From Prototheca cutis (lineage: Eukaryota > Chlorophyta > Trebouxiophyceae > Chlorellales > Chlorellaceae), in the NCBI GenBank assembly GCA_002897115.2, contig BCIH01000018.1, positions 1 to 64,000 on the forward strand: 64,000 nucleotides of DNA, in the 5' to 3' direction. Position 1 is the first letter of the stretch; every line of letters begins with the position of its first letter. Shown here piece after piece: positions 1-64,000 of the stretch. The notes beneath the pieces were generated by a model. The model was not told the DNA's origin, did not search any database, and saw only the letters and a program-made list of their open reading frames with translations. The position numbers and the translations under genes were made by a program.

Positions 1-29
1 AGCTCATCCGGGTGTGTTAACCCTGCGGA

Positions 30-30
<1 letters not shown>

Positions 31-105
<75 letters not shown>
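31..105. repeat. 75-base poly-G run
   Basis: An uninterrupted run of 75 G. Similar G or C runs occur inside introns elsewhere in the window (11595-11655, 23004-23024, and beside Ns near 8870 and 33410). It may be a real homopolymer, or a sequencing or assembly artefact near a contig edge. It splits the gene whose last exon lies just to the right. Confidence 0.9.
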
Positions 106-108
<3 letters not shown>

Positions 109-210
109 GAGCGATCGCTGTGGAGACACAGTGCAGACTATTGCACGTTACAGAACTGGCTGTGATTCCCTCGCCATCACCACCATCACCACGCCCTCGT
201 CGATGCACAG

Positions 211-327
211 GATAAGTCGGGCATTATTCCGGCACTGCAAAAGTTGTCCTTTGCCGGGAAGAACTTGGACGATCCGCAGCGCACGCTCGCCCAGTATGTT
301 GCTTTTTGGTTGGCGCCAATGGGGTAG
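211..327 (+). CDS. Last exon of an unrecognised gene (5' part missing)
   Basis: After a plausible acceptor (AG at 209-210) a 38-codon open frame ends at TAG 325-327. It encodes a short helical C terminus that starts DKSGIIPALQ and ends YVAFWLAPMG. The frame is closed just upstream by TGA at 163-165, so this can only be a terminal exon. The rest of the gene would lie across or left of the poly-G run. The family is not recognised. The call rests on codon usage, the acceptor and protein-like composition only. Confidence 0.35.
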   Translation, partial: DKSGIIPALQKLSFAGKNLDDPQRTLAQYVAFWLAPMG

Positions 328-996
328 CTAGGGTGATGGACAGTGCGGGGGCCCGGCGGGTAGCATTGCACGAGCTGCACGGACGCCGATTGACGCAGAC
401 CCCATCCATTTCCGGACTTCCATTCCACAGTTATGGTGTGGCTTACTGGCACAAGAAATTCCCTGACTGGCCACTCAAGATCCGGAAATGTAAGTGTTTT
501 TCCCTTGAGTGAGGGATGGATGCGCGTGTGCATGTCTGGGGATGCAGGGGCGGGGGCCAAGGGCACGCATGACTGTGACGTGAAAGGACACCCTTGTGTT
601 GGTCATAACACCATGCAAGGGGCCGGGGTGCTGACGATTTCTTGTGCACTTACGCCTTGGTGCAGACTGAGAGCTAAAGGGAAGCTGAATTCCTCTAGGA
701 AAGTTCAATGATTGCATGTGCACGCTAGGGCTGCCTTGTCTCAAAGCACGGTGTGCACTGGATGATGTGAGCTTCTATCTGGTCTGTTACTCAGAGGCTG
801 TTGCTCAGAAGGCAGCTGAACAGCTTGGGACGGATCACAGATTACAAAGCCGCTGGCACCAAGCTGCGGCAAGGCATGGGTGTGGTCAGGGTACAAGTTC
901 CCAGGAAACGAGCGTTCGTGGCTCTCGGTCGTCCCAGGGCAGTCGTGCCGAGCTGAGTGCACGTTTTCCCACGCAAAACACCCTCCTCATTCATTC
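328..996. other. Intergenic, no gene supported
   Basis: No convincing gene. A short frame at about 431-489 ends at a GTAAGT, so a stray exon cannot be excluded. TGTAA on the minus strand at 842-846 fits the AMSH 3' end. Confidence 0.5.
842..846 (-). terminator. Candidate TGTAA poly(A) signal of the AMSH gene
   Basis: TGTAA on the minus strand, about 150 bases past the AMSH stop. UGUAA is the usual polyadenylation signal in chlorophyte algae. Confidence 0.4.
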
Positions 997-1685
997 TCAT
1001 CGCAAATCAACGACATCGAATCCGACGCGGGGGTTGAGGTAGACGTGCTTGCAGTACTCGTACAGTGGCTGGCCCGTTTCGGTAGGCGGGTGGGTGTGGA
1101 AGCCCCGGAGTTCGCAGCGCTGGACCAGTTTCAGACCACCCGGCGCTGACAACCGGAAGATGCCCACGCGCTTGGTGGGGTCCCGTGGCGCCATGACGAT
1201 GGCTACCGCCTCATCCAGCATCGTCTGTCGGCGAATTTTCGAGGGTGGTTTGCATTTAAGCGCATGCGTGCGCGTTGAAAGGCATGTGCCTCCGCCACAA
1301 CCACCACCACCTACCTGGTAGCCACACTGGGTGTGCACGTCGACCGAGGAGAGGAAGCATGTTTGTGTGGGGTGAGTATGGATCCAGCCCAGCGGGTAGA
1401 GTCCGCGGCTGTCCTGCACTTCAAATATCTCTTCCTCTCCCAGGGCCTGCACCGTGTCAGTGGTGCCCTCCTGCTTGGGCACAACGAGTGTCGTGATGGT
1501 GAACACGCCGTCGTCCACCGACAGCGTCCCAGCCAGAATGCCGCACGTCTCGATGCCACGCCGCGTGTTGCTCACAGCGTACCTGCTTTGCCGTGGATTG
1601 GCAGGGGGCATGAGCATCAGGGTTTGCGTCTCTCCAAGCCCATGCCCGCGTGCACAGCTCACAACATGCGCGCGCGTGCGCGCGT

Positions 1686-1719
<34 letters not shown>

Positions 1720-3079
1720 AATGAAAAAAGGAAAACGCACCTTAAAAATTCGTCCATGAGGGATACGGAGACGTGGACATCGCGAACCTGCTGGCGCTTG
1801 GCTGGCTCGGGCTTGTGTGGCGCCGCTTGAGGCGGTGGCACGGGTACGACCTGCGTGCTGGGCACAGGCCCATCGCAGCAGGTCTCGCCCGGTAACGGTG
1901 GTGCGGTGGGCGGGGCCACCAGATTTACGTCCACTTCCTGTGGACCTAAGCCCAGTGAGGCATCCTGCCAGGGGTCGGGCGGCGCAGGGTAGCCGGCATC
2001 GTCGGTCTTCGGGACGTGGGCTTGGGCCTCCGCCTCCCGTCGTGCAATGGCCGGGTACAGCGGCGGTGCCGTGGGGCGTGCCAATGGTTCTGATTCGCCG
2101 GGACTCACACCCCGTGGTAGCTGCGGCTCCGACTGGGCCAGGGAGGCACCTAGAGTGGGCAGAATGGCGTGGCGACTGAGCGTGCTGGCACTGGCGGCCG
2201 GCAGCGCCAGCCGGCTGCTCACGTCTGGCAGCGCAGGCGCCGTTGCAGGGGCGGTCGCCACGGCGCCCGCCCCGGGCTCAAACGGGTCCCTCATCGCAGG
2301 CGGCACGCCGTCCATGCTGACAAGGGAAGATGGTGCAGGGCCCCAACTTGTCATATCTGTCGCTGCCGCCGCCGTCGCCGTCTCCGACACCACAGTGCCA
2401 TCAGGCTGCGCAGACGACCAGTGCACCTCAGGCACCTTGCCCGCGGCCAGGCGGACGGTGCCCGGCTGCTTGGTGGGTGTCCAGGGCTCTTCCTCCAGCA
2501 GTCGCACCGTGCGGTCCTTGAGGTCCAGGCTGACCTTGAGCCTCTCCAGCTCCGGCATCAACTCAAACAAGCAGACCTGTGAGGTTGGGATCGGGGCGTT
2601 GCGGCTGGCGCTGGTTCTGACAGACTGACCCCACCTTTGCACACACCGATACTCGGGGCACCATGCGAAAACTGCCATCACCATGCTCACTTTGCGCCAG
2701 AACTGGTATGCAGCGTCGTCACGCCGGAAGGCGCGGTGCTGCGGGATGGTCTCCACCACCAGGCTGACCAGGCGCATGAGCATGACGTACAACTGTTCCT
2801 CGTTGGCCTGCCTCCTGTACTGCTTTGCCTGTGGGGTGGGGTGTGGTGTGTCAGGGGGTCATGGCCGGCGGGATGATCCGTGCGTTCTACGTGTCCCACC
2901 TGCTCCCAGGGAAGCTCCTGAACCCTCCCCCCAGTCCGAACCTGGCGCTCCAGCAGCTCCGCGGAGCGGTAGTACTTGTCCAGTCTGACCAGATTGTTCG
3001 CGGGGTGCATCTGAATGGAAGCGTTGAGCCTAGACACCAGGCTCGGGTCGGCGCCATGGCGCCCACGCGGAGCGGGCAT
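997..3079 (-). CDS. AMSH: AMSH-type JAMM deubiquitinase
   Basis: Zinc isopeptidase that trims K63-linked ubiquitin from cargo at endosomes with ESCRT. Five exons: 3079-2942, 2828-2691, 2576-1741, 1582-1315 and 1224-997, about 535 aa. Exons 1-2 carry the USP8/STAMBP dimerisation domain (segment LYVMLMRLVSLVVETIPQHR). Exon 3 is a long Pro/Ala-rich linker. Exon 4 begins the MPN domain (ETCGILAG) and has the JAMM zinc motif HTHPTQTCFLSSVD. Exon 5 ends with the AMSH-specific tail FHTHPP...DVVDLR. The ATG at 3079 is chosen because the frame upstream has no better ATG and the USP8-type domain follows at once. A CA-repeat (1689-1716) lies in intron 3. NHP2 is divergent upstream. Confidence 0.92.
1689..1716. 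repeat. (CA)n microsatellite in an AMSH intron
   Basis: Dinucleotide run next to alternating CG/TG sequence, inside AMSH intron 3 and close to its acceptor-side exon. It makes spurious Cys/Val-rich frames. Confidence 0.9.
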
Positions 3080-3619
3080 GGCGTCGAGCTGGGTAAGGGG
3101 CTCCCTCCCAGTCTCCCTGCAAACCACGTAGTCAGCCCTCACAGGCCTTCATGTGCCCTGCTTTCAAGCCATGACATGCGTAAATGAAATAATGCATCCA
3201 TAAATCAAGGCAGCATGCATCGGATCTCCCTGGAATTGCTGAATGCCGGAATCGGAACATCAGGGCGAGGGAACGCTTCCCGAGTTTGCCTGGAGCTAAG
3301 ATCAACGAGGTTCGCCAAGGCGCCCGCAGGCCGGCCAGGCCGTCACCCATTGCCGAATGCACGGCACCGGCGTCCGCAGCGCGAAGACCTTTCGTGGTCC
3401 ATGTCATGCTGTAAACACAACAATTTCATAGTTTCATTGGGTCTCCAGGAGACGTGGGCGAGCTCGCCGCCGGGACTCCCACATCTACCCCTCTTGCGGA
3501 GTGAAGTGCCGAGCAGGCCACCGTGTCAGTGCGTGGACCATTGGTGCATTAGGTCACACAAGCACAAGTGAGTCGTTTGTAGCGTGAAATTCTTCTGGTG
3601 CCGAGAGCGTCAGGTCGCC
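3080..3619. other. Divergent promoter region of AMSH and NHP2
   Basis: About 540 bases between the two divergent start codons. No gene or clear motif seen. Confidence 0.5.
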
Positions 3620-4863
3620 ATGCATGCACGCATGCATGCCGACAAGGTGCTCAGGCCAGCCGGCACGCCCCCACACCCTCCCGCAGTGTCCAAGGACAAG
3701 ACACCCAAGAAGGAGAAGAAGGAGAAGACGCCCAAGGGTGAGAAGACGGTTGTCTTGGAGGACGCCACGGCCCAGGAGATTGTGGAGGACTTCAAGCGCG
3801 CACATGTGTGCGCCATTGCCAAGCCCCTCGCCAGCGAGAAGCTTACCAAGAAGGCAAGCGGTTTGTCGGGGAAAAAATTTGCTTGAAGACGGGAGGTGGA
3901 CGGTTTTGGTTGGTGCTGATAGAGTAGAATAGAGGTGCTGTCTGGACGTCTGGAGCAGTCGTGGGTTGCGAAAACAGCCAGGCCTGTTGGCCTGGCTCTG
4001 GAACACCAGCCGTGCTGAGCATCGTCGGCACATCTTGGTGCCAAGTTGTGAACCCACGCGACTGGCCACTGAATGATACAGGTGCTGAAGCTGGCGAAGA
4101 AGGCGGCCAAGCGGAAGCAGATCAAGCGCGGCGTGAAGGAAGTGGTCAAGGCCATCCGCAAGAGCGCCAAGGGCCTGGTGGTCATTGCCGGTGACATCTC
4201 GCCCATCGACGTCATCACGCCCCTGCCCGTACTGTGCGAGGAGGCCGACATCCCCTACATCTACGTGCCATCCAAGGAAGAACTCGGCGCCGCAGGGTCA
4301 GTGAGATTCCCTGGGTGGGGGGTGGGGGGGGGGGGGAGAGGGTGAGTGCTGACGAGCAAAGAGGGGGATGGGGGCCAACTCTCGGTCGGGAGCGGCCACC
4401 CCTCTTTGCTTGCGGAGCCAACAAAAGCTCTGTGGCCTGAACACAGGCCCCACCAACACACCACAAGCATAGCCCAGAGCAAAATCGCAACCAATTCGCC
4501 GTGCGTCAATTCGCTCAGAACCCACACGATTACATAACCCCCCCCCCACATGCAGCATGACCAAGCGGCCGACGTCATGCATGCTGGTGCTGCCCAAGCC
4601 CCTGAAGGGTGCGCCCGCAGCCAAGGACGACGACGGCGAGGACTTTGATGCCACATTCAAGGATGTGAGTGCTGGCCTGGATGTTGTTGGGAATCGGGAC
4701 TGATTGGTTCTGGCCATTCCACGGGGAGGGGTGCATACATGTGGCATTTTCCATCTCTCAGCTTCCGCGCAAACGAGACATGCCGGTGAATGCCCCATCC
4801 TCGAACTTCCTGCACACAATGCAGGTGGAGACGCAAGTAAAGGCTGTGCAGCCGGTGTTCTGA
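3620..4863 (+). CDS. NHP2: H/ACA snoRNP protein NHP2 (L7Ae family)
   Basis: RNA-binding subunit of nucleolar H/ACA particles, which guide rRNA pseudouridylation, and of telomerase RNPs. Four exons: 3620-3853, 4082-4296, 4556-4664 and 4825-4863, about 198 aa. A Lys/Glu-rich tail (KKEKKEKTPKG) leads into the L7Ae fold. Diagnostic segments are LASEKLTKK, IKRGVKEVVKAIRK, GLVVIAGDISP and IPYIYVPSKEELGAA; the protein ends VKAVQPVF. Intron 1 has a GC donor (3854-3855, context AAG|GCAAGC), since no GT gives the conserved join LTKK-VLKLAKK. The start ATG at 3620 is the first available. A small extra intron near 3645-3685 is possible and would shorten the N terminus. Confidence 0.9.
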
Positions 4864-5307
4864 CCGAGCCGCTGGAACTTTGGAGTGTGACTGACATGAG
4901 TTTGACCCACCGCTGGGTGCCGCCTGACGGCCCAGCTTGCCCGCCGTGCCCCCAGGGCAGGCGTGGTGTCACGGCCCCACTGCCGCTGCTGTGGGCTGCG
5001 TGACAGCTGACTGTAAATTATCTTGTGGCACGTACTGGGAGAGAGAATAGTGTCGATGGTGAAGAGGGGAAAAGAGATCTGGCCCGACCTCGCGGCTGTG
5101 CAGTGAGCAAGCCGTCCGGGCCAACGGCGCCGATCCGCTGCCACTCCAACCACCCACCCCCGAATCTTAGCCAGGCAGGCAGGCAACCCAGCAAATGCCC
5201 CCTCGTTGCACCGTTCGCTCAATTGCTCTACACGCATTTGTATTCCATCCATGCACTTCGCGGTGGCTGGGGCTTCCCGGACTCCCTGTTTCCGATCCGA
5301 ACCAACC
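4864..5307. other. NHP2 3' UTR and NDK 5' flank
   Basis: About 440 bases without a gene. TGTAA at 5012-5016 is the candidate poly(A) signal for NHP2. Confidence 0.5.
5012..5016 (+). terminator. Candidate TGTAA poly(A) signal of NHP2
   Basis: TGTAA about 150 bases past the NHP2 stop codon, matching the chlorophyte consensus. Confidence 0.45.
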
Positions 5308-6647
5308 ATGCTGCGCTCCGCCGTCCGCTCACTGGGCCGTGCCGCCCAGCGTGCCACCGCCTCCAATGCCGCTGGTAGGGCACCAACCCATGCGATCTGG
5401 CCAAAATGTTACTGTACGCCATGCGTGGATGTCATCGAGATTGAGGGTTTGCCCCCCCACCGCCTGCAGGCGTGCTCGTAGGAGCCTCCCGCACCGCCCT
5501 GAGCACCTGGACCCAGGCTGCTGCCAAGCCTGCCGCGGGCCGGGTCGCCGCCCTGGCCGCCGTCGGTGCAGCAAGTACGATGGGGTGTGAAGCAAGGGAT
5601 TTGGGTCCGTGCCTTGAAGGGCAGATGTAGCCATCTGTGAACCGGACGGCCGTGTGCGCGACATCATGGAGCCGCGTCCTTGGCAAGTCATGCGAGCAAC
5701 CAGCCACTTCTGGCCCTCGGCGAACATCCCTCCCTCGCATCCTACCGCCCTCACGCCCATTTTCAATGCCCTGCATTCCTGTAGTGGGCACCACCTTTGC
5801 CATGGCCGAGGCTCCCAAGGAGCGCTCCTTCATCATGGTGGGATTTTTTTTTGGTGGATGACCGCTGCATCATGCACCGGATGAACAAATGCTGGACAAT
5901 CAGATGACGAGGCCTCTGTTCTGTGATTGTTGTACCGGCGGAGTTTCCTGCTGCTGGATGCCTGTGCTCTGGTGGATGGTGTTGCCTGCCTGCGATTGCT
6001 GCTGCTGCTACTCACCTTACCATTCCCGCTTTCCACCCCAGGTCAAGCCCGAGGGCGTGCAGCGCGGTCTGGTGGGTGACATCATCAAGCGCTTTGAGCA
6101 GCGGGGCTACAAGCTCGTCGGCATCAAGGTCCGAATACTTGTGCTGTTCTTAGATCGTCGGCATGCAGCCAGGCTCACCCTCTCCCCCTTGTCTACCCCA
6201 CCCCTTGCCTACCCTTGGTTGTCTACCTTCCCCCAGTTGTCTACCCCCAGGTGTTCAGTCTACCCACTCACCCACCCACTCACTTCATCAAACAACCTCA
6301 TACAGGTCCTGGTTCCCAGCGTAGACCTTGCAAACGTGCACTATGGCGAGCACGAGGGCAAGCCGTTCTTCGGCAAGTTGGTGGACCACATCACCTCGGG
6401 CGCGGTAGTCGCCATGGTGTGGGAAGGCAAGGACGTCGTGACCACGGCCCGCACCATGATTGGCGCGACCAACCCCCTGGCCAGCGCGCCGGGGACGATT
6501 CGCGGCGACCTGGCCATCGATCTGGGACGCAACGTCGTGCACGGCTCCGATTCAGTGCCCTCCGCTCAGCGCGAGATTGCGCTGTGGTTCACCCCGGAGG
6601 AGCTTGCCGACTACTCTGTCACTGCCACCCCCTGGATCTACGAGTGA
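5308..6647 (+). CDS. NDK: Nucleoside diphosphate kinase, organelle-targeted form
   Basis: Transfers the gamma phosphate from ATP to NDPs. Five exons: 5308-5374, 5470-5574, 5785-5837, 6042-6128 and 6306-6647, about 217 aa. The first 65 or so residues ([15 protein letters not shown]...) are Arg/Ala/Ser-rich and lack acids, as in mitochondrial or plastid transit peptides. The catalytic domain starts at [20 protein letters not shown]. The active-site histidine is in NVVHGSDS, with [10 protein letters not shown] upstream of it. The protein ends TPWIYE, as in organellar plant NDPK3-type enzymes. All intron phases join the conserved core exactly. Confidence 0.95.
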
Positions 6648-7366
6648 ACAAGGAGCAGTGATGTGCTGTGTGAGGGTTTGGGAAAGGGGGGGTGGTATTC
6701 CCGCTCGGCAGCCCGATAGTGCGGTTGCCGGTGGAATGGGCCAGGCTGCAACCCCCCTCCTTCGCCTGGATGTGAATGAAAACAATTCCTGTGTGTTTGA
6801 CTGACATAAAACCCATAATGTAACACATGGGCCAACTGAGACGAGCCTGGCTAGGGGGTTTGTCCAGGGCACAGCGACGCCCTGGATGGTCCCGTGCCCT
6901 TTGGCTGAAAGGTACGTAATCTGCAACATGAAAACGCCAACATTGCTGCTGGCAAAGGAGGAAAGGCAGCTTGCTTCAACACGGTTGTCTGGATGGTTTT
7001 CAGTATGTGTGTTGGGTACAGAGCACAAATGTGCGATACCGCTTGGGGTGTCGTGGCATGCGCCCTGGTCTATCCCACCGTCAGGCGAGGCGGGCCCAGA
7101 AAAATTTGGCACATGACGAGCGGTCCGGCTTGCAGCGTGCTGTTGCCATTCTAGCCCCCGCCCCGTAGCTCTTCCCAGCTGCATTCCAATCCGACATTAT
7201 TTATATCTTGCAGTGGAGGCACTGGACCCGGGCCTGCCGCGGGCAGACGTGAAGGCCAGGATCGGGGCCGGCATTTTGATCTTGGGCAGGCCCATGGCCC
7301 GGGCAGTCTGAGCCCATCCTGCCAGCAAGCCGCGGTGTGGTGGTCCCCGATTCTTGTCCAGGTGCC
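6648..7366. other. Intergenic between NDK and NUP58
   Basis: About 720 bases with no supported gene. TGTAA at 6819-6823 fits NDK 3' processing. The rest should contain the NUP58 promoter. Confidence 0.5.
6819..6823 (+). terminator. Candidate TGTAA poly(A) signal of NDK
   Basis: TGTAA about 170 bases after the NDK stop, in AT-rich sequence. Confidence 0.45.
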
Positions 7367-9092
7367 ATGGCGTTCAATTTTGGGACGCCCACAGCCACGC
7401 CCTCGGCGTTTGGCACGCCGGCCACCCCGGCATTCGGATTTGGGGCAGCCACCCCTGGCCCAGGGGTGGCCAGCACCCCTTCCTTCTCCTTTGGGAGCAA
7501 GCCAGCTGTTGGGGCTAGTACTGCTGGATCGCTGTTTGGAGCCGCCAGTGCTCCAGGTTTTGGTGCCGCCCCAGGCAGCTCCCTGTTTGGCGCGGCCAGC
7601 ACACCCGCCTTTGGCGCTGCTGGTGGTTCTTCGCTGTTGGGCGCTGCCAGTACCCCCGGTTCTTCCCTGTTTGGAGCTGCTAGTATGGGAGCTTCGCTGT
7701 TTGGTACTGCTAGTGCGTCGACCTCGCTGTTTGGTGCCACCAGCGCTCCTGCCTTCTCTTTCAGCTCTGCGCCGGCGGCGGGGCCCAGTTTGTTCGGCGG
7801 GAGCGCACTCGCTCCGTTCGGAGGAGCCGCAGCCGTGCCGGCCGGCGTGGCGCAAGCCCAGGCATCGCTGCAGCAGCAAATCGGGGCGCTGGTGACGACG
7901 GCTGGCCAGCCGCTGACGCACTCGACGAAATGGGAGGAAATCAGCCCCGCGGGCCAGGCGCAGCTGCTGGAGGTGCAGCGTGCCATCGTGGCCCTGCGTG
8001 ATGACGAGGCATCGCTGGCGTCAGACGCACGGCTGGCGGCGCCCGCAGCCGGTGCGGCACGGCTGCCCGAGACGTTGGAGGGCCTTCGGGCGGCGCTGGC
8101 CACGCTGGCCGGCGAATCTGCGGCCGACGGGGCGGCGGGCGAGGCCGTGCGCCGCCACGTGGCGGCGCTGTTGCAAGCTGTGGAGTCGGTGTATGCAGGG
8201 TTCCGGCGCTCACGCGCGTGGCGCGAAGCCGCGCGCCTGCCCCCCGGCGCGCCCCTGCCGGCGGAACTCGCCGAGCAGCTGGCCGTGGGGCTGACCCTGC
8301 CCAACCATTACCTTACTACTGCGATCCAAGCCGCCGCCGAGCAGCTAGCTGCCCTGCACGCTGCAGTGGATACGCTGCCTGGCGCAGTCATCCCCCAGCC
8401 AGGTGGCAGTGGCAGGTTTGCGGGCCCCGCGCATGACGGCGCCACCCTCCCCGACAACGACAACAGCCACAGCTTCAGGCCAGAATCCGAAAAGCTGGCG
8501 TTGTCGGTGCACAACCTGCAAGACTGCCTGCTGGCCGCCGCGGCCCGGGCACAGGCCCTCGTCGACGCGGTGACCGAGGGGCGAGCCGCCGAGCTGCTCC
8601 GGCGCAGCGCCATGGGGGACTACGCTGACCCGTTCCGGGAGGCAGAGCGCGAGCAAGGTGCTGGGGTGCCTGGCACCGCGGGGCCTGCGGCGCCACAAGC
8701 CGGTCAGGCACCGGCGACTGCGACGCAAACCCAGCCGCAGCAGCCGGGTGCAGTGGTAATGCCTGTGCCGGGTGGTCCCGCACCCTCGCCGCAGCGTGAG
8801 TCAAGGCTTGGGAGTATTGGTGGCTGTGTGTGTGTTTCCATGCGTATGTGTATATGATTGTGTGNGNGNGNGGGGGGGGGGGGGGGTTGGCTGNGAAATG
8901 CCCTGTTGATGGTCCACTTGAACAATGGTTCTACAACAGACAAACACCAAGTAACCCTTCCTCTTCGATGCAGCAGCCGCGGGATCTCTTTTCGCTGGAC
9001 TGGCGCCGGCGACCCCGGCTGGCGGCGGGCTGTTCGGCACGCCGGCAGGTGCAGGGTCCGCGGGTAGAAAGTCCAGGACAGGGCGGCGATAG
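7367..9092 (+). CDS. NUP58: FG nucleoporin NUP58 (p58/p45)
   Basis: Central-channel component of the nuclear pore (Nup62 complex), a docking surface for transport receptors. Two exons: 7367-8795 and 8974-9092, about 515 aa. Residues 1-155 or so are FG/GLFG-like repeats (SLFGAAS, FGFGAAT). A helical core begins THSTKWEEISPAGQAQLLEVQ, where plant NUP58 has the TKWEELHP motif. The tail returns to FG repeats (GLFGTPAG) and ends in basic SGRKSRTGRR. The intron holds Ns and a poly-G run, but its phase-1 splice restores the FG tail. ATG 7367 directly precedes the first FG repeat. Confidence 0.88.
8857..8894. repeat. GT/G low-complexity tract with ambiguous bases
   Basis: Alternating G and N followed by 15 G inside the NUP58 intron, with single Ns at 8865, 8867, 8869, 8871 and 8894. 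Confidence 0.85.
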
Positions 9093-9574
9093 GGATGACT
9101 GGCAGCTGGCGGACTGTGCATGGGCAAGCAGGTCCATGCATCTCCAAGAGGCATGGCTTGCATCTAGGGTTCCAGAACACCTCATCCACGTGCACATGGG
9201 ATTGAAACAGTTCTGTTGCTCATCCGGGCGTCACGAGGTGCATGGTCACTCTGCTAGCAGGCTACTGATGGCTGGGGGTTTGGGCTGGGGTCTATCCGGA
9301 GCCCCATTTTTCAGAGCCGATCTTTCGACGACCCCTCGTCCCGAGCCGATGCCTGACCACACATGCGTGAAATTCTCAGATGCATTCAACGTTGAACCAT
9401 CGGGGGATTTGACACCGACGGATCCCTCCCAGTAGGGGTGTAGGCTGCCCCATCGAGGCAGGACGACGGGACTCCTGGTCAGGAGGAGGAACCCACTCCG
9501 CACCATGCGCTGTGCGGGCGCAACAGCATCACCAGCCTAGTCCAGGAGGCATTCCTGAGCATCTCTGAGTCCCC
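9093..9574. other. Intergenic between NUP58 and VPS9A-like
   Basis: About 480 bases. No gene, repeat or RNA recognised. Confidence 0.5.
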
Positions 9575-11593
9575 ATGGACACCGATCATGGGGCCACGCC
9601 CCTGTCGTTCGGCGATTTCCTCGATAAGATGAAGGACCCGGCAGCTGCCGACCTGGTCCGCATGGTGAAGAGGTGCGTGTGGCGTTGATTGAGCTTGGGG
9701 CAACCTGCTTCACGCATGACCGTCATGTCCTTGGTACCTGCATCATGATTGCATTGTGGAAACTCCCTAGCAATTACCCCATCCCCGGGGACGCAGGTTC
9801 ATCAAGGAGTTTGAGCACCGGCATGGCCAGGACCCGGAGCAAGACGCTGCACGCTTGCAGGCATAGCTTTATTCCTTTTCGTGGCTTTTTTTTGTGGTAT
9901 CATGGTCATGTGTAGATGATCCATGTCCATGCCCATGCCACGACGTGGCCAGCCTCCCCATAAAACAACGCAGGCCTTCCTGTCCCAGTCGGAGCAGCTG
10001 TTCCGCGTGCACCCCGTCTGGCGCGGTTCGTCCCCGGAAACGCTGGAGCAAGCCGTGGAGGGCCTGGAAAAGTACGTTTTGAGCAAGCTGTGGCGTCTGA
10101 CGTTTGCCCAGGTGCCCGCGGAGCGCGAGCGGGACGAACGCAGCGGCCGGCTGTGCGAGGCGCTGAGCTTTGTGACGCTGGACACGCTGATGGGCACGCA
10201 CGGCGTGACCCCGGACACCGACCTGCTGGCCGTGGCAAGCAAGGAGATTCTCACCATGGACAAGTACAAGGTGGGTCCAGAGGGGTCGTGGGTGTTGCTT
10301 GGAGGGGATGGTGGGTGGGGGTGGCATGGAGGAGGCAGGAGAGCGCCTGCCCATGCATGAGCATGGAATGACGATGACAAGAGCAAAGAGCGTCACACCA
10401 CTGACCCCTTTCGACAGGCGCCACGGGACAAACTGGTGTGTCTGACTAATGTCAAGACAACGGTGGAGCGGATCGTGGTGCGCGCCGCGGCCGAGAGCGG
10501 CGCGAGCATTGGTGGCGCCGACGCTTTCTTCCCTGTTCTCCTGCTCGCCGTCATCCGCGCCCGGCCCCGGAGCTTGGTGTCCACCATCGAGTACATCAAG
10601 CGGTACCGCGGTGCCTCCCGCCTCCGTGGCGCCTCGGACTACATGCTCGCAAACATGGTTTGTCTCAGTGTTCGAGGTTGGGTGTCCGTGCTCACTGATG
10701 AGCCTCTGGTGGGTGGGACTGACTCCGCGACACGACCGACTCCTGGGCATGACCACACACACAAAAACGCCGCGCTTTCTTCCCATGCTTCACACACAAC
10801 CAACAAACAATCACAGGAGTCTGTGGCGTTGTACCTGGACACGGTGAATTACGAGCACCTGCACATCAGCCGGGAAGAGTTTCTGCAGCACTTGTCGGCC
10901 GCCGGGATCCCGGAGGCCACGCTCGAGCTTGAGCGTCGGGATCATTGCGTTGCCTCGCCTGCAGTCTCGCCACGGGCTGCGGCAGCCAGCAGCGCAGCTG
11001 GACCTGACCTGCTGTCTGGTGACGAGGTCGGCGCTGTGGCGACTATGCAACCCATGGCCGCATCAGGAGGAGCGCTGCAGTCGCAACCGTCGCCCGAACC
11101 GAGCGGTGCGAGCTTGTCAGCGAGCTTGGCGACTGCAGATGAGGGGGCGCTGCTGCTGTCTCCGGCCGTGGACGTCGAGGAGGTGTTGATGCCAACCCCA
11201 GACAGCAGAAATGATTCTGCAAGGACAGTGCTACTCGGCCACGGGAATGCAGCAGGACCCAGCGGCCAGACCTTGCTTCATCTGCTGGATAAAGCAGCTG
11301 CCGACGATGCCCAAGCGATCACGGGATCGGCCGTAGAGCCTCGGGAAGAAGAGGCGCCACCGGCGCCTGGGAGTGCCACCGTGGCCGAGCAGGACACGAC
11401 CACTGCTGCTCAGGGTGCCCAGTGGCCGGATGACAGGTTTGTTGAGCAGAGTCTTTGTCGACTGGGGTGGGTGGGGAATGAATGTGATCCTCGTTGATTG
11501 TTTGGCAATGGTGGCGGAATACCTGGGTTGGGCGCCCTGTTTCACGGGAGTTGTCAGACAACGATGCTGCCGCTCCAGTCCAACCTGCTACAT

Positions 11594-11657
<64 letters not shown>

Positions 11658-12705
11658 ACACACATGTACACGCACACGCACATGCATTCTCGTTGCCCCC
11701 TTTGCAATCTTCGACAGGGCGCTGTTTGCGGACCGGCGGCTGCTGCCCCTGCTCGAACACGAGCCGCCGCTGGTGGCGCAGCTGGTCGCCGATGGCGTGC
11801 CGGCCGTGCTGCGCGCGGAAGCTGCCGGGCAGCTGCAGCCACGGTATCCCTACATGTACGCCTCTGCAGCCGACCTGAGCCTGGTGCGTGGCGGAAGGGA
11901 ACAGGGCGAGTCCACCAGGGGGGAGGGGAGGGGCTCTCCTACAGGGGATCTTTGCCGGAAATGGGCCCAGGAGATGTATGAATATCCTGCTGGGGTTTTC
12001 CGAGGAAGGCCATGATGACAAGGACGGAGATCCATCTTGCATCCGAAGACGGTCATGGTTTAACACACCTCCTCATCCCACGATATGCTGAAGGCTGATG
12101 TCGCGGCAGTGCTTGCAGGCTACAAGCAGCTGGCTCTGCAGTACGAGGCGCTGGCCCGGTCCGTCCAGGCACAGCTGGCGACTGACAGTGATGGTGTCAT
12201 CCCCCGAGAGGATGTGGAGGAGGAGTGGGGATTTGACCAGGCCCAGCTGCACGGCGATGTGATGGCAGAAGATGCGGCATTTACTGGAGTGCTCTCCAAG
12301 CAAGTGAAAGTGCCACCTGCAGGTGTGCTCTCTGGAGAGGCACACCCTAACCTTCTTGAGGGTGTCCTGGAGCCGGAAACCATGGGATCCGGTGCACCAC
12401 TGTCTGCTGAGACAGTGTGTGGCCCAGCCGTCGGATCACCTGTGGCAGGCACCAAGGCTGCAGAAACACCGGCTGAGCCTCCTCAGGCCCGGGAAACCGA
12501 CGCTCTTTGCTATCATCTGGAAGCAACCCATGGACCGCCGATGCAGTTTGATGGATCACCGAAAGCAGAGAAAAACGGCGGTCTAGCCCAGATTGATGTG
12601 GCGGACATCATCCGGCGAGCTGTGGAGGCAGAGGACAGTAAGGCAGTTGCAGGCGCAGCCGAGCCGTCGACACAATCAAACGCACCTTTAGACCTCTTGC
12701 TCTGA
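9575..12705 (+). CDS. VPS9A: VPS9-domain Rab5 guanine-nucleotide exchange factor (VPS9A-like)
   Basis: Activates Rab5-family GTPases in endosome traffic. Seven exons: 9575-9672, 9797-9860, 9974-10270, 10418-10657, 10817-11436, 11718-11883 and 12094-12705, about 698 aa. The start MDTDHGATPLSFGDFLDKMK matches the plant VPS9A N terminus. Helical-bundle segments include RVHPVWRGSS and GLEKYVLSKLW. The VPS9 core has YKAPRDKLVCLTNVKT, GADAFFPVLL and YIKRYRGASRL. A long Ala/Ser-rich spacer precedes a second conserved helix (DVAAVLAGYKQLALQYEAL). Intron 2 has a GC donor (9861-9862): no GT is possible because TAG follows in frame. Intron 5 carries a 61-base poly-C run. Confidence 0.93.
11595..11655. 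repeat. 61-base poly-C run in a VPS9A-like intron
   Basis: Pure C homopolymer followed by (CA)-rich sequence, between exons 5 and 6 of the VPS9A-like gene. It produces poly-Pro and poly-Gly phantom frames. Confidence 0.9.
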
Positions 12706-12722
12706 GATGCACCATTTTTACC

Positions 12723-12727
12723 TTACA
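12723..12727 (-). terminator. Candidate TGTAA poly(A) signal of PEBP gene A
   Basis: TGTAA on the minus strand, about 230 bases past the stop of PEBP-A, in the 250-base convergent gap shared with the VPS9A-like gene. Confidence 0.35.
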
Positions 12728-12954
12728 ACAGGTGCATGTCGGGCAACATTTGGACAGCAGTCTCTGTGAAACATTGGTTCGCGCTTGATCGCTTCCCCAG
12801 AGCGGTTCAGCTGTCTGGCTACCGGGTCCCAGACGCACCGCATGCCAGGCGTGTCGAAAACATGCACCGGTGTCACCACCCAACCAGATTGGATGTCAGG
12901 CAAGTGGCAGGTGGTATTTCCTGTAATCAAAAGGTAGCAACGGGCCTATCCCCA

Positions 12955-13785
12955 TCACTGAGAGGTCGGTGCCGCGCTGTTAAAGTATGTCACGGCCACT
13001 GGGTGGCCCAGACCGTAGGGACTCACGGACGGCCGGGTCTTGAACTTGCGACGGCCGCCGCCCGTGGGATCGACAAAGTCAATGGGGCCTGGCTGCTTGT
13101 ACAGCAGGAAGATGTAGCGGTGGACGCCACCAAGTGGCCCGGGGCCGCTGCAGGGAAGGGGGCCGCGGTGTGGAGCGTTGAGTGGTTGGGTGGGTGTCGA
13201 GACCTGCCGGCCGGGCCGTGTAGTGGACAGCTGGCCCTGCCCGACCTTCACGGACCAAGACCACCCCCCAGAACGCCGACCCTGGAATGCCGTGGATCCT
13301 CAATACTCGAATCCATTCAAATAACAAAAACTTACACGTAGGAGAGGAGCTCGTTCCCAGTGGTCACATCTCCCCCCCTGATGTTGGTCACAAGCCAGTG
13401 GACAATCTCGCCCATGAACGGGTTTGCAGGATCAGGGGCATCGGGATCGGTACAGATGAGCGTGTACCGCGCACCCTCATCCGCTCCTGAGATGGTTACT
13501 GCTGGAGTAGCGGCTGCCTGCGTGCCGGGGGCGAGTGTCAAAATGAAGTTTCACTCGACACATCCCAAACCATGTGGGTGCACAATACGAAACCCAGGCC
13601 AGGAATCCACCCCCGAAACACAAGGCACCCCGATCCCTTCGACTTGCTTCTTTTGGGGGGAGCAGCTTGCCGAATTCAACAGGACCGTCCCCAAAGGACA
13701 CGCTGATCTGAATGCCCGAGCCCTCCGCGACGTCATCAATGACATCGGGGATAATCCGGCAGGCTTCGACCTCGGCCTTTGACAT
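12955..13785 (-). CDS. PEBP / FT-like protein, copy A
   Basis: Phosphatidylethanolamine-binding (CETS) family, related to plant FT/TFL1/MFT; the role in algae is not established. Three exons: 13785-13648, 13517-13336 and 13147-12955, about 170 aa. Signature motifs are TLICTDPDAPDPANP with HWLVTNI (ligand pocket) and GVHRYIFLLYKQ. It is a tandem duplicate of the gene at 14489: exons 1 and 2 are the same length (138 and 182 bases) and intron phases agree. Intron 1 uses a GC donor (minus strand 13647-13646, GAA|GCAAGT) where copy B uses GT. The ATG at 13785 matches the start of copy B. Confidence 0.92.
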
Positions 13786-14488
13786 GGCGATCTCGCAGTG
13801 CAAACAACAGGGCGTACTGGTGTGCAGAGTTGTAGTATCGTACTACTGAGCATAATACTGTGCATATTTGCATTTGTACAGGGCGGTCCGGTTGTGGCCG
13901 TGGTCATGGTTACGTCACGGTGGAAGCTGCCCTGCTGCCTGACTGCTGCCTGACGTCATCTCCGGCACCCGCGAACCGCTCGTGTGGCCCCAGCAATTGA
14001 CCTGAACCTCCTGTTGGGTTTCAAATGCTTCTCCAGCATGTACAAACCGGCGCATCCCTGTCGTGTTGCCATTGGGATGCACGTCACTCTGTCCCCAGAT
14101 GGGCAGCGGAGTACTGCGCGAGCTGTGCATCACCGCTGCAATTCAAGCGGCCATGCCGTCCACGGTCTCCTGCCGGCAAGGATGTGACGAGCCAAAAGGC
14201 CCCGGGTGTTGCTTTGTGTCGGGGAATTTTGGCGGCAATTTGGAACCTTGCTTCGCCCACACCCTCCCATGACTACAAAAAGATGGTGTAGCTACAGGCA
14301 TTGTGCATCCGATGGATCGTCAATCGATACTGCACGTTTGTCACTGCATAATGGCCCAGCTCTTGTGGAAAGCAGGGCCCATTGAAAGGGTCGCAGAGCA
14401 ATCCAAGGCCGCTTTCATAAATATATCGACCACACCTTCCGGTTCAGCTGCCGGAGATGGGACCCAAAGGACCTCTCGGCAGTAATCA
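13786..14488. other. Spacer between tandem PEBP genes
   Basis: About 700 bases. No additional gene seen. It should hold the promoter of copy A and the 3' UTR of copy B. Confidence 0.5.
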
Positions 14489-15312
14489 TCACTTTTGGCT
14501 GGTGAAGTAGATGCAGGCCTCGGGCTCGCCGAGCTCGTACTCGTCAGCGACGTTGCGGACCTTGAACAGGATGCGCTTACCCTCCGTGGGGTCCACCAGG
14601 TCGACGTGGCCCACCTGCTTGTACAGCAGGAAGATGTAGCGGTGGATCCCGATCGGCGGCGCAGGGCCGCTGCATGCAGTGGGAGGGGCAGGGAGAATGT
14701 CAGTGCGAACTGTTTTTTCCTGTGCTTGTCGTGACGACGGTGTTCCTTGCCCATGGTCACCTCCGGACTGCTTCGTGCGCCCCATCACCAGCTGCCAAAA
14801 AAATGTGGGTCTCGCTGCACAGCAAAAAAGGACAAGCCAAATCCATCGAAAACACTACGCACGTGTAGGGCAGCACGGTGGTGCCGGTCTTCACATCGGC
14901 ATTCTTAATGTTGGTGACAATCCAATGGACGTACTCGCCCTTGGTGGGGTTGGCCGGATCGGGGGCATCGGGGTCGGTGCAGATCAGCGTGTACTGGGCG
15001 TGGGGGTCCGCGCCGGTAATGTGCACCGTTGGTGTGCTGCTCGACTGCACGCGGGCTTTGGGTTTGGGGCAGGCATCGTTGAGAGCATTAAATCTAGATG
15101 CGTCCGGGTGGGCAGGCGACAGCGCCACATGTTTCCGGCACTCCCGGGAGCCCGCTCATGCAACCCCAACTCACGTCCTTGGGCGTAATCAACTCTCCCA
15201 ATATGACTGGAATGGACCCAAAGGTCACGCTGATCTGCGCCTTGGAGTGCGGGTTCACGGAGTCGACCACGTCGGGGATGATCCTCCCCTTCTCCAGCTC
15301 CTTGGTCGACAT
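14489..15312 (-). CDS. PEBP / FT-like protein, copy B
   Basis: Second member of the tandem PEBP pair. Three exons: 15312-15175, 15044-14863 and 14669-14489, about 166 aa. It starts MSTKELEKGRIIPDVVDSV, carries YTLICTDPDAPDPANP and EYVHWIVTNIK, and has GIHRYIFLLYKQ followed by the Asp/Glu-containing C-terminal strand (YELGEPEACIYFTSQK). All introns have GT-AG ends. In plant FT/TFL1, residues near the pocket and the external loop decide function. The loop after HWIVTNI here is unlike either plant type, so floral-type activity should not be assumed. Confidence 0.93.
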
Positions 15313-15649
15313 GATGGCAATGCGCACGAAGGGGAGTATCGAATTGCTGTAATAAATGCACGATGATCGTCGCGAAGCATGCCCGAGTATTCGGTGTCAT
15401 GAACCTGGACTTGTCTGATGGTCACGACGCGCAGTCATCCCGAAGCTTGGTTGGGGGATGACATGACGGGACAGGGTGCGTGCCAACAATGATGGCACCC
15501 TCCACCAACGACGAGTATCCCTTGGCCCCTTGGATATTGCTTTTTTTCCATATTGCATCTATTTTGAAATCACGGCGTGAAACAAGAGGGCATGGTAGCA
15601 CCTGCATCGCTTCAGTGGGGGCCTCCTGGGGAAGCGCCCTCCACAGCAC
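15313..15649. other. Intergenic, no gene supported
   Basis: About 340 bases between PEBP-B and the stop of the large unknown gene. Nothing recognised. Confidence 0.5.
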
Positions 15650-18600
15650 TCATTGATCCAGTATATCCTTGCAAATCCGCACAGCTATGTTGTCCAGGTC
15701 CTGCGAGGGTTTTGTGTTGCATGTGAGTTCATGCAGCCGTGTGCTGCGGCAGGACTGATCGTCATTCTGGGATGGCCGGCGCACAGTCTCACGGCTGCAA
15801 TGCCAGCAGCGAGAGCCAACTCACCTGATCCTCGTCAGCGCTCCACATGCCATCCAACTCGTCTGCCACCAGCCGGAAACAGCGGTCCTCCGAGATGGCT
15901 ACGGCGTGCTCGGCCCTGATCCCTATGTTGACTGGGCCGCTCTGTCCTTCTGGGGTTCCGTGGGCATTGGCCGGCACGCCAAGGCCTCCTGCGCGAGCGA
16001 ATGCCACCCCACGGTCCCACAGTGCCCACTTCAGGCTGTTTAGGGCAAATTCCTGCAGCCAGACTGCATCAGGGGAGCCCTGTGGGATGGCGTGGATCGC
16101 CGCCTGTTTGACCCCGGCAGCAGACCGCAGCAGCTCCAGGACGAAATTTTGAAGCGTGCGCTCAGCAGACGGTGGCGGCGTCGGCCGCCGGGGTGGAGAC
16201 CGTGGGATCGATTCATCGGGCTGGATGCCAGCAGCGACAGGGCTACTACCCACGTCATGCTGCCCTCGGCTCAAGGCCGTTGAAAGAGCATTCGCCTGCA
16301 CGCCGGCCTCGCCAGCAAGCAAAAGCATGGCATGTGCGGCGTGCACCGTCGCACAAAGGCGTCGGGCCTGCGCCTGCACCCCCTGCGACCAATAGCTCTT
16401 CTGGTGTGCCGGGGACGACCAGCGCAGTCCCCCCAGTCCCGCCAGGAGCACCCGGTTCAGCGCGACTGCCGAGGGCGGCGGCGACCTGAGCGGCGGCAGC
16501 GCTGCCATTGCAATAGCAGCTCTGTCGACGTCATGCAGTGTGCCTCTCAGCGCACGCAGCGTGTGCAAAACCTCCGTTTTCTGCCCGGGTGGGATCTCGG
16601 CTTCAGGCGAACCGTGACCCGGCGGGCGCTGCTGCTCTTTTCCAGTCTGGCCGCCGGCCAGCAGCCAGCTGTCCAGCATGGCTGCCGCCGCTTCGGCCGG
16701 CAGGTTGATGCCCACGGCCAGCAAGGGTCCGTCAGTCTCTGACCCGGCAATCCTCCGGCATAAAAGGCTGCCTGCCATCGCGGCTTTGACCCCCGGCGCC
16801 ATCGTGGAGCTGTCCTCTTCATGCGCGCGGGCGGTGGCCTGCACAGCGGCGCGCAGATTGGTTTCCACCGCCTGCATCGCCGCCGCCGAACGGGCTTCAG
16901 CCGGCCGGGTCTCTTCACTGATAAGGACGGCCCGTGCAGCGCCCCAGGCCTCCCAGGCGTGCTCGACCCGTGCACTGCTGGCCTGCAGCCGTGCTACCTT
17001 TGCCGCGGCCGAGCTGGCAAAAGCTCGATGGTTGGTGGGGTTTGCAGTGCCTTCCTCCTCCACCACCGGGGTCGTCTCGGCGATAGCCTGCTGCTCAAAG
17101 GCCGCGTGCCAGTCGAGCACCAGCCGTGTGATTGCAGATCTGGATTGATCGAGTTGGCGGGTTTGGAACTGCCTTTTTTAATTGGCAATGGAACAAGGGG
17201 ACATCAAGACGATATCGGCCACGAGGAGCACATGCTTTCATGTGGAAACAAAAGTCCCTTAACATACTGCCGTTCAACCCACCCACCCCCTTTTCTGACC
17301 GACAAGAATCAAAGCCGCTCACCTGAGGGAGCCGCCGGGCTGGGCACATTGAGCCACGCATACCCAAACCGGCAAGACGGTGGGGAGGTGGGAGGGCACA
17401 GGGGGCAGCAGCGCCGCCAGCCGCATTTCCAGACCTTCCACTGCATTGCAAAATTCGGCAAAGGCAGCCGCGCTCCAACCCTCGGAAGTCGCCTTTGCTG
17501 CATTTTGGGTGGGGAGGGGGGTTGGCAGGTGGGGGAGGGAGGGGTGTCGATGGCACATGCACCTGACACCTTCTCAGGTGGCCCCCTGGACACATCAAAC
17601 ATGCAATGCCACAAAAACCCTGGGCTGTATTGAGCACGGATCCTTCCAACCCAGGCATGCAGACAGTCAGAACAGACAAACCTTCAGCATCACCGTATGC
17701 CGCCTCGATGCCGCGCAGTGCCACCGTCGCTGTTTCCAGTCCACCCAACAGTGCCGCCGCACGCTCTTCCAGACCCTCAAATTGCCGTCGGCAGGCACGC
17801 GCGTGGCCCAGTCGCCGGCAAAGGACGGCATGCTCAGCGATGTTGCTGCACGCAGCTTGTCTGCCTGTTTCCGAGACCACACTCCCCAGAGCAACCTCTA
17901 CGGCCGCTATCCAGGTCTCACAAACATGTCTCACGGCATCTGGCTCCGCACCAGAATCGGCTTCCAGCTCCAGGCGCCGAAGCGTTGCCAGCAGCGCACC
18001 GCCGCAGGCGTGTGCCACGGCTGCTGTCCGGACGGCATAGGCCTTGTCCTGCAGAGCAACGAGCACCTGCAAGGAAGCCTGTATGCCAGGGATACTACCT
18101 TGCTGCAGGACCGTGAGCGCCCCAGCCTCTTGGAGCTGCTGCACCGCCGAGCCCACGCAACTCATCAGAGTTGCGTGGCGACGGTGCCGTTTTGATTTCT
18201 GCACAGTAACGGAACATTGAGTAGACGCCAGTGACCAAGATTGCTAGAGTGTCGCCCAGTGTGTCAACGGAGGGAGGTCTCCCTCCCGGTGACTCCCTCG
18301 TACCTCGGACCATGATCAGCATTCATGAACCCCCCTGGAAACCCTTACCTCCAGTGCATCCATGCTGCGGCTCTGCAACCTGGCAAGGTAGCCAGAGTCA
18401 TGGTCGGCAAGGCCTGCCAGGAGCACCGCGCCATCCGGACCGGTCAAATGGGCGTGGCAGGCGGCGCAGGACGTGGAGGCTGTCGCCCAGAAGGCTCGCT
18501 CGGCGTTTACCGACCACCTTGGGCTCAAGTGCTCGGAGGCAGTCGGCTGACTGGGAGCGATGGGATTGCATGGCGAGTGGATGAGCAGTGTGCTCGCATG

Positions 18601-19197
18601 GGATAGATGCGCGGAGCAGTGCAACTTTCTTCAACTCTGCAATGGTCATCATTATGGGGTACTACATTCATGCAGTGCAGTCTCAATGCAATCATGATCC
18701 CCTCCTCCCACCAACCTTCTAGAAATCTACAACCACCTGAAAAGGACGAGGGAGTCGAGGGCTTCGATGCAGGCGTCCGCAGCGCACTCCAGTGCAAGGA
18801 CATCACTTCTGAGGAAACCGGGGACGACCCACAGCGGGGTGCGCCTGCGTCCACCTTCAAACTCCCGTGCAGCGAGCTGGCAGGCAATCGTCACCATCTG
18901 GACAGTCATGTCTCTCGTCCCGACGCCATGCGACTCCTGCTGGGTGGCCAGCAGTGCCGGGATGTAGATGCTAGACAAGAACCCGCAAAGGGCCGGTGCC
19001 GCATCCCATGACGCCTCCTCCATGTCGTGAGATACTAAATCAGGCGAGCCACGGCTGCCGCTGCTGGTTGCCGGGTGTGCGTGCTCCGAAGCCATCCTGT
19101 CCTGCCACGGCGGCGCCGCCGAGGGCTGAACGCCCTCTGCCAACCCCATCGCATCAAGCCAAGAGTCTCGGAGAGGTACGCTCGTCTCGTGTGTCAT
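15650..19197 (-). CDS. Large Ala-rich helical protein of unknown function
   Basis: Six exons: 19197-18737, 18550-18349, 18198-17682, 17497-17323, 17139-15825 and 15700-15650, about 906 aa. Every intron phase is consistent, which is the main support. The protein is Ala/Leu/Glu-rich and mostly helical, with no signal peptide or membrane span. Segments such as LEERAAALLGGLETATVALRG look like coiled coil. The C-terminal part is best ordered (AVAISEDRCFRLVADELDGM) and ends DLDNIAVRICKDILDQ. I do not recognise the family. The composition would suit a tethering or scaffold subunit, but that is a guess. The first exon and the acceptor of exon 2 (AG at 18551-18552) are the least certain parts. Confidence 0.6.
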
Positions 19198-19584
19198 TTC
19201 ATTGCAGAAATAACGCTCCCTGTTGCTTTGCCGCTTTTAATTGCTGTCGTCATGTCCTCGGATCAGAAAGCGCACCACCTGCTGGTCAACCGAGAGAGCG
19301 AACGGAAGGTCGCGGCCTTTGGTGATCACATCACATGAGCCACAGTACTTTTCTCGATAGCTCGGACCGGCGGCATGTAAACACGAAAGAATACCGTGCT
19401 TGAGGACAGCTTTGGAAGCCCGCCCAGGCCGCCCCATGAACATCCATCACGGGACTTTCGGTGTCGACGTGATGTGTTCTCGGACTCCGAGGGGCGCGAT
19501 CGATTGCGCAATCCAAAAGAGTACGGATCATCCCGACCAGGCAACAGATCATTTCCCCCTGTAAAATAGCTAAGACTGCTTGCA
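19198..19584. other. Divergent promoter region
   Basis: About 390 bases between the start codons of the unknown helical protein and the ankyrin/ACBP gene. No motif recognised. Confidence 0.5.
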
Positions 19585-20826
19585 ATGTCGAATGAATTTG
19601 AGGACAGCGATGACGAGTTTGAGGGTGCGGCGGAGAGCCTGACTGTGGTCATTGCGGCGGGCACCAGGGTGCCGGACCCGCAGCTGCTCGAACTGTATGG
19701 CCTGTACAAGCAGGGAAGGGTGGGCCCCTGCGCAGTGCCCAAGCCCTCCTTTCTCGATTTCAAGGGCGGTGCCAAATGGAAGGCGTGGAAAGCGCTGGGT
19801 GATCTGCCAAAGCCAGAGGCACGGAAGCGCTATGTTACGCTCGTGCATTCCGTGCTCGGGGGTGAGGGCCCTGGAGACGCAGAGCAAGCGGGGCCCACGT
19901 CCAGTCAGGCGGGCAGCCGCAGCGGCGGCGGTGCAGGGGCACCTGTGGTCAGCCTGCCCACCGATGCCATCGAGCTTCCAGACGGAGAAGAGGTGAGACG
20001 GAGCTGTGGGCTGTCCAGCAGTGGAGCAGCACATCGGGTGCAGGGCATTGGCTACATGCAGGGGTACCCACACAGTCCACACACCGACACAAATAACCAC
20101 GCAGGATGATGGAGGCCCGCTGCATGCTGCGGCTGCTGTCGGCCGAGCTGCTGAGCTGCTCGAGCTGCTCAAGGCAGACCCAGACGTCGTAGACGGCCGG
20201 GACAGCGAAGGCTGCACCGCCCTGCACCTGGCAGCAGATGCCGGCCACCTCGAAGTGGGTTACGGCGGGCATCGCGATGGAGATGGGAATAATGTGCTGT
20301 GCCATGGAGCCTGCACTGCCATTTGCTTGGCAGGACAGTGGTTGCCCGCAGCACTGACGCCAGGATTACAGCAGCCAGGCATACAAACCTCACACTCTGA
20401 ACCCCCCTCACACAAGCAGGCGGTCAGCCTGTTGATGCAGTATGGGGCAAGTGTCCAGGTGACGGATGTTGACGGCCTGACCCCACTGCACTATGCCGCC
20501 CTCGCAAACCGGAAACAGGTGCGGGACAGGCAGCCTGAGCGCGGGCATGCATGGATGAATGCTGTGACAATTGTTTCTGATAAAGCAAGCCGAGAGGCTT
20601 TTCACCGTGAAATGGATCAAACAAGTGCAAAAAACAGGTTTCCTGCCTTCCCTCGATGCCGAGCTTGCTTTACCATGAGAGCAACTCCCCAGACCAACGC
20701 AACATAAAACAGGTGTGGGACGCATTGATACGGCACGGCGCGGATGCAGGGATGCAAGACAGCCAGGGGCAGAGTGCTGCTGACGTGGCACCGCCAGGCT
20801 GGACTCAAGCCGAGCAGGAGGCATGA
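19585..20826 (+). CDS. Acyl-CoA-binding protein with ankyrin repeats
   Basis: Carries long-chain acyl-CoA; the ankyrin repeats are a protein-interaction module, as in plant ACBP1/2 and animal ACBD6. Four exons: 19585-19992, 20105-20254, 20420-20518 and 20713-20826, about 256 aa. The ACBP domain has [16 protein letters not shown] and [20 protein letters not shown], which includes the acyl-CoA-contacting Tyr and Lys. A Gly/Ser-rich linker leads to two or three ankyrin repeats ([42 protein letters not shown]). An acidic start ([11 protein letters not shown]) and no N-terminal membrane helix suggest a soluble, ACBD6-like form. Confidence 0.92.
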
Positions 20827-21322
20827 CGTGCTCGAACAGGAGCCTTGGGGTTGATATATTTCGGGTAACCAGGTCTCGCGTATGTTCATCCAATGGGCAT
20901 CTCGCATGTGCCACCGAACAACCTTGTGCCAGGGAATGCCAGGCCTGCTTTCCCTTCTCTGCGCACCTCACCCCTGGATTGTGCTGTGCATCCAATTTCA
21001 CCAAATGAAATAAGCAAAATACTGGATTGAGTGGTGGAACAGAGCAGTCCAGACATGCACTTTCCTGATGTGCAGTCCCAGAGGCGCGCTGGGAACAAAC
21101 AAGGCCACGCCTTGCAGCGTTCGACGACGCCCAGAGTTGCTTTGTGCCGTCCAGGACAAAGGCGCAGGGAAGGCCATCTGGAACAAAAAGGGGTTCATCT
21201 CAATACTACCAGATCTACACGATCAGCCTCTGCACCCGGCGCAAGCCCGCCTGGTCCCGGTCTTGGCGGTCGCCACACTTCCCTCAGCTCGTTCCTCAGT
21301 CTGGCCCACCCAAACGCTCACA
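20827..21322. other. Convergent intergenic region
   Basis: About 500 bases between the ACBP gene and the FolD stop codon. No gene recognised. Confidence 0.5.
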
Positions 21323-22324
21323 TCAACCCTCCAAAAGCCGTCGGCGGGCAGATAACACGACGTTTGCCATGGTGGCGGCGACGGTCATGGGCCCAATGCC
21401 GCCTGGCACGGGCGTGAGAGCCCCGGCAACACCCAAAACCGAATGGGTGTCGACGTCGCCAACAACGTGTCCGGCCTCGACGTTGATCCCGGCATCCACC
21501 ACCACCGCGCCCGGTTTGACCCAGGCACGGCTCACCAGGCGGGGAAAGCCGACGGCCACAACCAGCAGATCGGCTCCCTGCGTCACCGACCCCAGCCCCT
21601 CCACCTGCTCCCGCACCGCCGCAAACACTGCCGCCTCCTCGTTGGAGGCAGTGGGGATGGCCAGGGGTGGTGATGGTGGTGGCGGAGTCGACGGGCTACG
21701 AGTGCTGCTGGTGGTGTCAGGACTATGAGCCAGAGTTGCTGCACCACCAGCAGCACTCGATGCATCGTCCACTACTGTGCTCATCATGGCCTCCCCCTCC
21801 TGCCCTGCACCACCCCCACTACCCTCATGCCGGTAGACATCGTCGTCTGGGGGCAGGGGCAGGCCGTAGGGATCGGCGGCACGGGCGGCCTGGGAGGGCC
21901 CGTGCGGCACGCGGGGTCCCTCCCAGGCATGCGCAGCCGCGGCCCGAGCTGCGGCCAGCGCCCGTGACGAGGCGTCGGCAAACAGCGCTGCGTAGCTCGC
22001 GCGGTGCACGACCGTCACGGAATCGGCCCCGGCGTCTCGGAGCAGTGCGGCCAGCGGCGTGCCCACGATGTTGCTGTCACCGACGACCACCGCCGAAGCG
22101 TGCCGGAGCGGGACGCCCCCCCACCGCAGCAGCCGCATCGTTCCCAGAGCCGTTGCAGGCACAAACGTCACACGCCGTCCACGCATCAGCATCCTCCTGT
22201 TGAAAAATGGGAAGTTGGGAGGTGTTATTATTACTGACAGGCCATCATTATTGTTCTCACTATTATACTGTGGGTGCCCTCTGATCAGGTGGCAGTTCTT
22301 CACAGATCCACCCCTCCCCCGCCT

Positions 22325-22360
<36 letters not shown>

Positions 22361-22952
22361 CATATTCATTGGGTGGAAGCCGTCGATGTCTTTGGTGTGG
22401 TCAAACACTTCCATCACCTCCTCCTCCGAGATGGCCGCCGGCAGTGGCAGTTGTACCAGCACACCATCCACCGAGGCGTCGGCACACAACTCCCGCACCA
22501 CGTCCTTGACCCGTTCCTGTGTCACGTCCGCTGGCAGGTGCACCAGCTGCTCCGCAATGCCCACCTATGGTGGCTCATTGATTGGGGGTGGGCGGTCCGT
22601 GACGTGGGGTGGGGCGCATTGGGCATGAGACGTGTGTTTGAAGCCCGGAAAGCAGTGTCAAAGGGGAGGCTTTTTGCATGCAATGGCAGTCACAACCTCG
22701 ACTGCCCATGCGACCACACATGAATGAATGAATAAATGACAGACATCCCCACCGTACCCGGGCACAGGCTTCACGCTTGCGATGGACGTAGAGGTGGGAG
22801 TCAGGCCGATCGCCAACAAGCACGACAGCCAGACCCGGCGGCCGGCCGGCGATCCGGCGGATCTCTGCCACTTCCTGCCGCAGCTCGTCCTCCCACTCTG
22901 CCGCTGCGGCCCGGCCATCCAGCAACCGCGTCGTGGAGCCGGGAAAGGTTGC
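21323..22952 (-). CDS. FOLD: Methylene-THF dehydrogenase / methenyl-THF cyclohydrolase (FolD), 5' end uncertain
   Basis: Bifunctional folate enzyme that interconverts 5,10-methylene-THF and 10-formyl-THF. Exons found: 22952-22758, 22564-22359 and 22196-21323. Landmarks are LLDGRAAA, GLAVVLVGDRPDSHLYV (catalytic Tyr and Lys region), VDGVLVQLPLP, KDIDGFHPMNMG, VVGDSNIVGTPLAALL (NADP loop) and TPVPGGIGPMT. About 125 extra residues, low-complexity and Ser/Pro/Ala-rich, sit inside the NADP-binding domain (21578-21994). The first coding exon is not certain. An ATG at 23427 opens an Arg/Ser/Ala-rich frame that could be a transit peptide, which would make this an organellar isoform. A (CA)n run occupies intron 2. 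Confidence 0.88.
22326..22358. repeat. (CA)n microsatellite in a FolD intron
   Basis: About 16 CA units running directly into the donor site of FolD exon 2 on the minus strand. Confidence 0.9.
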
Positions 22953-23698
22953 CTGGTGCTGTTGGTGTTGTCGCTGCTGCTGATCCGAATCTGATATATA
23001 ATTGGGGGGGGGGGGGGGGGGGGGCACAGCATAGGCACTTGGACCGCAAGACAGGAGAGCCAGACAGGCGTGTGAACGCCAGCAGAGGCAAGACGTAAAT
23101 AAATGGTTTCCTCATGACAACACCTCCATGCATGCATGCGTAGATGCCGTCTGGAATCTGTCTGTGCCATGCAGATGTCCCAGCACGCAAGGGTCTTGCA
23201 GCCTCACCATCACAAGACTGGGCTGGTTCCAGGCAGGCCTCCTGGGCGCTGGCCGAAGACCATAAGCGGCTTGAGAGGGCTGCATGAGAAACATTGATAG
23301 TTGGTATGTGCGTGCAGAAGGAAATTGCCGCTTGTTTTGACAGCCATGCAGCTCCACATGCGGGCCCACCTTGCCGCACGGGAGGGAGCACCCCGAATGG
23401 GGACCGAACGCGCAAGACCCGCGCCATGCGGCCAGACCCTCCAACAATGAATACGTAAAATTGGTTCTAATATAAAACACAAACGCATTGTGGAGTTTCT
23501 GGGCATTGCATGCATGCACCTTCCAGGGATGCACACGCTTCCGTGCACCAGCCCGGCCTGCAATGTCGTGTCGTGAAGGATCACCACCTTCAAAAACCGC
23601 GTGTCGGGAACGATCAAACGTCAGACTCCTGCCTCCTCGAGCCGTTTTAGTTCATTCGACTCACGAGCACGACATTATCAAGTTCTTTACAGCCTGGG
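22953..23698. other. FolD upstream region, divergent from MSRB
   Basis: Holds a 21-base poly-G run (23004-23024) and a minus-strand frame from ATG 23427 (MARVLRVRSPFGVLPP...) that may be the FolD transit-peptide exon. No donor could be fixed. Confidence 0.4.
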
Positions 23699-24723
23699 AT
23701 GCGATTGACTTTGACCAAAACCCTGCGCCTTTGGAACCCACTGTCGAGACATCCCCCGCAACGCGTCGGGCGCTCATCCTCTGCTGTGCGCACGATGGCC
23801 ACCTCGGATGGCTCGAGAAAATTGGACAAGTCGACACCAGACAGTGTATGGCGTGAGGTCCTGACTCCTGCAGAGGTTCGATGTCAATTGGGTGGGGCTT
23901 GTGCTTGGTCTCCGGGGCCGCCATCCTCGATCTTTTTTTCCGTGGGCAGGTGGGGTGGAGCGCGTTCTCTGGTTACAGCTGGGAGCGTACACACAATCCA
24001 GCAGCGCTCTTCATCTGCGCACCACCAATGATATCGCGCAGTACCACATCCTGCGGGAAAAGGGAACGGAGCGTGCTGGAACGGGAGAATACAACTCGAC
24101 AAAGGCCGCGGGCACCTTTCACTGCCGGGCGTGCGGCGCGCCACTCTATTCGTAAGATTTTTTACTTTGTATGCTTGTTTTTGTGGTGGTTGTTTCTTGC
24201 GTTTACAATGGGCATCGTTGCAGTAAGTGCACGTCATGCTTTCGGCGCCCCCTCGCGCCCCCGCGCCCCACCCACCCACCCACACCCACATCCAACCCCC
24301 CTGCTACACAGGAGTGACACCAAGTTCTCAAGCGGGTGTGGGTGGCCGTCTTTCTACGACGAGCTGCCGGGGACCGTGGATCGGCACGAGGACGTGAGTC
24401 ACGGCATGCGCCGCGTGGAGATCACCTGCAAAAACTGCGGTGGCCACCTTGGCCATGTCTTCGAGGGGGAGGTGCGCCGGAAGGCGGGGGCGTTTGTGGG
24501 GTGGGATACCCGCTGGAATGGAGTCAGGGAGAGCATGGCAGCGCTGTTTGGGCGACCCTAGATATTGGAAATGACTCGTACACCCATGCCACATGTGGGA
24601 ACAGAACTTACCATTGTTCTCCTTACATTGGCTCAACTATTCCCCACATTGCAGGGTTTCAAAACTCCCACAGACCAGAGGCATTGCGTGAATTCCTTGT
24701 CATTGAAGTTTGTGCCCGCTTGA
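23699..24723 (+). CDS. MSRB: Peptide-methionine (R)-S-oxide reductase, organelle-targeted
   Basis: Repairs oxidised methionine (R form). Four exons: 23699-23875, 24042-24151, 24312-24471 and 24655-24723, about 171 aa. The first 30 or so residues ([20 protein letters not shown]) are basic and acid-free, typical of a transit peptide. Domain landmarks are [18 protein letters not shown], zinc CxxC pairs in CRACGAPLY and [15 protein letters not shown], and [10 protein letters not shown]. The catalytic Cys is in the small last exon ([14 protein letters not shown]). Reading straight through exon 3 gives a false protein that lacks this Cys, so annotation software could easily miss the exon. FolD is divergent upstream. 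Confidence 0.94.
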
Positions 24724-24784
24724 GCTGAGGCGTCAGTTTGGATTTTGGCTGGCTTGTGGCTTGCTGTGATTGCGCCGATACATG

Positions 24785-25150
24785 TACCGTGCAGGGCAAA
24801 AAATAATGCAACCAGCTCAGCCAGCAACAGCATTACATCACCCCGGGGTTGCTGGGCATCACTGATGGCCAAAAATTCTCACACTCTGCGGGGCAACAGG
24901 AAGGTGGACCACCTCAACGATGGGCCACCGAGTTGCAACAAGTGTCGTGCCAGGGGGTCAATTTCCGGCACCTTCTAAAACCTCCTTGCGCGACCTGTCC
25001 TGCTGCCACGAAGGAACCCAACCCATTCTCTGAGCGACGCGGCTAGGGAATGCGGTCCAACAGGCATCTTGTTTGAAAAACATGCCCCTGCTGTGCAGGT
25101 GGGAGTCGACGGATCTCAGAAAGGTTCCATCATTTGCTGCCGTTAATGTT
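24785..25150 (-). mobile_element. MITE-like deletion derivative of the Fanzor element (copy A)
   Basis: 366 bases flanked by imperfect inverted ends: left TACCGTGCAGGGCAAAA, right reading inward from ...CGTTAATGTT. The left 150 bases match the reverse complement of the right end of the 2.2-kb Fanzor element at 41950-44129, and the right 200 bases match its left end. The nuclease gene and the downstream hairpin region are missing. It is inserted between MSRB and SEC22. Confidence 0.8.
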
Positions 25151-25451
25151 GAACCGGGGCGGCTTGAAGATGGGACCGGGGGAGCAGCAACAACAAATTT
25201 TCGGAAAACAGTCGTCGCCATGCGTAGGAGGGCCCGTTCCATTGAAAAAGAGTCCGCGTTGCCCAAATAAAGAGCACGCCACACACACAGATTCATTATT
25301 CCTCAAGCCATACGTTTGATTGGCGAGGACCTGGAGAGCTGATCAGCGCGTTCGCGGGGAGATCACGGGCTGCTCAGTGAGGTGCCCGGCCGTGGGCGTC
25401 GACGGAGCATAGCGGCATCGCGCGGAGTGCCCAGACCCGCAGTGGTGCCCC

Positions 25452-26731
25452 ATGGTGAAGCTGACTCTCATAGCGAGAGTCAGGGATGGACAACTGCTGG
25501 CGGAGGGCCTGGATGGCGAGAAGGAGGAGGGCATGTACGCATACAAGACCCAGGCAAAGGTGTGGACTGGAGGGGTTGGGGGATGTTTGCAACCCAGTGC
25601 CGCGCGCTATGATGCGCTGCTCTCGTCTCAGTGCAGCGTATGTTGCTATGCATGGCCATGATCTGTGCTTTTATGCTTGTGAGCCAGTGTCTTCCCAGAT
25701 TTGCGTGGCCGTAACCCCGGGGGGCCACTGAGTACCCCCCCACCCCCTCATCACCACCACCTCCAATCCACACACCGCCCGTGTGCAGTCCCTGCTGAAG
25801 CAGTTTTCCGGGAGCAAGCCGCCCCCGCGGCAGTCGGTGGCATCTGGGGACATGGTCTTCCACACGCTGATCGATGACCTGGGCGTCTGCTACCTGACGC
25901 TGACGGACAAGGCCTACCCCAAGAAGCTGGCCTACCAGTACCTGGAGGAGCTGCAGAGCGAGTTTTCCCGGCTTTACGGCCCCCAAATAGAGAGCGTCAG
26001 CAGGCCCTATGCCTTTATCAAGTTTGGTGCGATGGCTGTGGCAGCTGGCGTGGATGCATGAATGATCACCGGATCAGACCATTCCCTGGGATTCCTCCCA
26101 AACAACCCAGCAGCAAGCCCTTTTCTTCCTCCACCATCACGCCCTCGTCCAACCCTCCATTCAACCCCCCAAACCTGCCATCATGCACACAGACACGTTT
26201 ATCCAAAAGACGAAGAAGCTGTATGTGGACACGCGGACGCAGCGCAACATTGCGCGGCTGAACCAGGACATCGCCGAGGTACATCAAATCATGACCCGCA
26301 ACATCAACGACGTCCTGTCCCAGGGCGAGCGCCTTGACAGTGAGTGATGATGCTGGGTGTTCTCGGATGGTACTGCGTTTTGCTTGGGAAGACGAGACTG
26401 AAGCTCCTGGGTCGTCGTCGTCGGTGGGGCCCAGCCTCCAAAGGGAGCTGAGACTAACCCCCCCCCCCCCCCCCACCCCCACCACACACACAACAGCCAG
26501 CCAATTCACTCACCCACAGACCAACCAACAAACCCTAAGACCCTACCCCGGCCCATCCCACTACCCACAGAGATGCAGGAGATGTCGGCGGCTCTGTCGA
26601 GCGATGCCAAGCAGTTTGCGGTCAAAGCCAAGGACTTGTACCACCAGGCACTGCTGAGGAAATACCTGCCCTGGGTCGTGACAGGTGGGGTCATCCTTCT
26701 AGTCATCGTCCTCCGGCTCTGGCTCTACTGA
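25452..26731 (+). CDS. SEC22: SEC22-type longin SNARE
   Basis: R-SNARE for ER-Golgi vesicle fusion. Four exons: 25452-25559, 25789-26026, 26193-26339 and 26571-26731, about 217 aa. An N-terminal longin domain (MVKLTLIARVRDGQLLAEGL ... SRPYAFIKFDTFIQKTKKLY) precedes the SNARE helix. Its zero-layer Arg lies within TQRNIARLNQDIAEVHQIMT, and IMTRNINDVLSQGERLD follows. One C-terminal membrane anchor (WVVTGGVILLVIVLRLWLY) ends the protein. All phases join the conserved core. The MITE-like copy A ends about 300 bases upstream of the start. Confidence 0.95.
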
Positions 26732-26926
26732 ATGTTTGCTAGAAAAGAAACTGCTGCAAGAGGACACGGGCGCAGTGGGTAGTAGGGGAACGGTGGCAGG
26801 GAAAGATATTGTCTGGCTGTCCTCCTACAGACGGCATGCCCAATGGCATTGGAGATTGCGTGCGGCCGTGGCCGGGGCTGCCACGACCGAGAAATCTGTC
26901 CCACACAAAGGTCAGGTCAGATCAGG

Positions 26927-27556
26927 TCACTCCTCGCCGTCCCCGGCTGGCTTGTCGTACTCTGTGATCTCCAGAGCCTCCCATCTGCCATCTGCATGCA
27001 TTCACAGTGATGAGCATGCCGGATATCATACAGAACCAAATGCACATGGAATCCCCATCAGCAGAACCAACACCGTGTTGCTGTCCGTCAAGAATTCCAT
27101 GCCCGCTCGGCCCGGGGCCCACGGCCACCTGCCACCCCATGCCGCACCTTCTTGCTGGAGTGCCAGGCCCAGGATCTGGTCGTCCTCTATCCCGAGCTCT
27201 GCGAGCGTCTGCGGGTCAGAGAGCTGCATGCCATTCTTGAACAGTTGCTGCTTGCTAGCCGCCTGTCGGTTGTGGAGCGAGGGGTCAGGACCTTGTAATC
27301 TTGTTGCGGCGACTGTGTCGACCCCAAACAAGCACCACTACCGTCAGCCAGCCCCAAGCATACAGCTTGTCATCAGCATGCCTGCACCACCATCTCCTGT
27401 CACACTCCGGCTCACCTCCTGGATGAGCTCCTGCAGGATGGTCTTCAGCGATCCGACGGTGTCAGTGGGGCTGACCTGCAGGAAGACGGTGGTCTTCCGG
27501 CGCTTCACGCGCACGCAGATCGAGCTGCTCGCCTCGGTCGCCAGCTTGACGGCGCG
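26927..27556 (-). CDS. ELOB: Elongin B-like ubiquitin-fold protein, 5' end uncertain
   Basis: Ubiquitin-like adaptor of elongin BC ubiquitin ligases. Exons: about 27556-27416, 27262-27148 and 26991-26927, about 107 residues. The start VRVKRRKTTVFLQVSPTDTV matches the elongin B first strand (IRRHKTTIF). Then come LKTILQELIQE, QQLFKNGMQLSDPQTLAELG and LGLALQQEDGRWEALEI, ending TEYDKPAGDGEE. An in-frame stop just upstream of 27556 means the initiator is in another exon or a splice (AG at 27557-27558) starts this one. I could not find the ATG. A generic ubiquitin-like protein is the alternative. It converges with SEC22. Confidence 0.75.
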
Positions 27557-28049
27557 CTACCAGCCCCGCAGGGCTGTGCCTGAGGGAGCCCGGGCTAGCA
27601 GGTGACGAAATTGGGGGCGCGCAGCACCGTGAGTTGCCAGCACACTTCCCTGCGCAACTCAGCAATGGTCCTCCAGGCACGCAACTTCTATCAGGGAAAT
27701 GCAACTCTCATCAATATGTGCCCATGAAAACATGTATGCGACACCATGCTCTGGGCAGCCCATGCTGGGCTTCATCAACATGGGGTGCGGACGTCGGCGA
27801 TCCATCGATCGATCACTCGAATCCGCCACAGCCTCTGGGCCGGTCCCCATTCAAAATCCCCTGCTCGAGAGTCCAATGCAGGCAAGCCTGACACGATCGG
27901 GCATTTTCTCGTAACCCAATTTGGAGTATCGTGTATTACCAAGCCACTGTAGGTTGCGAGCGCCTCGCCCAGCAGCCGCGGGGCGCTGGTGCATGGTGTG
28001 ATCTGGATTGGCAGAGCGTTGCCAAAGTGATCCCGCTCTAGCGGCAGAC
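27557..28049. other. Divergent region of ELOB-like and RFC genes
   Basis: About 490 bases. It may include the missing first exon of the elongin B-like gene. Nothing else recognised. Confidence 0.45.
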
Positions 28050-29666
28050 ATGGCAGGAGGTGCCGCCCCCATGAACGTGGACTCCACGCCATCGACATCA
28101 AAGCCTGCCTTTGAGCTGCCATGGGTGGGCTGGGCCTTGTGTAAACAGCTCATGTCTGGGTTGCAGGGGGAACGGCCCCACAGGCAGGCGTTCACGGCAG
28201 CATCATGAAATGCAGTTTCTTCCAGCTGTATCTTTCCGCACTCATGCCCCCACCCAACACACTATGCATACACACATTATTGCAGGTGGAGAAGTACCGG
28301 CCAACGCATGTGCGGGACATTGTTGGAAATGTGGAAGCAGTGGCCCGCCTGCAAGTGATTGCCGAGGAAGGCAACATGCCCAACATCATCCTTGCCGTGC
28401 GTGGGACAGTTGTCTTGCTTGGGGGATGGTGTTTGGGGGAAGGAGGGGGGAGGGAGGGCGCTTCTGGTGTGTGTCTGGCAGCTTCCCGCTGCCGATATCA
28501 TCAAGCCTCTGGTCCTTGGTGTCAACCGAACTCCCCCCGCCCACGCATAGGGTCCGCCGGGTACGGGCAAGACCACCAGCATCCACTGCGTGGCGCACGA
28601 GCTCCTGGGCCCTGCATACAAGGACGCCGTCCTCGAACTCAACGCCTCTGATGATCGGTGCGTCGGATAGTGCCCTATTGGGTGGGTGGATGGGTGGGGG
28701 CCGAGCACAAACATAAAACTCCTGTCTGATTCCTCCAGCATGTACAAACACAAACGACGGCGGCCCCTTTTCTCCCCCCCCCCCACACACACACGCACAG
28801 TGGCATTGATGTTGTTCGGTCCAAGATTAAGAATTTCGCGCAGCAAAAGGTGACGCTGCCCCTCGGCCGCCACAAGATTGTGATCCTGGACGAGGCCGAC
28901 AGCATGACCGCCGCGGCTCAGCAGGCGCTGCGTCGGACGATGGAGCTGCACAGCGCCACGACACGCTTTGCGCTTGCCTGCAACACCAGCACCAAGATCA
29001 TCGAGCCCATCCAGAGTCGCTGCGCGGTCGTGCGCTACGCCCGCCTGGCAGACGCCGAGGTCCTGGGCCGGCTCACCCATGTTGCAAAGGAGGAAAGCGT
29101 GGCGTACACGCCCGAAGGCCTGGAAGCCGTCGTGTTTGTCGCCGATGGCGACATGCGCGGTGCGCTCAACGCCCTGCAGGCCACCGCCCGCGGGCCGGGC
29201 CTCGTCGATCAAGCCAACGTCTTCAAGGCACGTGTGTTTCTTGAATTATTTTCATTTTATTTCATGGTGTGGGGCGCTGGGATGGGGGTTCTGCCACCAC
29301 CCCAGGAACAACAACAACAGTACATGCATAAACAAGAATTGGCAACGATGACTTCTCTAGGTGTGCGACCAGCCGCATCCGGCGCTGGTGAGGAGCGTGC
29401 TGGAGCACTGCCTGGCGGGCCACATCGACGAGGCCTACGATGGCATGAAGGCGCTGTGTGACCAGGGCTACAGCCCTCAGGACATTATTACCATCCTGTT
29501 CCGAGTGGTCCGATCATATGGCTCCATGAACGAGTTTTTGAAGCTGGAGTGCATCAAGGCCGTCGGATTCTGCCACATGCGCATCTCCGATGGTGTGGCC
29601 TCGCGCCTGCAGCTGTCGGGTCTCCTGGCCGAGCTCTGCTCCCTCAGCCTTCGCGCCAAGGCCTGA
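28050..29666 (+). CDS. RFC2: Replication factor C small subunit (human RFC2 / yeast Rfc4 type)
   Basis: AAA+ subunit of the PCNA clamp loader. Five exons: 28050-28124, 28286-28396, 28551-28657, 28801-29227 and 29361-29666, about 341 aa. Landmarks are [17 protein letters not shown] (RFC box II), Walker [11 protein letters not shown], Walker [10 protein letters not shown], sensor 1 [11 protein letters not shown] and the trans Arg finger in EPIQSRCAV. The collar domain follows ([11 protein letters not shown]...). Intron 4 has a GC donor (29228-29229, AAG|GCACGT), required to give the conserved NVFK-VCDQPHP join. The order and [19 protein letters not shown] wording fit the RFC2/Rfc4 subfamily better than RFC3 or RFC5. 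Confidence 0.94.
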
Positions 29667-29785
29667 TCCCAGAGAAGGGTGCTGTAGCTGCGGTCCCCGG
29701 CACCAGCCCCCATCCGGCAGTGGCCCAACTGCAGCCACCACTAGTGAAAGAAACTACCCAACACCTGGCATGCGCTTTGCTCGTG

Positions 29786-29790
29786 TTACA
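29786..29790 (-). terminator. Candidate TGTAA poly(A) signal of SRP9
   Basis: TGTAA on the minus strand, about 110 bases past the predicted SRP9 stop, within the gap that converges with RFC2. Confidence 0.45.
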
Positions 29791-29898
29791 ATCAAGGGAA
29801 AAAAGGGGAAAACTTGTGTGAGGGAGCAATGTCAAGGATCGCCATTTCAGGGCAGCAGGCTGCACTCCAAGAGACCGCCGGCTTCCGCTACTGCCCAG

Positions 29899-30447
29899 TC
29901 AGCCTTTTTGTCGAGGCTGCTGGCTGTTCCGATGAGCAGACATGCCACCGGCAGCCTTGCTCGCACATGCTTCCTCTGCGGGTGGTGGAGACAAGAATCG
30001 ACTGCCATTTCAGTGCACAGTCGCACGCAGCTGTGGATCCCCACGAGCGACAGCCCAAGCACCCCACGACGCTCACCAGGTGGATCCTCGCCCGTTGCCA
30101 TCAGTGATAGGAACAGGGCGTTGAGTTTCTCAAGCTTTTTCAGGTCCGCCTGTTGATCCGTCCGGTACTGCAGGCACTGCGCCAGGTATGGGCAGCGGAG
30201 AGCACGTCACTCTGCTGCTGCCGCCCAGCAGAGGCTCAGCATGGTCGCCTTTCCATGGCAAGGCAGCAAGCACCCTCTCCCAGACACACAGGCCAGCCAA
30301 GTTCCTCACCGTGTTGTCATCGGTGACCTTGATCACTAGCTTGCCATCGCAGTGCCTGTATTTGATGCTGTGCCGTGTGCGTAACGGGTTCGCCTTGTAC
30401 AGCAACTCCGCCTGCTGGTAAAAGCTCTCCCAGTTCTCGATGTACAT
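29899..30447 (-). CDS. SRP9: Signal recognition particle 9 kDa protein
   Basis: Binds the Alu domain of SRP RNA with SRP14 and slows elongation during ER targeting. Three exons: 30447-30310, 30176-30077 and 29975-29899, about 104 aa. It begins MYIENWESFYQQAELLYKAN and contains the strongly conserved IKYRHCDGKLVIKVTDD, then CLQYRTDQQADLKKLEKLNA. The third exon gives a basic tail (QQPRQKG). Without it, exon 2 would read through to a longer, unlikely tail, so the C terminus is less certain than the core. RFC2 converges on it. Confidence 0.88.
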
Positions 30448-31386
30448 GGCAGCCGCAAGGCCGCGCGTCGGCCGGCTCGATCGCAAAGGAGAGTGAGCTT
30501 CTATTTCAAGAGCATAATTCAGATATGGGGAGATGCAAAACATGCAGTGGGACCTGGGCCATTTGTCCTGGCTCCATGGAAGGCCGGCCACAATTCCACT
30601 CCCAGAGAGATCGAACAAAAAGGATAACACCGTGCTCAGCCAGGAGGTCCACCCACCGGTGTGCTCCCCCAGCGCTCAAGATCTGCAGCCCTCGTCTTTC
30701 TCAGCTATCTGCATATTTACGTGAACGTGCAAAACTGCTGCAGCGACGCTCTGATTGGAGCTGATCCTTCGGCCAGAGCCAAGAAATTGCCAGCGCTCGC
30801 TCCCAACGACACAGCTTCCTGTGGGAGGTGGAAGCGATCCGCGTTGCCACGCACGCCGCAGTACTCAATCCCGTGGGCGGCCTGAGATTGTTGGAGAACT
30901 AGGTCGTCTGCTTGCGGCAATTGGTGGAGCGGGGCGCCCGCGGAGCTGAAAGATTTCTGTGGAGCCCACCTGGCCCCGACGCCCCTTTCCGCTAGGATTG
31001 TGGGCGGGCCCGTTGACGGGGGATGCGGTGGCTATGGGATCAACAGGAGGGCCCCCCCCTCTCTGAATCGAACTCAGGACTGGTTGGGACTTTCCACAAT
31101 GGGTGAGAGGGCGTGGGTGGGCTTTCCTGGGCTGCAGGGATTGTGCACGATTGGCTGAGGCCCTGCACTGCCCTTGACCTGACCGGGGCCAGGACCCCTT
31201 GTTGTATGTGAGCACCACAGCACGACTGTGCAGTGCTGCAATGCATGCCATGCTTTCCAACCCGTTCACGTGCAGCGGCATGCACCAGTGGGGAAGGGCA
31301 CTGTGCAGGTGACCGGCGCCAGGCCCAGGACATTCACACCCACCCTAGGTCCTGGTCGCCCTCCCACCTCCCTTCCCTGCCCATCC
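30448..31386. other. Intergenic between SRP9 and the DUF212 gene
   Basis: About 940 bases. Neither strand has a supported gene. A T-loop-like stretch near 31065-31085 has no matching tRNA halves around it. The N-terminal exon of the DUF212 gene could lie here. Confidence 0.45.
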
Positions 31387-32197
31387 ATGCTCAGGGCCTT
31401 TGTCGCCGCGTTTCTTGGTTTCTTCTTCGCACAAGCTGCCAAGCTATTCACGCACTACTACACGGACGGGAAATGGGACATTGAGCGGTTGTGGGGCTCG
31501 GGCGGAATGCCTTCCTCCCACACATCCTGCGTGAGTGTTTCTTTTTGCTCTGTTGTGTGCAAGAAGGGGTCTGGTTCTTCGCCACTTTATTGTATCCTGG
31601 CCCTGGTCAAGGCCGGCCCCTAGCCAATCTCCCTGCGACATCACCCCTCCCACAACCCAACCCATTCATCACAGGTCATGGGTCTGACCTCGGCGGTGGG
31701 CATCCTGTGCGGCACCACCAGCTCCGAGTTTGCCATGTGCACCGTGTTCTCCCTCGTGGTGCGTGGTTTATGGTGTGCTTTACGTGCAGGTGGCGGCAAT
31801 GCTGGGAAGTATGTTGAAGTGCTGTTGGTGCCATTAGGACAGGTGTCACGGCTCTTCTAGGGTCTTGCAGGCGGTGTCCAAGGGCTCAGCCCTCGTCTCT
31901 TCCGAGGGTTCTTGCTCAATCGCTCTAGTGGAAAAACAAAATTTCCCCAACGACCAACCACCCTCGACATCCCTCCGCGCACCACAGGTGATGTATGATG
32001 CGTCAGGCGTACGGTTGCATGCCGGCAAACAAGCCAGCGTGCTGAATCAAATCATCTCGGAGCTTCCCCCCGACCACCCCGTGGCCAGCAACGTGGAGAT
32101 GCTCAAAGACACGCTGGGCCACACGCCACTGCAGGTGGCAGTGGGGGCCGTGGTGGGCGTGACCACGGGCTACATCGTCGGCCTGTTGTACCGATAG
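31387..32197 (+). CDS. DUF212 / divergent PAP2 membrane protein
   Basis: Member of the acid-phosphatase / vanadium-haloperoxidase-related family (YuiD, DUF212), common in plants, algae and bacteria; activity unproven. Three exons: 31387-31530, 31675-31758 and 31988-32197, about 145 aa. The family signature WGSGGMPSSHTSCVMGLT carries the conserved Ser-His, and VMYDASGVRLHAGKQASVLN is the second motif. The tail LGHTPLQVAVGAVVGVTTGY is a membrane helix. About four hydrophobic segments are visible. The ATG at 31387 gives an N terminus of typical bacterial length; an upstream targeting exon is possible. Confidence 0.85.
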
Positions 32198-32575
32198 ACC
32201 CCGGGGGAGCCTGGGACAACAAACATCATGGCCCGTTGGCCGGTTGGCGGCAGCCCAGCCGTGTGTGCCCGCACATCGCGCTGTATTCTTTTTGTGTCGT
32301 TACTTTTGTGTAAGAACTCGGACGTTTCATTCTTGTTTTATTCTTGTTACTACATGGCGGAGGGGCTCAGATTCCTTGCTCGTTGGAGAGGAAACTCGTA
32401 CCGTGTGGGGAGGCTGTTGGCGACGGGCAGCGCACTGTTCGTTGCCTGCTTCCGTGACGGAAGATCACTTCCGCGGTGGCCCGACGCAGCAGCCAAAATC
32501 GCCAAATAAAGTGATCAGGGGCATTGTGCTTATACAGTCCAATAATTTATCTGTGAACACAAGAACCGCACAGCC
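32198..32575. other. Intergenic, no gene supported
   Basis: About 380 bases between the DUF212 gene and GNA1. Nothing recognised. Confidence 0.5.
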
Positions 32576-33687
32576 ATGACCGGCTCAGGGACGGACAGGT
32601 TTGTGATTAGGCCGCTGGAAGCCGGGGACTTTCAGAAAGGTGAGGGTTAGCGCTCGTGCCTGGCGATGCATCCATCTGGCCCAATGCCCCTAGCCCACTT
32701 CGTGGCATCGGTGTCATGAACATGTGCAGGCCATCTGCAGCTGCTCGCGCAACTCTCAGAGATTGGCGCTGGGGAGGAGAGCGTGTGGCAAGGTGTGGTG
32801 TGGTGTGGTGGGTTGCGGTGTCTGCAGAGAGCTCCAGTGCAGCTGGTCTAGTCATTGCACTCGCAGGGTGCGGTCCCGTGCAGCCAGCTCTACCAAACAC
32901 CCAATACTCTCTTGTAATGCAGAGCGGTTCAAGCAGCTATCGAGCCAGCCTGATGTGTATTACGTAAGAGTCATCGAAGGTGCGACCAACTTGTTGTGGC
33001 GGGTCCGGGTAGTGGACACATCAGGTATCGGTCTAGTCAGCTGCGTCTAGGATAGACTGCAGAATGGGTGACTGCATTGAAGTGTCCGGATTTTCTTTCA
33101 ATGGTTGGGCTTGGTGTGCCCCGGTGTCGTTGGGCACTGAGGGGCCCTGCAGATCCCACACATTCTGTGACGAACCGACGACTACACGGAAGTTCTCCGC
33201 GACAGACACCGAAACGGGGAGAATTGTTGGTTCAAGCACGCTGTTTGTGGAGCTTAAATTCCTGCGTAACGGCGGCAAGTGTGGCCACATCGAGGACATT
33301 GTCGTCGACAGCGCCTGCCGGGGCCATGGCCTGGGACTCAAGTGGGCAGGTTCTTTGACGATTTTGTTTCATTCTTGTGTACGTGTGTGTGTGTGTGTGG
33401 GGGGGGGGGNNNNNNNGGGGGGGGGGGGCAACTGACTCGGTTATCGTTCAGGGTCATCCAACACGGCTCCCTGGTCCCCCTAACACCACCCCAACTCCAG
33501 ATTGATCAAGACCCTGCTCGACATCGGCAAAACAGCCGGCTGCTACAAGGTGATTCTGGACTGCAAGCTCTCCAATGCACCCTTTTATGCCAAGGCCGGC
33601 ATGGAGCCCAAGGAGACACAGATGGTGCGGCGTGACCGGCCAGTTTGCTATTGTATGAAGGGACGAGGTGTTGTTCGCCTTATTTGA
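32576..33687 (+). CDS. GNA1: Glucosamine-6-phosphate N-acetyltransferase
   Basis: Acetylates GlcN-6-P on the way to UDP-GlcNAc. Five exons: 32576-32639, 32730-32792, 32923-32979, 33206-33341 and 33501-33687, about 168 aa. The 63-base second exon gives LLAQLSEIGAGEE, matching the helix in known GNA1 proteins, and phases agree throughout. Later motifs are ERFKQLSSQP, VIEDTETGRIVGSSTLFVE, HIEDIVVDSACRGHGLG (acetyl-CoA loop) and CYKVILDCKLSNAPFYAKAG. Intron 4 contains a G run and Ns (33399-33428). The tail after QMVRR is longer than usual and may differ in reality. Confidence 0.9.
33399..33428. repeat. Poly-G run broken by seven Ns
   Basis: A (GT)n stretch followed by G runs on both sides of 33410-33416 (N), inside GNA1 intron 4. 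The run length is unresolved in the assembly. Confidence 0.85.
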
Positions 33688-34226
33688 GGAAAAAAGGGGG
33701 CTGAGGGGTTTCCGTCCGGGACTCTAGATTGTGCTACAGGCTGTACCTGACTGATCACAGCTGGGAGGAATGTGCAACAGCCGCGCTGTCCGACGATCCC
33801 TTCCTCACCACCACATGATGAAAACCCAGGTCAAATACTTTTAAGAAAGGAGGAATAGCATGACATAATGAGTTGGCGGGTTTGTTCCCCGGAGAGAGAG
33901 TGCTTGGCAGCAGTTTGGATGAGCCGAGCTGTGACGCTGGAGGGTAGGTGTTTTCAAGGAGCGACTGGGCGCTTGCTGCAATCCCATTGCAGCGTCCATT
34001 CCCTTTGGTGTGCCATTCTCCTTTGACCTTGAGAACATCTGGTTGTCACAGTCGAGCGAGACATCCGTTGAATACATACAAGAAAGCACCGCGAGAACGA
34101 CCGGAGCATCTACACCACTGGCTGGACATGCACTCTACTACATCAAACAGTGGGATCAGTACATGGCAATGGCGGTTCGCTCACGGTCCTGGGTGGACCC
34201 TGCAATCTTCCAACGAGCCTCGACTC
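33688..34226. other. Convergent intergenic region
   Basis: About 540 bases between GNA1 and the Ycf20-like gene. No gene recognised. Confidence 0.5.
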
Positions 34227-35036
34227 CTAGCCGCCGAGCTTGATGGCATCAGCCACCATGGACGTCACCAGGCCCACCTTGAAGGTGTTTGCCAGCCACA
34301 GCTGCATGGTCTTGCTCTCCGCCTCGTAAAACGCCTTGGTCACCATCTCGTGGAAGAGGAGCATGGCCACTGCGGCCAGCACGTCGTTAATCGAAAGCGC
34401 GCCAAATGTCAGCGTCACAATGTTGCCGGCATAGTAGCTGTTGGTGAGGAGGTATGTTGGAAGATTAGGTGGGATTGGGGAACTTTGGAGAGAGAGGGAA
34501 AAACCTTTGGTGAGGCGAGGCGATGTGAGCACGACAATCTCCACAACACCAGCCGCACGTACCCGAAGCCAGCCGAGGTGGCACACCACATGACCTTGCG
34601 AAAAAATCCGCCCTCTAGGTAGAGCTCGATGCGCCGGGGCAGCGTGAGAATAAAAGGGACGAGCCGGCGTTGACGTCGTTCACTGGACGCTGCCGTCACC
34701 GGGCGGCGGCCGAGCATCCTGCAGCGATGCTTGTTGCAGAATGGCGTCTTGCCCTTGTGATTGGAGAGCATCCATGACAAGTACGGCCCTGAGAAAACAA
34801 ATTGCCCATGCTATCATTGTCCATGGCCAGGTGTCTCCAGTCTGCCATCTGGAGTCTCCAGCGGCCCAGCTCCAGGCCCCCCAACACCCAAGCCTCAACA
34901 TCAAGCCCGCTCCAAGCACGCACCGCAGGGGCCGCCCAGGGCCACAAAGCGCCAGTCCTTGACCGCCGAGACTGTGCCGGCCAGTCTGGAACTGGCGTGC
35001 CCCGACCTGCATGGCACCGACCCGGATGGAGGGCAT
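34227..35036 (-). CDS. Ycf20-like plastid membrane protein (DUF565)
   Basis: Three exons: 35036-34924, 34718-34563 and 34437-34227, about 159 aa. An N-terminal transit-peptide-like stretch (MPSIRVGAMQVGARQFQTGR) precedes the Ycf20 core: RIELYLEGGFFRKVMWCATS, then GNIVTLTFGALSINDVLAAV, then FHEMVTKAFY. Two or three membrane helices are visible. Plant members (NPQ7 type) affect non-photochemical quenching; a plastid role here follows from the family, not from direct evidence. Intron phases (2, 2) agree. MDH is divergent upstream. Confidence 0.8.
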
Positions 35037-35441
35037 CAGATCCGTGGCACTGGTTAACCCCGCCCCAAGCTCATGATGAACCTGACCGCTTGGGAAGCCT
35101 CATGCCACAAGGATAGTAAACGTCAAACATTGCTATGGTATTCGAATGTTTCTTTGGAGCGGATAGTGTGTGGGCTTGAACGGCTGGAGTTTGAACATCG
35201 CCCGAGATCGCCCGTCTATCCGACCCCAGGCAAGCCATTCCTGCGCCGATCGAGGACCGACACGGAAAAATCTGACGTGGCCATCACGCCTGGCCCAGCC
35301 ATAAAATATATGGCCATTTCGCAACAAAACCTGGCCGAGAGATCAAGCCCAGCAACGGATCACGCCAGTATTGGGTAATTGCAAACTTCTCCGAGATATT
35401 TGTTGCATTTTTGCGGACATTCATCCCTTGTTTCCAACGCC
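35037..35441. other. Divergent promoter region of Ycf20-like and MDH
   Basis: About 400 bases. No gene or repeat recognised. Confidence 0.5.
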
Positions 35442-36896
35442 ATGGACCGTGTCGCCAGGATTGCCGCTCACCTTGCTCCAGAAGCCACCGTGCGAGGCAG
35501 CCTGTGCTGTCGGGGGGCTCGCATGCATTGTTCTCAGTCCGCATGATGTTGCTCATGAGCACGGATGGTCTATGTTTCTCGCGTCCCGTGCCGCCATGGG
35601 CGCTCGTTTGACCTTGGGGCCAGCGACCCCCAGGCTTCCACCAGGAGGCATGACCAGGGTTCATCTTCGGGTAGTATCCAGCATTGACTGGCCCCGTCCA
35701 CGCCACGCTCTGCAGGGCCCCACCATGACCCAGCAGCCCACAGCCGCCTCCACCGTCGGCAAGTTTAATGTTGCGGTCATGGGTGCCGCCGGCGGCATCG
35801 GCCAGCCCCTGGCTCTCTTGCTGAAGAGGTGGGCGTGCTTTCATTGATCGCTTATGATGTCTTTTTCCGGAGTGACAAAGGCGGGATGGGGGTTTGTGTG
35901 CTTGCAAATCAGCCTGGAAACCCCTTTGGAGATGTTGGAAAGAAAGTAGCCACCAACCGGCACTTGCCCGATTGCACGCCCAACCCCCACACCCACCCAA
36001 AAAATGCAAATGTTCGCAGCAACCCGCTGGTGAAGGAGCTGCGGCTGTACGATGTGGCCAACACCGCGGGCGTGGCGGCTGATCTGTCGCACATTTCCAC
36101 GGGTGCACGCGTGAGCGCACACACCGGCCCCGACTCTCTGGGAGCGGCGCTTTCCGGAGTCGACCTGGTGGTCATCCCCGCGGGCGTGCCGCGCAAGCCC
36201 GGCATGACACGCGACGACCTGTTCAACATCAACGCGGGCATCGTGGCGGGCCTGGTTGGGGCTGCGGCGCGGTTCTGCCCCGGAGCCTGGCTGGCGATCA
36301 TTTCCAACCCCGTCAACTCCACCGTGCCCATCGCGGCCGAGGTGCTGAAGAAGGCGGGCGTGTATGACCCACGCAAGCTGTTCGGCGTCACGACCCTGGA
36401 CGTGGTCCGCGCTCGCGCGTTTGTCGCCGAGCATGCGGGAGCCGCGCCCGAGGACGTCCGGGTCCCCGTCATCGGTGGCCACGCCGGCGTGACGATCCTG
36501 CCCGTGCTGTCGGCTGCCACTCCGCGCCCGCGACTGTCCGCGGAGCAGACCTCTGCGCTCACCGTCCGTATCCAGGACGCGGGCACCGAGGTCGTCAAGG
36601 CCAAGGCCGGCGCGGGCTCGGCCACGCTTTCCATGGCCTATGCCGCCGCGGAGTTTGCCGGCGCATGCCTGCGTGCAAAGGCGGGGCAGCGCGGGATCGT
36701 GGAGTGCGCGTACGTCGCCTCGGACTTGACCCCGGCGCCGTTCTTCGCATCGGAGCTGGAGCTGGGGCCCGAGGGCATCGCCCGCTTCCTGCCCCTGCCC
36801 ACGATGACGCCATTCGAGCAGGAGGCGCTCCAAGCCGCCCTGCCAGAACTCCAGGACAGCATCCGCAAGGGTGTCGAGTTTGCCAACAAGCAGTGA
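35442..36896 (+). CDS. MDH: NAD-malate dehydrogenase with PTS2 (peroxisomal/glyoxysomal type)
   Basis: Oxidises malate to oxaloacetate in the glyoxylate cycle and beta-oxidation redox shuttle. Three exons: 35442-35489, 35737-35828 and 36020-36896, about 338 aa. Exon 1 encodes [13 protein letters not shown], whose residues 3-11 (RVARIAAHL) fit the PTS2 consensus R-(L/V/I)-x5-HL and resemble RIARISAHL of plant glyoxysomal MDH. The NAD loop is [17 protein letters not shown]. Substrate Args lie in [13 protein letters not shown], the catalytic His in [10 protein letters not shown] and an [10 protein letters not shown] loop follows. The acceptor of exon 2 is ambiguous: 35716 is also in frame and would add seven residues. 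Confidence 0.95.
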
Positions 36897-37326
36897 ATGA
36901 AGAAAGGAGGAAAGGAACGGTGTGATGGATTTTGGACCGAGGGACGCGCTCGAGGCCGCTCATTTTGATAATCCATTCCATCCTGCCGAGTCAGCGGCAC
37001 TTGAGAAAGAGTTTTGCGGCTCCTTACTGTGCACGCCATCTCAATACTGCTTTCCCGTCTCACTGCGCCTTCTAGATGTTGGTAGTTTGCCGGGTGTTTT
37101 GATGTAGGACCCGTTTTGTCGCCAGATAGCGTTGGGAAAGAGGGAGTGAAGCCTGGAGAGCCGCCGCCCCGAAGAGCATTCTTGCAAAGAGCTGGCGACG
37201 CTGACGTGTCCCGGCTCCCACCACCAACACAAACGCACAATAATACCCACGCGCAGCATCCAACAATCCAACAGGCAACCCTCATACTTCCCATTGTAAC
37301 ATTACAATGTGTTGAATCACGGAAGC
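36897..37326. other. Intergenic between MDH and the acid-lipase-like gene
   Basis: About 430 bases, no gene. TGTAA at 37295-37299 is far from the MDH stop and close to the next ATG, so its role is unclear. Confidence 0.45.
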
Positions 37327-40300
37327 ATGGTCCGCAGCGAGCGGAGACGGCAAGGGGAGGGCCGGGCCGCTCGAGCCTGGTACGGGCTCCAGCTTGCCTA
37401 CATCGCCGTGGGCACCTGGGTCAGCGACCACATCGTCGGACCCTGGACAGGATTTTGGGAGGAGTTTTGGAAGGTAGGATTTGCGGTGCACAGTTTGCTT
37501 GGCTGTGGAGTTGGGCCGCTTCGGGGGACCAGGCGATCACTTGCGCCGGGACGTCAGGACCCACCATTCCACTCCAACCCTTGCCGCAGTCGGTGGTGCG
37601 GGGACTCATAGCGACATGCGAGAGGTGGCTCAACACCATCTCCGGTTGGCTCCTGGCCCTGTTCCCCGGGGCCCGCCGCGAAGTGCGCAGTCGCACGCGG
37701 GCGCACACAGAGGCCTGGCGTGCCTGGCTCAAAGGTGTGCCTGGATGGAACAGAGGTGTTTAGATATATTATGTGTGTTGGTGTTGATTGCTAGGAACTT
37801 GATGATGAAGCAGGGTGAAGTGGAGGCCGGCAACATGGGACTGGTGCTTGAGCAGCAGTGGGCCAGTGCGCAGTCGACGGCACACCGACTGGCCGGCTGG
37901 CGTGAAATCAGCAGCTACCAGACAGCACTTTTACAGTACCAAACAACCACAACGGCGCAGGTGCTACGGGGACCTTTAATGCACTGCTGGAGCAGGAAGG
38001 GCTGACCCCGGCGCAGCGCGAGCCTTCTTGGAGTGCCGCGGCCAATGGTGGACCCTCGGCAGGCGGCCACGATGCCCACCAGCGGGCGACTTACGAGCGG
38101 CAGCGGCGCCAGCGCCGACGCTGGATCCGGCGCTGGCTGGGCCGATGGTACCGGACCGATGTCAGTGCTACTGGCAGGGATGTGACCTCTGCTGCAGTGA
38201 GTATTCCTGGAAAAGGCCCTTTGACGCGACCTGGGGAGCTTGCGCCCGAGCGCCACCCGGCGACGCTGGCTCGGGGTTCGGTCCTCTTTGACCTGCCCTC
38301 GAGCTATGCCATCTCCAGCACTGTGGCAAGGCGTGGACTGGTCGAGGATCTCCATCTCCAAGCGGAGGCCGGCCTGGGTCGCTTATTTGCAGCCATTCGA
38401 GCCGCGGTAGACCGCATTCTCGCGCCGCAACGCCGGTCGTTGCGCCCTCAGGGTGATTGCTTGCTTGCTTGTTCTCTGGGTTTGTTTTTTTAATGCATTT
38501 TGGGCATTTCTAGTGCAGACAGCGACAAGGCTGTCCTTGAAGGAGCAGCGTGTTGTCCTTGTCGCCACCAGAGACTCACCACCCGACACCGGTTCCATTG
38601 GAACCCGCCAACCCCCACCCACCCACCCAATCCCTAATCATGAGCACCAACAGGATCTGGCAACAGCACCAGCAGCACCCCTTGTCGCCAGCCTTCTGCG
38701 CTCCAGCGGGATTCGGGCGCGGCGGTCCCGTTCCCTTCGCTGCCTCGCGCGCTGATGCCGGCACGGTGGGAGGATGCGCACGTGTGGACGGCGTCGGATT
38801 TCGTGCTTCGGGCGGGGTATCCGCTGGAAGAGCACACCGTGACGACGAAAGACGGCTACGTGCTGAGCCTGCACCGCATCCCGCGGCCCGGCGCCCGGGA
38901 CACGGTGCTGTTCCAGCATGGGGTGCTGGACACCAGCCTGGGCTGGGTGGCCAATGGCTCCATCGGCAGCCAGGCCTTTGCCGCCTATGACGCCGGGTTC
39001 GACGTCTGGCTGGGCAACACACGGAGCAACGCCCCGCGCATCAATGCTGACCCCAGACGCCAGGGCTTGCGCTACTGGGCGTACTCTGCCAACGAGCAGG
39101 CCCTCGGCGATATCACCGCCGAAGTCGAGCACATCCACGTGATCAAGACGGCCGAGCTCGGGCGGGCCAGGAGTAATGATGGTGGTGGTACACAAGCTGG
39201 AGGTGGGGAAGCTGCTGGTGCGAAAACGACGGTGCCTGGACAGGACGACGATGCAAATGACAACATCGGCATACGCACAGCAGCCATGGCTGGCTCAAGT
39301 GCAAGTAGCTCTGCCACCGCAGTCTCCACCGCACGGACGCCCGGGGCAGGTGTCGGCACCGCCCACGACACAGCAGCGACACCCCTAGCACGCGGCTCGC
39401 CCGGCGGCGCACGGGCATTCAGCTCCGCAGCGTCCGGGCTGCGTTCCTTTTCCGTGCTCGACGACGATGACGAGGCGGTGGTGGACTCTGCGGCATCGGG
39501 CGGTGGTCACGGCCAGGGACGAGGCTTGGACCCTGCAGGCGGTGACACTGCCGAGGACATCCCTGGCGCCATGCCCGGAGACGGTGTTGGTGGGTGGAAC
39601 ACCAGTCTTCTTCCGCCACCAGAGCAAGAAAACAAAGACGTGCCATACCGCTTGCAGGCGGTCGGGCATTCGCTGGGCGCCGCGTGCCTGCTGATCTACT
39701 GCACTGTGTGTTGCATGCAGGGCCGACCGCACCGTCTTCGGCGACTTGTTCTCATGAGCCCCGCCGGGTTCCACCAGCACGTGCCTCGGGCCCTGTGGGC
39801 TTGCAAGTACCTGATGCCCTGGGCGGCAAACGGCATGGACCGGGTGTTCCCGGGCCGGGGCATGGGTCTGCGCCTGCCCAGCCCGTTTTTGCGGTACATC
39901 ACCTTCAAGTTGACCCTGGACCTGCACCAGCTGCCCGCGCTGCAGTCGCTGGTCCGCCGCAGCATGCAGGCGTTGTTGAGCGGGGATTCCAGCGAGTGGG
40001 ACCTGGCGATGCAGATGCCGCACTACAACACCACTTCCATGCCCGCCGTCAGCCTGCACACAGGCGCGCACTTTGCGCAGTGGTCACGCAATCCACGGTT
40101 TTGCCTCTACGACCGCGGGTCTCCCGAGGCGAATGTCGCAGCCTATAGCACACCCGAACCGCCCAGCATCGCGGAGAACTATCGATTGCTGGACATTCCC
40201 GTGGATCTCGTCGCGGGCAGTGCCGATACCATTGTTACGCCAGACGACGTCCGCATGCATGCTCGATGGCTGGCCGCCGCCCGGGCGCCAGTCACCTACC

Positions 40301-40413
40301 GCGAATTCAACGTGGGGCACATGGACCTCACCTTTGCCATCAGGCCCGACCTCCGCAACTATGTCCTCCAGCGGTTGAGAAGACCGCTGGTGGCTGACAG
40401 TGGTGTGCATTGA
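37327..40413 (+). CDS. Acid-lipase-like alpha/beta hydrolase (At1g73920 type), paralogue 1
   Basis: Predicted neutral/acid lipid hydrolase of the gastric/lysosomal lipase superfamily. Four exons: 37327-37473, 37590-37734, 37961-38452 and 38654-40413, about 847 aa. The N-terminal amphipathic/membrane region (AYIAVGTWVSDHIVGPW, WLLALFPGARREVR) is shared with plant homologues. The core starts DFVLRAGYPLEEHTVTTKDG. It has FQHGVLDTSLGWVANG, the nucleophile elbow AVGHSLGAACLL, acid DLVAGSADTIVTPDD and base VGHMDLTFA. A low-complexity insert of about 140 residues sits before the elbow. A diverged paralogue in opposite orientation lies at 50370-54412. Confidence 0.9.
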
Positions 40414-40743
40414 GGATCTAGATTTTGAGCCACTTTTTTCCCCATACACATTCATGAGTCCCGAGGCTGTGGTCGAATTCGTTGCTGTTAGGCCGCGCCA
40501 CAGAGAGCGATGGGACGGTGTGAGAGCAAGAGGTGAGGGGGGGAGGATTTCTCTCGAGGGAGGCCACTCAACGCGCAGTCCTAGCGATCCTTCACACGAC
40601 AGTCTCCCCAGTCACCAACCCCACCCCTGCACTACTACATTCCTGCGTGAACGAGGTATGACTGTTATTCTGCTCTTGCCACATGCACGAATCGCACGGC
40701 ATCAAAACGAGCTGGACAGTAACCACTACCCATCATGTCGTCA
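40414..40743. other. Convergent intergenic region
   Basis: About 330 bases between the lipase and adenylate kinase genes. Nothing recognised. Confidence 0.5.
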
Positions 40744-41795
40744 TTACGCGAGGGCGGAGCGGATGTCGGCGGCGACCTTGGCCGCGGGCTGGTCTCCCGT
40801 GATGTTGACGAGCTTGGCCCTGTAGTGGTCAATCACGGGGGCGGTCTGCTTGTGGAAGGCCTCCAGCCGCGACTTGAGCGTGTCGGCGTTGTCGTCCTTG
40901 CGCCGGATGAGCGGCTCGCCCGTCACATCATCCACGCCAGCAGTCTTGGGGGGAGCAAACTTCTCGTGGTAGCTGCGGCCGGACGCAGGGTGGATCCACC
41001 GACCCGTCACACGCTCCACGAGCAGCTCATCGGGGACCGTAAAGTTCAGCACCTTGTCAATCGCATTGCCCTTGGAAGCAAGCATCGCATCCAGCTTCTC
41101 CGCCTGTGAATTGTTTGTGTGTTTGTTATTTATTTATTTATTTATTATTATTATTATTATGTGTGCGTGTATGCGCGTGTCTATATCCGAGTAGTAGGTT
41201 GCATCACGACGGTCCTTGCTAACAACAAACTGAACCCACCTGGGCGACGGTACGCGGGAAGCCGTCAAGGACGAATCCCACCCGACACTCGGGGTTCTTG
41301 ATGTTCTCCTCAATCAGGCCCACGACGATGTCGTCACTGACCAGCGCACCAGACTCCATGGCCTTCTTGGCCTCCAGGCCCAGCGGCGTCTTGGCGGCAA
41401 CGGCGGCACGGAGCATGTCGCCCGTAGCCAGGTGGCACAGGCAGTTGTCGTTCTTGATGGCGGGGGACTGCGTGCCCTTGCCGCAGCCGGGGGGTCCTGG
41501 TGAAGGAGGTGGTGCAGAGGAGTACGGGGTGAGCGCGACGGAGGCCAGGTCGGCGGGCTCTACACGCTCGCCCGTCCGGGCCGTTCCCAGTGGTGGGGCA
41601 GGAGAGGGCCCTCCATCGTCCCCGCCTGGCCAGAAAACCCATCGCAACGGCCGCCCTGCACCCATACAAAAAGCCATGCAACGCACCAATCAGGATCAGG
41701 CGCTTCTCGGGCTTGTTCAGGCACTCCATACGGCGCTGAACCTCATGGATCAGCTGCTCCGTGGGGATTTCCGCGAGGTCGATGGACGGCGCCAT
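40744..41795 (-). CDS. ADK: Adenylate kinase, long (AK2-like) form
   Basis: Interconverts 2 ADP with ATP and AMP. Three exons: 41795-41687, 41496-41240 and 41103-40744, about 241 aa. The P-loop is [15 protein letters not shown], split by intron 1 just before it. AMP-site segments are [15 protein letters not shown] and [10 protein letters not shown]. The long LID domain ([16 protein letters not shown] ... [15 protein letters not shown]) marks the long form found in the mitochondrial intermembrane space or cytosol of plants. No transit peptide is visible. A TTTA/TTA repeat lies in intron 2 (about 41127-41160). Confidence 0.95.
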
Positions 41796-42251
41796 GGTGC
41801 CTGGTGCTGCTCCGCAGTCTCAGGGAGACGGGGTCAATACGCTAGATGAAGGAAAAACTAAATGCGTCACGTTCATGTAACCTTGCGTGGCTGTTTTTAG
41901 TCGGGTCCCCGTCCCATGCTGGCCCGAGCCAATGCTGTCCCAGGATGACTACAGTGACGGCAGAAAATGATGAAACCTTTTCGAGATTCGTCAACTCCCG
42001 CCTGCACAGCAAGGGCATGTCTCTCGAAATGCCTGTTGGACCGCATTCCCTGGCCGCGTCGCTCAGAAAATGGGTTTCGTTCCTTCTTGGCAGGACAGGT
42101 CGTGCAAGGAGAAAGGTCCCGGGAATTGACCCCCTGGCACGACACCAGGTTTCCCGAGGCGGGNCGGCCAGTGGGNAGNCGGTACAACACACGGGGACTC
42201 CCCGCTGACCTATCTATTTCATGCACCCATTAGAATAACGGGTGCAAAACG

Positions 42252-42732
42252 AATGGCCCGCGACTTTTGGGTAGCGGGCGGGAGGCGCTCAAGGGCGTCT
42301 TTACGGCCGCCAAGGCGTCGGTGCTGGCGACCTGGAAGCGCATGTTCCATGGTCCTCAGGAGCAGTATGTCCAAAAGATGCACCCCGTGAAGCAGCATGC
42401 CTCGTTCTTTGCCGCACTCGTGTTGCTNGAGGAGGACGAGGCGGGCAGTGCGGACTTTGCAACGCGGTTGGTCTGTCCCAGGTTCTTTTCCGAGGCCTTC
42501 CTGTACATGGTCAGCTACTCCCCCTAGGAGGAAAACACGCAACAACGAAACGACGTATTTCCGTGCCCGTTTCGAGAGGTCCTGGCCCATGTTCCAGCAG
42601 GCGACTGCGTACGAGCGGCGGCAGTTCTACCACGCACCAAACCAGGTGACTGACTGAGCACTGGTTGCATGAGTTGCTTGCGTCACGGGCTGAATGCAGG
42701 ATCGCCTAGTGTCTGTGATGGGTTGAGATGCA
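42252..42732 (+). other. Possible N-terminal part of the Fanzor gene
   Basis: An open stretch (about 42267-42526, KMHPVKQHASFFAALVLLEE-like) and a second short frame (42590-42657) lie between the left end and the main frame. They may be upstream Fanzor exons or a decayed N terminus. A 1-base ambiguity (42428) and stops near 42525 and 42655 prevent a clean join. Confidence 0.35.
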
Positions 42733-43818
42733 ATGGCCCAGACCACGTGGTGGACGAGCCGGGTGCTCCTTGACGTGCAGGATGCCAAGTACTGGGGGGA
42801 AACACAGTGCGCGGCGGTGGAGGCCAACGTCCGCAAACACTTTGGCAACAATGTGCGGGGCACCATGAACCTGATCCTCAACGTCAAGGACNGCCGGAAG
42901 GAGCTGGATCACACAGACGCACAGCAGCCGGCCGCACGACGCAGAGTCGGGAAGCGCCGAGGCCTCGAGGGCCTGCGCTACGTCGATGACCTCAGCCCCG
43001 AGGAGCTAGAGCAGCTCGGCAAGTGTGTGTTCATCGACCCCGGCCGCGGGGACTTGATGTACTGCATGCACGAGGACTCGNGCCACAAGANGGGATGCCG
43101 CCTGACCATGCGGATCAGCAGCAGGGAGTGGGCGTTCCTCACACGGTCGCGCAAGTTCCGGAGGCTGTGCGAGAGGCTCATGACCAAGGGTGTGCGCAAG
43201 GCCCTGCAGCGCCTGGCCACCGAGGCACCCAACGGGGCCAGGGCCTGCACTGTGGCAGACTTCTTGGCGTACCTGTGCGTGTTCGGCCAAGTCGAGGCGG
43301 CGCTCAGCAAGCACTATGCCAAGCCCATCTTCCGGAAGCTCCGTCTTTGGGCATACACTTACCGGCAAAAGGCCTACGCGGCGGTCATCGCGCGCCTGCG
43401 CAAGTTCGCGAACGGCGCGACGCTGGTCGTCGGCGACTGCTCGCCGGGCTCGGCACGCTTCCACGAGCCGATGCCACACGTGGGGCTGCTGCGGGCNCTG
43501 GTCAAGGCGGGGTTCAACGTCGTGCTCATCGACGAGTTCCGCACCTCCAAGCGCTGCCCGGCCTGCNAACACGAGGAGTGCACGGTGGAGACGTTCCTCC
43601 GCGTGCCCAACCCANGNCCCTACCGCAGGGAGCAGTCGCCCGAGGTGGTGTGCCACGGGCTGCTGCGCTGCACCAACGAGAAGTGCCGNCCCCCNAACGG
43701 CGAGCATCGTCTCTGGAACAGAGACTTGATGGCGTGTCTGAACATGAGGCACATTGTGCAGAGCCTGCGGAAGACCGGCAAGCGACCGGACCGCTTCCAG
43801 CGCCCAGCGCCGCAGTAA
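42733..43818 (+). CDS. Fanzor (eukaryotic TnpB-like RNA-guided nuclease), RuvC domain
   Basis: 361 residues from ATG 42733. A RuvC-like nuclease: catalytic Asp102 in FIDPGRGDLMY (RuvC-I), Glu268 in VLIDEFRTSKRC (RuvC-II) and Asp331 in LWNRDLMACLNM (RuvC-III). A zinc-binding insert lies between II and III (CPAC at 275-278; CTNEKC at 313-318). LVVGDCSPGSARF precedes RuvC-II as in other Fanzors. The family cuts DNA guided by an RNA made from the element's right end. The protein is shorter than typical Fanzors, and the N-terminal wedge/REC region may be in 42252-42732. Several single-N codons prevent certainty that it is intact. Confidence 0.82.
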   Translation: MAQTTWWTSRVLLDVQDAKYWGETQCAAVEANVRKHFGNNVRGTMNLILNVKDXRKELDHTDAQQPAARRRVGKRRGLEGLRYVDDLSPEELEQLGKCVFIDPGRGDLMYCMHEDSXHKXGCRLTMRISSREWAFLTRSRKFRRLCERLMTKGVRKALQRLATEAPNGARACTVADFLAYLCVFGQVEAALSKHYAKPIFRKLRLWAYTYRQKAYAAVIARLRKFANGATLVVGDCSPGSARFHEPMPHVGLLRXLVKAGFNVVLIDEFRTSKRCPACXHEECTVETFLRVPNPXPYRREQSPEVVCHGLLRCTNEKCXPXNGEHRLWNRDLMACLNMRHIVQSLRKTGKRPDRFQRPAPQ

Positions 43819-44129
43819 AATCCATCCTGGGAGGTTATAGCCTTCCAACGGGGGTGGGAACTCCCGGGGCTCCTTCCCTTCCCCGGAAAGGGAAAGTAGC
43901 CCCGGGGGTCGAAACCCTGGGGGCTCCCTTCCCGGGCCAAGGAGCCCAGAGCTCGTTGCCCCGGGAAGGGAACACAGTCCCGGAGGTGGTCCATCATGGG
44001 GATGGTCCACCTTCCTATTGCCCTGCAGAGTGTGAAAATTTTCGGCCATCAGTGATGCCCAGNNACCCCCGGGGTGATGTGACGCTGTTGCTGGCTGAGC
44101 TGGTTGCATTATTTTTGCCCTGCGCGGTA
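43819..44129 (+). ncRNA. Candidate guide-RNA (omega-RNA) region of the Fanzor element
   Basis: The 310 bases between the Fanzor stop and the right end are GC-rich and able to form hairpins. A perfect 11-bp inverted repeat pairs 43926-43936 (CCCTTCCCGGG) with 43960-43970. A smaller hairpin is CCCTT/AAGGG near 43877-43895. In TnpB and Fanzor systems the guide RNA comes from this position. The region recurs in the deleted copy C. Transcription is inferred, not seen. Confidence 0.45.
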
Positions 44130-44257
44130 TTGTCGCTCAGCGCACATCCAGCCTCTCGCACTTGCCAGTCAGGAAATTCTATCGAAAACACACGCAATAC
44201 TCGCAAACGAACAGGCCAGGGAAGTGTGCCCTGCAAAAGGCAAAAAGGTTTTTTGGA

Positions 44258-44341
44258 TACGAAGCGAACGCTCTACCACTAAGCTAAACAGGCGGAGTCG
44301 GTTGTTGCCTGATGTGTGGATCGAACACACGACCTTTCGCT
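44258..44341 (-). tRNA. Circularly permuted tRNA-Thr (CGU)
   Basis: On the minus strand the 3' half (44341-44306) comes first and the 5' half (44293-44258) follows after 12 bases. The 3' half has anticodon-stem GCGAA, variable AGGTC, T-arm GTGTG-TTCGATC-CACAC, acceptor ATCAGGC and A73. The 5' half has acceptor GCCTGTT, TA, a D-arm GCTT...GAGC and stem TTCGC with loop TTCGTA. Joined in tRNA order they give a 72-base tRNA: acceptor 6 of 7 pairs, anticodon stem 5 of 5, T-stem 5 of 5, loop TTCGTAA with anticodon CGU. The second half is followed by a T5 run (RNA polymerase III stop). Confidence 0.8.
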
Positions 44342-44565
44342 GAATCGTAACCGGATTGCCAGTTGTCTCCTGTGCCATAAGTTGCCCTTTATATGTCAGA
44401 TTGAGATCTTCAGCACGTTGATCGCCCTTGCAAATTTGTCTCATTCCTGAAGGAAAGCTTGACCCAGAGATGTCCTTGCAGTCTAGAGGGAAGGAGCGCT
44501 TCGTGAGAGACATGGCACCCACGCTGCGGGACCTCGTGCCGGACTGGGATACTGATGCCGGTATG

Positions 44566-45194
44566 TACCGTGCAGGGTAAGAATGATGAAACCTTGTCGA
44601 GATTCGTCGACTCCCGCCTGCACAGCAAGGGCATGGGTTCCAAACAAAATGCCTGTTGGACCGCATTCCCTGGCCACGTCGCTCAGAGAATGGGCTGGGC
44701 TCCTTCCTTCTTGGCAGCAGGGCAGGTCATGCAGAGAGCAGGTCATGCAGAGAGCAGACACTCACAGCGGTGTGCCACGGGCTGCTGCGCTGCACCAATG
44801 CGGAGTGCCGGCCCCCGAAAGTCGAGCATCGCCTCTGGAACAGAGACTTGATGGCGTGTCTGAACATGAGGCACATCATGCAGTACCCCTGCGGAAGACC
44901 GGCGAGCGGCCTCAGCGCTTCCAGCGCCCAGCACCGCAGTGCNGATGAACATCCATCCATCCATCCTGGGGGTTTACAGCCTTTCCAAACGGGGGTGGGA
45001 ACCCCCGGGGCTCCTTCTCTTCGCCCGGAAAGGGAAAACAGCCCCGGAGGTGGCCCATCATTGAGGTGGTCCACCTTCCTATTGCCTTGCAGAGTGTGCA
45101 AATTTTCAGGCCATCAGTGATGCCCAGCAACCCCCGGGGTGATGTGACGCTGTTGCTGGCTGAGCTGGTTGCATTATTTTTGCCCTGCATGGTA
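44566..45194 (+). mobile_element. Deleted Fanzor element (copy C)
   Basis: 629 bases in direct orientation with copy B, starting TACCGTGCAGGGTAAGAATG and ending ...CCCTGCATGGTA. It keeps both ends and the hairpin-rich right part but only the last 40 or so codons of the nuclease (44770-44887). An internal tandem duplication GCAGGTCATGCAGAGA marks the deletion junction near 44725-44755. Confidence 0.8.
44770..44887 (+). pseudogene. C-terminal Fanzor fragment in copy C
   Basis: Encodes VCHGLLRCTNAECRPPKVE and LWNRDLMACLNMRHIMQ, the last zinc Cys pair and RuvC-III Asp of the copy-B protein, then shifts frame. RuvC-I and RuvC-II are deleted, so it cannot be active. Confidence 0.8.
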
Positions 45195-45597
45195 GACGGA
45201 TGCAGCCGCGTTCAGGTGGGCACACAGTCCTGTAGATTCTCCACGGGAGCCGTAGGAGGGTGCAGGACAAGCCCTGCGAGTTCAAAAAGATGTGCTGGAG
45301 ATGCGAGGAAAGCCTGCCCAGCAGATATGGCCGGCCCCGGGAAGCACCACTGCTGATGCTGGTTACCGGGACATCCTGTCGGGATGCCTACGGTCGGTTA
45401 CCTGTTCTTCTCTTCCGCAGGGGTCGCATCACTTCATTTCATTGCCCTGTGACAAAACGAACGTCTTGGCTGGGCACAGCGGAAGCATGAAACTTCTCCT
45501 CTGTAGGATTGCATTGAACGGAGGGGGGAGCCAGCTACGCATCATCAAACAAGCAGCTCCCCAAGAGGGCCACCCGGCAAAAGAGTAAAATGATTCG
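45195..45597. other. Spacer inside the mobile/tRNA block
   Basis: About 400 bases between copy C and the permuted tRNA-Asn. No gene recognised. Confidence 0.5.
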
Positions 45598-45689
45598 TAA
45601 CAGCCACACGCTCTACCGACTGAGCTATAGCGGAAGGTTTCTCGCGGATCGCACTCCGCCAGACAGGCTCGAACTGCCGACCTTGTGGT
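45598..45689 (-). tRNA. Circularly permuted tRNA-Asn (GUU)
   Basis: The 3' half (45689-45654) precedes the 5' half (45634-45598) on the minus strand, with 19 bases between. The 3' half has stem CCACA, AGGTC, T-arm GGCAG-TTCGAGC-CTGTC, acceptor TGGCGGA and G73. The 5' half has acceptor TCCGCTA, TA, D-arm GCTCAGTCGGTAGAGC, stem TGTGG and loop CTGTTA. Rejoined, the acceptor pairs 7 of 7, anticodon stem 5 of 5 and T-stem 5 of 5; the loop is CTGTTAA. Flanking bases form a bulge-helix-bulge: helix CTGT:ACAG, a TAC bulge and outer helix GAAT:ATTT. T4 runs follow. Confidence 0.86.
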
Positions 45690-46042
45690 GCGCTGTAAAT
45701 TGAATGCGTCCTGCGGCCCATTTGTAGCAATGATCAAGCTTCGCCGGCCTTGGGCGCGAGGTGGAGATTGAGAACTCGCAGGGATTTTGGGGGTGGGGTA
45801 CGATTCCCGACAAACGGGGCCACACCTCACACAAGCGCCCGGGAGGCGCCCCACGAGGTTATTGAGCAACAAAGTAACTGGGCATTGCCTCACAGCGCGC
45901 GTTCAATGGTACTGATCCGGGGCGCAGGGCCTGCGGCGAATCCTGGTGATCAGATCATATCATATCAGGTGGAACGCCTGGGAGCCGGACGTGCAAGGGG
46001 GGAGCTTGGTTTTGCGATCAAAAGGCGGCGGCCTTTTGCCGG
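45690..46042. other. Spacer inside the mobile/tRNA block
   Basis: About 350 bases without a supported gene. Confidence 0.5.
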
Positions 46043-46195
46043 TCAGGACCAGTCTCTCCCCAGGTGGTGGATGTTCCGCGCGGCGTTGACGTCGCGGTTC
46101 CACACCACGCCACACCTCTGGCATTTGAGGATGGCGTATTGTTCCGGGCAGTGTTGCTGTTTGGGTTGCGCACAGTGGTGACAGAGGGGCCACTG
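46043..46195 (-). pseudogene. C-terminal remnant of a second Fanzor lineage
   Basis: Minus-strand frame with a CHHC...CQRCGVVW zinc ribbon, then NRDVNAARNIHHLG (RuvC-III) and a stop at 46045-46043. The RuvC-III wording (RDVNAARNI) is the common Fanzor/TnpB form and differs from copies B and C (RDLMACLNM), so this is another lineage. Upstream frames (to about 46510) are broken. Confidence 0.7.
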
Positions 46196-46540
46196 TCAAT
46201 CGCGGGGCATCACGTCCACCGGCCTCACCCCGGTCTGGTGCACCTGCTGCGCTTGATGCCGGCGTACCGTCTGGGTGGGTGTCTTCTCTTTCGACCCCCA
46301 CCGCATCACGAAGGCATGCCCCTTGCACGTGCTTGACAACCTCAATGCCACCCCCGGGGTGCTCATCACAGGGCAGCCGCCGGTGCAGCCCTTCGAGGTC
46401 ATGCTCATGCGGCGGCAGTGCATCGTGCGGGGCGGCCCGGTGCCGACCGGGGAGCTGTCCCCGGCCCTGTGACAGCTGGCGCATCGACCAGACAGATGCA
46501 GTGGCTGCACTATCCATCCCCGTGGTCTGGCTTCAACGCA

Positions 46541-47256
46541 GGATGAGGAGAAGGCGTTTTTTGACTACGGATGTCGACCGGCACCAGCCACCACAGATCC
46601 TCAGGCCGACGATGATGCCCAGCACATGGACGACTGGCATGATCCAAACCGGCAGGCCAACAGCCGCCGGCAGCGCCGGGTCAATCCCCGTCATGCTGAG
46701 CAGGATTCACCACGAGACATCCATGCTACCAGATCCCAGCAGGCTGCTGTGGACAGCCAGCTGGTCTTGCTGACCCTGAGCGGGGAACCCCAAAGTGGGG
46801 GCGGTGCTGGACCCTCAACCCTGGCCCCTCACCACCCCCTGCAAGACTTTGTCATCAACAGCATTGTGCAGTACCACATGCTAAAGCACTCACACGCACC
46901 GAAGGATTACCTTCTTCAATTCACTCGCAAAGTGCCTTGCATCCCCTCGGCTGGTTGACTCCAAGACCGCCAGATGTCCATACCATTTCCGGCACTGCCT
47001 CAACTGCCACGTGGATTGCGATCGCGACATCAACGCAGCGCGGAACATATGGTACATGGCGACGTGTTTGCTCACAACGAATACCAGGCCGCCTCCATTT
47101 TCCAGACCGCTTGACTCAGGCACAGAGAAGACTGATTGTTGTGTGCTCACCACGCTAGCAGCTTGTTGCACAGTATATCAGGCATGTATTGTAGAAGTGA
47201 TCCCCTCCCGTATGCAGCTGGGGAAAGGGGGTCTTGAAGCGTGGGAAGCGCTATGA
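46541..47256 (+). pseudogene. Degraded Fanzor-like gene, third lineage
   Basis: An acidic open stretch (46541-46958, DYGCRPAPATTDPQADDDA...) is followed, in another frame (46954-47066), by TARCPYHFRHCLNCHVD and CDRDINAARNIWYM, a zinc ribbon plus RuvC-III Asp. The tail continues to a stop at 47256. The early RuvC motifs were not found, so this is taken as decayed, or as an exon series I could not resolve. Confidence 0.5.
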
Positions 47257-47452
47257 TGTGCTCCATGGCGTGATCTTCTGGTGATGAGAAGGTAATCCAG
47301 GTGCAGGCAAAAAAAGGTAATCCATGCATAAGGCCGGAAAAGGGGCCTGGGGCTCGGTAGGACGAGGAATTTTGGAGGTATGGGTTGCGCAGGCGCAACA
47401 TATAGGGTGCGGAAATGGGCTCGTGAACATGTTCGGATCAAGCTCCTGGACA

Positions 47453-47547
47453 AGCCTGAGGTCGCCAGATCGAGACTGGCAGGGGGCATTCGCTACCCGA
47501 GGGGTTCGCGCCTCCTTAGCTCAGTTGGAAGTAGCGTAGGTTTCATA
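47453..47547 (+). tRNA. Circularly permuted tRNA-Met (CAU)
   Basis: The 3' half (47453-47488) precedes the 5' half (47510-47547), with 21 bases between. The 3' half has stem GCCTG, AGGTC, T-arm GCCAG-ATCGAGA-CTGGC, acceptor AGGGGGC and A73. The 5' half has acceptor GCCTCCT, TA, D-arm GCTCAG...GTAGC, stem TAGGT and loop TTCATA. Rejoined, the acceptor pairs 7 of 7 (one G-U), T-stem 5 of 5 and anticodon stem 5 of 5 (two G-U); the loop is TTCATAA. The splice region shows 3-base bulges CAA (47451-47453) and TAG (47546-47548) around helix TGGA:TTCA; cutting after base 2 of each gives exactly these halves. T6 at about 47571 follows. Confidence 0.85.
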
Positions 47548-48215
47548 GATAAAATCTCCAAGCTTATCCAAGCTTTTTTGCCTTTTGAAGGTCCATCTTT
47601 TTCGCTCGAGGTCGTGTGTTCCCCTGCCGAGAGTTGGCACGCGGGCGGTAGTCGACGCTCGCCTTTTCTTATGTTTTCTGTCCTAGGCCTCTGCAGTGGC
47701 AAGCATGCAACACAACTCACTGAGAGAATGCACGCTGGGGTTTGTCTCCGCGGGATCAATTACATGGCATGTGGATCAAGGACAACAAAGTGCTTGCACT
47801 GGTACTGGCTCCACATGCAGCGTGCTCACTTTCTCCAGGCAGGGAACGGTCCACTGACGGCTGGCGGAAAGGGGTTCGTTGAGGCTGGCCAGGGCAGTGG
47901 GACAGATATTGCGGGCGCTCAGAGGGCGCCCGCCAAAAACAAGCATTGCTTTTTTGGGTGGCAGAAATGGAAAGTGTGGCGTCGCCATGGTGACGGGCAT
48001 TCTAGGAAGAGAAGAACGTGGGTGGCAGGGTTCTTTCTGTGCATTCAACACATTGATGTGGGGTTTCAAGGACGGGTTGCATCAGAGGGGACACCAGGCG
48101 TCTCTCGGCTTCGCAGGGCCTCGCTCTTCTGAGTCTGGCCACGGTGGTGAGTCTGGCCACGGTGGTGAGTCCAGCCAGGGTGGCCCCCCGACAAACGACC
48201 ACTGCACCGCCAGTT
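47548..48215. other. Intergenic, right edge of the mobile/tRNA block
   Basis: About 670 bases. It starts with the T6 stop of the tRNA-Met gene. Two direct copies of GAGTCTGGCCACGGTGGT lie near 48130-48170. No gene recognised. Confidence 0.5.
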
Positions 48216-49677
48216 TCAGTGCCCGGCCCGCCGCAGCAGTACCAGCAACCCCGCCCAGAGCGCCAGGAGCCAGGCTGCGGTGGCGGCTGTGACGTCCCGC
48301 GCGACGTCCCACCACAACCAGGGCCACTCGGCCGGGTGCAGCACCCGAAAGGCGGCATTGACCGCCCGTCGGACATGTCGGCCGACGGGGAACAGGACGT
48401 CCAGCGTGCCAAATGCCTGGCGGTTGACTGCCCGGGTCGCGTACCGCGGGCCCCCTGGCTGCGTCAGCGAGTAGAGTTCGGCTTGGAGCCTGATGCGGGT
48501 GCTGGTCCGGACACGGGTCAGCGTCCCCGTCCGGCCCAACGCTGCCAGCGCACGTAAATAAGAGAACAGAGCCGGCTCGGTCGCGACTTCCTTGGCCAGC
48601 GTGTCGACGATACGGTCCAGCGCAAAGTCCGTCCCTTCTTTCCTCCCGGACGCGCTGGGCGGAGGGGCCTGGCCGCCGGCGGCCAGGCCGGGTGCGGGGA
48701 AGCGCTCCAGTGCATCCACAAACTCCGGGGCTTCCAGGTAGTAAGGGAGGAACGAGGCGGTCACGGCCATGACAGCTTCGCGCCCCGTCGCAGGCAGCGA
48801 CACCAGCCGTGCCCGGTCCGCGCTCAGCACCACCTGCTCCACCAAAAAGGAAAACATCGGCGCAAACGCCGTGTTGCCCGTGTCGGCATCGCCAGTGAAC
48901 AGTTGTCTCGCCCCTACACATTGATTTGGAGGTTATGACTGGCTCAGGCCGCTGGACCAGCGGGAGGGAATGTGTGATTGAACGCGAGAACCCGGTCAGC
49001 AGTCAAACTCTTCCGCCCCATACTTGACCAGTGCACCCCTGGCAAGAAACAAACACATACTTCGCCCACCCATCGGGCAATCAAACCACCACGCGTACCG
49101 GAGACGAGGACGTTGAGTAGCTTCAGTCGCTCGCCTGGGCCGCCGGCGTTGGGGTGGACGAGGAGCCACTGATGCAGCAGCAGCGCATAGGTCGGCGTGG
49201 TAAAGGGCTGGCCCCACAGCAGCCGGCAGGCCGCCAGAAGGCGCTCCGCAGCTTCAAAGTTGGCGCAAAAGTAAGGAGCCAGCACCTCGTACCAGCGAGT
49301 ATACAGCGTGCCCGTGCTGCCTGTGCAATAGGTAAGAGGATGGATGCCCCAGGGTGTGAGTGGCTCTTTTGGTCTGTCAGAACTCCCACACGTCCACTTT
49401 ATAACAGCCACACCCCCCAGCCNCCCCCCCCCCCACACACACACACCGGCCCACCCCACGCACCTCGAGCGGCGCTGTTCAAATCGCCTGTAATGTCTGC
49501 AAACACCTCCGAGCACACTATGTCCCTGTCCTCCTTGCTATCCGCGCTGGCGGCCAGGGAGAGCTTGCGAAGCACCTCCGTGGCAAGTCGCTGCTGTACG
49601 GCGCGGAAGCCTCCCCGGGCCCCCGGCGCTGTTTGGGCGACCTCTGGGGACCTACCCGTCGTGCTCGGCTCTGTCAT
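48216..49677 (-). CDS. Conserved-looking tail-anchored protein of unknown function
   Basis: Three exons: 49677-49464, 49320-49099 and 48913-48216, about 377 aa, all phases consistent. The N-terminal 70 residues are helical (FRAVQQRLATEVLRKLSLAA). The middle is Trp/Leu-rich (TRWYEVLAPYFCANFEAAER, YALLLHQWLLVHPNAGG). It ends in one membrane helix (AWLLALWAGLLVLLRRAGH) with a short basic tail, which suggests a C-tail anchor in an organelle membrane. I do not recognise the family. The gene lies next to the mobile block but shows normal codon use and introns, so it is probably resident. Confidence 0.7.
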
Positions 49678-50369
49678 GGCGTCAGCCTTGGATTGACGCG
49701 ACCAAGGAGGGGTGCCAGATCGAGCACTGTCGTACTAGCCGGGCCAGTTCATGACACCAGCGCCCATGCTCCGAAATGCCGCTGATCACGGGGGAAAACA
49801 CACACGAGGCCCTCCCCACGTCTCCAGTGTCCAGTTGTAGTATGATGAAATGCGGCAGCTGGAGCAGCACATCACTCGATCGCACGATCAGGTGTACGGA
49901 GCCATGCCAGGGGAGGAGCATGCTGTCGCGCCGCACCCCCAGGGATGCTCCTCACAATCGTTGAGCTCATGGTTGCAAAATGCATTACGGCACGGATTGT
50001 GAGCGTTTCTCTTTATTTCCATATTATTTCTACACGCTGCTCGATCGATACAACAGTAAGTATGAGCTACATGCACACAACGACAGCAGGGAAGCTTATC
50101 GCAGGGTTTCATTATGCCTACACATGCAGCGCAACCCCTGAGGAGCTGGCGGAACGGTCTCTGCAAAACTCTAGCAACACATCGATAGTTTTGGATGGAA
50201 CTGACTGCTCCCTCGGTCGCAGACAAATCAATGACAGGTGTGCACGAGGGCAGCATTGCTTGGGGCACCTGCCCTACCTTGGGCCCCCAGCGCAGCACTT
50301 GCTGTCGCTGCTGCCACCCTGGACATGAACTCTACAGAACGGCAGCATCTCAGCGGCATGGGCCCCATG
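49678..50369. other. Intergenic, no gene supported
   Basis: About 690 bases upstream of the tail-anchored gene and downstream of lipase paralogue 2. Nothing recognised. Confidence 0.5.
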
Positions 50370-53300
50370 TCAGGTGCTCATGCGCTGGCTGCTGCTGCGT
50401 TGGCGGAGGAGCCTCGAAAGGATGTAGCGCTGGATCTCGTCCTTCATCGCAAAGATAATGTCCAGGTGTCCGACGTCAAACTCCTTGTACGTCGCTTTGA
50501 CCCCGGCGCGGGCGAGCGCAGCGCAGTGCGCGCGGACGTCCTGGGCCGCAACGATGCCGTCGCGCTTCCCCGCGACCATGTCTATGGTCAGCCCTCGGAG
50601 CAGCGGGTACCAGTCCGGGACGAAAGGCGGCTTCACCGACCCATAAGCCGCCGCGTTCGCTTCGGGCGTTCCGTGATCAAACAGTTCGAACCGCCGCGTT
50701 CGGATCAACTGGACCAGGTGCGCGCCGGTGTGCAGACTGAGCGCCGGCATCGCGTACTGGTTGTAATGTGGCAGCTGCACCGCACGGTCCCAAGCGCTGG
50801 TGTCGCCGCTCAGCAACAAACGAAACGCTGCGCGCAGCAGCGCTTGGAGCCCGGGCAGCCGCTCCACGTCCAGACTCAGCTTGAACGTCACGTACCGCAG
50901 CAGCGACGACGGGATGTAGACGGGCGCGCCTTGTCCAGGCCGCAGCCACGATACCAGCCGCATGAACCGCGGCAGCGTCCACAGGAATATCCGCGCACCC
51001 TGTCGTGCATGGGGAGGGTCGTCGCAGCGGAGGTTTTTTTCCCTTGGGGGAAGCGAGTTTTGGGTTTATCTCGAAATGAGTGAATGCTGGGCAAGCATCG
51101 CGTGCCTTAAACAAGCAACTCCCTAACGCCCAACCTCCCCATGACCCTGAGCCACAACCAAAGACAAAAAGGGGGCAACTGACCGTGGGGCAGTGGCTGT
51201 GGAAGCCTGCGGGGGACAGGAGCACCATGCGCTGGATGTGGTGGGGGCGGCCTCGGGCCGCACAGTGCACCGCATACAACAGCAGGCTGCACCCGCCCAG
51301 GCTGTGCCCCACAACCTGCAACCGGTACGGTGGCAACGGACTGCTGTCATCCCGCGCCTGCCTCGCCGTGGTGGCTGAAGGGGCAGAGGGTGGCAATGGT
51401 GTCGGGGACTGGGGGTCCTCGGACCCTGACGCCGGCGGTGGCCAGAAAGGCTGCCGGGGCTGCTGTTGGGCATTTGGACTCGTGCTCGTGGCAGCAAGAG
51501 AGCCTCCAAACCAGCCATGACCAGCGTGCTTGTCTTCACCCCGAGCGTCATATCGCTGCTGCTCATCGGCACCATCTCTGACGGACGACGCAGGCCGCCG
51601 GGCCGACAGAGGCCAGCGCCGCCTGCTGCCTCTTACCCCTCCACAGAATATCTCAGCAGATCCCTGCCCCGGCTTGCTGGCGTTCGGGGCCGTTGCCGTT
51701 CCTGGACCCCGGCCGACGCGCGGCAGCTGCAGCAGGGAGTGATGCCGCAGCGCAAGCAGAGGCAGGCGCGGCCGGCTGGAGTCTTCGTGGCCGGTTGGAT
51801 TTCCAGTTTTGGCGATGCCGCTGTTGCCATCCTCGGTTCCCTGCCCTTGTTGACGGCCGTCACCGTTCCCTGGTGGCAGCAGCTTTGTCAGCTCCTCCTC
51901 TTCTTCCTCCCCGTCCGAGACGAAACCGTCCCCCAGCGCAAAGCTCATGAGGTTGCGGCGGGCGGTAAGAACCGAGTCGGAGCTCGTGCGACGGTGGCTC
52001 AGCTTGGGCCCTCCCCCACGACCTGCGTCTTCCTCGTCGGCTTCCTCCAGCGCCAGGCCACCCAGTCGGCCGGCATGCGCCAGCTCGGCGGTTTTGATCT
52101 GGTGGATGAGGCCGATGCCGGCTTCCATGTCCTGGATGCCCAGTTCGTTGATGCTGTAGTACCAGTACCGCGATCCCATCATCCCCGGATCTGGCATGAG
52201 TTTTGGGGTTTGGGGGCCAGGGATCTGGATGGGTGGCAAGATCAAGGGAAAATCGACAAGGCTGCCATGGCAGGGCAGAGGCCCTGCCACCAAACCTGTT
52301 CAGGCAAGGGCATGACACAGAGGAAACCCCCCCCCCCCCCCGGGGGAAAAAAACCTGAACAACCGCTACCATGACCATCACTCCTTACCGGCATGAGCTC
52401 GGGGCGGGTTGCTGCGTGAATTGCCCAGCCAGACATCGAACCCGGCATCGTATGCGGCAAACGCCTGGCTGCCCTCCACGCCATTGCTCACCCAGGTCAG
52501 GCTCGTGTCCATCACACCATGCAGGAACAGAACCACATCCACCGCACCTATAAATTGTGGTTGTTTTCAGTTTGATGTGTGTGGGGGGGCAGAGAGGGGG
52601 GAGACTATGAACGCGGAGGAGGACAAGCAAACACACTTCAGGAGCGGCCCAGGAAGAACAAACAATACCACACCCATTGCCCAAACCGCCAGAACCCTCC
52701 TTTCCTGCACCACACACGCACGCACGCACTCTTGCGGGGGATGCGCTGCATGGTCAGGATGTATCCATCGCTCGTCGTCACACGGTGCGTCTCCAGCGGG
52801 TACCCGGCCTGCAGGGAGGCATGTCAATTCTCACATGGGGGGGCTGGTCACCAGTAAGGAAATTCAACCACATTCCTCAACCCGATGGCAGCAGAAATCG
52901 CCAAGGAGGAAGGGTTGCTGCCTGCAGACAACTCCCAGGACACACTCAAGAACAAGACCCCCCCCCCAGACATCATACCCGGATGATGGCATCAGATACG
53001 GTCCAGTGCTCCAGATCCTCTGCAGAGTTCATGGCTGCCGGCCGCGGCAGGCGCTGCTTCAGGCCCATGGACGCAGTGCGTGGGGCTTTGAGGCTGTCCC
53101 CAACCACCGTCGTTGCTGCCGTCGTCGTGTCCTGGGTCGCTGGGTCGTCCCTGGGCACCTGTCGTTATCATGACGAAGGTGTGGATGCACGGGCCTTTCC
53201 TCGGCGTTGGCATGCACGCATGTATGTGCAAAGGACATACCGCCCAACGCACTCCCCTGCACGCCAGCTGACCTTGAACATGGGCGCCCGGGAGGCGTCG

Positions 53301-54412
53301 TCCCAGTCCTCGGGGGAAGGGAGCATGAGCAGGCGGCGGGTGGTCGCCCGGATCCAAGCAAACGTCCCCGCCAGCGCGAGCTCTGCACCCATCCAGCCCT
53401 CCTCCATGATGCCACGCCGCGGCATGGCCGCAGCCGCCGCGGCACCGGCCGGCCGGTAGAACAGCTCGCTCCCGCTCCGGTGAATGACCGGTGAGGCGTA
53501 CGGATGCTGCTGCTGTTGACAGGGCACAGCTGTCGCCGCCGCTTCGGATGCCCCTCTCGAACCGCTTGTCGCATCACATGTGCTGCCATTATCCCCAAAC
53601 GACACGCCTCCACGCCGGAGGCAGGACCCGAGTCGCTCCTTCCAACTGCTGCCGTTCAGCACCGGCGCCGACTGGGCCGCCGCTGCCCTTGCGACACGGC
53701 CCGTCCTGGCATGCGCACCACCCCCCGCCGTGCCGTTACGAACCGGCGCGTGCCGTCGGCGTTCGGGCGTTGCGGTGACCGAACCAGCTGACGGCAGCAG
53801 GCCGTCCCGTGTCAACAACGCATTAAAGGTCCCCGCGCGCCCCTTGTCCCGGGCGGCCCACCAATCGTCCCAGGCGCGTGGTCGGGCCCGGCTGCGTCGG
53901 ATTCGGGCTGAGGTGCGCCAGCCGAACAGCACAGCCACCGCCGCATTGGACAGGCCGTTGAGTAGCCGGGTCGCGTGTGCCACCACCTCACGCAGGAACG
54001 CCTTGAGCGTCTCCTCCCATGCCACCAGCACCCTGTCCAGCCACCTACGCGTGTACGTTGTGTCTCTTGTGCGTTTTTCTATCAATGTGCGCGTGTGGTG
54101 CGCAGAGTGGCAAGGTACATTTGTTGTCGGGCCCAACACGCAACCTAGCCGCGCCTGCTTGCCAAAGGGCCAGGCACCCATGGCGCTCCCTCAGGGCGGG
54201 ACAAACGTGTCGGCAGGGCATGGCACCGCCGAAATGGGCATTTCCATGCCTCGACCATGCAAACTGACGTACCATGTCACAATGGGGTCCACGAGCTGGA
54301 GCTGGATCCATCGCGCGACCAGGACTACTGTCCAGACATACGCCGACAGCGCCTCCCGCGCCCCGCTCGGCGCCATTCGCAGCAAGGCCTTCGAGCGCTT
54401 GATGCTGATCAT
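50370..54412 (-). CDS. Acid-lipase-like alpha/beta hydrolase, paralogue 2
   Basis: Seven exons: 54412-54273, 54044-53273, 53158-52979, 52808-52730, 52547-52389, 52190-51184 and 50999-50370, about 988 aa. It shares with the gene at 37327 the N-terminal helix (YVWTVVLVARWIQLQLV), the AGTFNALLTRDGLLP segment, AGYPLETHRVTTSDGY, FLHGVMDTSLTWVSNG, elbow VVGHSLGGCSLLL, acid MVAGKRDGIV and base DVGHLDIIFA. Low-complexity inserts are larger. It is strongly diverged and has more introns, so the duplication is old. It lies inverted on the other side of the mobile block. An upstream in-frame ATG (54535) could extend the N terminus. Confidence 0.88.
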
Positions 54413-54821
54413 GGCCCATTGTCGGTCAACTGCAACGCACTTCCCATGGCGGTGGAATGCAGGGAGGCCAGCCCGATGCCGTAATTGTTCGAAATTCTTT
54501 ACGGAATTCGCTGCGGCGGCACGGGACCGAAACATCTGAAACGTGAACCCCACGATGCCCAGACTTTCCTACCATGCCAGCCAAATTCATCATCATTTTC
54601 GTTCCTATCTCTATTACTTCATCCAATCAGACAGGTCTGAACCTTCGCAGCCAGGGATAGTACAAGGAGAACAACCCTGCGCATTACAACGTCCAATGGG
54701 GATGATGGACCGAGATGTTCCGCGTTTGTCCTCATCAGGACCCGATTGGATCACAAAATTCAGCAGGGAGGGATATACTCCCTTCAGTTATCTGACTTGC
54801 ACATCCACAACGACAAACACC
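54413..54821. other. Intergenic, no gene supported
   Basis: About 410 bases. Apart from a possible N-terminal extension of the lipase, nothing recognised. Confidence 0.5.
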
Positions 54822-55533
54822 TCAGGTGTTCCTGGAGAGCCTGCTGAATGGCCCTTCCTCGCCCTTGGACCCCAGGACCAGCAGCAGCGCACCAAATGAC
54901 ACAAGCTTGAGCGCCACGTCGACGAATTGCTTGCGGCCCCAGGACCGCAGCCAGCCCTCCCGCTCGGAGGCCGGCTGGTCTGCCATGCCGGGCGCATCAA
55001 TGGCGGCCTTGGTGGGGGCAAGGAAGAGCATGTCAAAGAGGGGCACGGCCGCCGCCCCAGCAGCACAGGTCAGCCAGGCAGGGTCCTTGTCGGGATCACC
55101 TGTAAGCAGGGGTGGATCGGATTGGATTGCAGGGCCCCGTTTCTGAGTCATCAACGGTATCATGTGAACTTGATTTGTCCAAACTGCTCTACCCATGAGT
55201 GGACATGTCACAGGTTGCAACCCAGGAATGCATGCTGCCATGCCACAGGTCGAAGACTCCCAGAACATGCGCCCATGCACCGTCTTCCAACAAGACTCAA
55301 GCCCCCTGCAAGTACAAAATATGCTCACCTGCGAAATAGGCGGCGGTTGCGCCGGCAGTGGCCAGGACAGACAGACTGATGGACAGACTGGCGGATCTGT
55401 TGGACAGTTTAGGGAACAAGGTCCAGTAGGTGGGCACGCCCGCTTCCAGGGCTCCAGGATGCCCAACAGCTGCCACGTAGAGTCCGGCGCCAGCGTTGAG
55501 CCCGGCGGCAGCAGCGGCGACCAGCTCCCACAT
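54822..55533 (-). CDS. Small membrane protein, DUF1772-like
   Basis: Two exons: 55533-55329 and 55099-54822, about 160 aa. Four hydrophobic helices: ELVAAAAAGLNAGAGLYVAA, SLSISLSVLATAGATAAYFA, LTCAAGAAAVPLFDMLFLA and ALKLVSFGALLLVL. The pattern of an early GxYV(A)..GHPGALEAG, a middle P..., then LAPTKAAID and a Trp-Gly segment before the last helix resembles DUF1772 (anthrone-oxygenase-like) proteins. Substrate unknown. The family call is by pattern and moderate only. Confidence 0.62.
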
Positions 55534-56030
55534 TTTTTTTGCTTGCTCACAATTACACAGGATACTACAAGCCGTGTCTCACACCTGCGTGAGAAAGTGC
55601 GGAGGGAGGAGTTGCGAAGGATCTCGACGATGCTGCGGTGCAGGCACCGTCCCTTTGGACCCGCACATCCCCATGTCGACAACGTCGATGCGCGCGCATT
55701 GCCCCCATGCCCGCCTGATCAGATGTCGAATGGTGGTATGGGACGAAATTGCGTCGTTAGTTATCCATTTCACCTCGTTGATGCGGTGGTTTATCACTGC
55801 TTCGAGCATGCTCCGAGATGACTCCCGCCAGCTGACCTGAAGCTGCACCCCAGCTGCACCTCGGCGGGGGCCGGTCGTGGGAATCTTCGCACCGACTGTC
55901 AATTTCTTTTCGTTGTACAAGATATCGAAGATGAAATAAAGGTCAAAGGCGAGCAAGAAAAAGGCTCTTTGGAAGTCAGTCACCCGTGGGGAGCAGAAAA
56001 ACAGGCTGACGGGCTGGTGACCGGGCAGAG
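55534..56030. other. Intergenic, no gene supported
   Basis: About 500 bases. A minus-strand frame of about 130 codons (55579-55983) lacks an ATG near its start and family features, so it is not called. Confidence 0.45.
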
Positions 56031-56394
56031 TACCATGCAGGGCGAAAATAATGCAACCAGCTCAGCCAGCAACGGCGTCACATCACCCCGGAGGTTGCTG
56101 GGCATCCCTGATGGCCGAAAATTTCCACACTCTGCAGGGCAATAGGAAGGTGGACCACCTCAATGATGAACCACCAAGGTGCAACAACTGTTGTGCCAGG
56201 CTCAATGTCCAGGGCCTTCTAAAATCCCCTTGCGCGACCTGTCCTGCTGCCAAGAAGGAGCCCAACCCATCCTCTGAGCGACGCGGCTAGGGAATGCGGT
56301 CCAACAGGCATCTTGTTTGAAAAACATGCCCCTGCTGTGCAGGTGGGAGTCGATGAATCTCGAGAACGTTTCATCATTTTCTGCCGTTACTGTA
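56031..56394 (-). mobile_element. MITE-like deletion derivative of the Fanzor element (copy D)
   Basis: 364 bases from TACCATGCAGGGCGAAAATA to ...CTGCCGTTACTGTA. Closely similar to copy A over its whole length; it shares with it the same internal junction and orientation relative to copy B. The nuclease gene and hairpin region are absent. It is inserted just past the 3' end of ERO1. Confidence 0.82.
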
Positions 56395-56478
56395 GTTTGG
56401 CAGCACATGCAGCCACAACCCCATGCCCCCCGTGGGTGGGTGGCATCATGTCTCCCCGCCTACCAATCGACCGCTCGA

Positions 56479-58841
56479 TCACCGCGCAGGCGTCCACCCC
56501 GCGCGCAGTTGTCCTGGGAGCGACTGTTGCACGACGTCTTGGATGGCGCCCAGCCCCTGCGGGTGCGCGGCGGCACCGCCCGCAAGTTCCAGGCTCAACC
56601 GCCGCACGATCTCCACCGACTTGCTCAGCCGTTCCAGCAGATTGAACAGCGCAATCACTTCGTTTCGTTCCAGCTGCAGACCTGTACCTAGTTTGGGTTG
56701 GTCGATGGGTGAGTTGGCTTGGGAATCGTGAGCGAGCTCATCGTCCAAAGAAAGCAGGCCCTGGGTTCATGCACCGCCAACAACAAATCCAGCAGCAGCA
56801 CCACCACCAATTCCCTCACCATCATTCAATGATACGGGATGCCCACTGCAGTCTTCGGTGCTGAACAGTATCTTGAGGCTGGTGGCCAGGCCCAGGAACT
56901 GGAGTTTGCCCCACATCTTGCACTTTTCGCAGCCCACGCAATCCATGACGCGAGTGATGTTGCGGAACGTGGCCTGCAGCCCGTCCTTCAGCGTGGCCCC
57001 TGATTCGCCACGCCACAGCCGCGCTTCGTCAAAGGGGATGGGACAGGCCTGCCGGAGCTCGGGGCCGTCAAACAGCCGCTGCACCGCTGCCCGCGTCTTG
57101 GCGTCCTCGTCCGGAAGGCCGGTGTAGTACTCTGCTTGCCGCAGCACAGGTTCGGCCTTCATGACGGCGCGGAGAACAAACAAGTACGCAAAGTACAGGT
57201 TTTCCACGCGACCCCGGAGTTCGGGGCTGCCCAGCCGCCGCTTGAACTCGGCCAGGTCCGGGCCCCAGTTGCCGTCGGGCAACAAGTGGTCATACGACAG
57301 GTGCGCGGAGATGGACGAGTGCACGCCCGAGATCAGGCGCTGGAACACACGCAGCTCGGGCAACGCCGCGGCGTCGGCCCACAGGCCCTTTTGCCCGTAA
57401 ATCGCGCCCCACACTCGTCGAGCGTGCTCGCCGCGGTACCCCGTGTACCGCTCTGGGTTGCGCCGCAGGTTGACGTACGTGTAGTCCACGGCGTCCTCGC
57501 CGGCCTCGGGCATCCAGGGGTTGCGGTAGCCGCGCCAGTCGCGCACCGTCAGCAGTGCGCTACGCACGCTGGGCTGCAGCGTCCGGTCCACCTGCGAATC
57601 AGCCTCCGCGCCTGTGGGAGTTTGGGGTAGGTATAGAATCTTCCTTGCTATTCCTTGTTCGATTTCTTCTCGATCTTGCCTGATTTGTGGTTCAGGACGG
57701 AGTGGTGTGGTTCTGTGTCTTCCAATCACAGGACCACAGTGCTCCAACCACACACAAAAGGTGATCCCCACAGCAGGGCAGTCCCGCCGACAGCGCGACG
57801 ACTCCGTCAGCAAATCCTCATCCCACCCAACAGCTAGTCACACTCGCCTGCGCAGGAATCCACGGTGTCTGGCCGCTCTGCCTCCATCCAGGGTGCCGGA
57901 ACCTCGTGGTCTTCACACTCGCACACGCTGCAGTCCCTGCAGATGTTCATGACCGGTCTCGAGAAGCAGAGTGAGAGAACCGTCGATGCAGGGCCATTGC
58001 AGCGACGACGACAGGAAATAAATATACAGCTTCCCAACCATGGGCCCCCCCCCCCCAAAAAAAATAAAACAAAGAAAAGGTCACCAAGTCCCGTACCGCA
58101 TGGAACACATGCCGTCGTCGGGCCAAAAGGGGCACTCGCAGTAGAGGTCCACCTTGAAGTAGCTGAAAAACGCCGTGCTCACAAGCTCCTGCAGCGCTGG
58201 GAAAATCTCGTCCCGATTCATCTGCTCCACCGCAGAATAGCTGCAGGCTGCACGTTGGAATGAATGGGTGATTGTGGTCAATGAGTTATGGTAGACCAGG
58301 CGGCAGCGCCGGATCACCTACAAGCCCTCTCCCATCAGAACCATGCGACCCCAAAACTCACAGCAGTCCACGACATTGCCGCGAAGATGGCAGGAGTTTG
58401 GCTCATCCAGATGGGTCAGGCTCTGCGGGGCGTGTGGCAGAGGTCGGTGATCCGCATTGCATTGAGGCCCCGTCCCCAAAAGACCCCCCCGAAGGATGAT
58501 GGAGCGGATGACCCGACCCCGCGCGCGTGTGGTTAAGCGATTCCCGTATCCACGGGAACGCACACCGGACACCGCGCTGTCGTCAAGGCAACCCTCTAGT
58601 GAGCCCGTTCAATGCCGGAACGGATCGTGAAACACCTCACCTCACAGCCACAGGGCGTAGGAGGCTCCGCCTCGGTGTCTAATCGCGGCTCCAGCCACGC
58701 GGTCAGGCGCTCGGGGACGGCCCTCCGGATCCATGCTGGGACCCTCTCCTTCACAGCATCTGCATCCCATTGCGGGCGAATGACGCCAACAGCAATGGCA
58801 ACCAGCAAGAATGCCACTGTCCACCGGGAGATCTTGGCCAT
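56479..58841 (-). CDS. ERO1: ER oxidoreductin 1
   Basis: FAD enzyme that reoxidises protein disulfide isomerase in the ER lumen. Six exons: 58841-58641, 58401-58362, 58247-58097, 57936-57848, 57611-56847 and 56687-56479, about 484 aa. It starts with a signal anchor (MAKISRWTVAFLLVAIAVGV). Plant-type shuttle cysteines lie in YCECPFWPDDGMCSMRDCSV. FAD-site segments are NPERYTGYRGEHA and LISGVHSSISAHL, and the active CxxCxxC is MDCVGCEKCKMWGKLQ. The tail has LQLERNEVIALFNLLERLS. Intron 4 uses a GC donor (57847-57846). Exon 2 is only 40 bases and its acceptor is weak. MITE-like copy D lies just downstream. Confidence 0.93.
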
Positions 58842-59150
58842 GACTCCACAGCGGGGCCCACCCCGGCCCCTCCAGACTCCGGAAGGGCGACTCCCAGCAG
58901 CAAACTCGCCAATGAGGACTGCTTCACACGATGTTTTGCCCTAAGAATTTAATACAACACAATTCACCACTTGATCACAATGAAGTTTGGCGTTGCGAAT
59001 CGTTTTTCCGAGCGTGTTTACTTGTCTGTGCCTGGTGAAATGTGCTGCTGGTTGCAGCGACGTGTCCGCCGGAAGGAGGAGGTGGTCGCTAGAAAGCATG
59101 GCACAAAACTGATTTCTCCAAGGCAGCAGCTCCCCCTTGAATTTGTAATG
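58842..59150. other. Intergenic between ERO1 and MUTYH
   Basis: About 310 bases upstream of ERO1 and downstream of the MUTYH stop. Nothing recognised. Confidence 0.5.
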
Positions 59151-61377
59151 TTATTCCACAGCAATTCTCCACTGGCCCTTTGGTGCAAAATAGTTTGTGA
59201 TGGATTGCCGCTTCTTGCCTTTTGTGTCTTGATAAAGGGCGAGTACCTTGGCCATGCCGCTGCTCAGTCCTTTGGCCTTCAACGTCTCCATATCGATCCA
59301 GGCACGCTCGGTCGTTACTGATGCCGTGCTCATCGATGACCCCACAGTGATGAGGCCGTCCCATGCTGCCCCCGGCACCTTGTGTGCGTGTGTTTTTTGT
59401 GGGAGGGAAATCGTGAGAAGCGGGTGCCGTTGTCCTTGAGCGAGCAAGCAAGCATCACATAGCTGCCGTCGTACACTGTGCCCCCACCGCCAAACCCCCC
59501 ATCACACACATCCATCCCCCCCCCCCCCTCTGATCTACACAAACCCACCTCGACTGTGGTNNNNNNNNNNNNNNNNNNNNNNNNNNNNNNNNNNNNNNNN
59601 NNNNNNNNNNNNNNNNNNNNNNNNNNNNNNNNNNNNNNNNNNNNNNNNNNNNNNNNNNNNCCCCCCCCCCAAAAAAAAGCAGGAAAAAAAGCAGAAAAAA
59701 AAGCATGACTGTACCTTGATGCAGAGGTGTTCGGCGCGCATGGTCATCCTGATGTGGGAGAAGATGTGCACCACCTGTCCCAGCGGCCGGCGGGCAATGG
59801 CTTCAGAGTCATCTGCATTGTTGTGGTGATGCATGGGTGCGAGTGATGGGTTGCCCAGCCAGGGTTTGTGAGGCTCCGCAACAAATCCATCACTGTTTGG
59901 TCCAAGCATGAGTGAATGAATGCATGAATGGACAGATAAACGAACACCCCGTCTTGGCCACAACTCCACCGTGCATGTACCTTGGAATAAAGCCGGTACG
60001 GAACCGTCGCTCCCCGGCAGTACCAACAGCTTCTGTAAAAGGCGTTTGAGTTCTGCAGTCCGCTCCTCCGGCCCTGCTGCACCGGCCACCTCTGCCAGGG
60101 GGAACTGCCAGAGCCCCGCCAGCAGGCCACGGTCGGGCCGCTTTACGATAAGAAAGAGCGGCGGTGTGTCAGCAGCTGCTGTTGGGCAAGCATCAACCCT
60201 GCGTGCCTCGACCACCGCCACCGCCACGGTCACCTCCTTCTTCGCTGGCTTGGCCACCTGAAGTGGTCATGTCGTGGGGCTGGGGTCCTTGCAGTGAGGG
60301 ATTCTTGTTTCCAGATGATGGAACGAAATCAACGACGTCATGCCCACAACGTACACCATCCAAACATAAAACACAAAACAATGACGACCTTGGTGGGGAG
60401 ATCGGTGGCCAGCCCTTGGCCACGGTCCTCCATGCGGCGGGCCGCGCAGCTCGCGACCCAGGGACAGGTGGCGCAGCTGGGCCGGGCATTCGGCACGCAC
60501 ACCGTCGCGCCCAGCTCCATCAATGCCTGGTTGAAATCACCCGGCCTGCCGGTGTCCAGCAGCGCTGCCGCGGCATCACGGATCTGACCCAGGATTTGGG
60601 GAGGCGGGTCCTTCCAGGCCAGCAGCCGCGTGAGCACACGCACCACGTTGCCGTCAACCACAGGCACGGGCTGGCCGCATGCTTGAGAGGCGATGGCCGC
60701 TGCGGTGTAGGGCCCGACGCCCGGCACGGCTCGCAGGCCATCGGCGTCGCGGGGGAAGCTGCCGTGAAGCTGGTCCACGACGTACCGCGCGCCGTCGAGC
60801 AGGTAGCGCCCACGGCGGTAGTACCCCAGCCCCGCCCAGGCCTCGTTCACGCTTTCCTGGTCCGCAGCCGCCAGGTCGTGCACCGTCGGCCAGCGCTGGA
60901 CCCAGCGCTCAAAGTATTCGGCGACGCGGGCGACCTGCGTCTGCTGACTCATCACCTCGCACACCCACGTCCTGTAGATGGTCTCGTCCAGGGCGAGGCC
61001 AGCCGGCGCAGGCCGCAGCCCGGCCGCCGCCGCAGCTTCCAAAGCTGCTCTGTCCAGGCGCGAGTGCGGGTTGTGTCGCCACGGTAACACCCGATGGTTG
61101 GCATCGTACCATTCGAGGAGCTGGCGCCGCAACTGCATCGTAATGAGTGGTGGGCTGGTGGTTTCTTCTTTGGCCTGACTTGATTTTCCAGGGTCGAAAG
61201 TACTTCACCAGTTAACAGCTATTAATAACACTCGAGCCACCGAACCAACCATCACAACACAGCTCTTTGCACCTCTGGCGCGTTGTTGGCCAAATCTTCC
61301 AGATCCGCGTCTGTGCCTGCAGATTCCGCAGGCTCCTGGATGCTCTCTGGCGCTGGGCGCTTGCGTGACCTGGACAT
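59151..61377 (-). CDS. MUTYH: Adenine DNA glycosylase MUTYH (interrupted by an assembly gap)
   Basis: Removes A opposite 8-oxoG. Exons: 61377-61261, 61132-60389, 60257-59981, 59812-59715, then a 100-N gap, then a last exon (about 59300-59151). Exon 1 is basic (MSRSRKRPAPE). Exon 2 has VLPWRHN, the catalytic Glu region EVMSQQTQVARV, hairpin VPGVGPYTAAAIAS with Asp in VVDGNVVRVLTR, and a four-Cys iron-sulfur loop ending SCATCPWVASC. Exons 3-4 give the NUDIX-like 8-oxoG domain (LAGLWQFPLAEV, VVHIFSHIRMTM). The last exon ends GKKRQSITNYFAPKG, possibly a PCNA-binding motif. Residues at the gap are unknown. Exon 1 is an inference from phase and position. Confidence 0.9.
59521..59695. other. Assembly gap flanked by poly-C
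   Basis: A C run, then 100 Ns (59561-59660), then ten C and an A-rich stretch. The fixed length of 100 suggests a placeholder. It lies in a MUTYH intron or over a missing exon. Confidence 0.9.
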
Positions 61378-62423
61378 GGCGACGGCTGGCCTGGTGGGCC
61401 CACGGCACAGCGCCCCTGCTACTCCAGCCAGAGCACAGACTGGGGGTGTGGGCCTCACCACCCTGTCCTCATGCCGCCTAAATGGGTGCTCAAGAGTCTT
61501 TTGCCGCGGTATGTGCCCGGTCTCTCTTGCAAGCGGAACGCCAAACTGCACGATGATTTTGAAGTGATTAGATCGCGGCAGGTAATAACGATGCGCGATA
61601 GATCCGTCGTGAGCGGCTCGGCAATTTCAAATGTGCGCTGGCCTTCTGACTCCGAAACTTCCACGGAAGAAGCTTTCTGCGCGCTTGATGCTACAGCTCA
61701 AGCCGTCAAAACAATCCCAGTGCTGGGTTTGGAATTGTATAAAGTTGTTCAGATCGAAGATGTTACTGCGCATGCATCACGAGGCGGATCTGGGGCCGAC
61801 GACACTGCCCCAGGGAGCCAAATCGCCTCCATCGCCTGCAAACCCATGTCCTGTGAGGGTGCCGTCCAGGCCAGCGGCCACAGGCATGGACTCACTGCCA
61901 GACACACGTCCTTCTGGACTAATGACGAGACTATCGGTAATATCAGGTTACAAAACTCTTTAGAAAACATGCAGGCAGGTTCGGCTGGGGTCCCAAACCT
62001 CCAGCAGGGCGGGCATATTGAGTTTCAGTCATGTTCACCATGCATGTGGCCAATGCAATGGGAAATTGTCATATTTAGTCAATGTCATACAGGGGCCACT
62101 GGCAATGGTGCGACAAGCTCCAAAAATTCGCAGACTATGATACAGATGGGATCCATGGTCGTGTTCGCATGCATGTGAACGGCATTATCCATAAGCGCCA
62201 ACAAGGCATATGGAGGACCTGCAGAGGAGCATGTTCAAAAACAATGCATTGCCTCCAGCAGGCTACACTTAGTGTATGCCGTTGTGAAATTTGCAAAACA
62301 TTGGGCCCACAAGCGCGAGGGGCACCGTAACAAGTGCTTAGTATAGCGATGCATGAGATGACATGCGACCTTGGGTTTGGGCAGGGACCAGGTGAACACG
62401 GTATGATCCACCCCATGCTCAGG
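61378..62423. other. Intergenic with one doubtful frame
   Basis: About 1 kb divergent from MUTYH. A plus-strand frame from ATG 61471 to 62178 (235 codons, MPPKWVLKSLLPRYVPGL...) has no recognisable domain. It could be a small gene or chance. Confidence 0.35.
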
Positions 62424-64000
62424 CTAGAATCCATGTGCCTCCCTGTCCTTCTTCGCTGCAGCCAACATCATCCTGAGTTCTTTGTAATCAACCCAGTCGA
62501 ACCCTCTACGGTCGCGACCATTGCCAGAGAGGAACTCCGTCGCTGCCACCACTCCAGACACAAAGAGCCTGAACTTGTCTGAGTCGGTCAGGTTGAAGTT
62601 CAGCCAGCTGACTCCAGAGGTGTCTATACTCGTCGTAACCCTGCTATAATCCTGCAGACCAGGCATGGAGGAAGCAGGGGATGATGCAGGGCAGCAACTG
62701 ACATTCCGAGTTTTGAACAGGGCATGTCTGCATTCCACCCAGCGGAACAGGACATCTTTCTGGCTCATCATCATCATGCGTACCTCATTCTCCTTCAGGA
62801 AATCCCAGTCCGTGAACTTTGTGGCCGTTGCAACATCTGCCTGGAGCAGGCTGGTCAGTGAGTTCACCGAATGCTGTGGCCTGATGGGGCTCAGCTCCCC
62901 GCCAAAGGTTGGGCAGCACACCCGCTTGCGCTGATCCACATGGAACAAGCTGATGGGAAAGTTGGACAGCAAGCCGCCATCTTGAAAGAATACCTGTGAA
63001 CGTGATGTGATTCAAGGATGAGGGAAATGCCATTGGTTGCTGGCAATACCCTAGGAATGCCATATATGCTGTCAGCTAGGGCTCAGCAAGACAACTTGAG
63101 CACTCGCCTCGCGGGGATGGCCCTCACGTATGTCATACCCCACATCGGCCCAGGCCTTGTCATTTGCAGGATTCAGAGGAGGATTCTCAATGCGCATAGG
63201 TTGAAACACAACAGGAACGGACGAGCTCGCTCTGACCAGCAACGCTGGTGACACTGTGTCTGCAGTGCAGAGGTGATCACCAATGAAGCATGAGACAGTG
63301 AACAGGAAATCAAACCGAAACGAGTTAGAAACATCGGCGTGTGTTCCTGGCACAGCAAGCAGAGAAACCGGACATTGATGTTGGGCACATCCGCTGTGCG
63401 TGGCACTTGAACCACCAGTCTGGCACCTCGGTGCGCCTCTGGTGCTGCACCACATCGAAAGTTGCACCGCCCATCCCTGCACAGCACGTGCCCAAACCAC
63501 AATTCCTCACCCGGATTCTCCCAGTAGAGCTCAGAAGTTGTCAAGGGCAAGTTCAGCCTTTGCCGATGCCCTCCTTCAGGTGTTGGCTCGTAGACCCATT
63601 TAGGCCTCGCCCAGCTGAGCACCGCCTTGGTGGACGTAGTGACATCGGCCGCCACGACAACGAGCAGCGACTCCGGCTTTTTCTTGAGTTTGCCATCTGG
63701 GTAGGTCTCCAGCTGCTCGACTTCAAGCTGCAAGGCTGCCGGATGTCGCTTGCGCTGTGATCCCCACCTGGTTGAACCATGAGCAGGGGCCGAAGGGCCG
63801 GCACCATCTCCATCGTCGTTTGTGTTGTTCTCAGCCGTCACCTATCAAGGAGAAGACACCGGGCGCAGACATTTCAGCACTTTATGAGCTGGAGTCCGGA
63901 AACGTGCAAATCTGCAGGACAGACCACCAGCCAACGAAACATGGCTGCAAACCTCAGGTGCAGGGCTTACCAGCGCCATGGACATATCATCTCTAAATTG
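62424..64000 (-). CDS. Patatin-like phospholipase (5' end beyond the window)
   Basis: Predicted serine lipid acyl hydrolase. Exons in view: 64000-63971 (partial), 63841-63511, 63253-63108, 62993-62784 and 62651-62424, 314 residues. The C-terminal half of the family is clear: LYWENPVSPALLVRASSSVP, FFQDGGLLSNFPISLFHV (DGG holds the catalytic Asp), DYSRVTTSIDTSGVSWLNFN and FDWVDYKELRMML. The GxSxG nucleophile must lie to the right of the window. One intron has a GC donor (63107-63106, GAG|GCGAGT), which alone gives the EGHPRE-VFFQDGG join. Architecture is closest to bacterial-type patatin proteins rather than plant storage patatins. Confidence 0.86.

Follow-up and report, generated by a model that had tools for sequence, protein, structure and literature searches.

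The tRNA-Met locus

The window (i.e. the whole 64-kb stretch of DNA that was analysed) has a GC content of 60.4% (AT 0.396). On its forward strand the two halves of a tRNA lie in reversed order between 47453 and 47547, with tRNA positions 38-73 encoded first, followed by a spacer and then by positions 1-37. The elements of the locus are as follows.

47453-47488, forward strand: 3′ half (positions 38-73, discriminator base included) of the putative permuted elongator tRNA-Met(CAU), encoded first (ARAGORN, covariance model, scanner)
47489-47509, forward strand: spacer of 21 nt, which would link the acceptor ends in the precursor; CCA is not encoded after the discriminator
47510-47547, forward strand: 5′ half (positions 1-37) of the same putative tRNA, encoded second (ARAGORN, covariance model, scanner)
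47447-47450, forward strand: TGGA in the leader, one strand of the central helix, with its partner TTCA at 47542-47545 (sequence, strict geometry)
47542-47545, forward strand: TTCA (positions 32-35), partner strand of the central helix (strict geometry)
47451-47453, forward strand: bulge CAA (sequence), with a cut predicted after 47452 by the BHB rule
47546-47548, forward strand: bulge TAG (sequence), with a cut predicted after 47547 by the BHB rule
47574-47579, forward strand: run of six T, a likely Pol III terminator, 26 nt past the 5′ half

When the two halves are rejoined ARAGORN reads a clean tRNA-Met(cat). The acceptor stem is paired at 7/7 positions (one G-U), the anticodon stem at 5/5 (two G-U) and the T-stem at 5/5, and the anticodon loop becomes TTCATAA. 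This is the full cloverleaf proposed in the initial annotation, which also had the coordinates, the reversed order and the 21-base gap exactly right; its reading of the locus as a circularly permuted tRNA-Met is supported by the sequence. The break lies one base 3′ to the anticodon, the 5′ half ending at A37 and the 3′ half starting at A38, so that the gene is of type II with a 37/38 junction.

The join satisfies a strict 4-bp geometry, comprising the helix TGGA/TTCA (with one G-U pair) flanked by the two 3-base bulges CAA and TAG, just as had been described. The motif had also been called near-ideal, which goes somewhat too far: no outer helix is seen beyond the TAG bulge, and the join is therefore of the relaxed hBH form and not the full hBHBh′ form. 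When folded freely to its minimum energy, the precursor is at the level of shuffled sequences (z -0.02) and does not form the full cloverleaf.

Initiator tRNAs have a run of G-C pairs at the base of the anticodon stem. The stem found here is TAGGT/GCCTG, and a separate initiator gene of normal order (L007) has CGGGG/CCCCG. Judged by the lack of a G-C run and the presence of a distinct initiator gene, the permuted gene is an elongator and not an initiator. We note that its T-loop has A54, which is more usual in initiator tRNAs and thus atypical for an elongator.

A search with Rfam at gathering thresholds gave no match within the window. On linear DNA ARAGORN calls a tRNA-Ser(CGA) at 47438-47525, and the locus might be taken to encode that tRNA instead. 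The acceptor stem of this call is mismatched at two positions, its T-loop lacks TTCRA and it takes in segments of both tRNA-Met halves. A more convincing Ser(CGA) gene, also in permuted form, is present at C6:1283551. We find this reading scarcely credible, and reject the call as a false one built from the two Met halves.

Two further permuted genes in the window

A covariance model (R1) was constructed from eight normal-order tRNAs of the same genome recast in permuted order, together with the Met gene of the window (nine rows in all); Leu(CAG) was excluded for the sake of a gap-poor alignment. In the window it scored two further loci, as well as Met.

45598-45689, reverse strand: permuted tRNA-Asn(GUU), with the 3′ half at 45654-45689, a 19-nt spacer at 45635-45653, the 5′ half at 45598-45634 and TTTT at 45587-45590 (covariance model, scanner)
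44258-44341, reverse strand: permuted tRNA-Thr(CGU), with the 3′ half at 44306-44341, a 12-nt spacer at 44294-44305, the 5′ half at 44258-44293 and TTTTT at 44242-44246 (covariance model, scanner)

Both lie within 3.3 kb of the Met gene, and the Thr gene has one acceptor mismatch. The scores were 76.6 bits for Thr, 65.5 for Asn and 64.3 for Met (the last being a training row of the model, with Thr and Asn outside the training set), and the next match scored 9.9 bits. A rule-based scanner applied to both strands of the window returned three matches, all permuted and identical to those of R1. With 24 Mb of random DNA (Markov-1, composition of the window) the same scanner gave no match, permuted or normal.

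These data bear on whether the locus might resemble two tRNA halves by chance, either accidentally or through the apposition of unrelated neighbouring genes. R1 can indeed score unrelated neighbours, returning a false permuted match of 33.6 bits for adjacent normal-order Pro and Asp genes. Against this, the Met gene scores 64.3 bits as a training member, both of its halves fit a single isoacceptor, and the random DNA was silent. The probability of a chance likeness is accordingly negligible.

A fourth permuted gene, Arg(UCG), lies on the same contig beyond the window (C18:100932, reverse strand, L059), with a spacer of 26 nt.

A census of tRNA genes in the genome

The genome that holds the window comprises 19.89 Mb in 23 contigs. 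Searches of the genome at junction 37/38 gave at least 42 permuted genes for 29 tRNA species, compared with 18 normal-order genes for 11 species. The 42 comprise the Met gene and 41 that were located through D-arm and T-arm motifs and then identified by the scanner. The motifs are independent of the order of the halves, and the 37/38 junction was built into the search for every permuted gene except Met. Seventeen of the normal-order genes came from an Rfam tRNA search in which 63 of 246 candidates were scored, and were typed by ARAGORN. The eighteenth, Leu(TAG) in L047, is assigned by the scanner; ARAGORN reads it as Phe(aaa). The genes are listed here by anticodon, with the copy number where this exceeds one.

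Normal order (18): Lys CTT 2, Arg ACG 2, Phe GAA, Arg CCT, initiator Met, Leu CAG 3, Asp GTC 3, Pro AGG 2, Pro CGG, Leu CAA, Leu TAG
Permuted, Ala to Gln: Ala AGC 3, CGC 2, TGC; Arg CCG, TCG, TCT; Asn GTT 2; Cys GCA; Gln CTG 2, TTG
Permuted, Glu to Leu: Glu CTC 4; Gly CCC, GCC 4, TCC; His GTG; Ile AAT 2, TAT; Leu AAG, TAA
Permuted, Met to Val: Met CAT (putative elongator); Pro TGG; Ser CGA, GCT, TGA; Thr AGT 2, CGT, TGT; Trp CCA; Val TAC

In this incomplete survey each species was found in one form only, initiator and elongator Met being taken as separate; the anticodon CAU occurs in both sets, with the initiator in normal order and the elongator permuted. Twelve amino acids (Ala, Asn, Cys, Gln, Glu, Gly, His, Ile, Ser, Thr, Trp and Val) are represented by permuted genes alone among those found. 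For Tyr(GTA), Lys(TTT), Ser(AGA), Val(AAC and CAC) and Glu(TTC) the incomplete survey gave neither a permuted nor a normal-order gene. The initial annotation had named a normal-order elongator tRNA-Met elsewhere as the observation that would count against it. None was found among the candidates scored: of the 17 normal-order genes matched by Rfam, the initiator L007 is the only one with CAU. Since that search scored 63 of the 246 candidates and was not aimed at elongator Met, we regard the absence of such a gene as likely.

The T-arm word GGTTCGAWTCC counts permuted and normal-order genes without bias of order. It occurs at 26 places, of which 11 are permuted genes, nine are normal-order genes and six are neither; the reversed-pattern control occurs at three. 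A further 133 unassigned T-arm places, among the matches listed, gave 12 permuted and no normal-order genes. Genes that were already assigned are excluded from the 133, namely three of normal order and three permuted in the list for a wider T-arm word and, in a list of 76 places, the GGTTCGAWTCC places, five further permuted genes and the normal-order Leu CAA. There are 108 places for this wider word and 112 for its control, so that most of the former must be due to chance. One hundred of the 108 are accounted for, 93 having been fetched and six already assigned, with one (C2:1778299) falling within the scanned loci L037/L070. From the 76-place list 40 stretches were fetched, the rest being assigned, already scanned or the opposite strand of a palindromic site. 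Five places were fetched from a list of 22, the other 17 being the known Ser CGA gene and 16 at control level, with three mismatches or, from C1:590915 on, a similar number. Three were fetched from a list of four, the fourth being the known Gly TCC gene. A final search returned ten places, comprising four known permuted genes and six (L216-L221) that gave nothing.

Four of the counted genes score below 33.6 bits in R1, namely Leu AAG (32.3), Ser TGA (21.6), Gln CTG on C12 (24.0) and Leu TAA (24.3, a partial match). These were accepted on the output of the scanner, with both halves coming from one isoacceptor. The spacers of the permuted genes range from 9 to 80 nt. The longest is that of Ser(UGA) (C2:1778437, reverse strand, L037), which at 80 nt exceeds the maximum of 74 nt in the table of a 2014 review (PMC3978253).

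Two tRNA-like sequences stand apart. A permuted-like locus at C2:1547192 (forward strand, L074; 32.6 bits) has an intact 5′ half ending in CTGGCA and a 3′ half that is shorter by about six bases, for which reason it was left out of the 42. From its sequence it is perhaps a decaying copy. L049 (C12:216306, forward strand), one of the six unassigned GGTTCGAWTCC places, is an odd tRNA-like sequence of normal order for which ARAGORN prints a two-base anticodon and makes no assignment.

Two proline genes are closely related. Pro(UGG) (C2:935345, reverse strand, L036) is permuted, and Pro(CGG) (C1:222836, reverse strand, L016) is of normal order with a 48-nt intron at 37/38, the same site as the Pro(UGG) junction. 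The mature bodies differ by one anticodon base. The two constitute a natural pair that bears on the origin of permutation.

ARAGORN with introns allowed, a standard finder, reported no permuted gene in the fetched loci that contain them, which is of practical importance. A gapped permuted tRNA-Met pattern gave no match to viral contigs.

Signs of function in the permuted genes

All 42 permuted genes have a TTTT sequence starting within 26 nt downstream of the 5′ half, compared with 5.8% of positions in the window, and 33 of the 42 have TTTTT, compared with 1.8%. Over the acceptor and anticodon stems of the 42 genes there are three mismatches in 504 pairs. CCA is encoded after the discriminator in none of them.

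Copies sharing an anticodon provide 20 pairs that can be compared without gaps. The halves are identical at 1440 of 1447 positions (99.5%), three of the seven differences being a single unread N, while the spacers agree at 103 of 263 (about 39%). In the leader the identity is 148/200 over bases 1-10 and 391/1000 over bases 11-60; in the trailer it is 132/200 over bases 1-10 and 255/800 over bases 11-50. Thus the halves are kept, the spacers mostly drift and the bases flanking the junction are partly kept, which points to selection on the tRNA together with partial constraint beside the junction. Some copies have spacers that have not drifted (13/13 identical for Ala on C2 and C7, and seven to eight of nine in three Glu pairs), so that part of the identity may reflect recent copying.

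Pairing of each leader with its own anticodon loop and trailer was compared with that of swapped leaders, using one gene per anticodon (n = 29). With loose geometry the value was 8.93, compared with 6.53 (sd 0.64) for swapped leaders; with strict geometry it was 2.17, compared with 0.55 (sd 0.31). In neither case did any of 2000 swaps reach the observed value. A strict join of at least 4 bp is present in six of the 29. By the rule used, no leader helix is seen for Gln CTG on C10 or for Val TAC, two genes out of the 42. The folding energy of the whole precursor showed no preference for own leaders, which fell below the swapped median in 16 of 29 genes.

These observations may be set against the possibility that the loci are pseudogenes, i.e. 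unused relics of tandem ordinary tRNA genes that have lost their outer halves. One of the proposals for how permuted genes arose does involve such a tandem stage (PMC3978253, section 10), and one damaged permuted-like locus (L074, 32.6 bits with a short 3′ half) does exist. Against this stand the stems, with only three mismatches in 504 pairs over 42 genes, the halves, which are 99.5% identical between copies with spacers at about 39%, and the T-run behind all 42. The searches, though incomplete, also found an ordinary gene for none of the 29 species. We consider it very unlikely that the Met locus is a relic.

The transcripts might alternatively be circularized and act mainly as circular or regulatory RNAs, the tRNAs for translation coming from other genes. 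Such circular intermediates have been described from other algae (PMC3978253, section 6). However, the halves are intact and decoding-competent for 29 species, the searches gave 12 amino acids no gene of another kind, and the permuted genes of C. merolae yield aminoacylated tRNAs (PMC3978253, section 5). A chiefly regulatory role is highly improbable.

We therefore return to the tRNA gene itself. The locus is very probably a working nuclear gene for elongator tRNA-Met(CAU) in circularly permuted form, and this genome has at least 42 permuted tRNA genes including it.

Upstream sequences and box order

In all 42 permuted genes box B (in the T-arm) lies upstream of box A (in the D-arm). As read from the sequences, they do not have the order of a TFIIIC-dependent type 2 promoter, in which box A precedes box B, and the reversed order has been called unsuitable for TFIIIC binding (PMC3978253). 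The AT content upstream of the permuted genes rises to about 0.58 at -50 to -41, compared with 0.396 for the window, and this mild rise spans about -50 to -31 (in 37 and 24 permuted leaders). For the normal-order genes the value at -50 to -41 is 0.456, with no peak (18 leaders). A TATA box common to the permuted genes was looked for upstream, and no clear one was found.

A proposed pathway

A path from these genes to mature tRNA may be drawn by analogy with other algae, where it passes through a circular intermediate (reviewed by Soma in 2014, PMC3978253). Pol III would make a single RNA comprising leader, 3′ half, spacer, 5′ half and trailer, probably stopping at the T-run. In the folded RNA the leader would pair with the anticodon loop or the trailer, a pairing that is shown as a statistical excess across the genes. 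The tRNA-splicing endonuclease would then cut on both sides at 37/38, freeing leader and trailer, and a ligase would join 37 to 38 to give a circular RNA; both steps are taken from the other algae. RNase P and tRNase Z would presumably excise the spacer at the acceptor end, after which CCA could be added.

Permuted genes appear to be the route to most of the tRNA species of this genome. With 42 of the 60 genes and 29 of the 40 species found, and with 12 amino acids represented in no other way among these genes, the permuted form is probably the default architecture of nuclear tRNA genes in the lineage. If so, most translation would depend on circular precursors made by a splicing endonuclease and a ligase, and the Pol III system would have to accept box B before box A. 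Since an ordinary gene was found for none of the 29 species, these two enzymes would be essential for nearly all translation. Recognition by Pol III of genes with reversed boxes A and B becomes directly testable, as does any role that the circular precursors may have of their own.

Comparison with known systems

Permuted tRNA genes are already a known kind, to which each gene described here adds. The initial annotation knew of none from this lineage, but a paper of October 2025 describes permuted tRNA genes from a related genus, Auxenochlorella (PMC12636532, Plant Cell 2025; preprint PMC12633428). The best-scoring protein match to the malate dehydrogenase encoded in the window also comes from Auxenochlorella (76% identity). 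In Auxenochlorella UTEX 250-A the tRNAscan-SE set was incomplete and permuted genes were then detected, with 5′ and 3′ halves reversed as here. The main text of that paper gives no number, list or junction type, compared with at least 42 genes at 37/38 here. The haploid genome is of 22.0 Mb with 63.9% GC, compared with 19.89 Mb here and 60.4% in our window (PMC12636532).

There is also a resemblance to the type II genes of the prasinophytes Ostreococcus and Micromonas, which likewise have junction 37/38, a short spacer and the relaxed hBH join, the latter being the form given for green-algal junctions (PMC3978253, section 8). Those genomes have three to six permuted genes each, chiefly for Ser, Leu, Cys and initiator Met (PMC3978253), whereas here there are 42 genes for 29 species, with spacers of 9 to 80 nt. 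A genome tabulated with 11 of 43 genes permuted shares the downstream T-stretch, the reversed A and B boxes and the unencoded CCA. Its junctions, however, are at four positions and there is a TATA-like element upstream, while here 37/38 was sought and a weak rise in AT is seen (PMC3978253). The archaeon Thermofilum pendens also has reversed halves with a join of the splicing-endonuclease type, but the junction is at 59/60 and CCA is encoded, unlike the present genes (PMC3978253). Two chlorarachniophyte nucleomorphs have two permuted tRNA genes each (PMC4494063).

What would surprise a specialist is the scale, with the permuted form making up most of the tRNA genes found. The whole table of the 2014 review holds 34 permuted tRNA genes, with at most 11 in any genome (PMC3978253), compared with 42 in this one genome. 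Neither permuted tRNA genes in Prototheca nor any count near 42 was found among the matches listed in a mostly open-access literature.

Other sequences in the window

ARAGORN also calls a tRNA-Arg(tcg) at 43866-43946 on the reverse strand. This lacks a TTCRA T-loop and is GC-rich, and we judge it to be false. An open reading frame with scattered N lies at 42733-43818 on the forward strand, and gives a weak match, below the cut-off, to a Cas12f1-like TNB domain (E 0.00063). From this similarity it perhaps encodes a transposon protein of the TnpB/Fanzor type.
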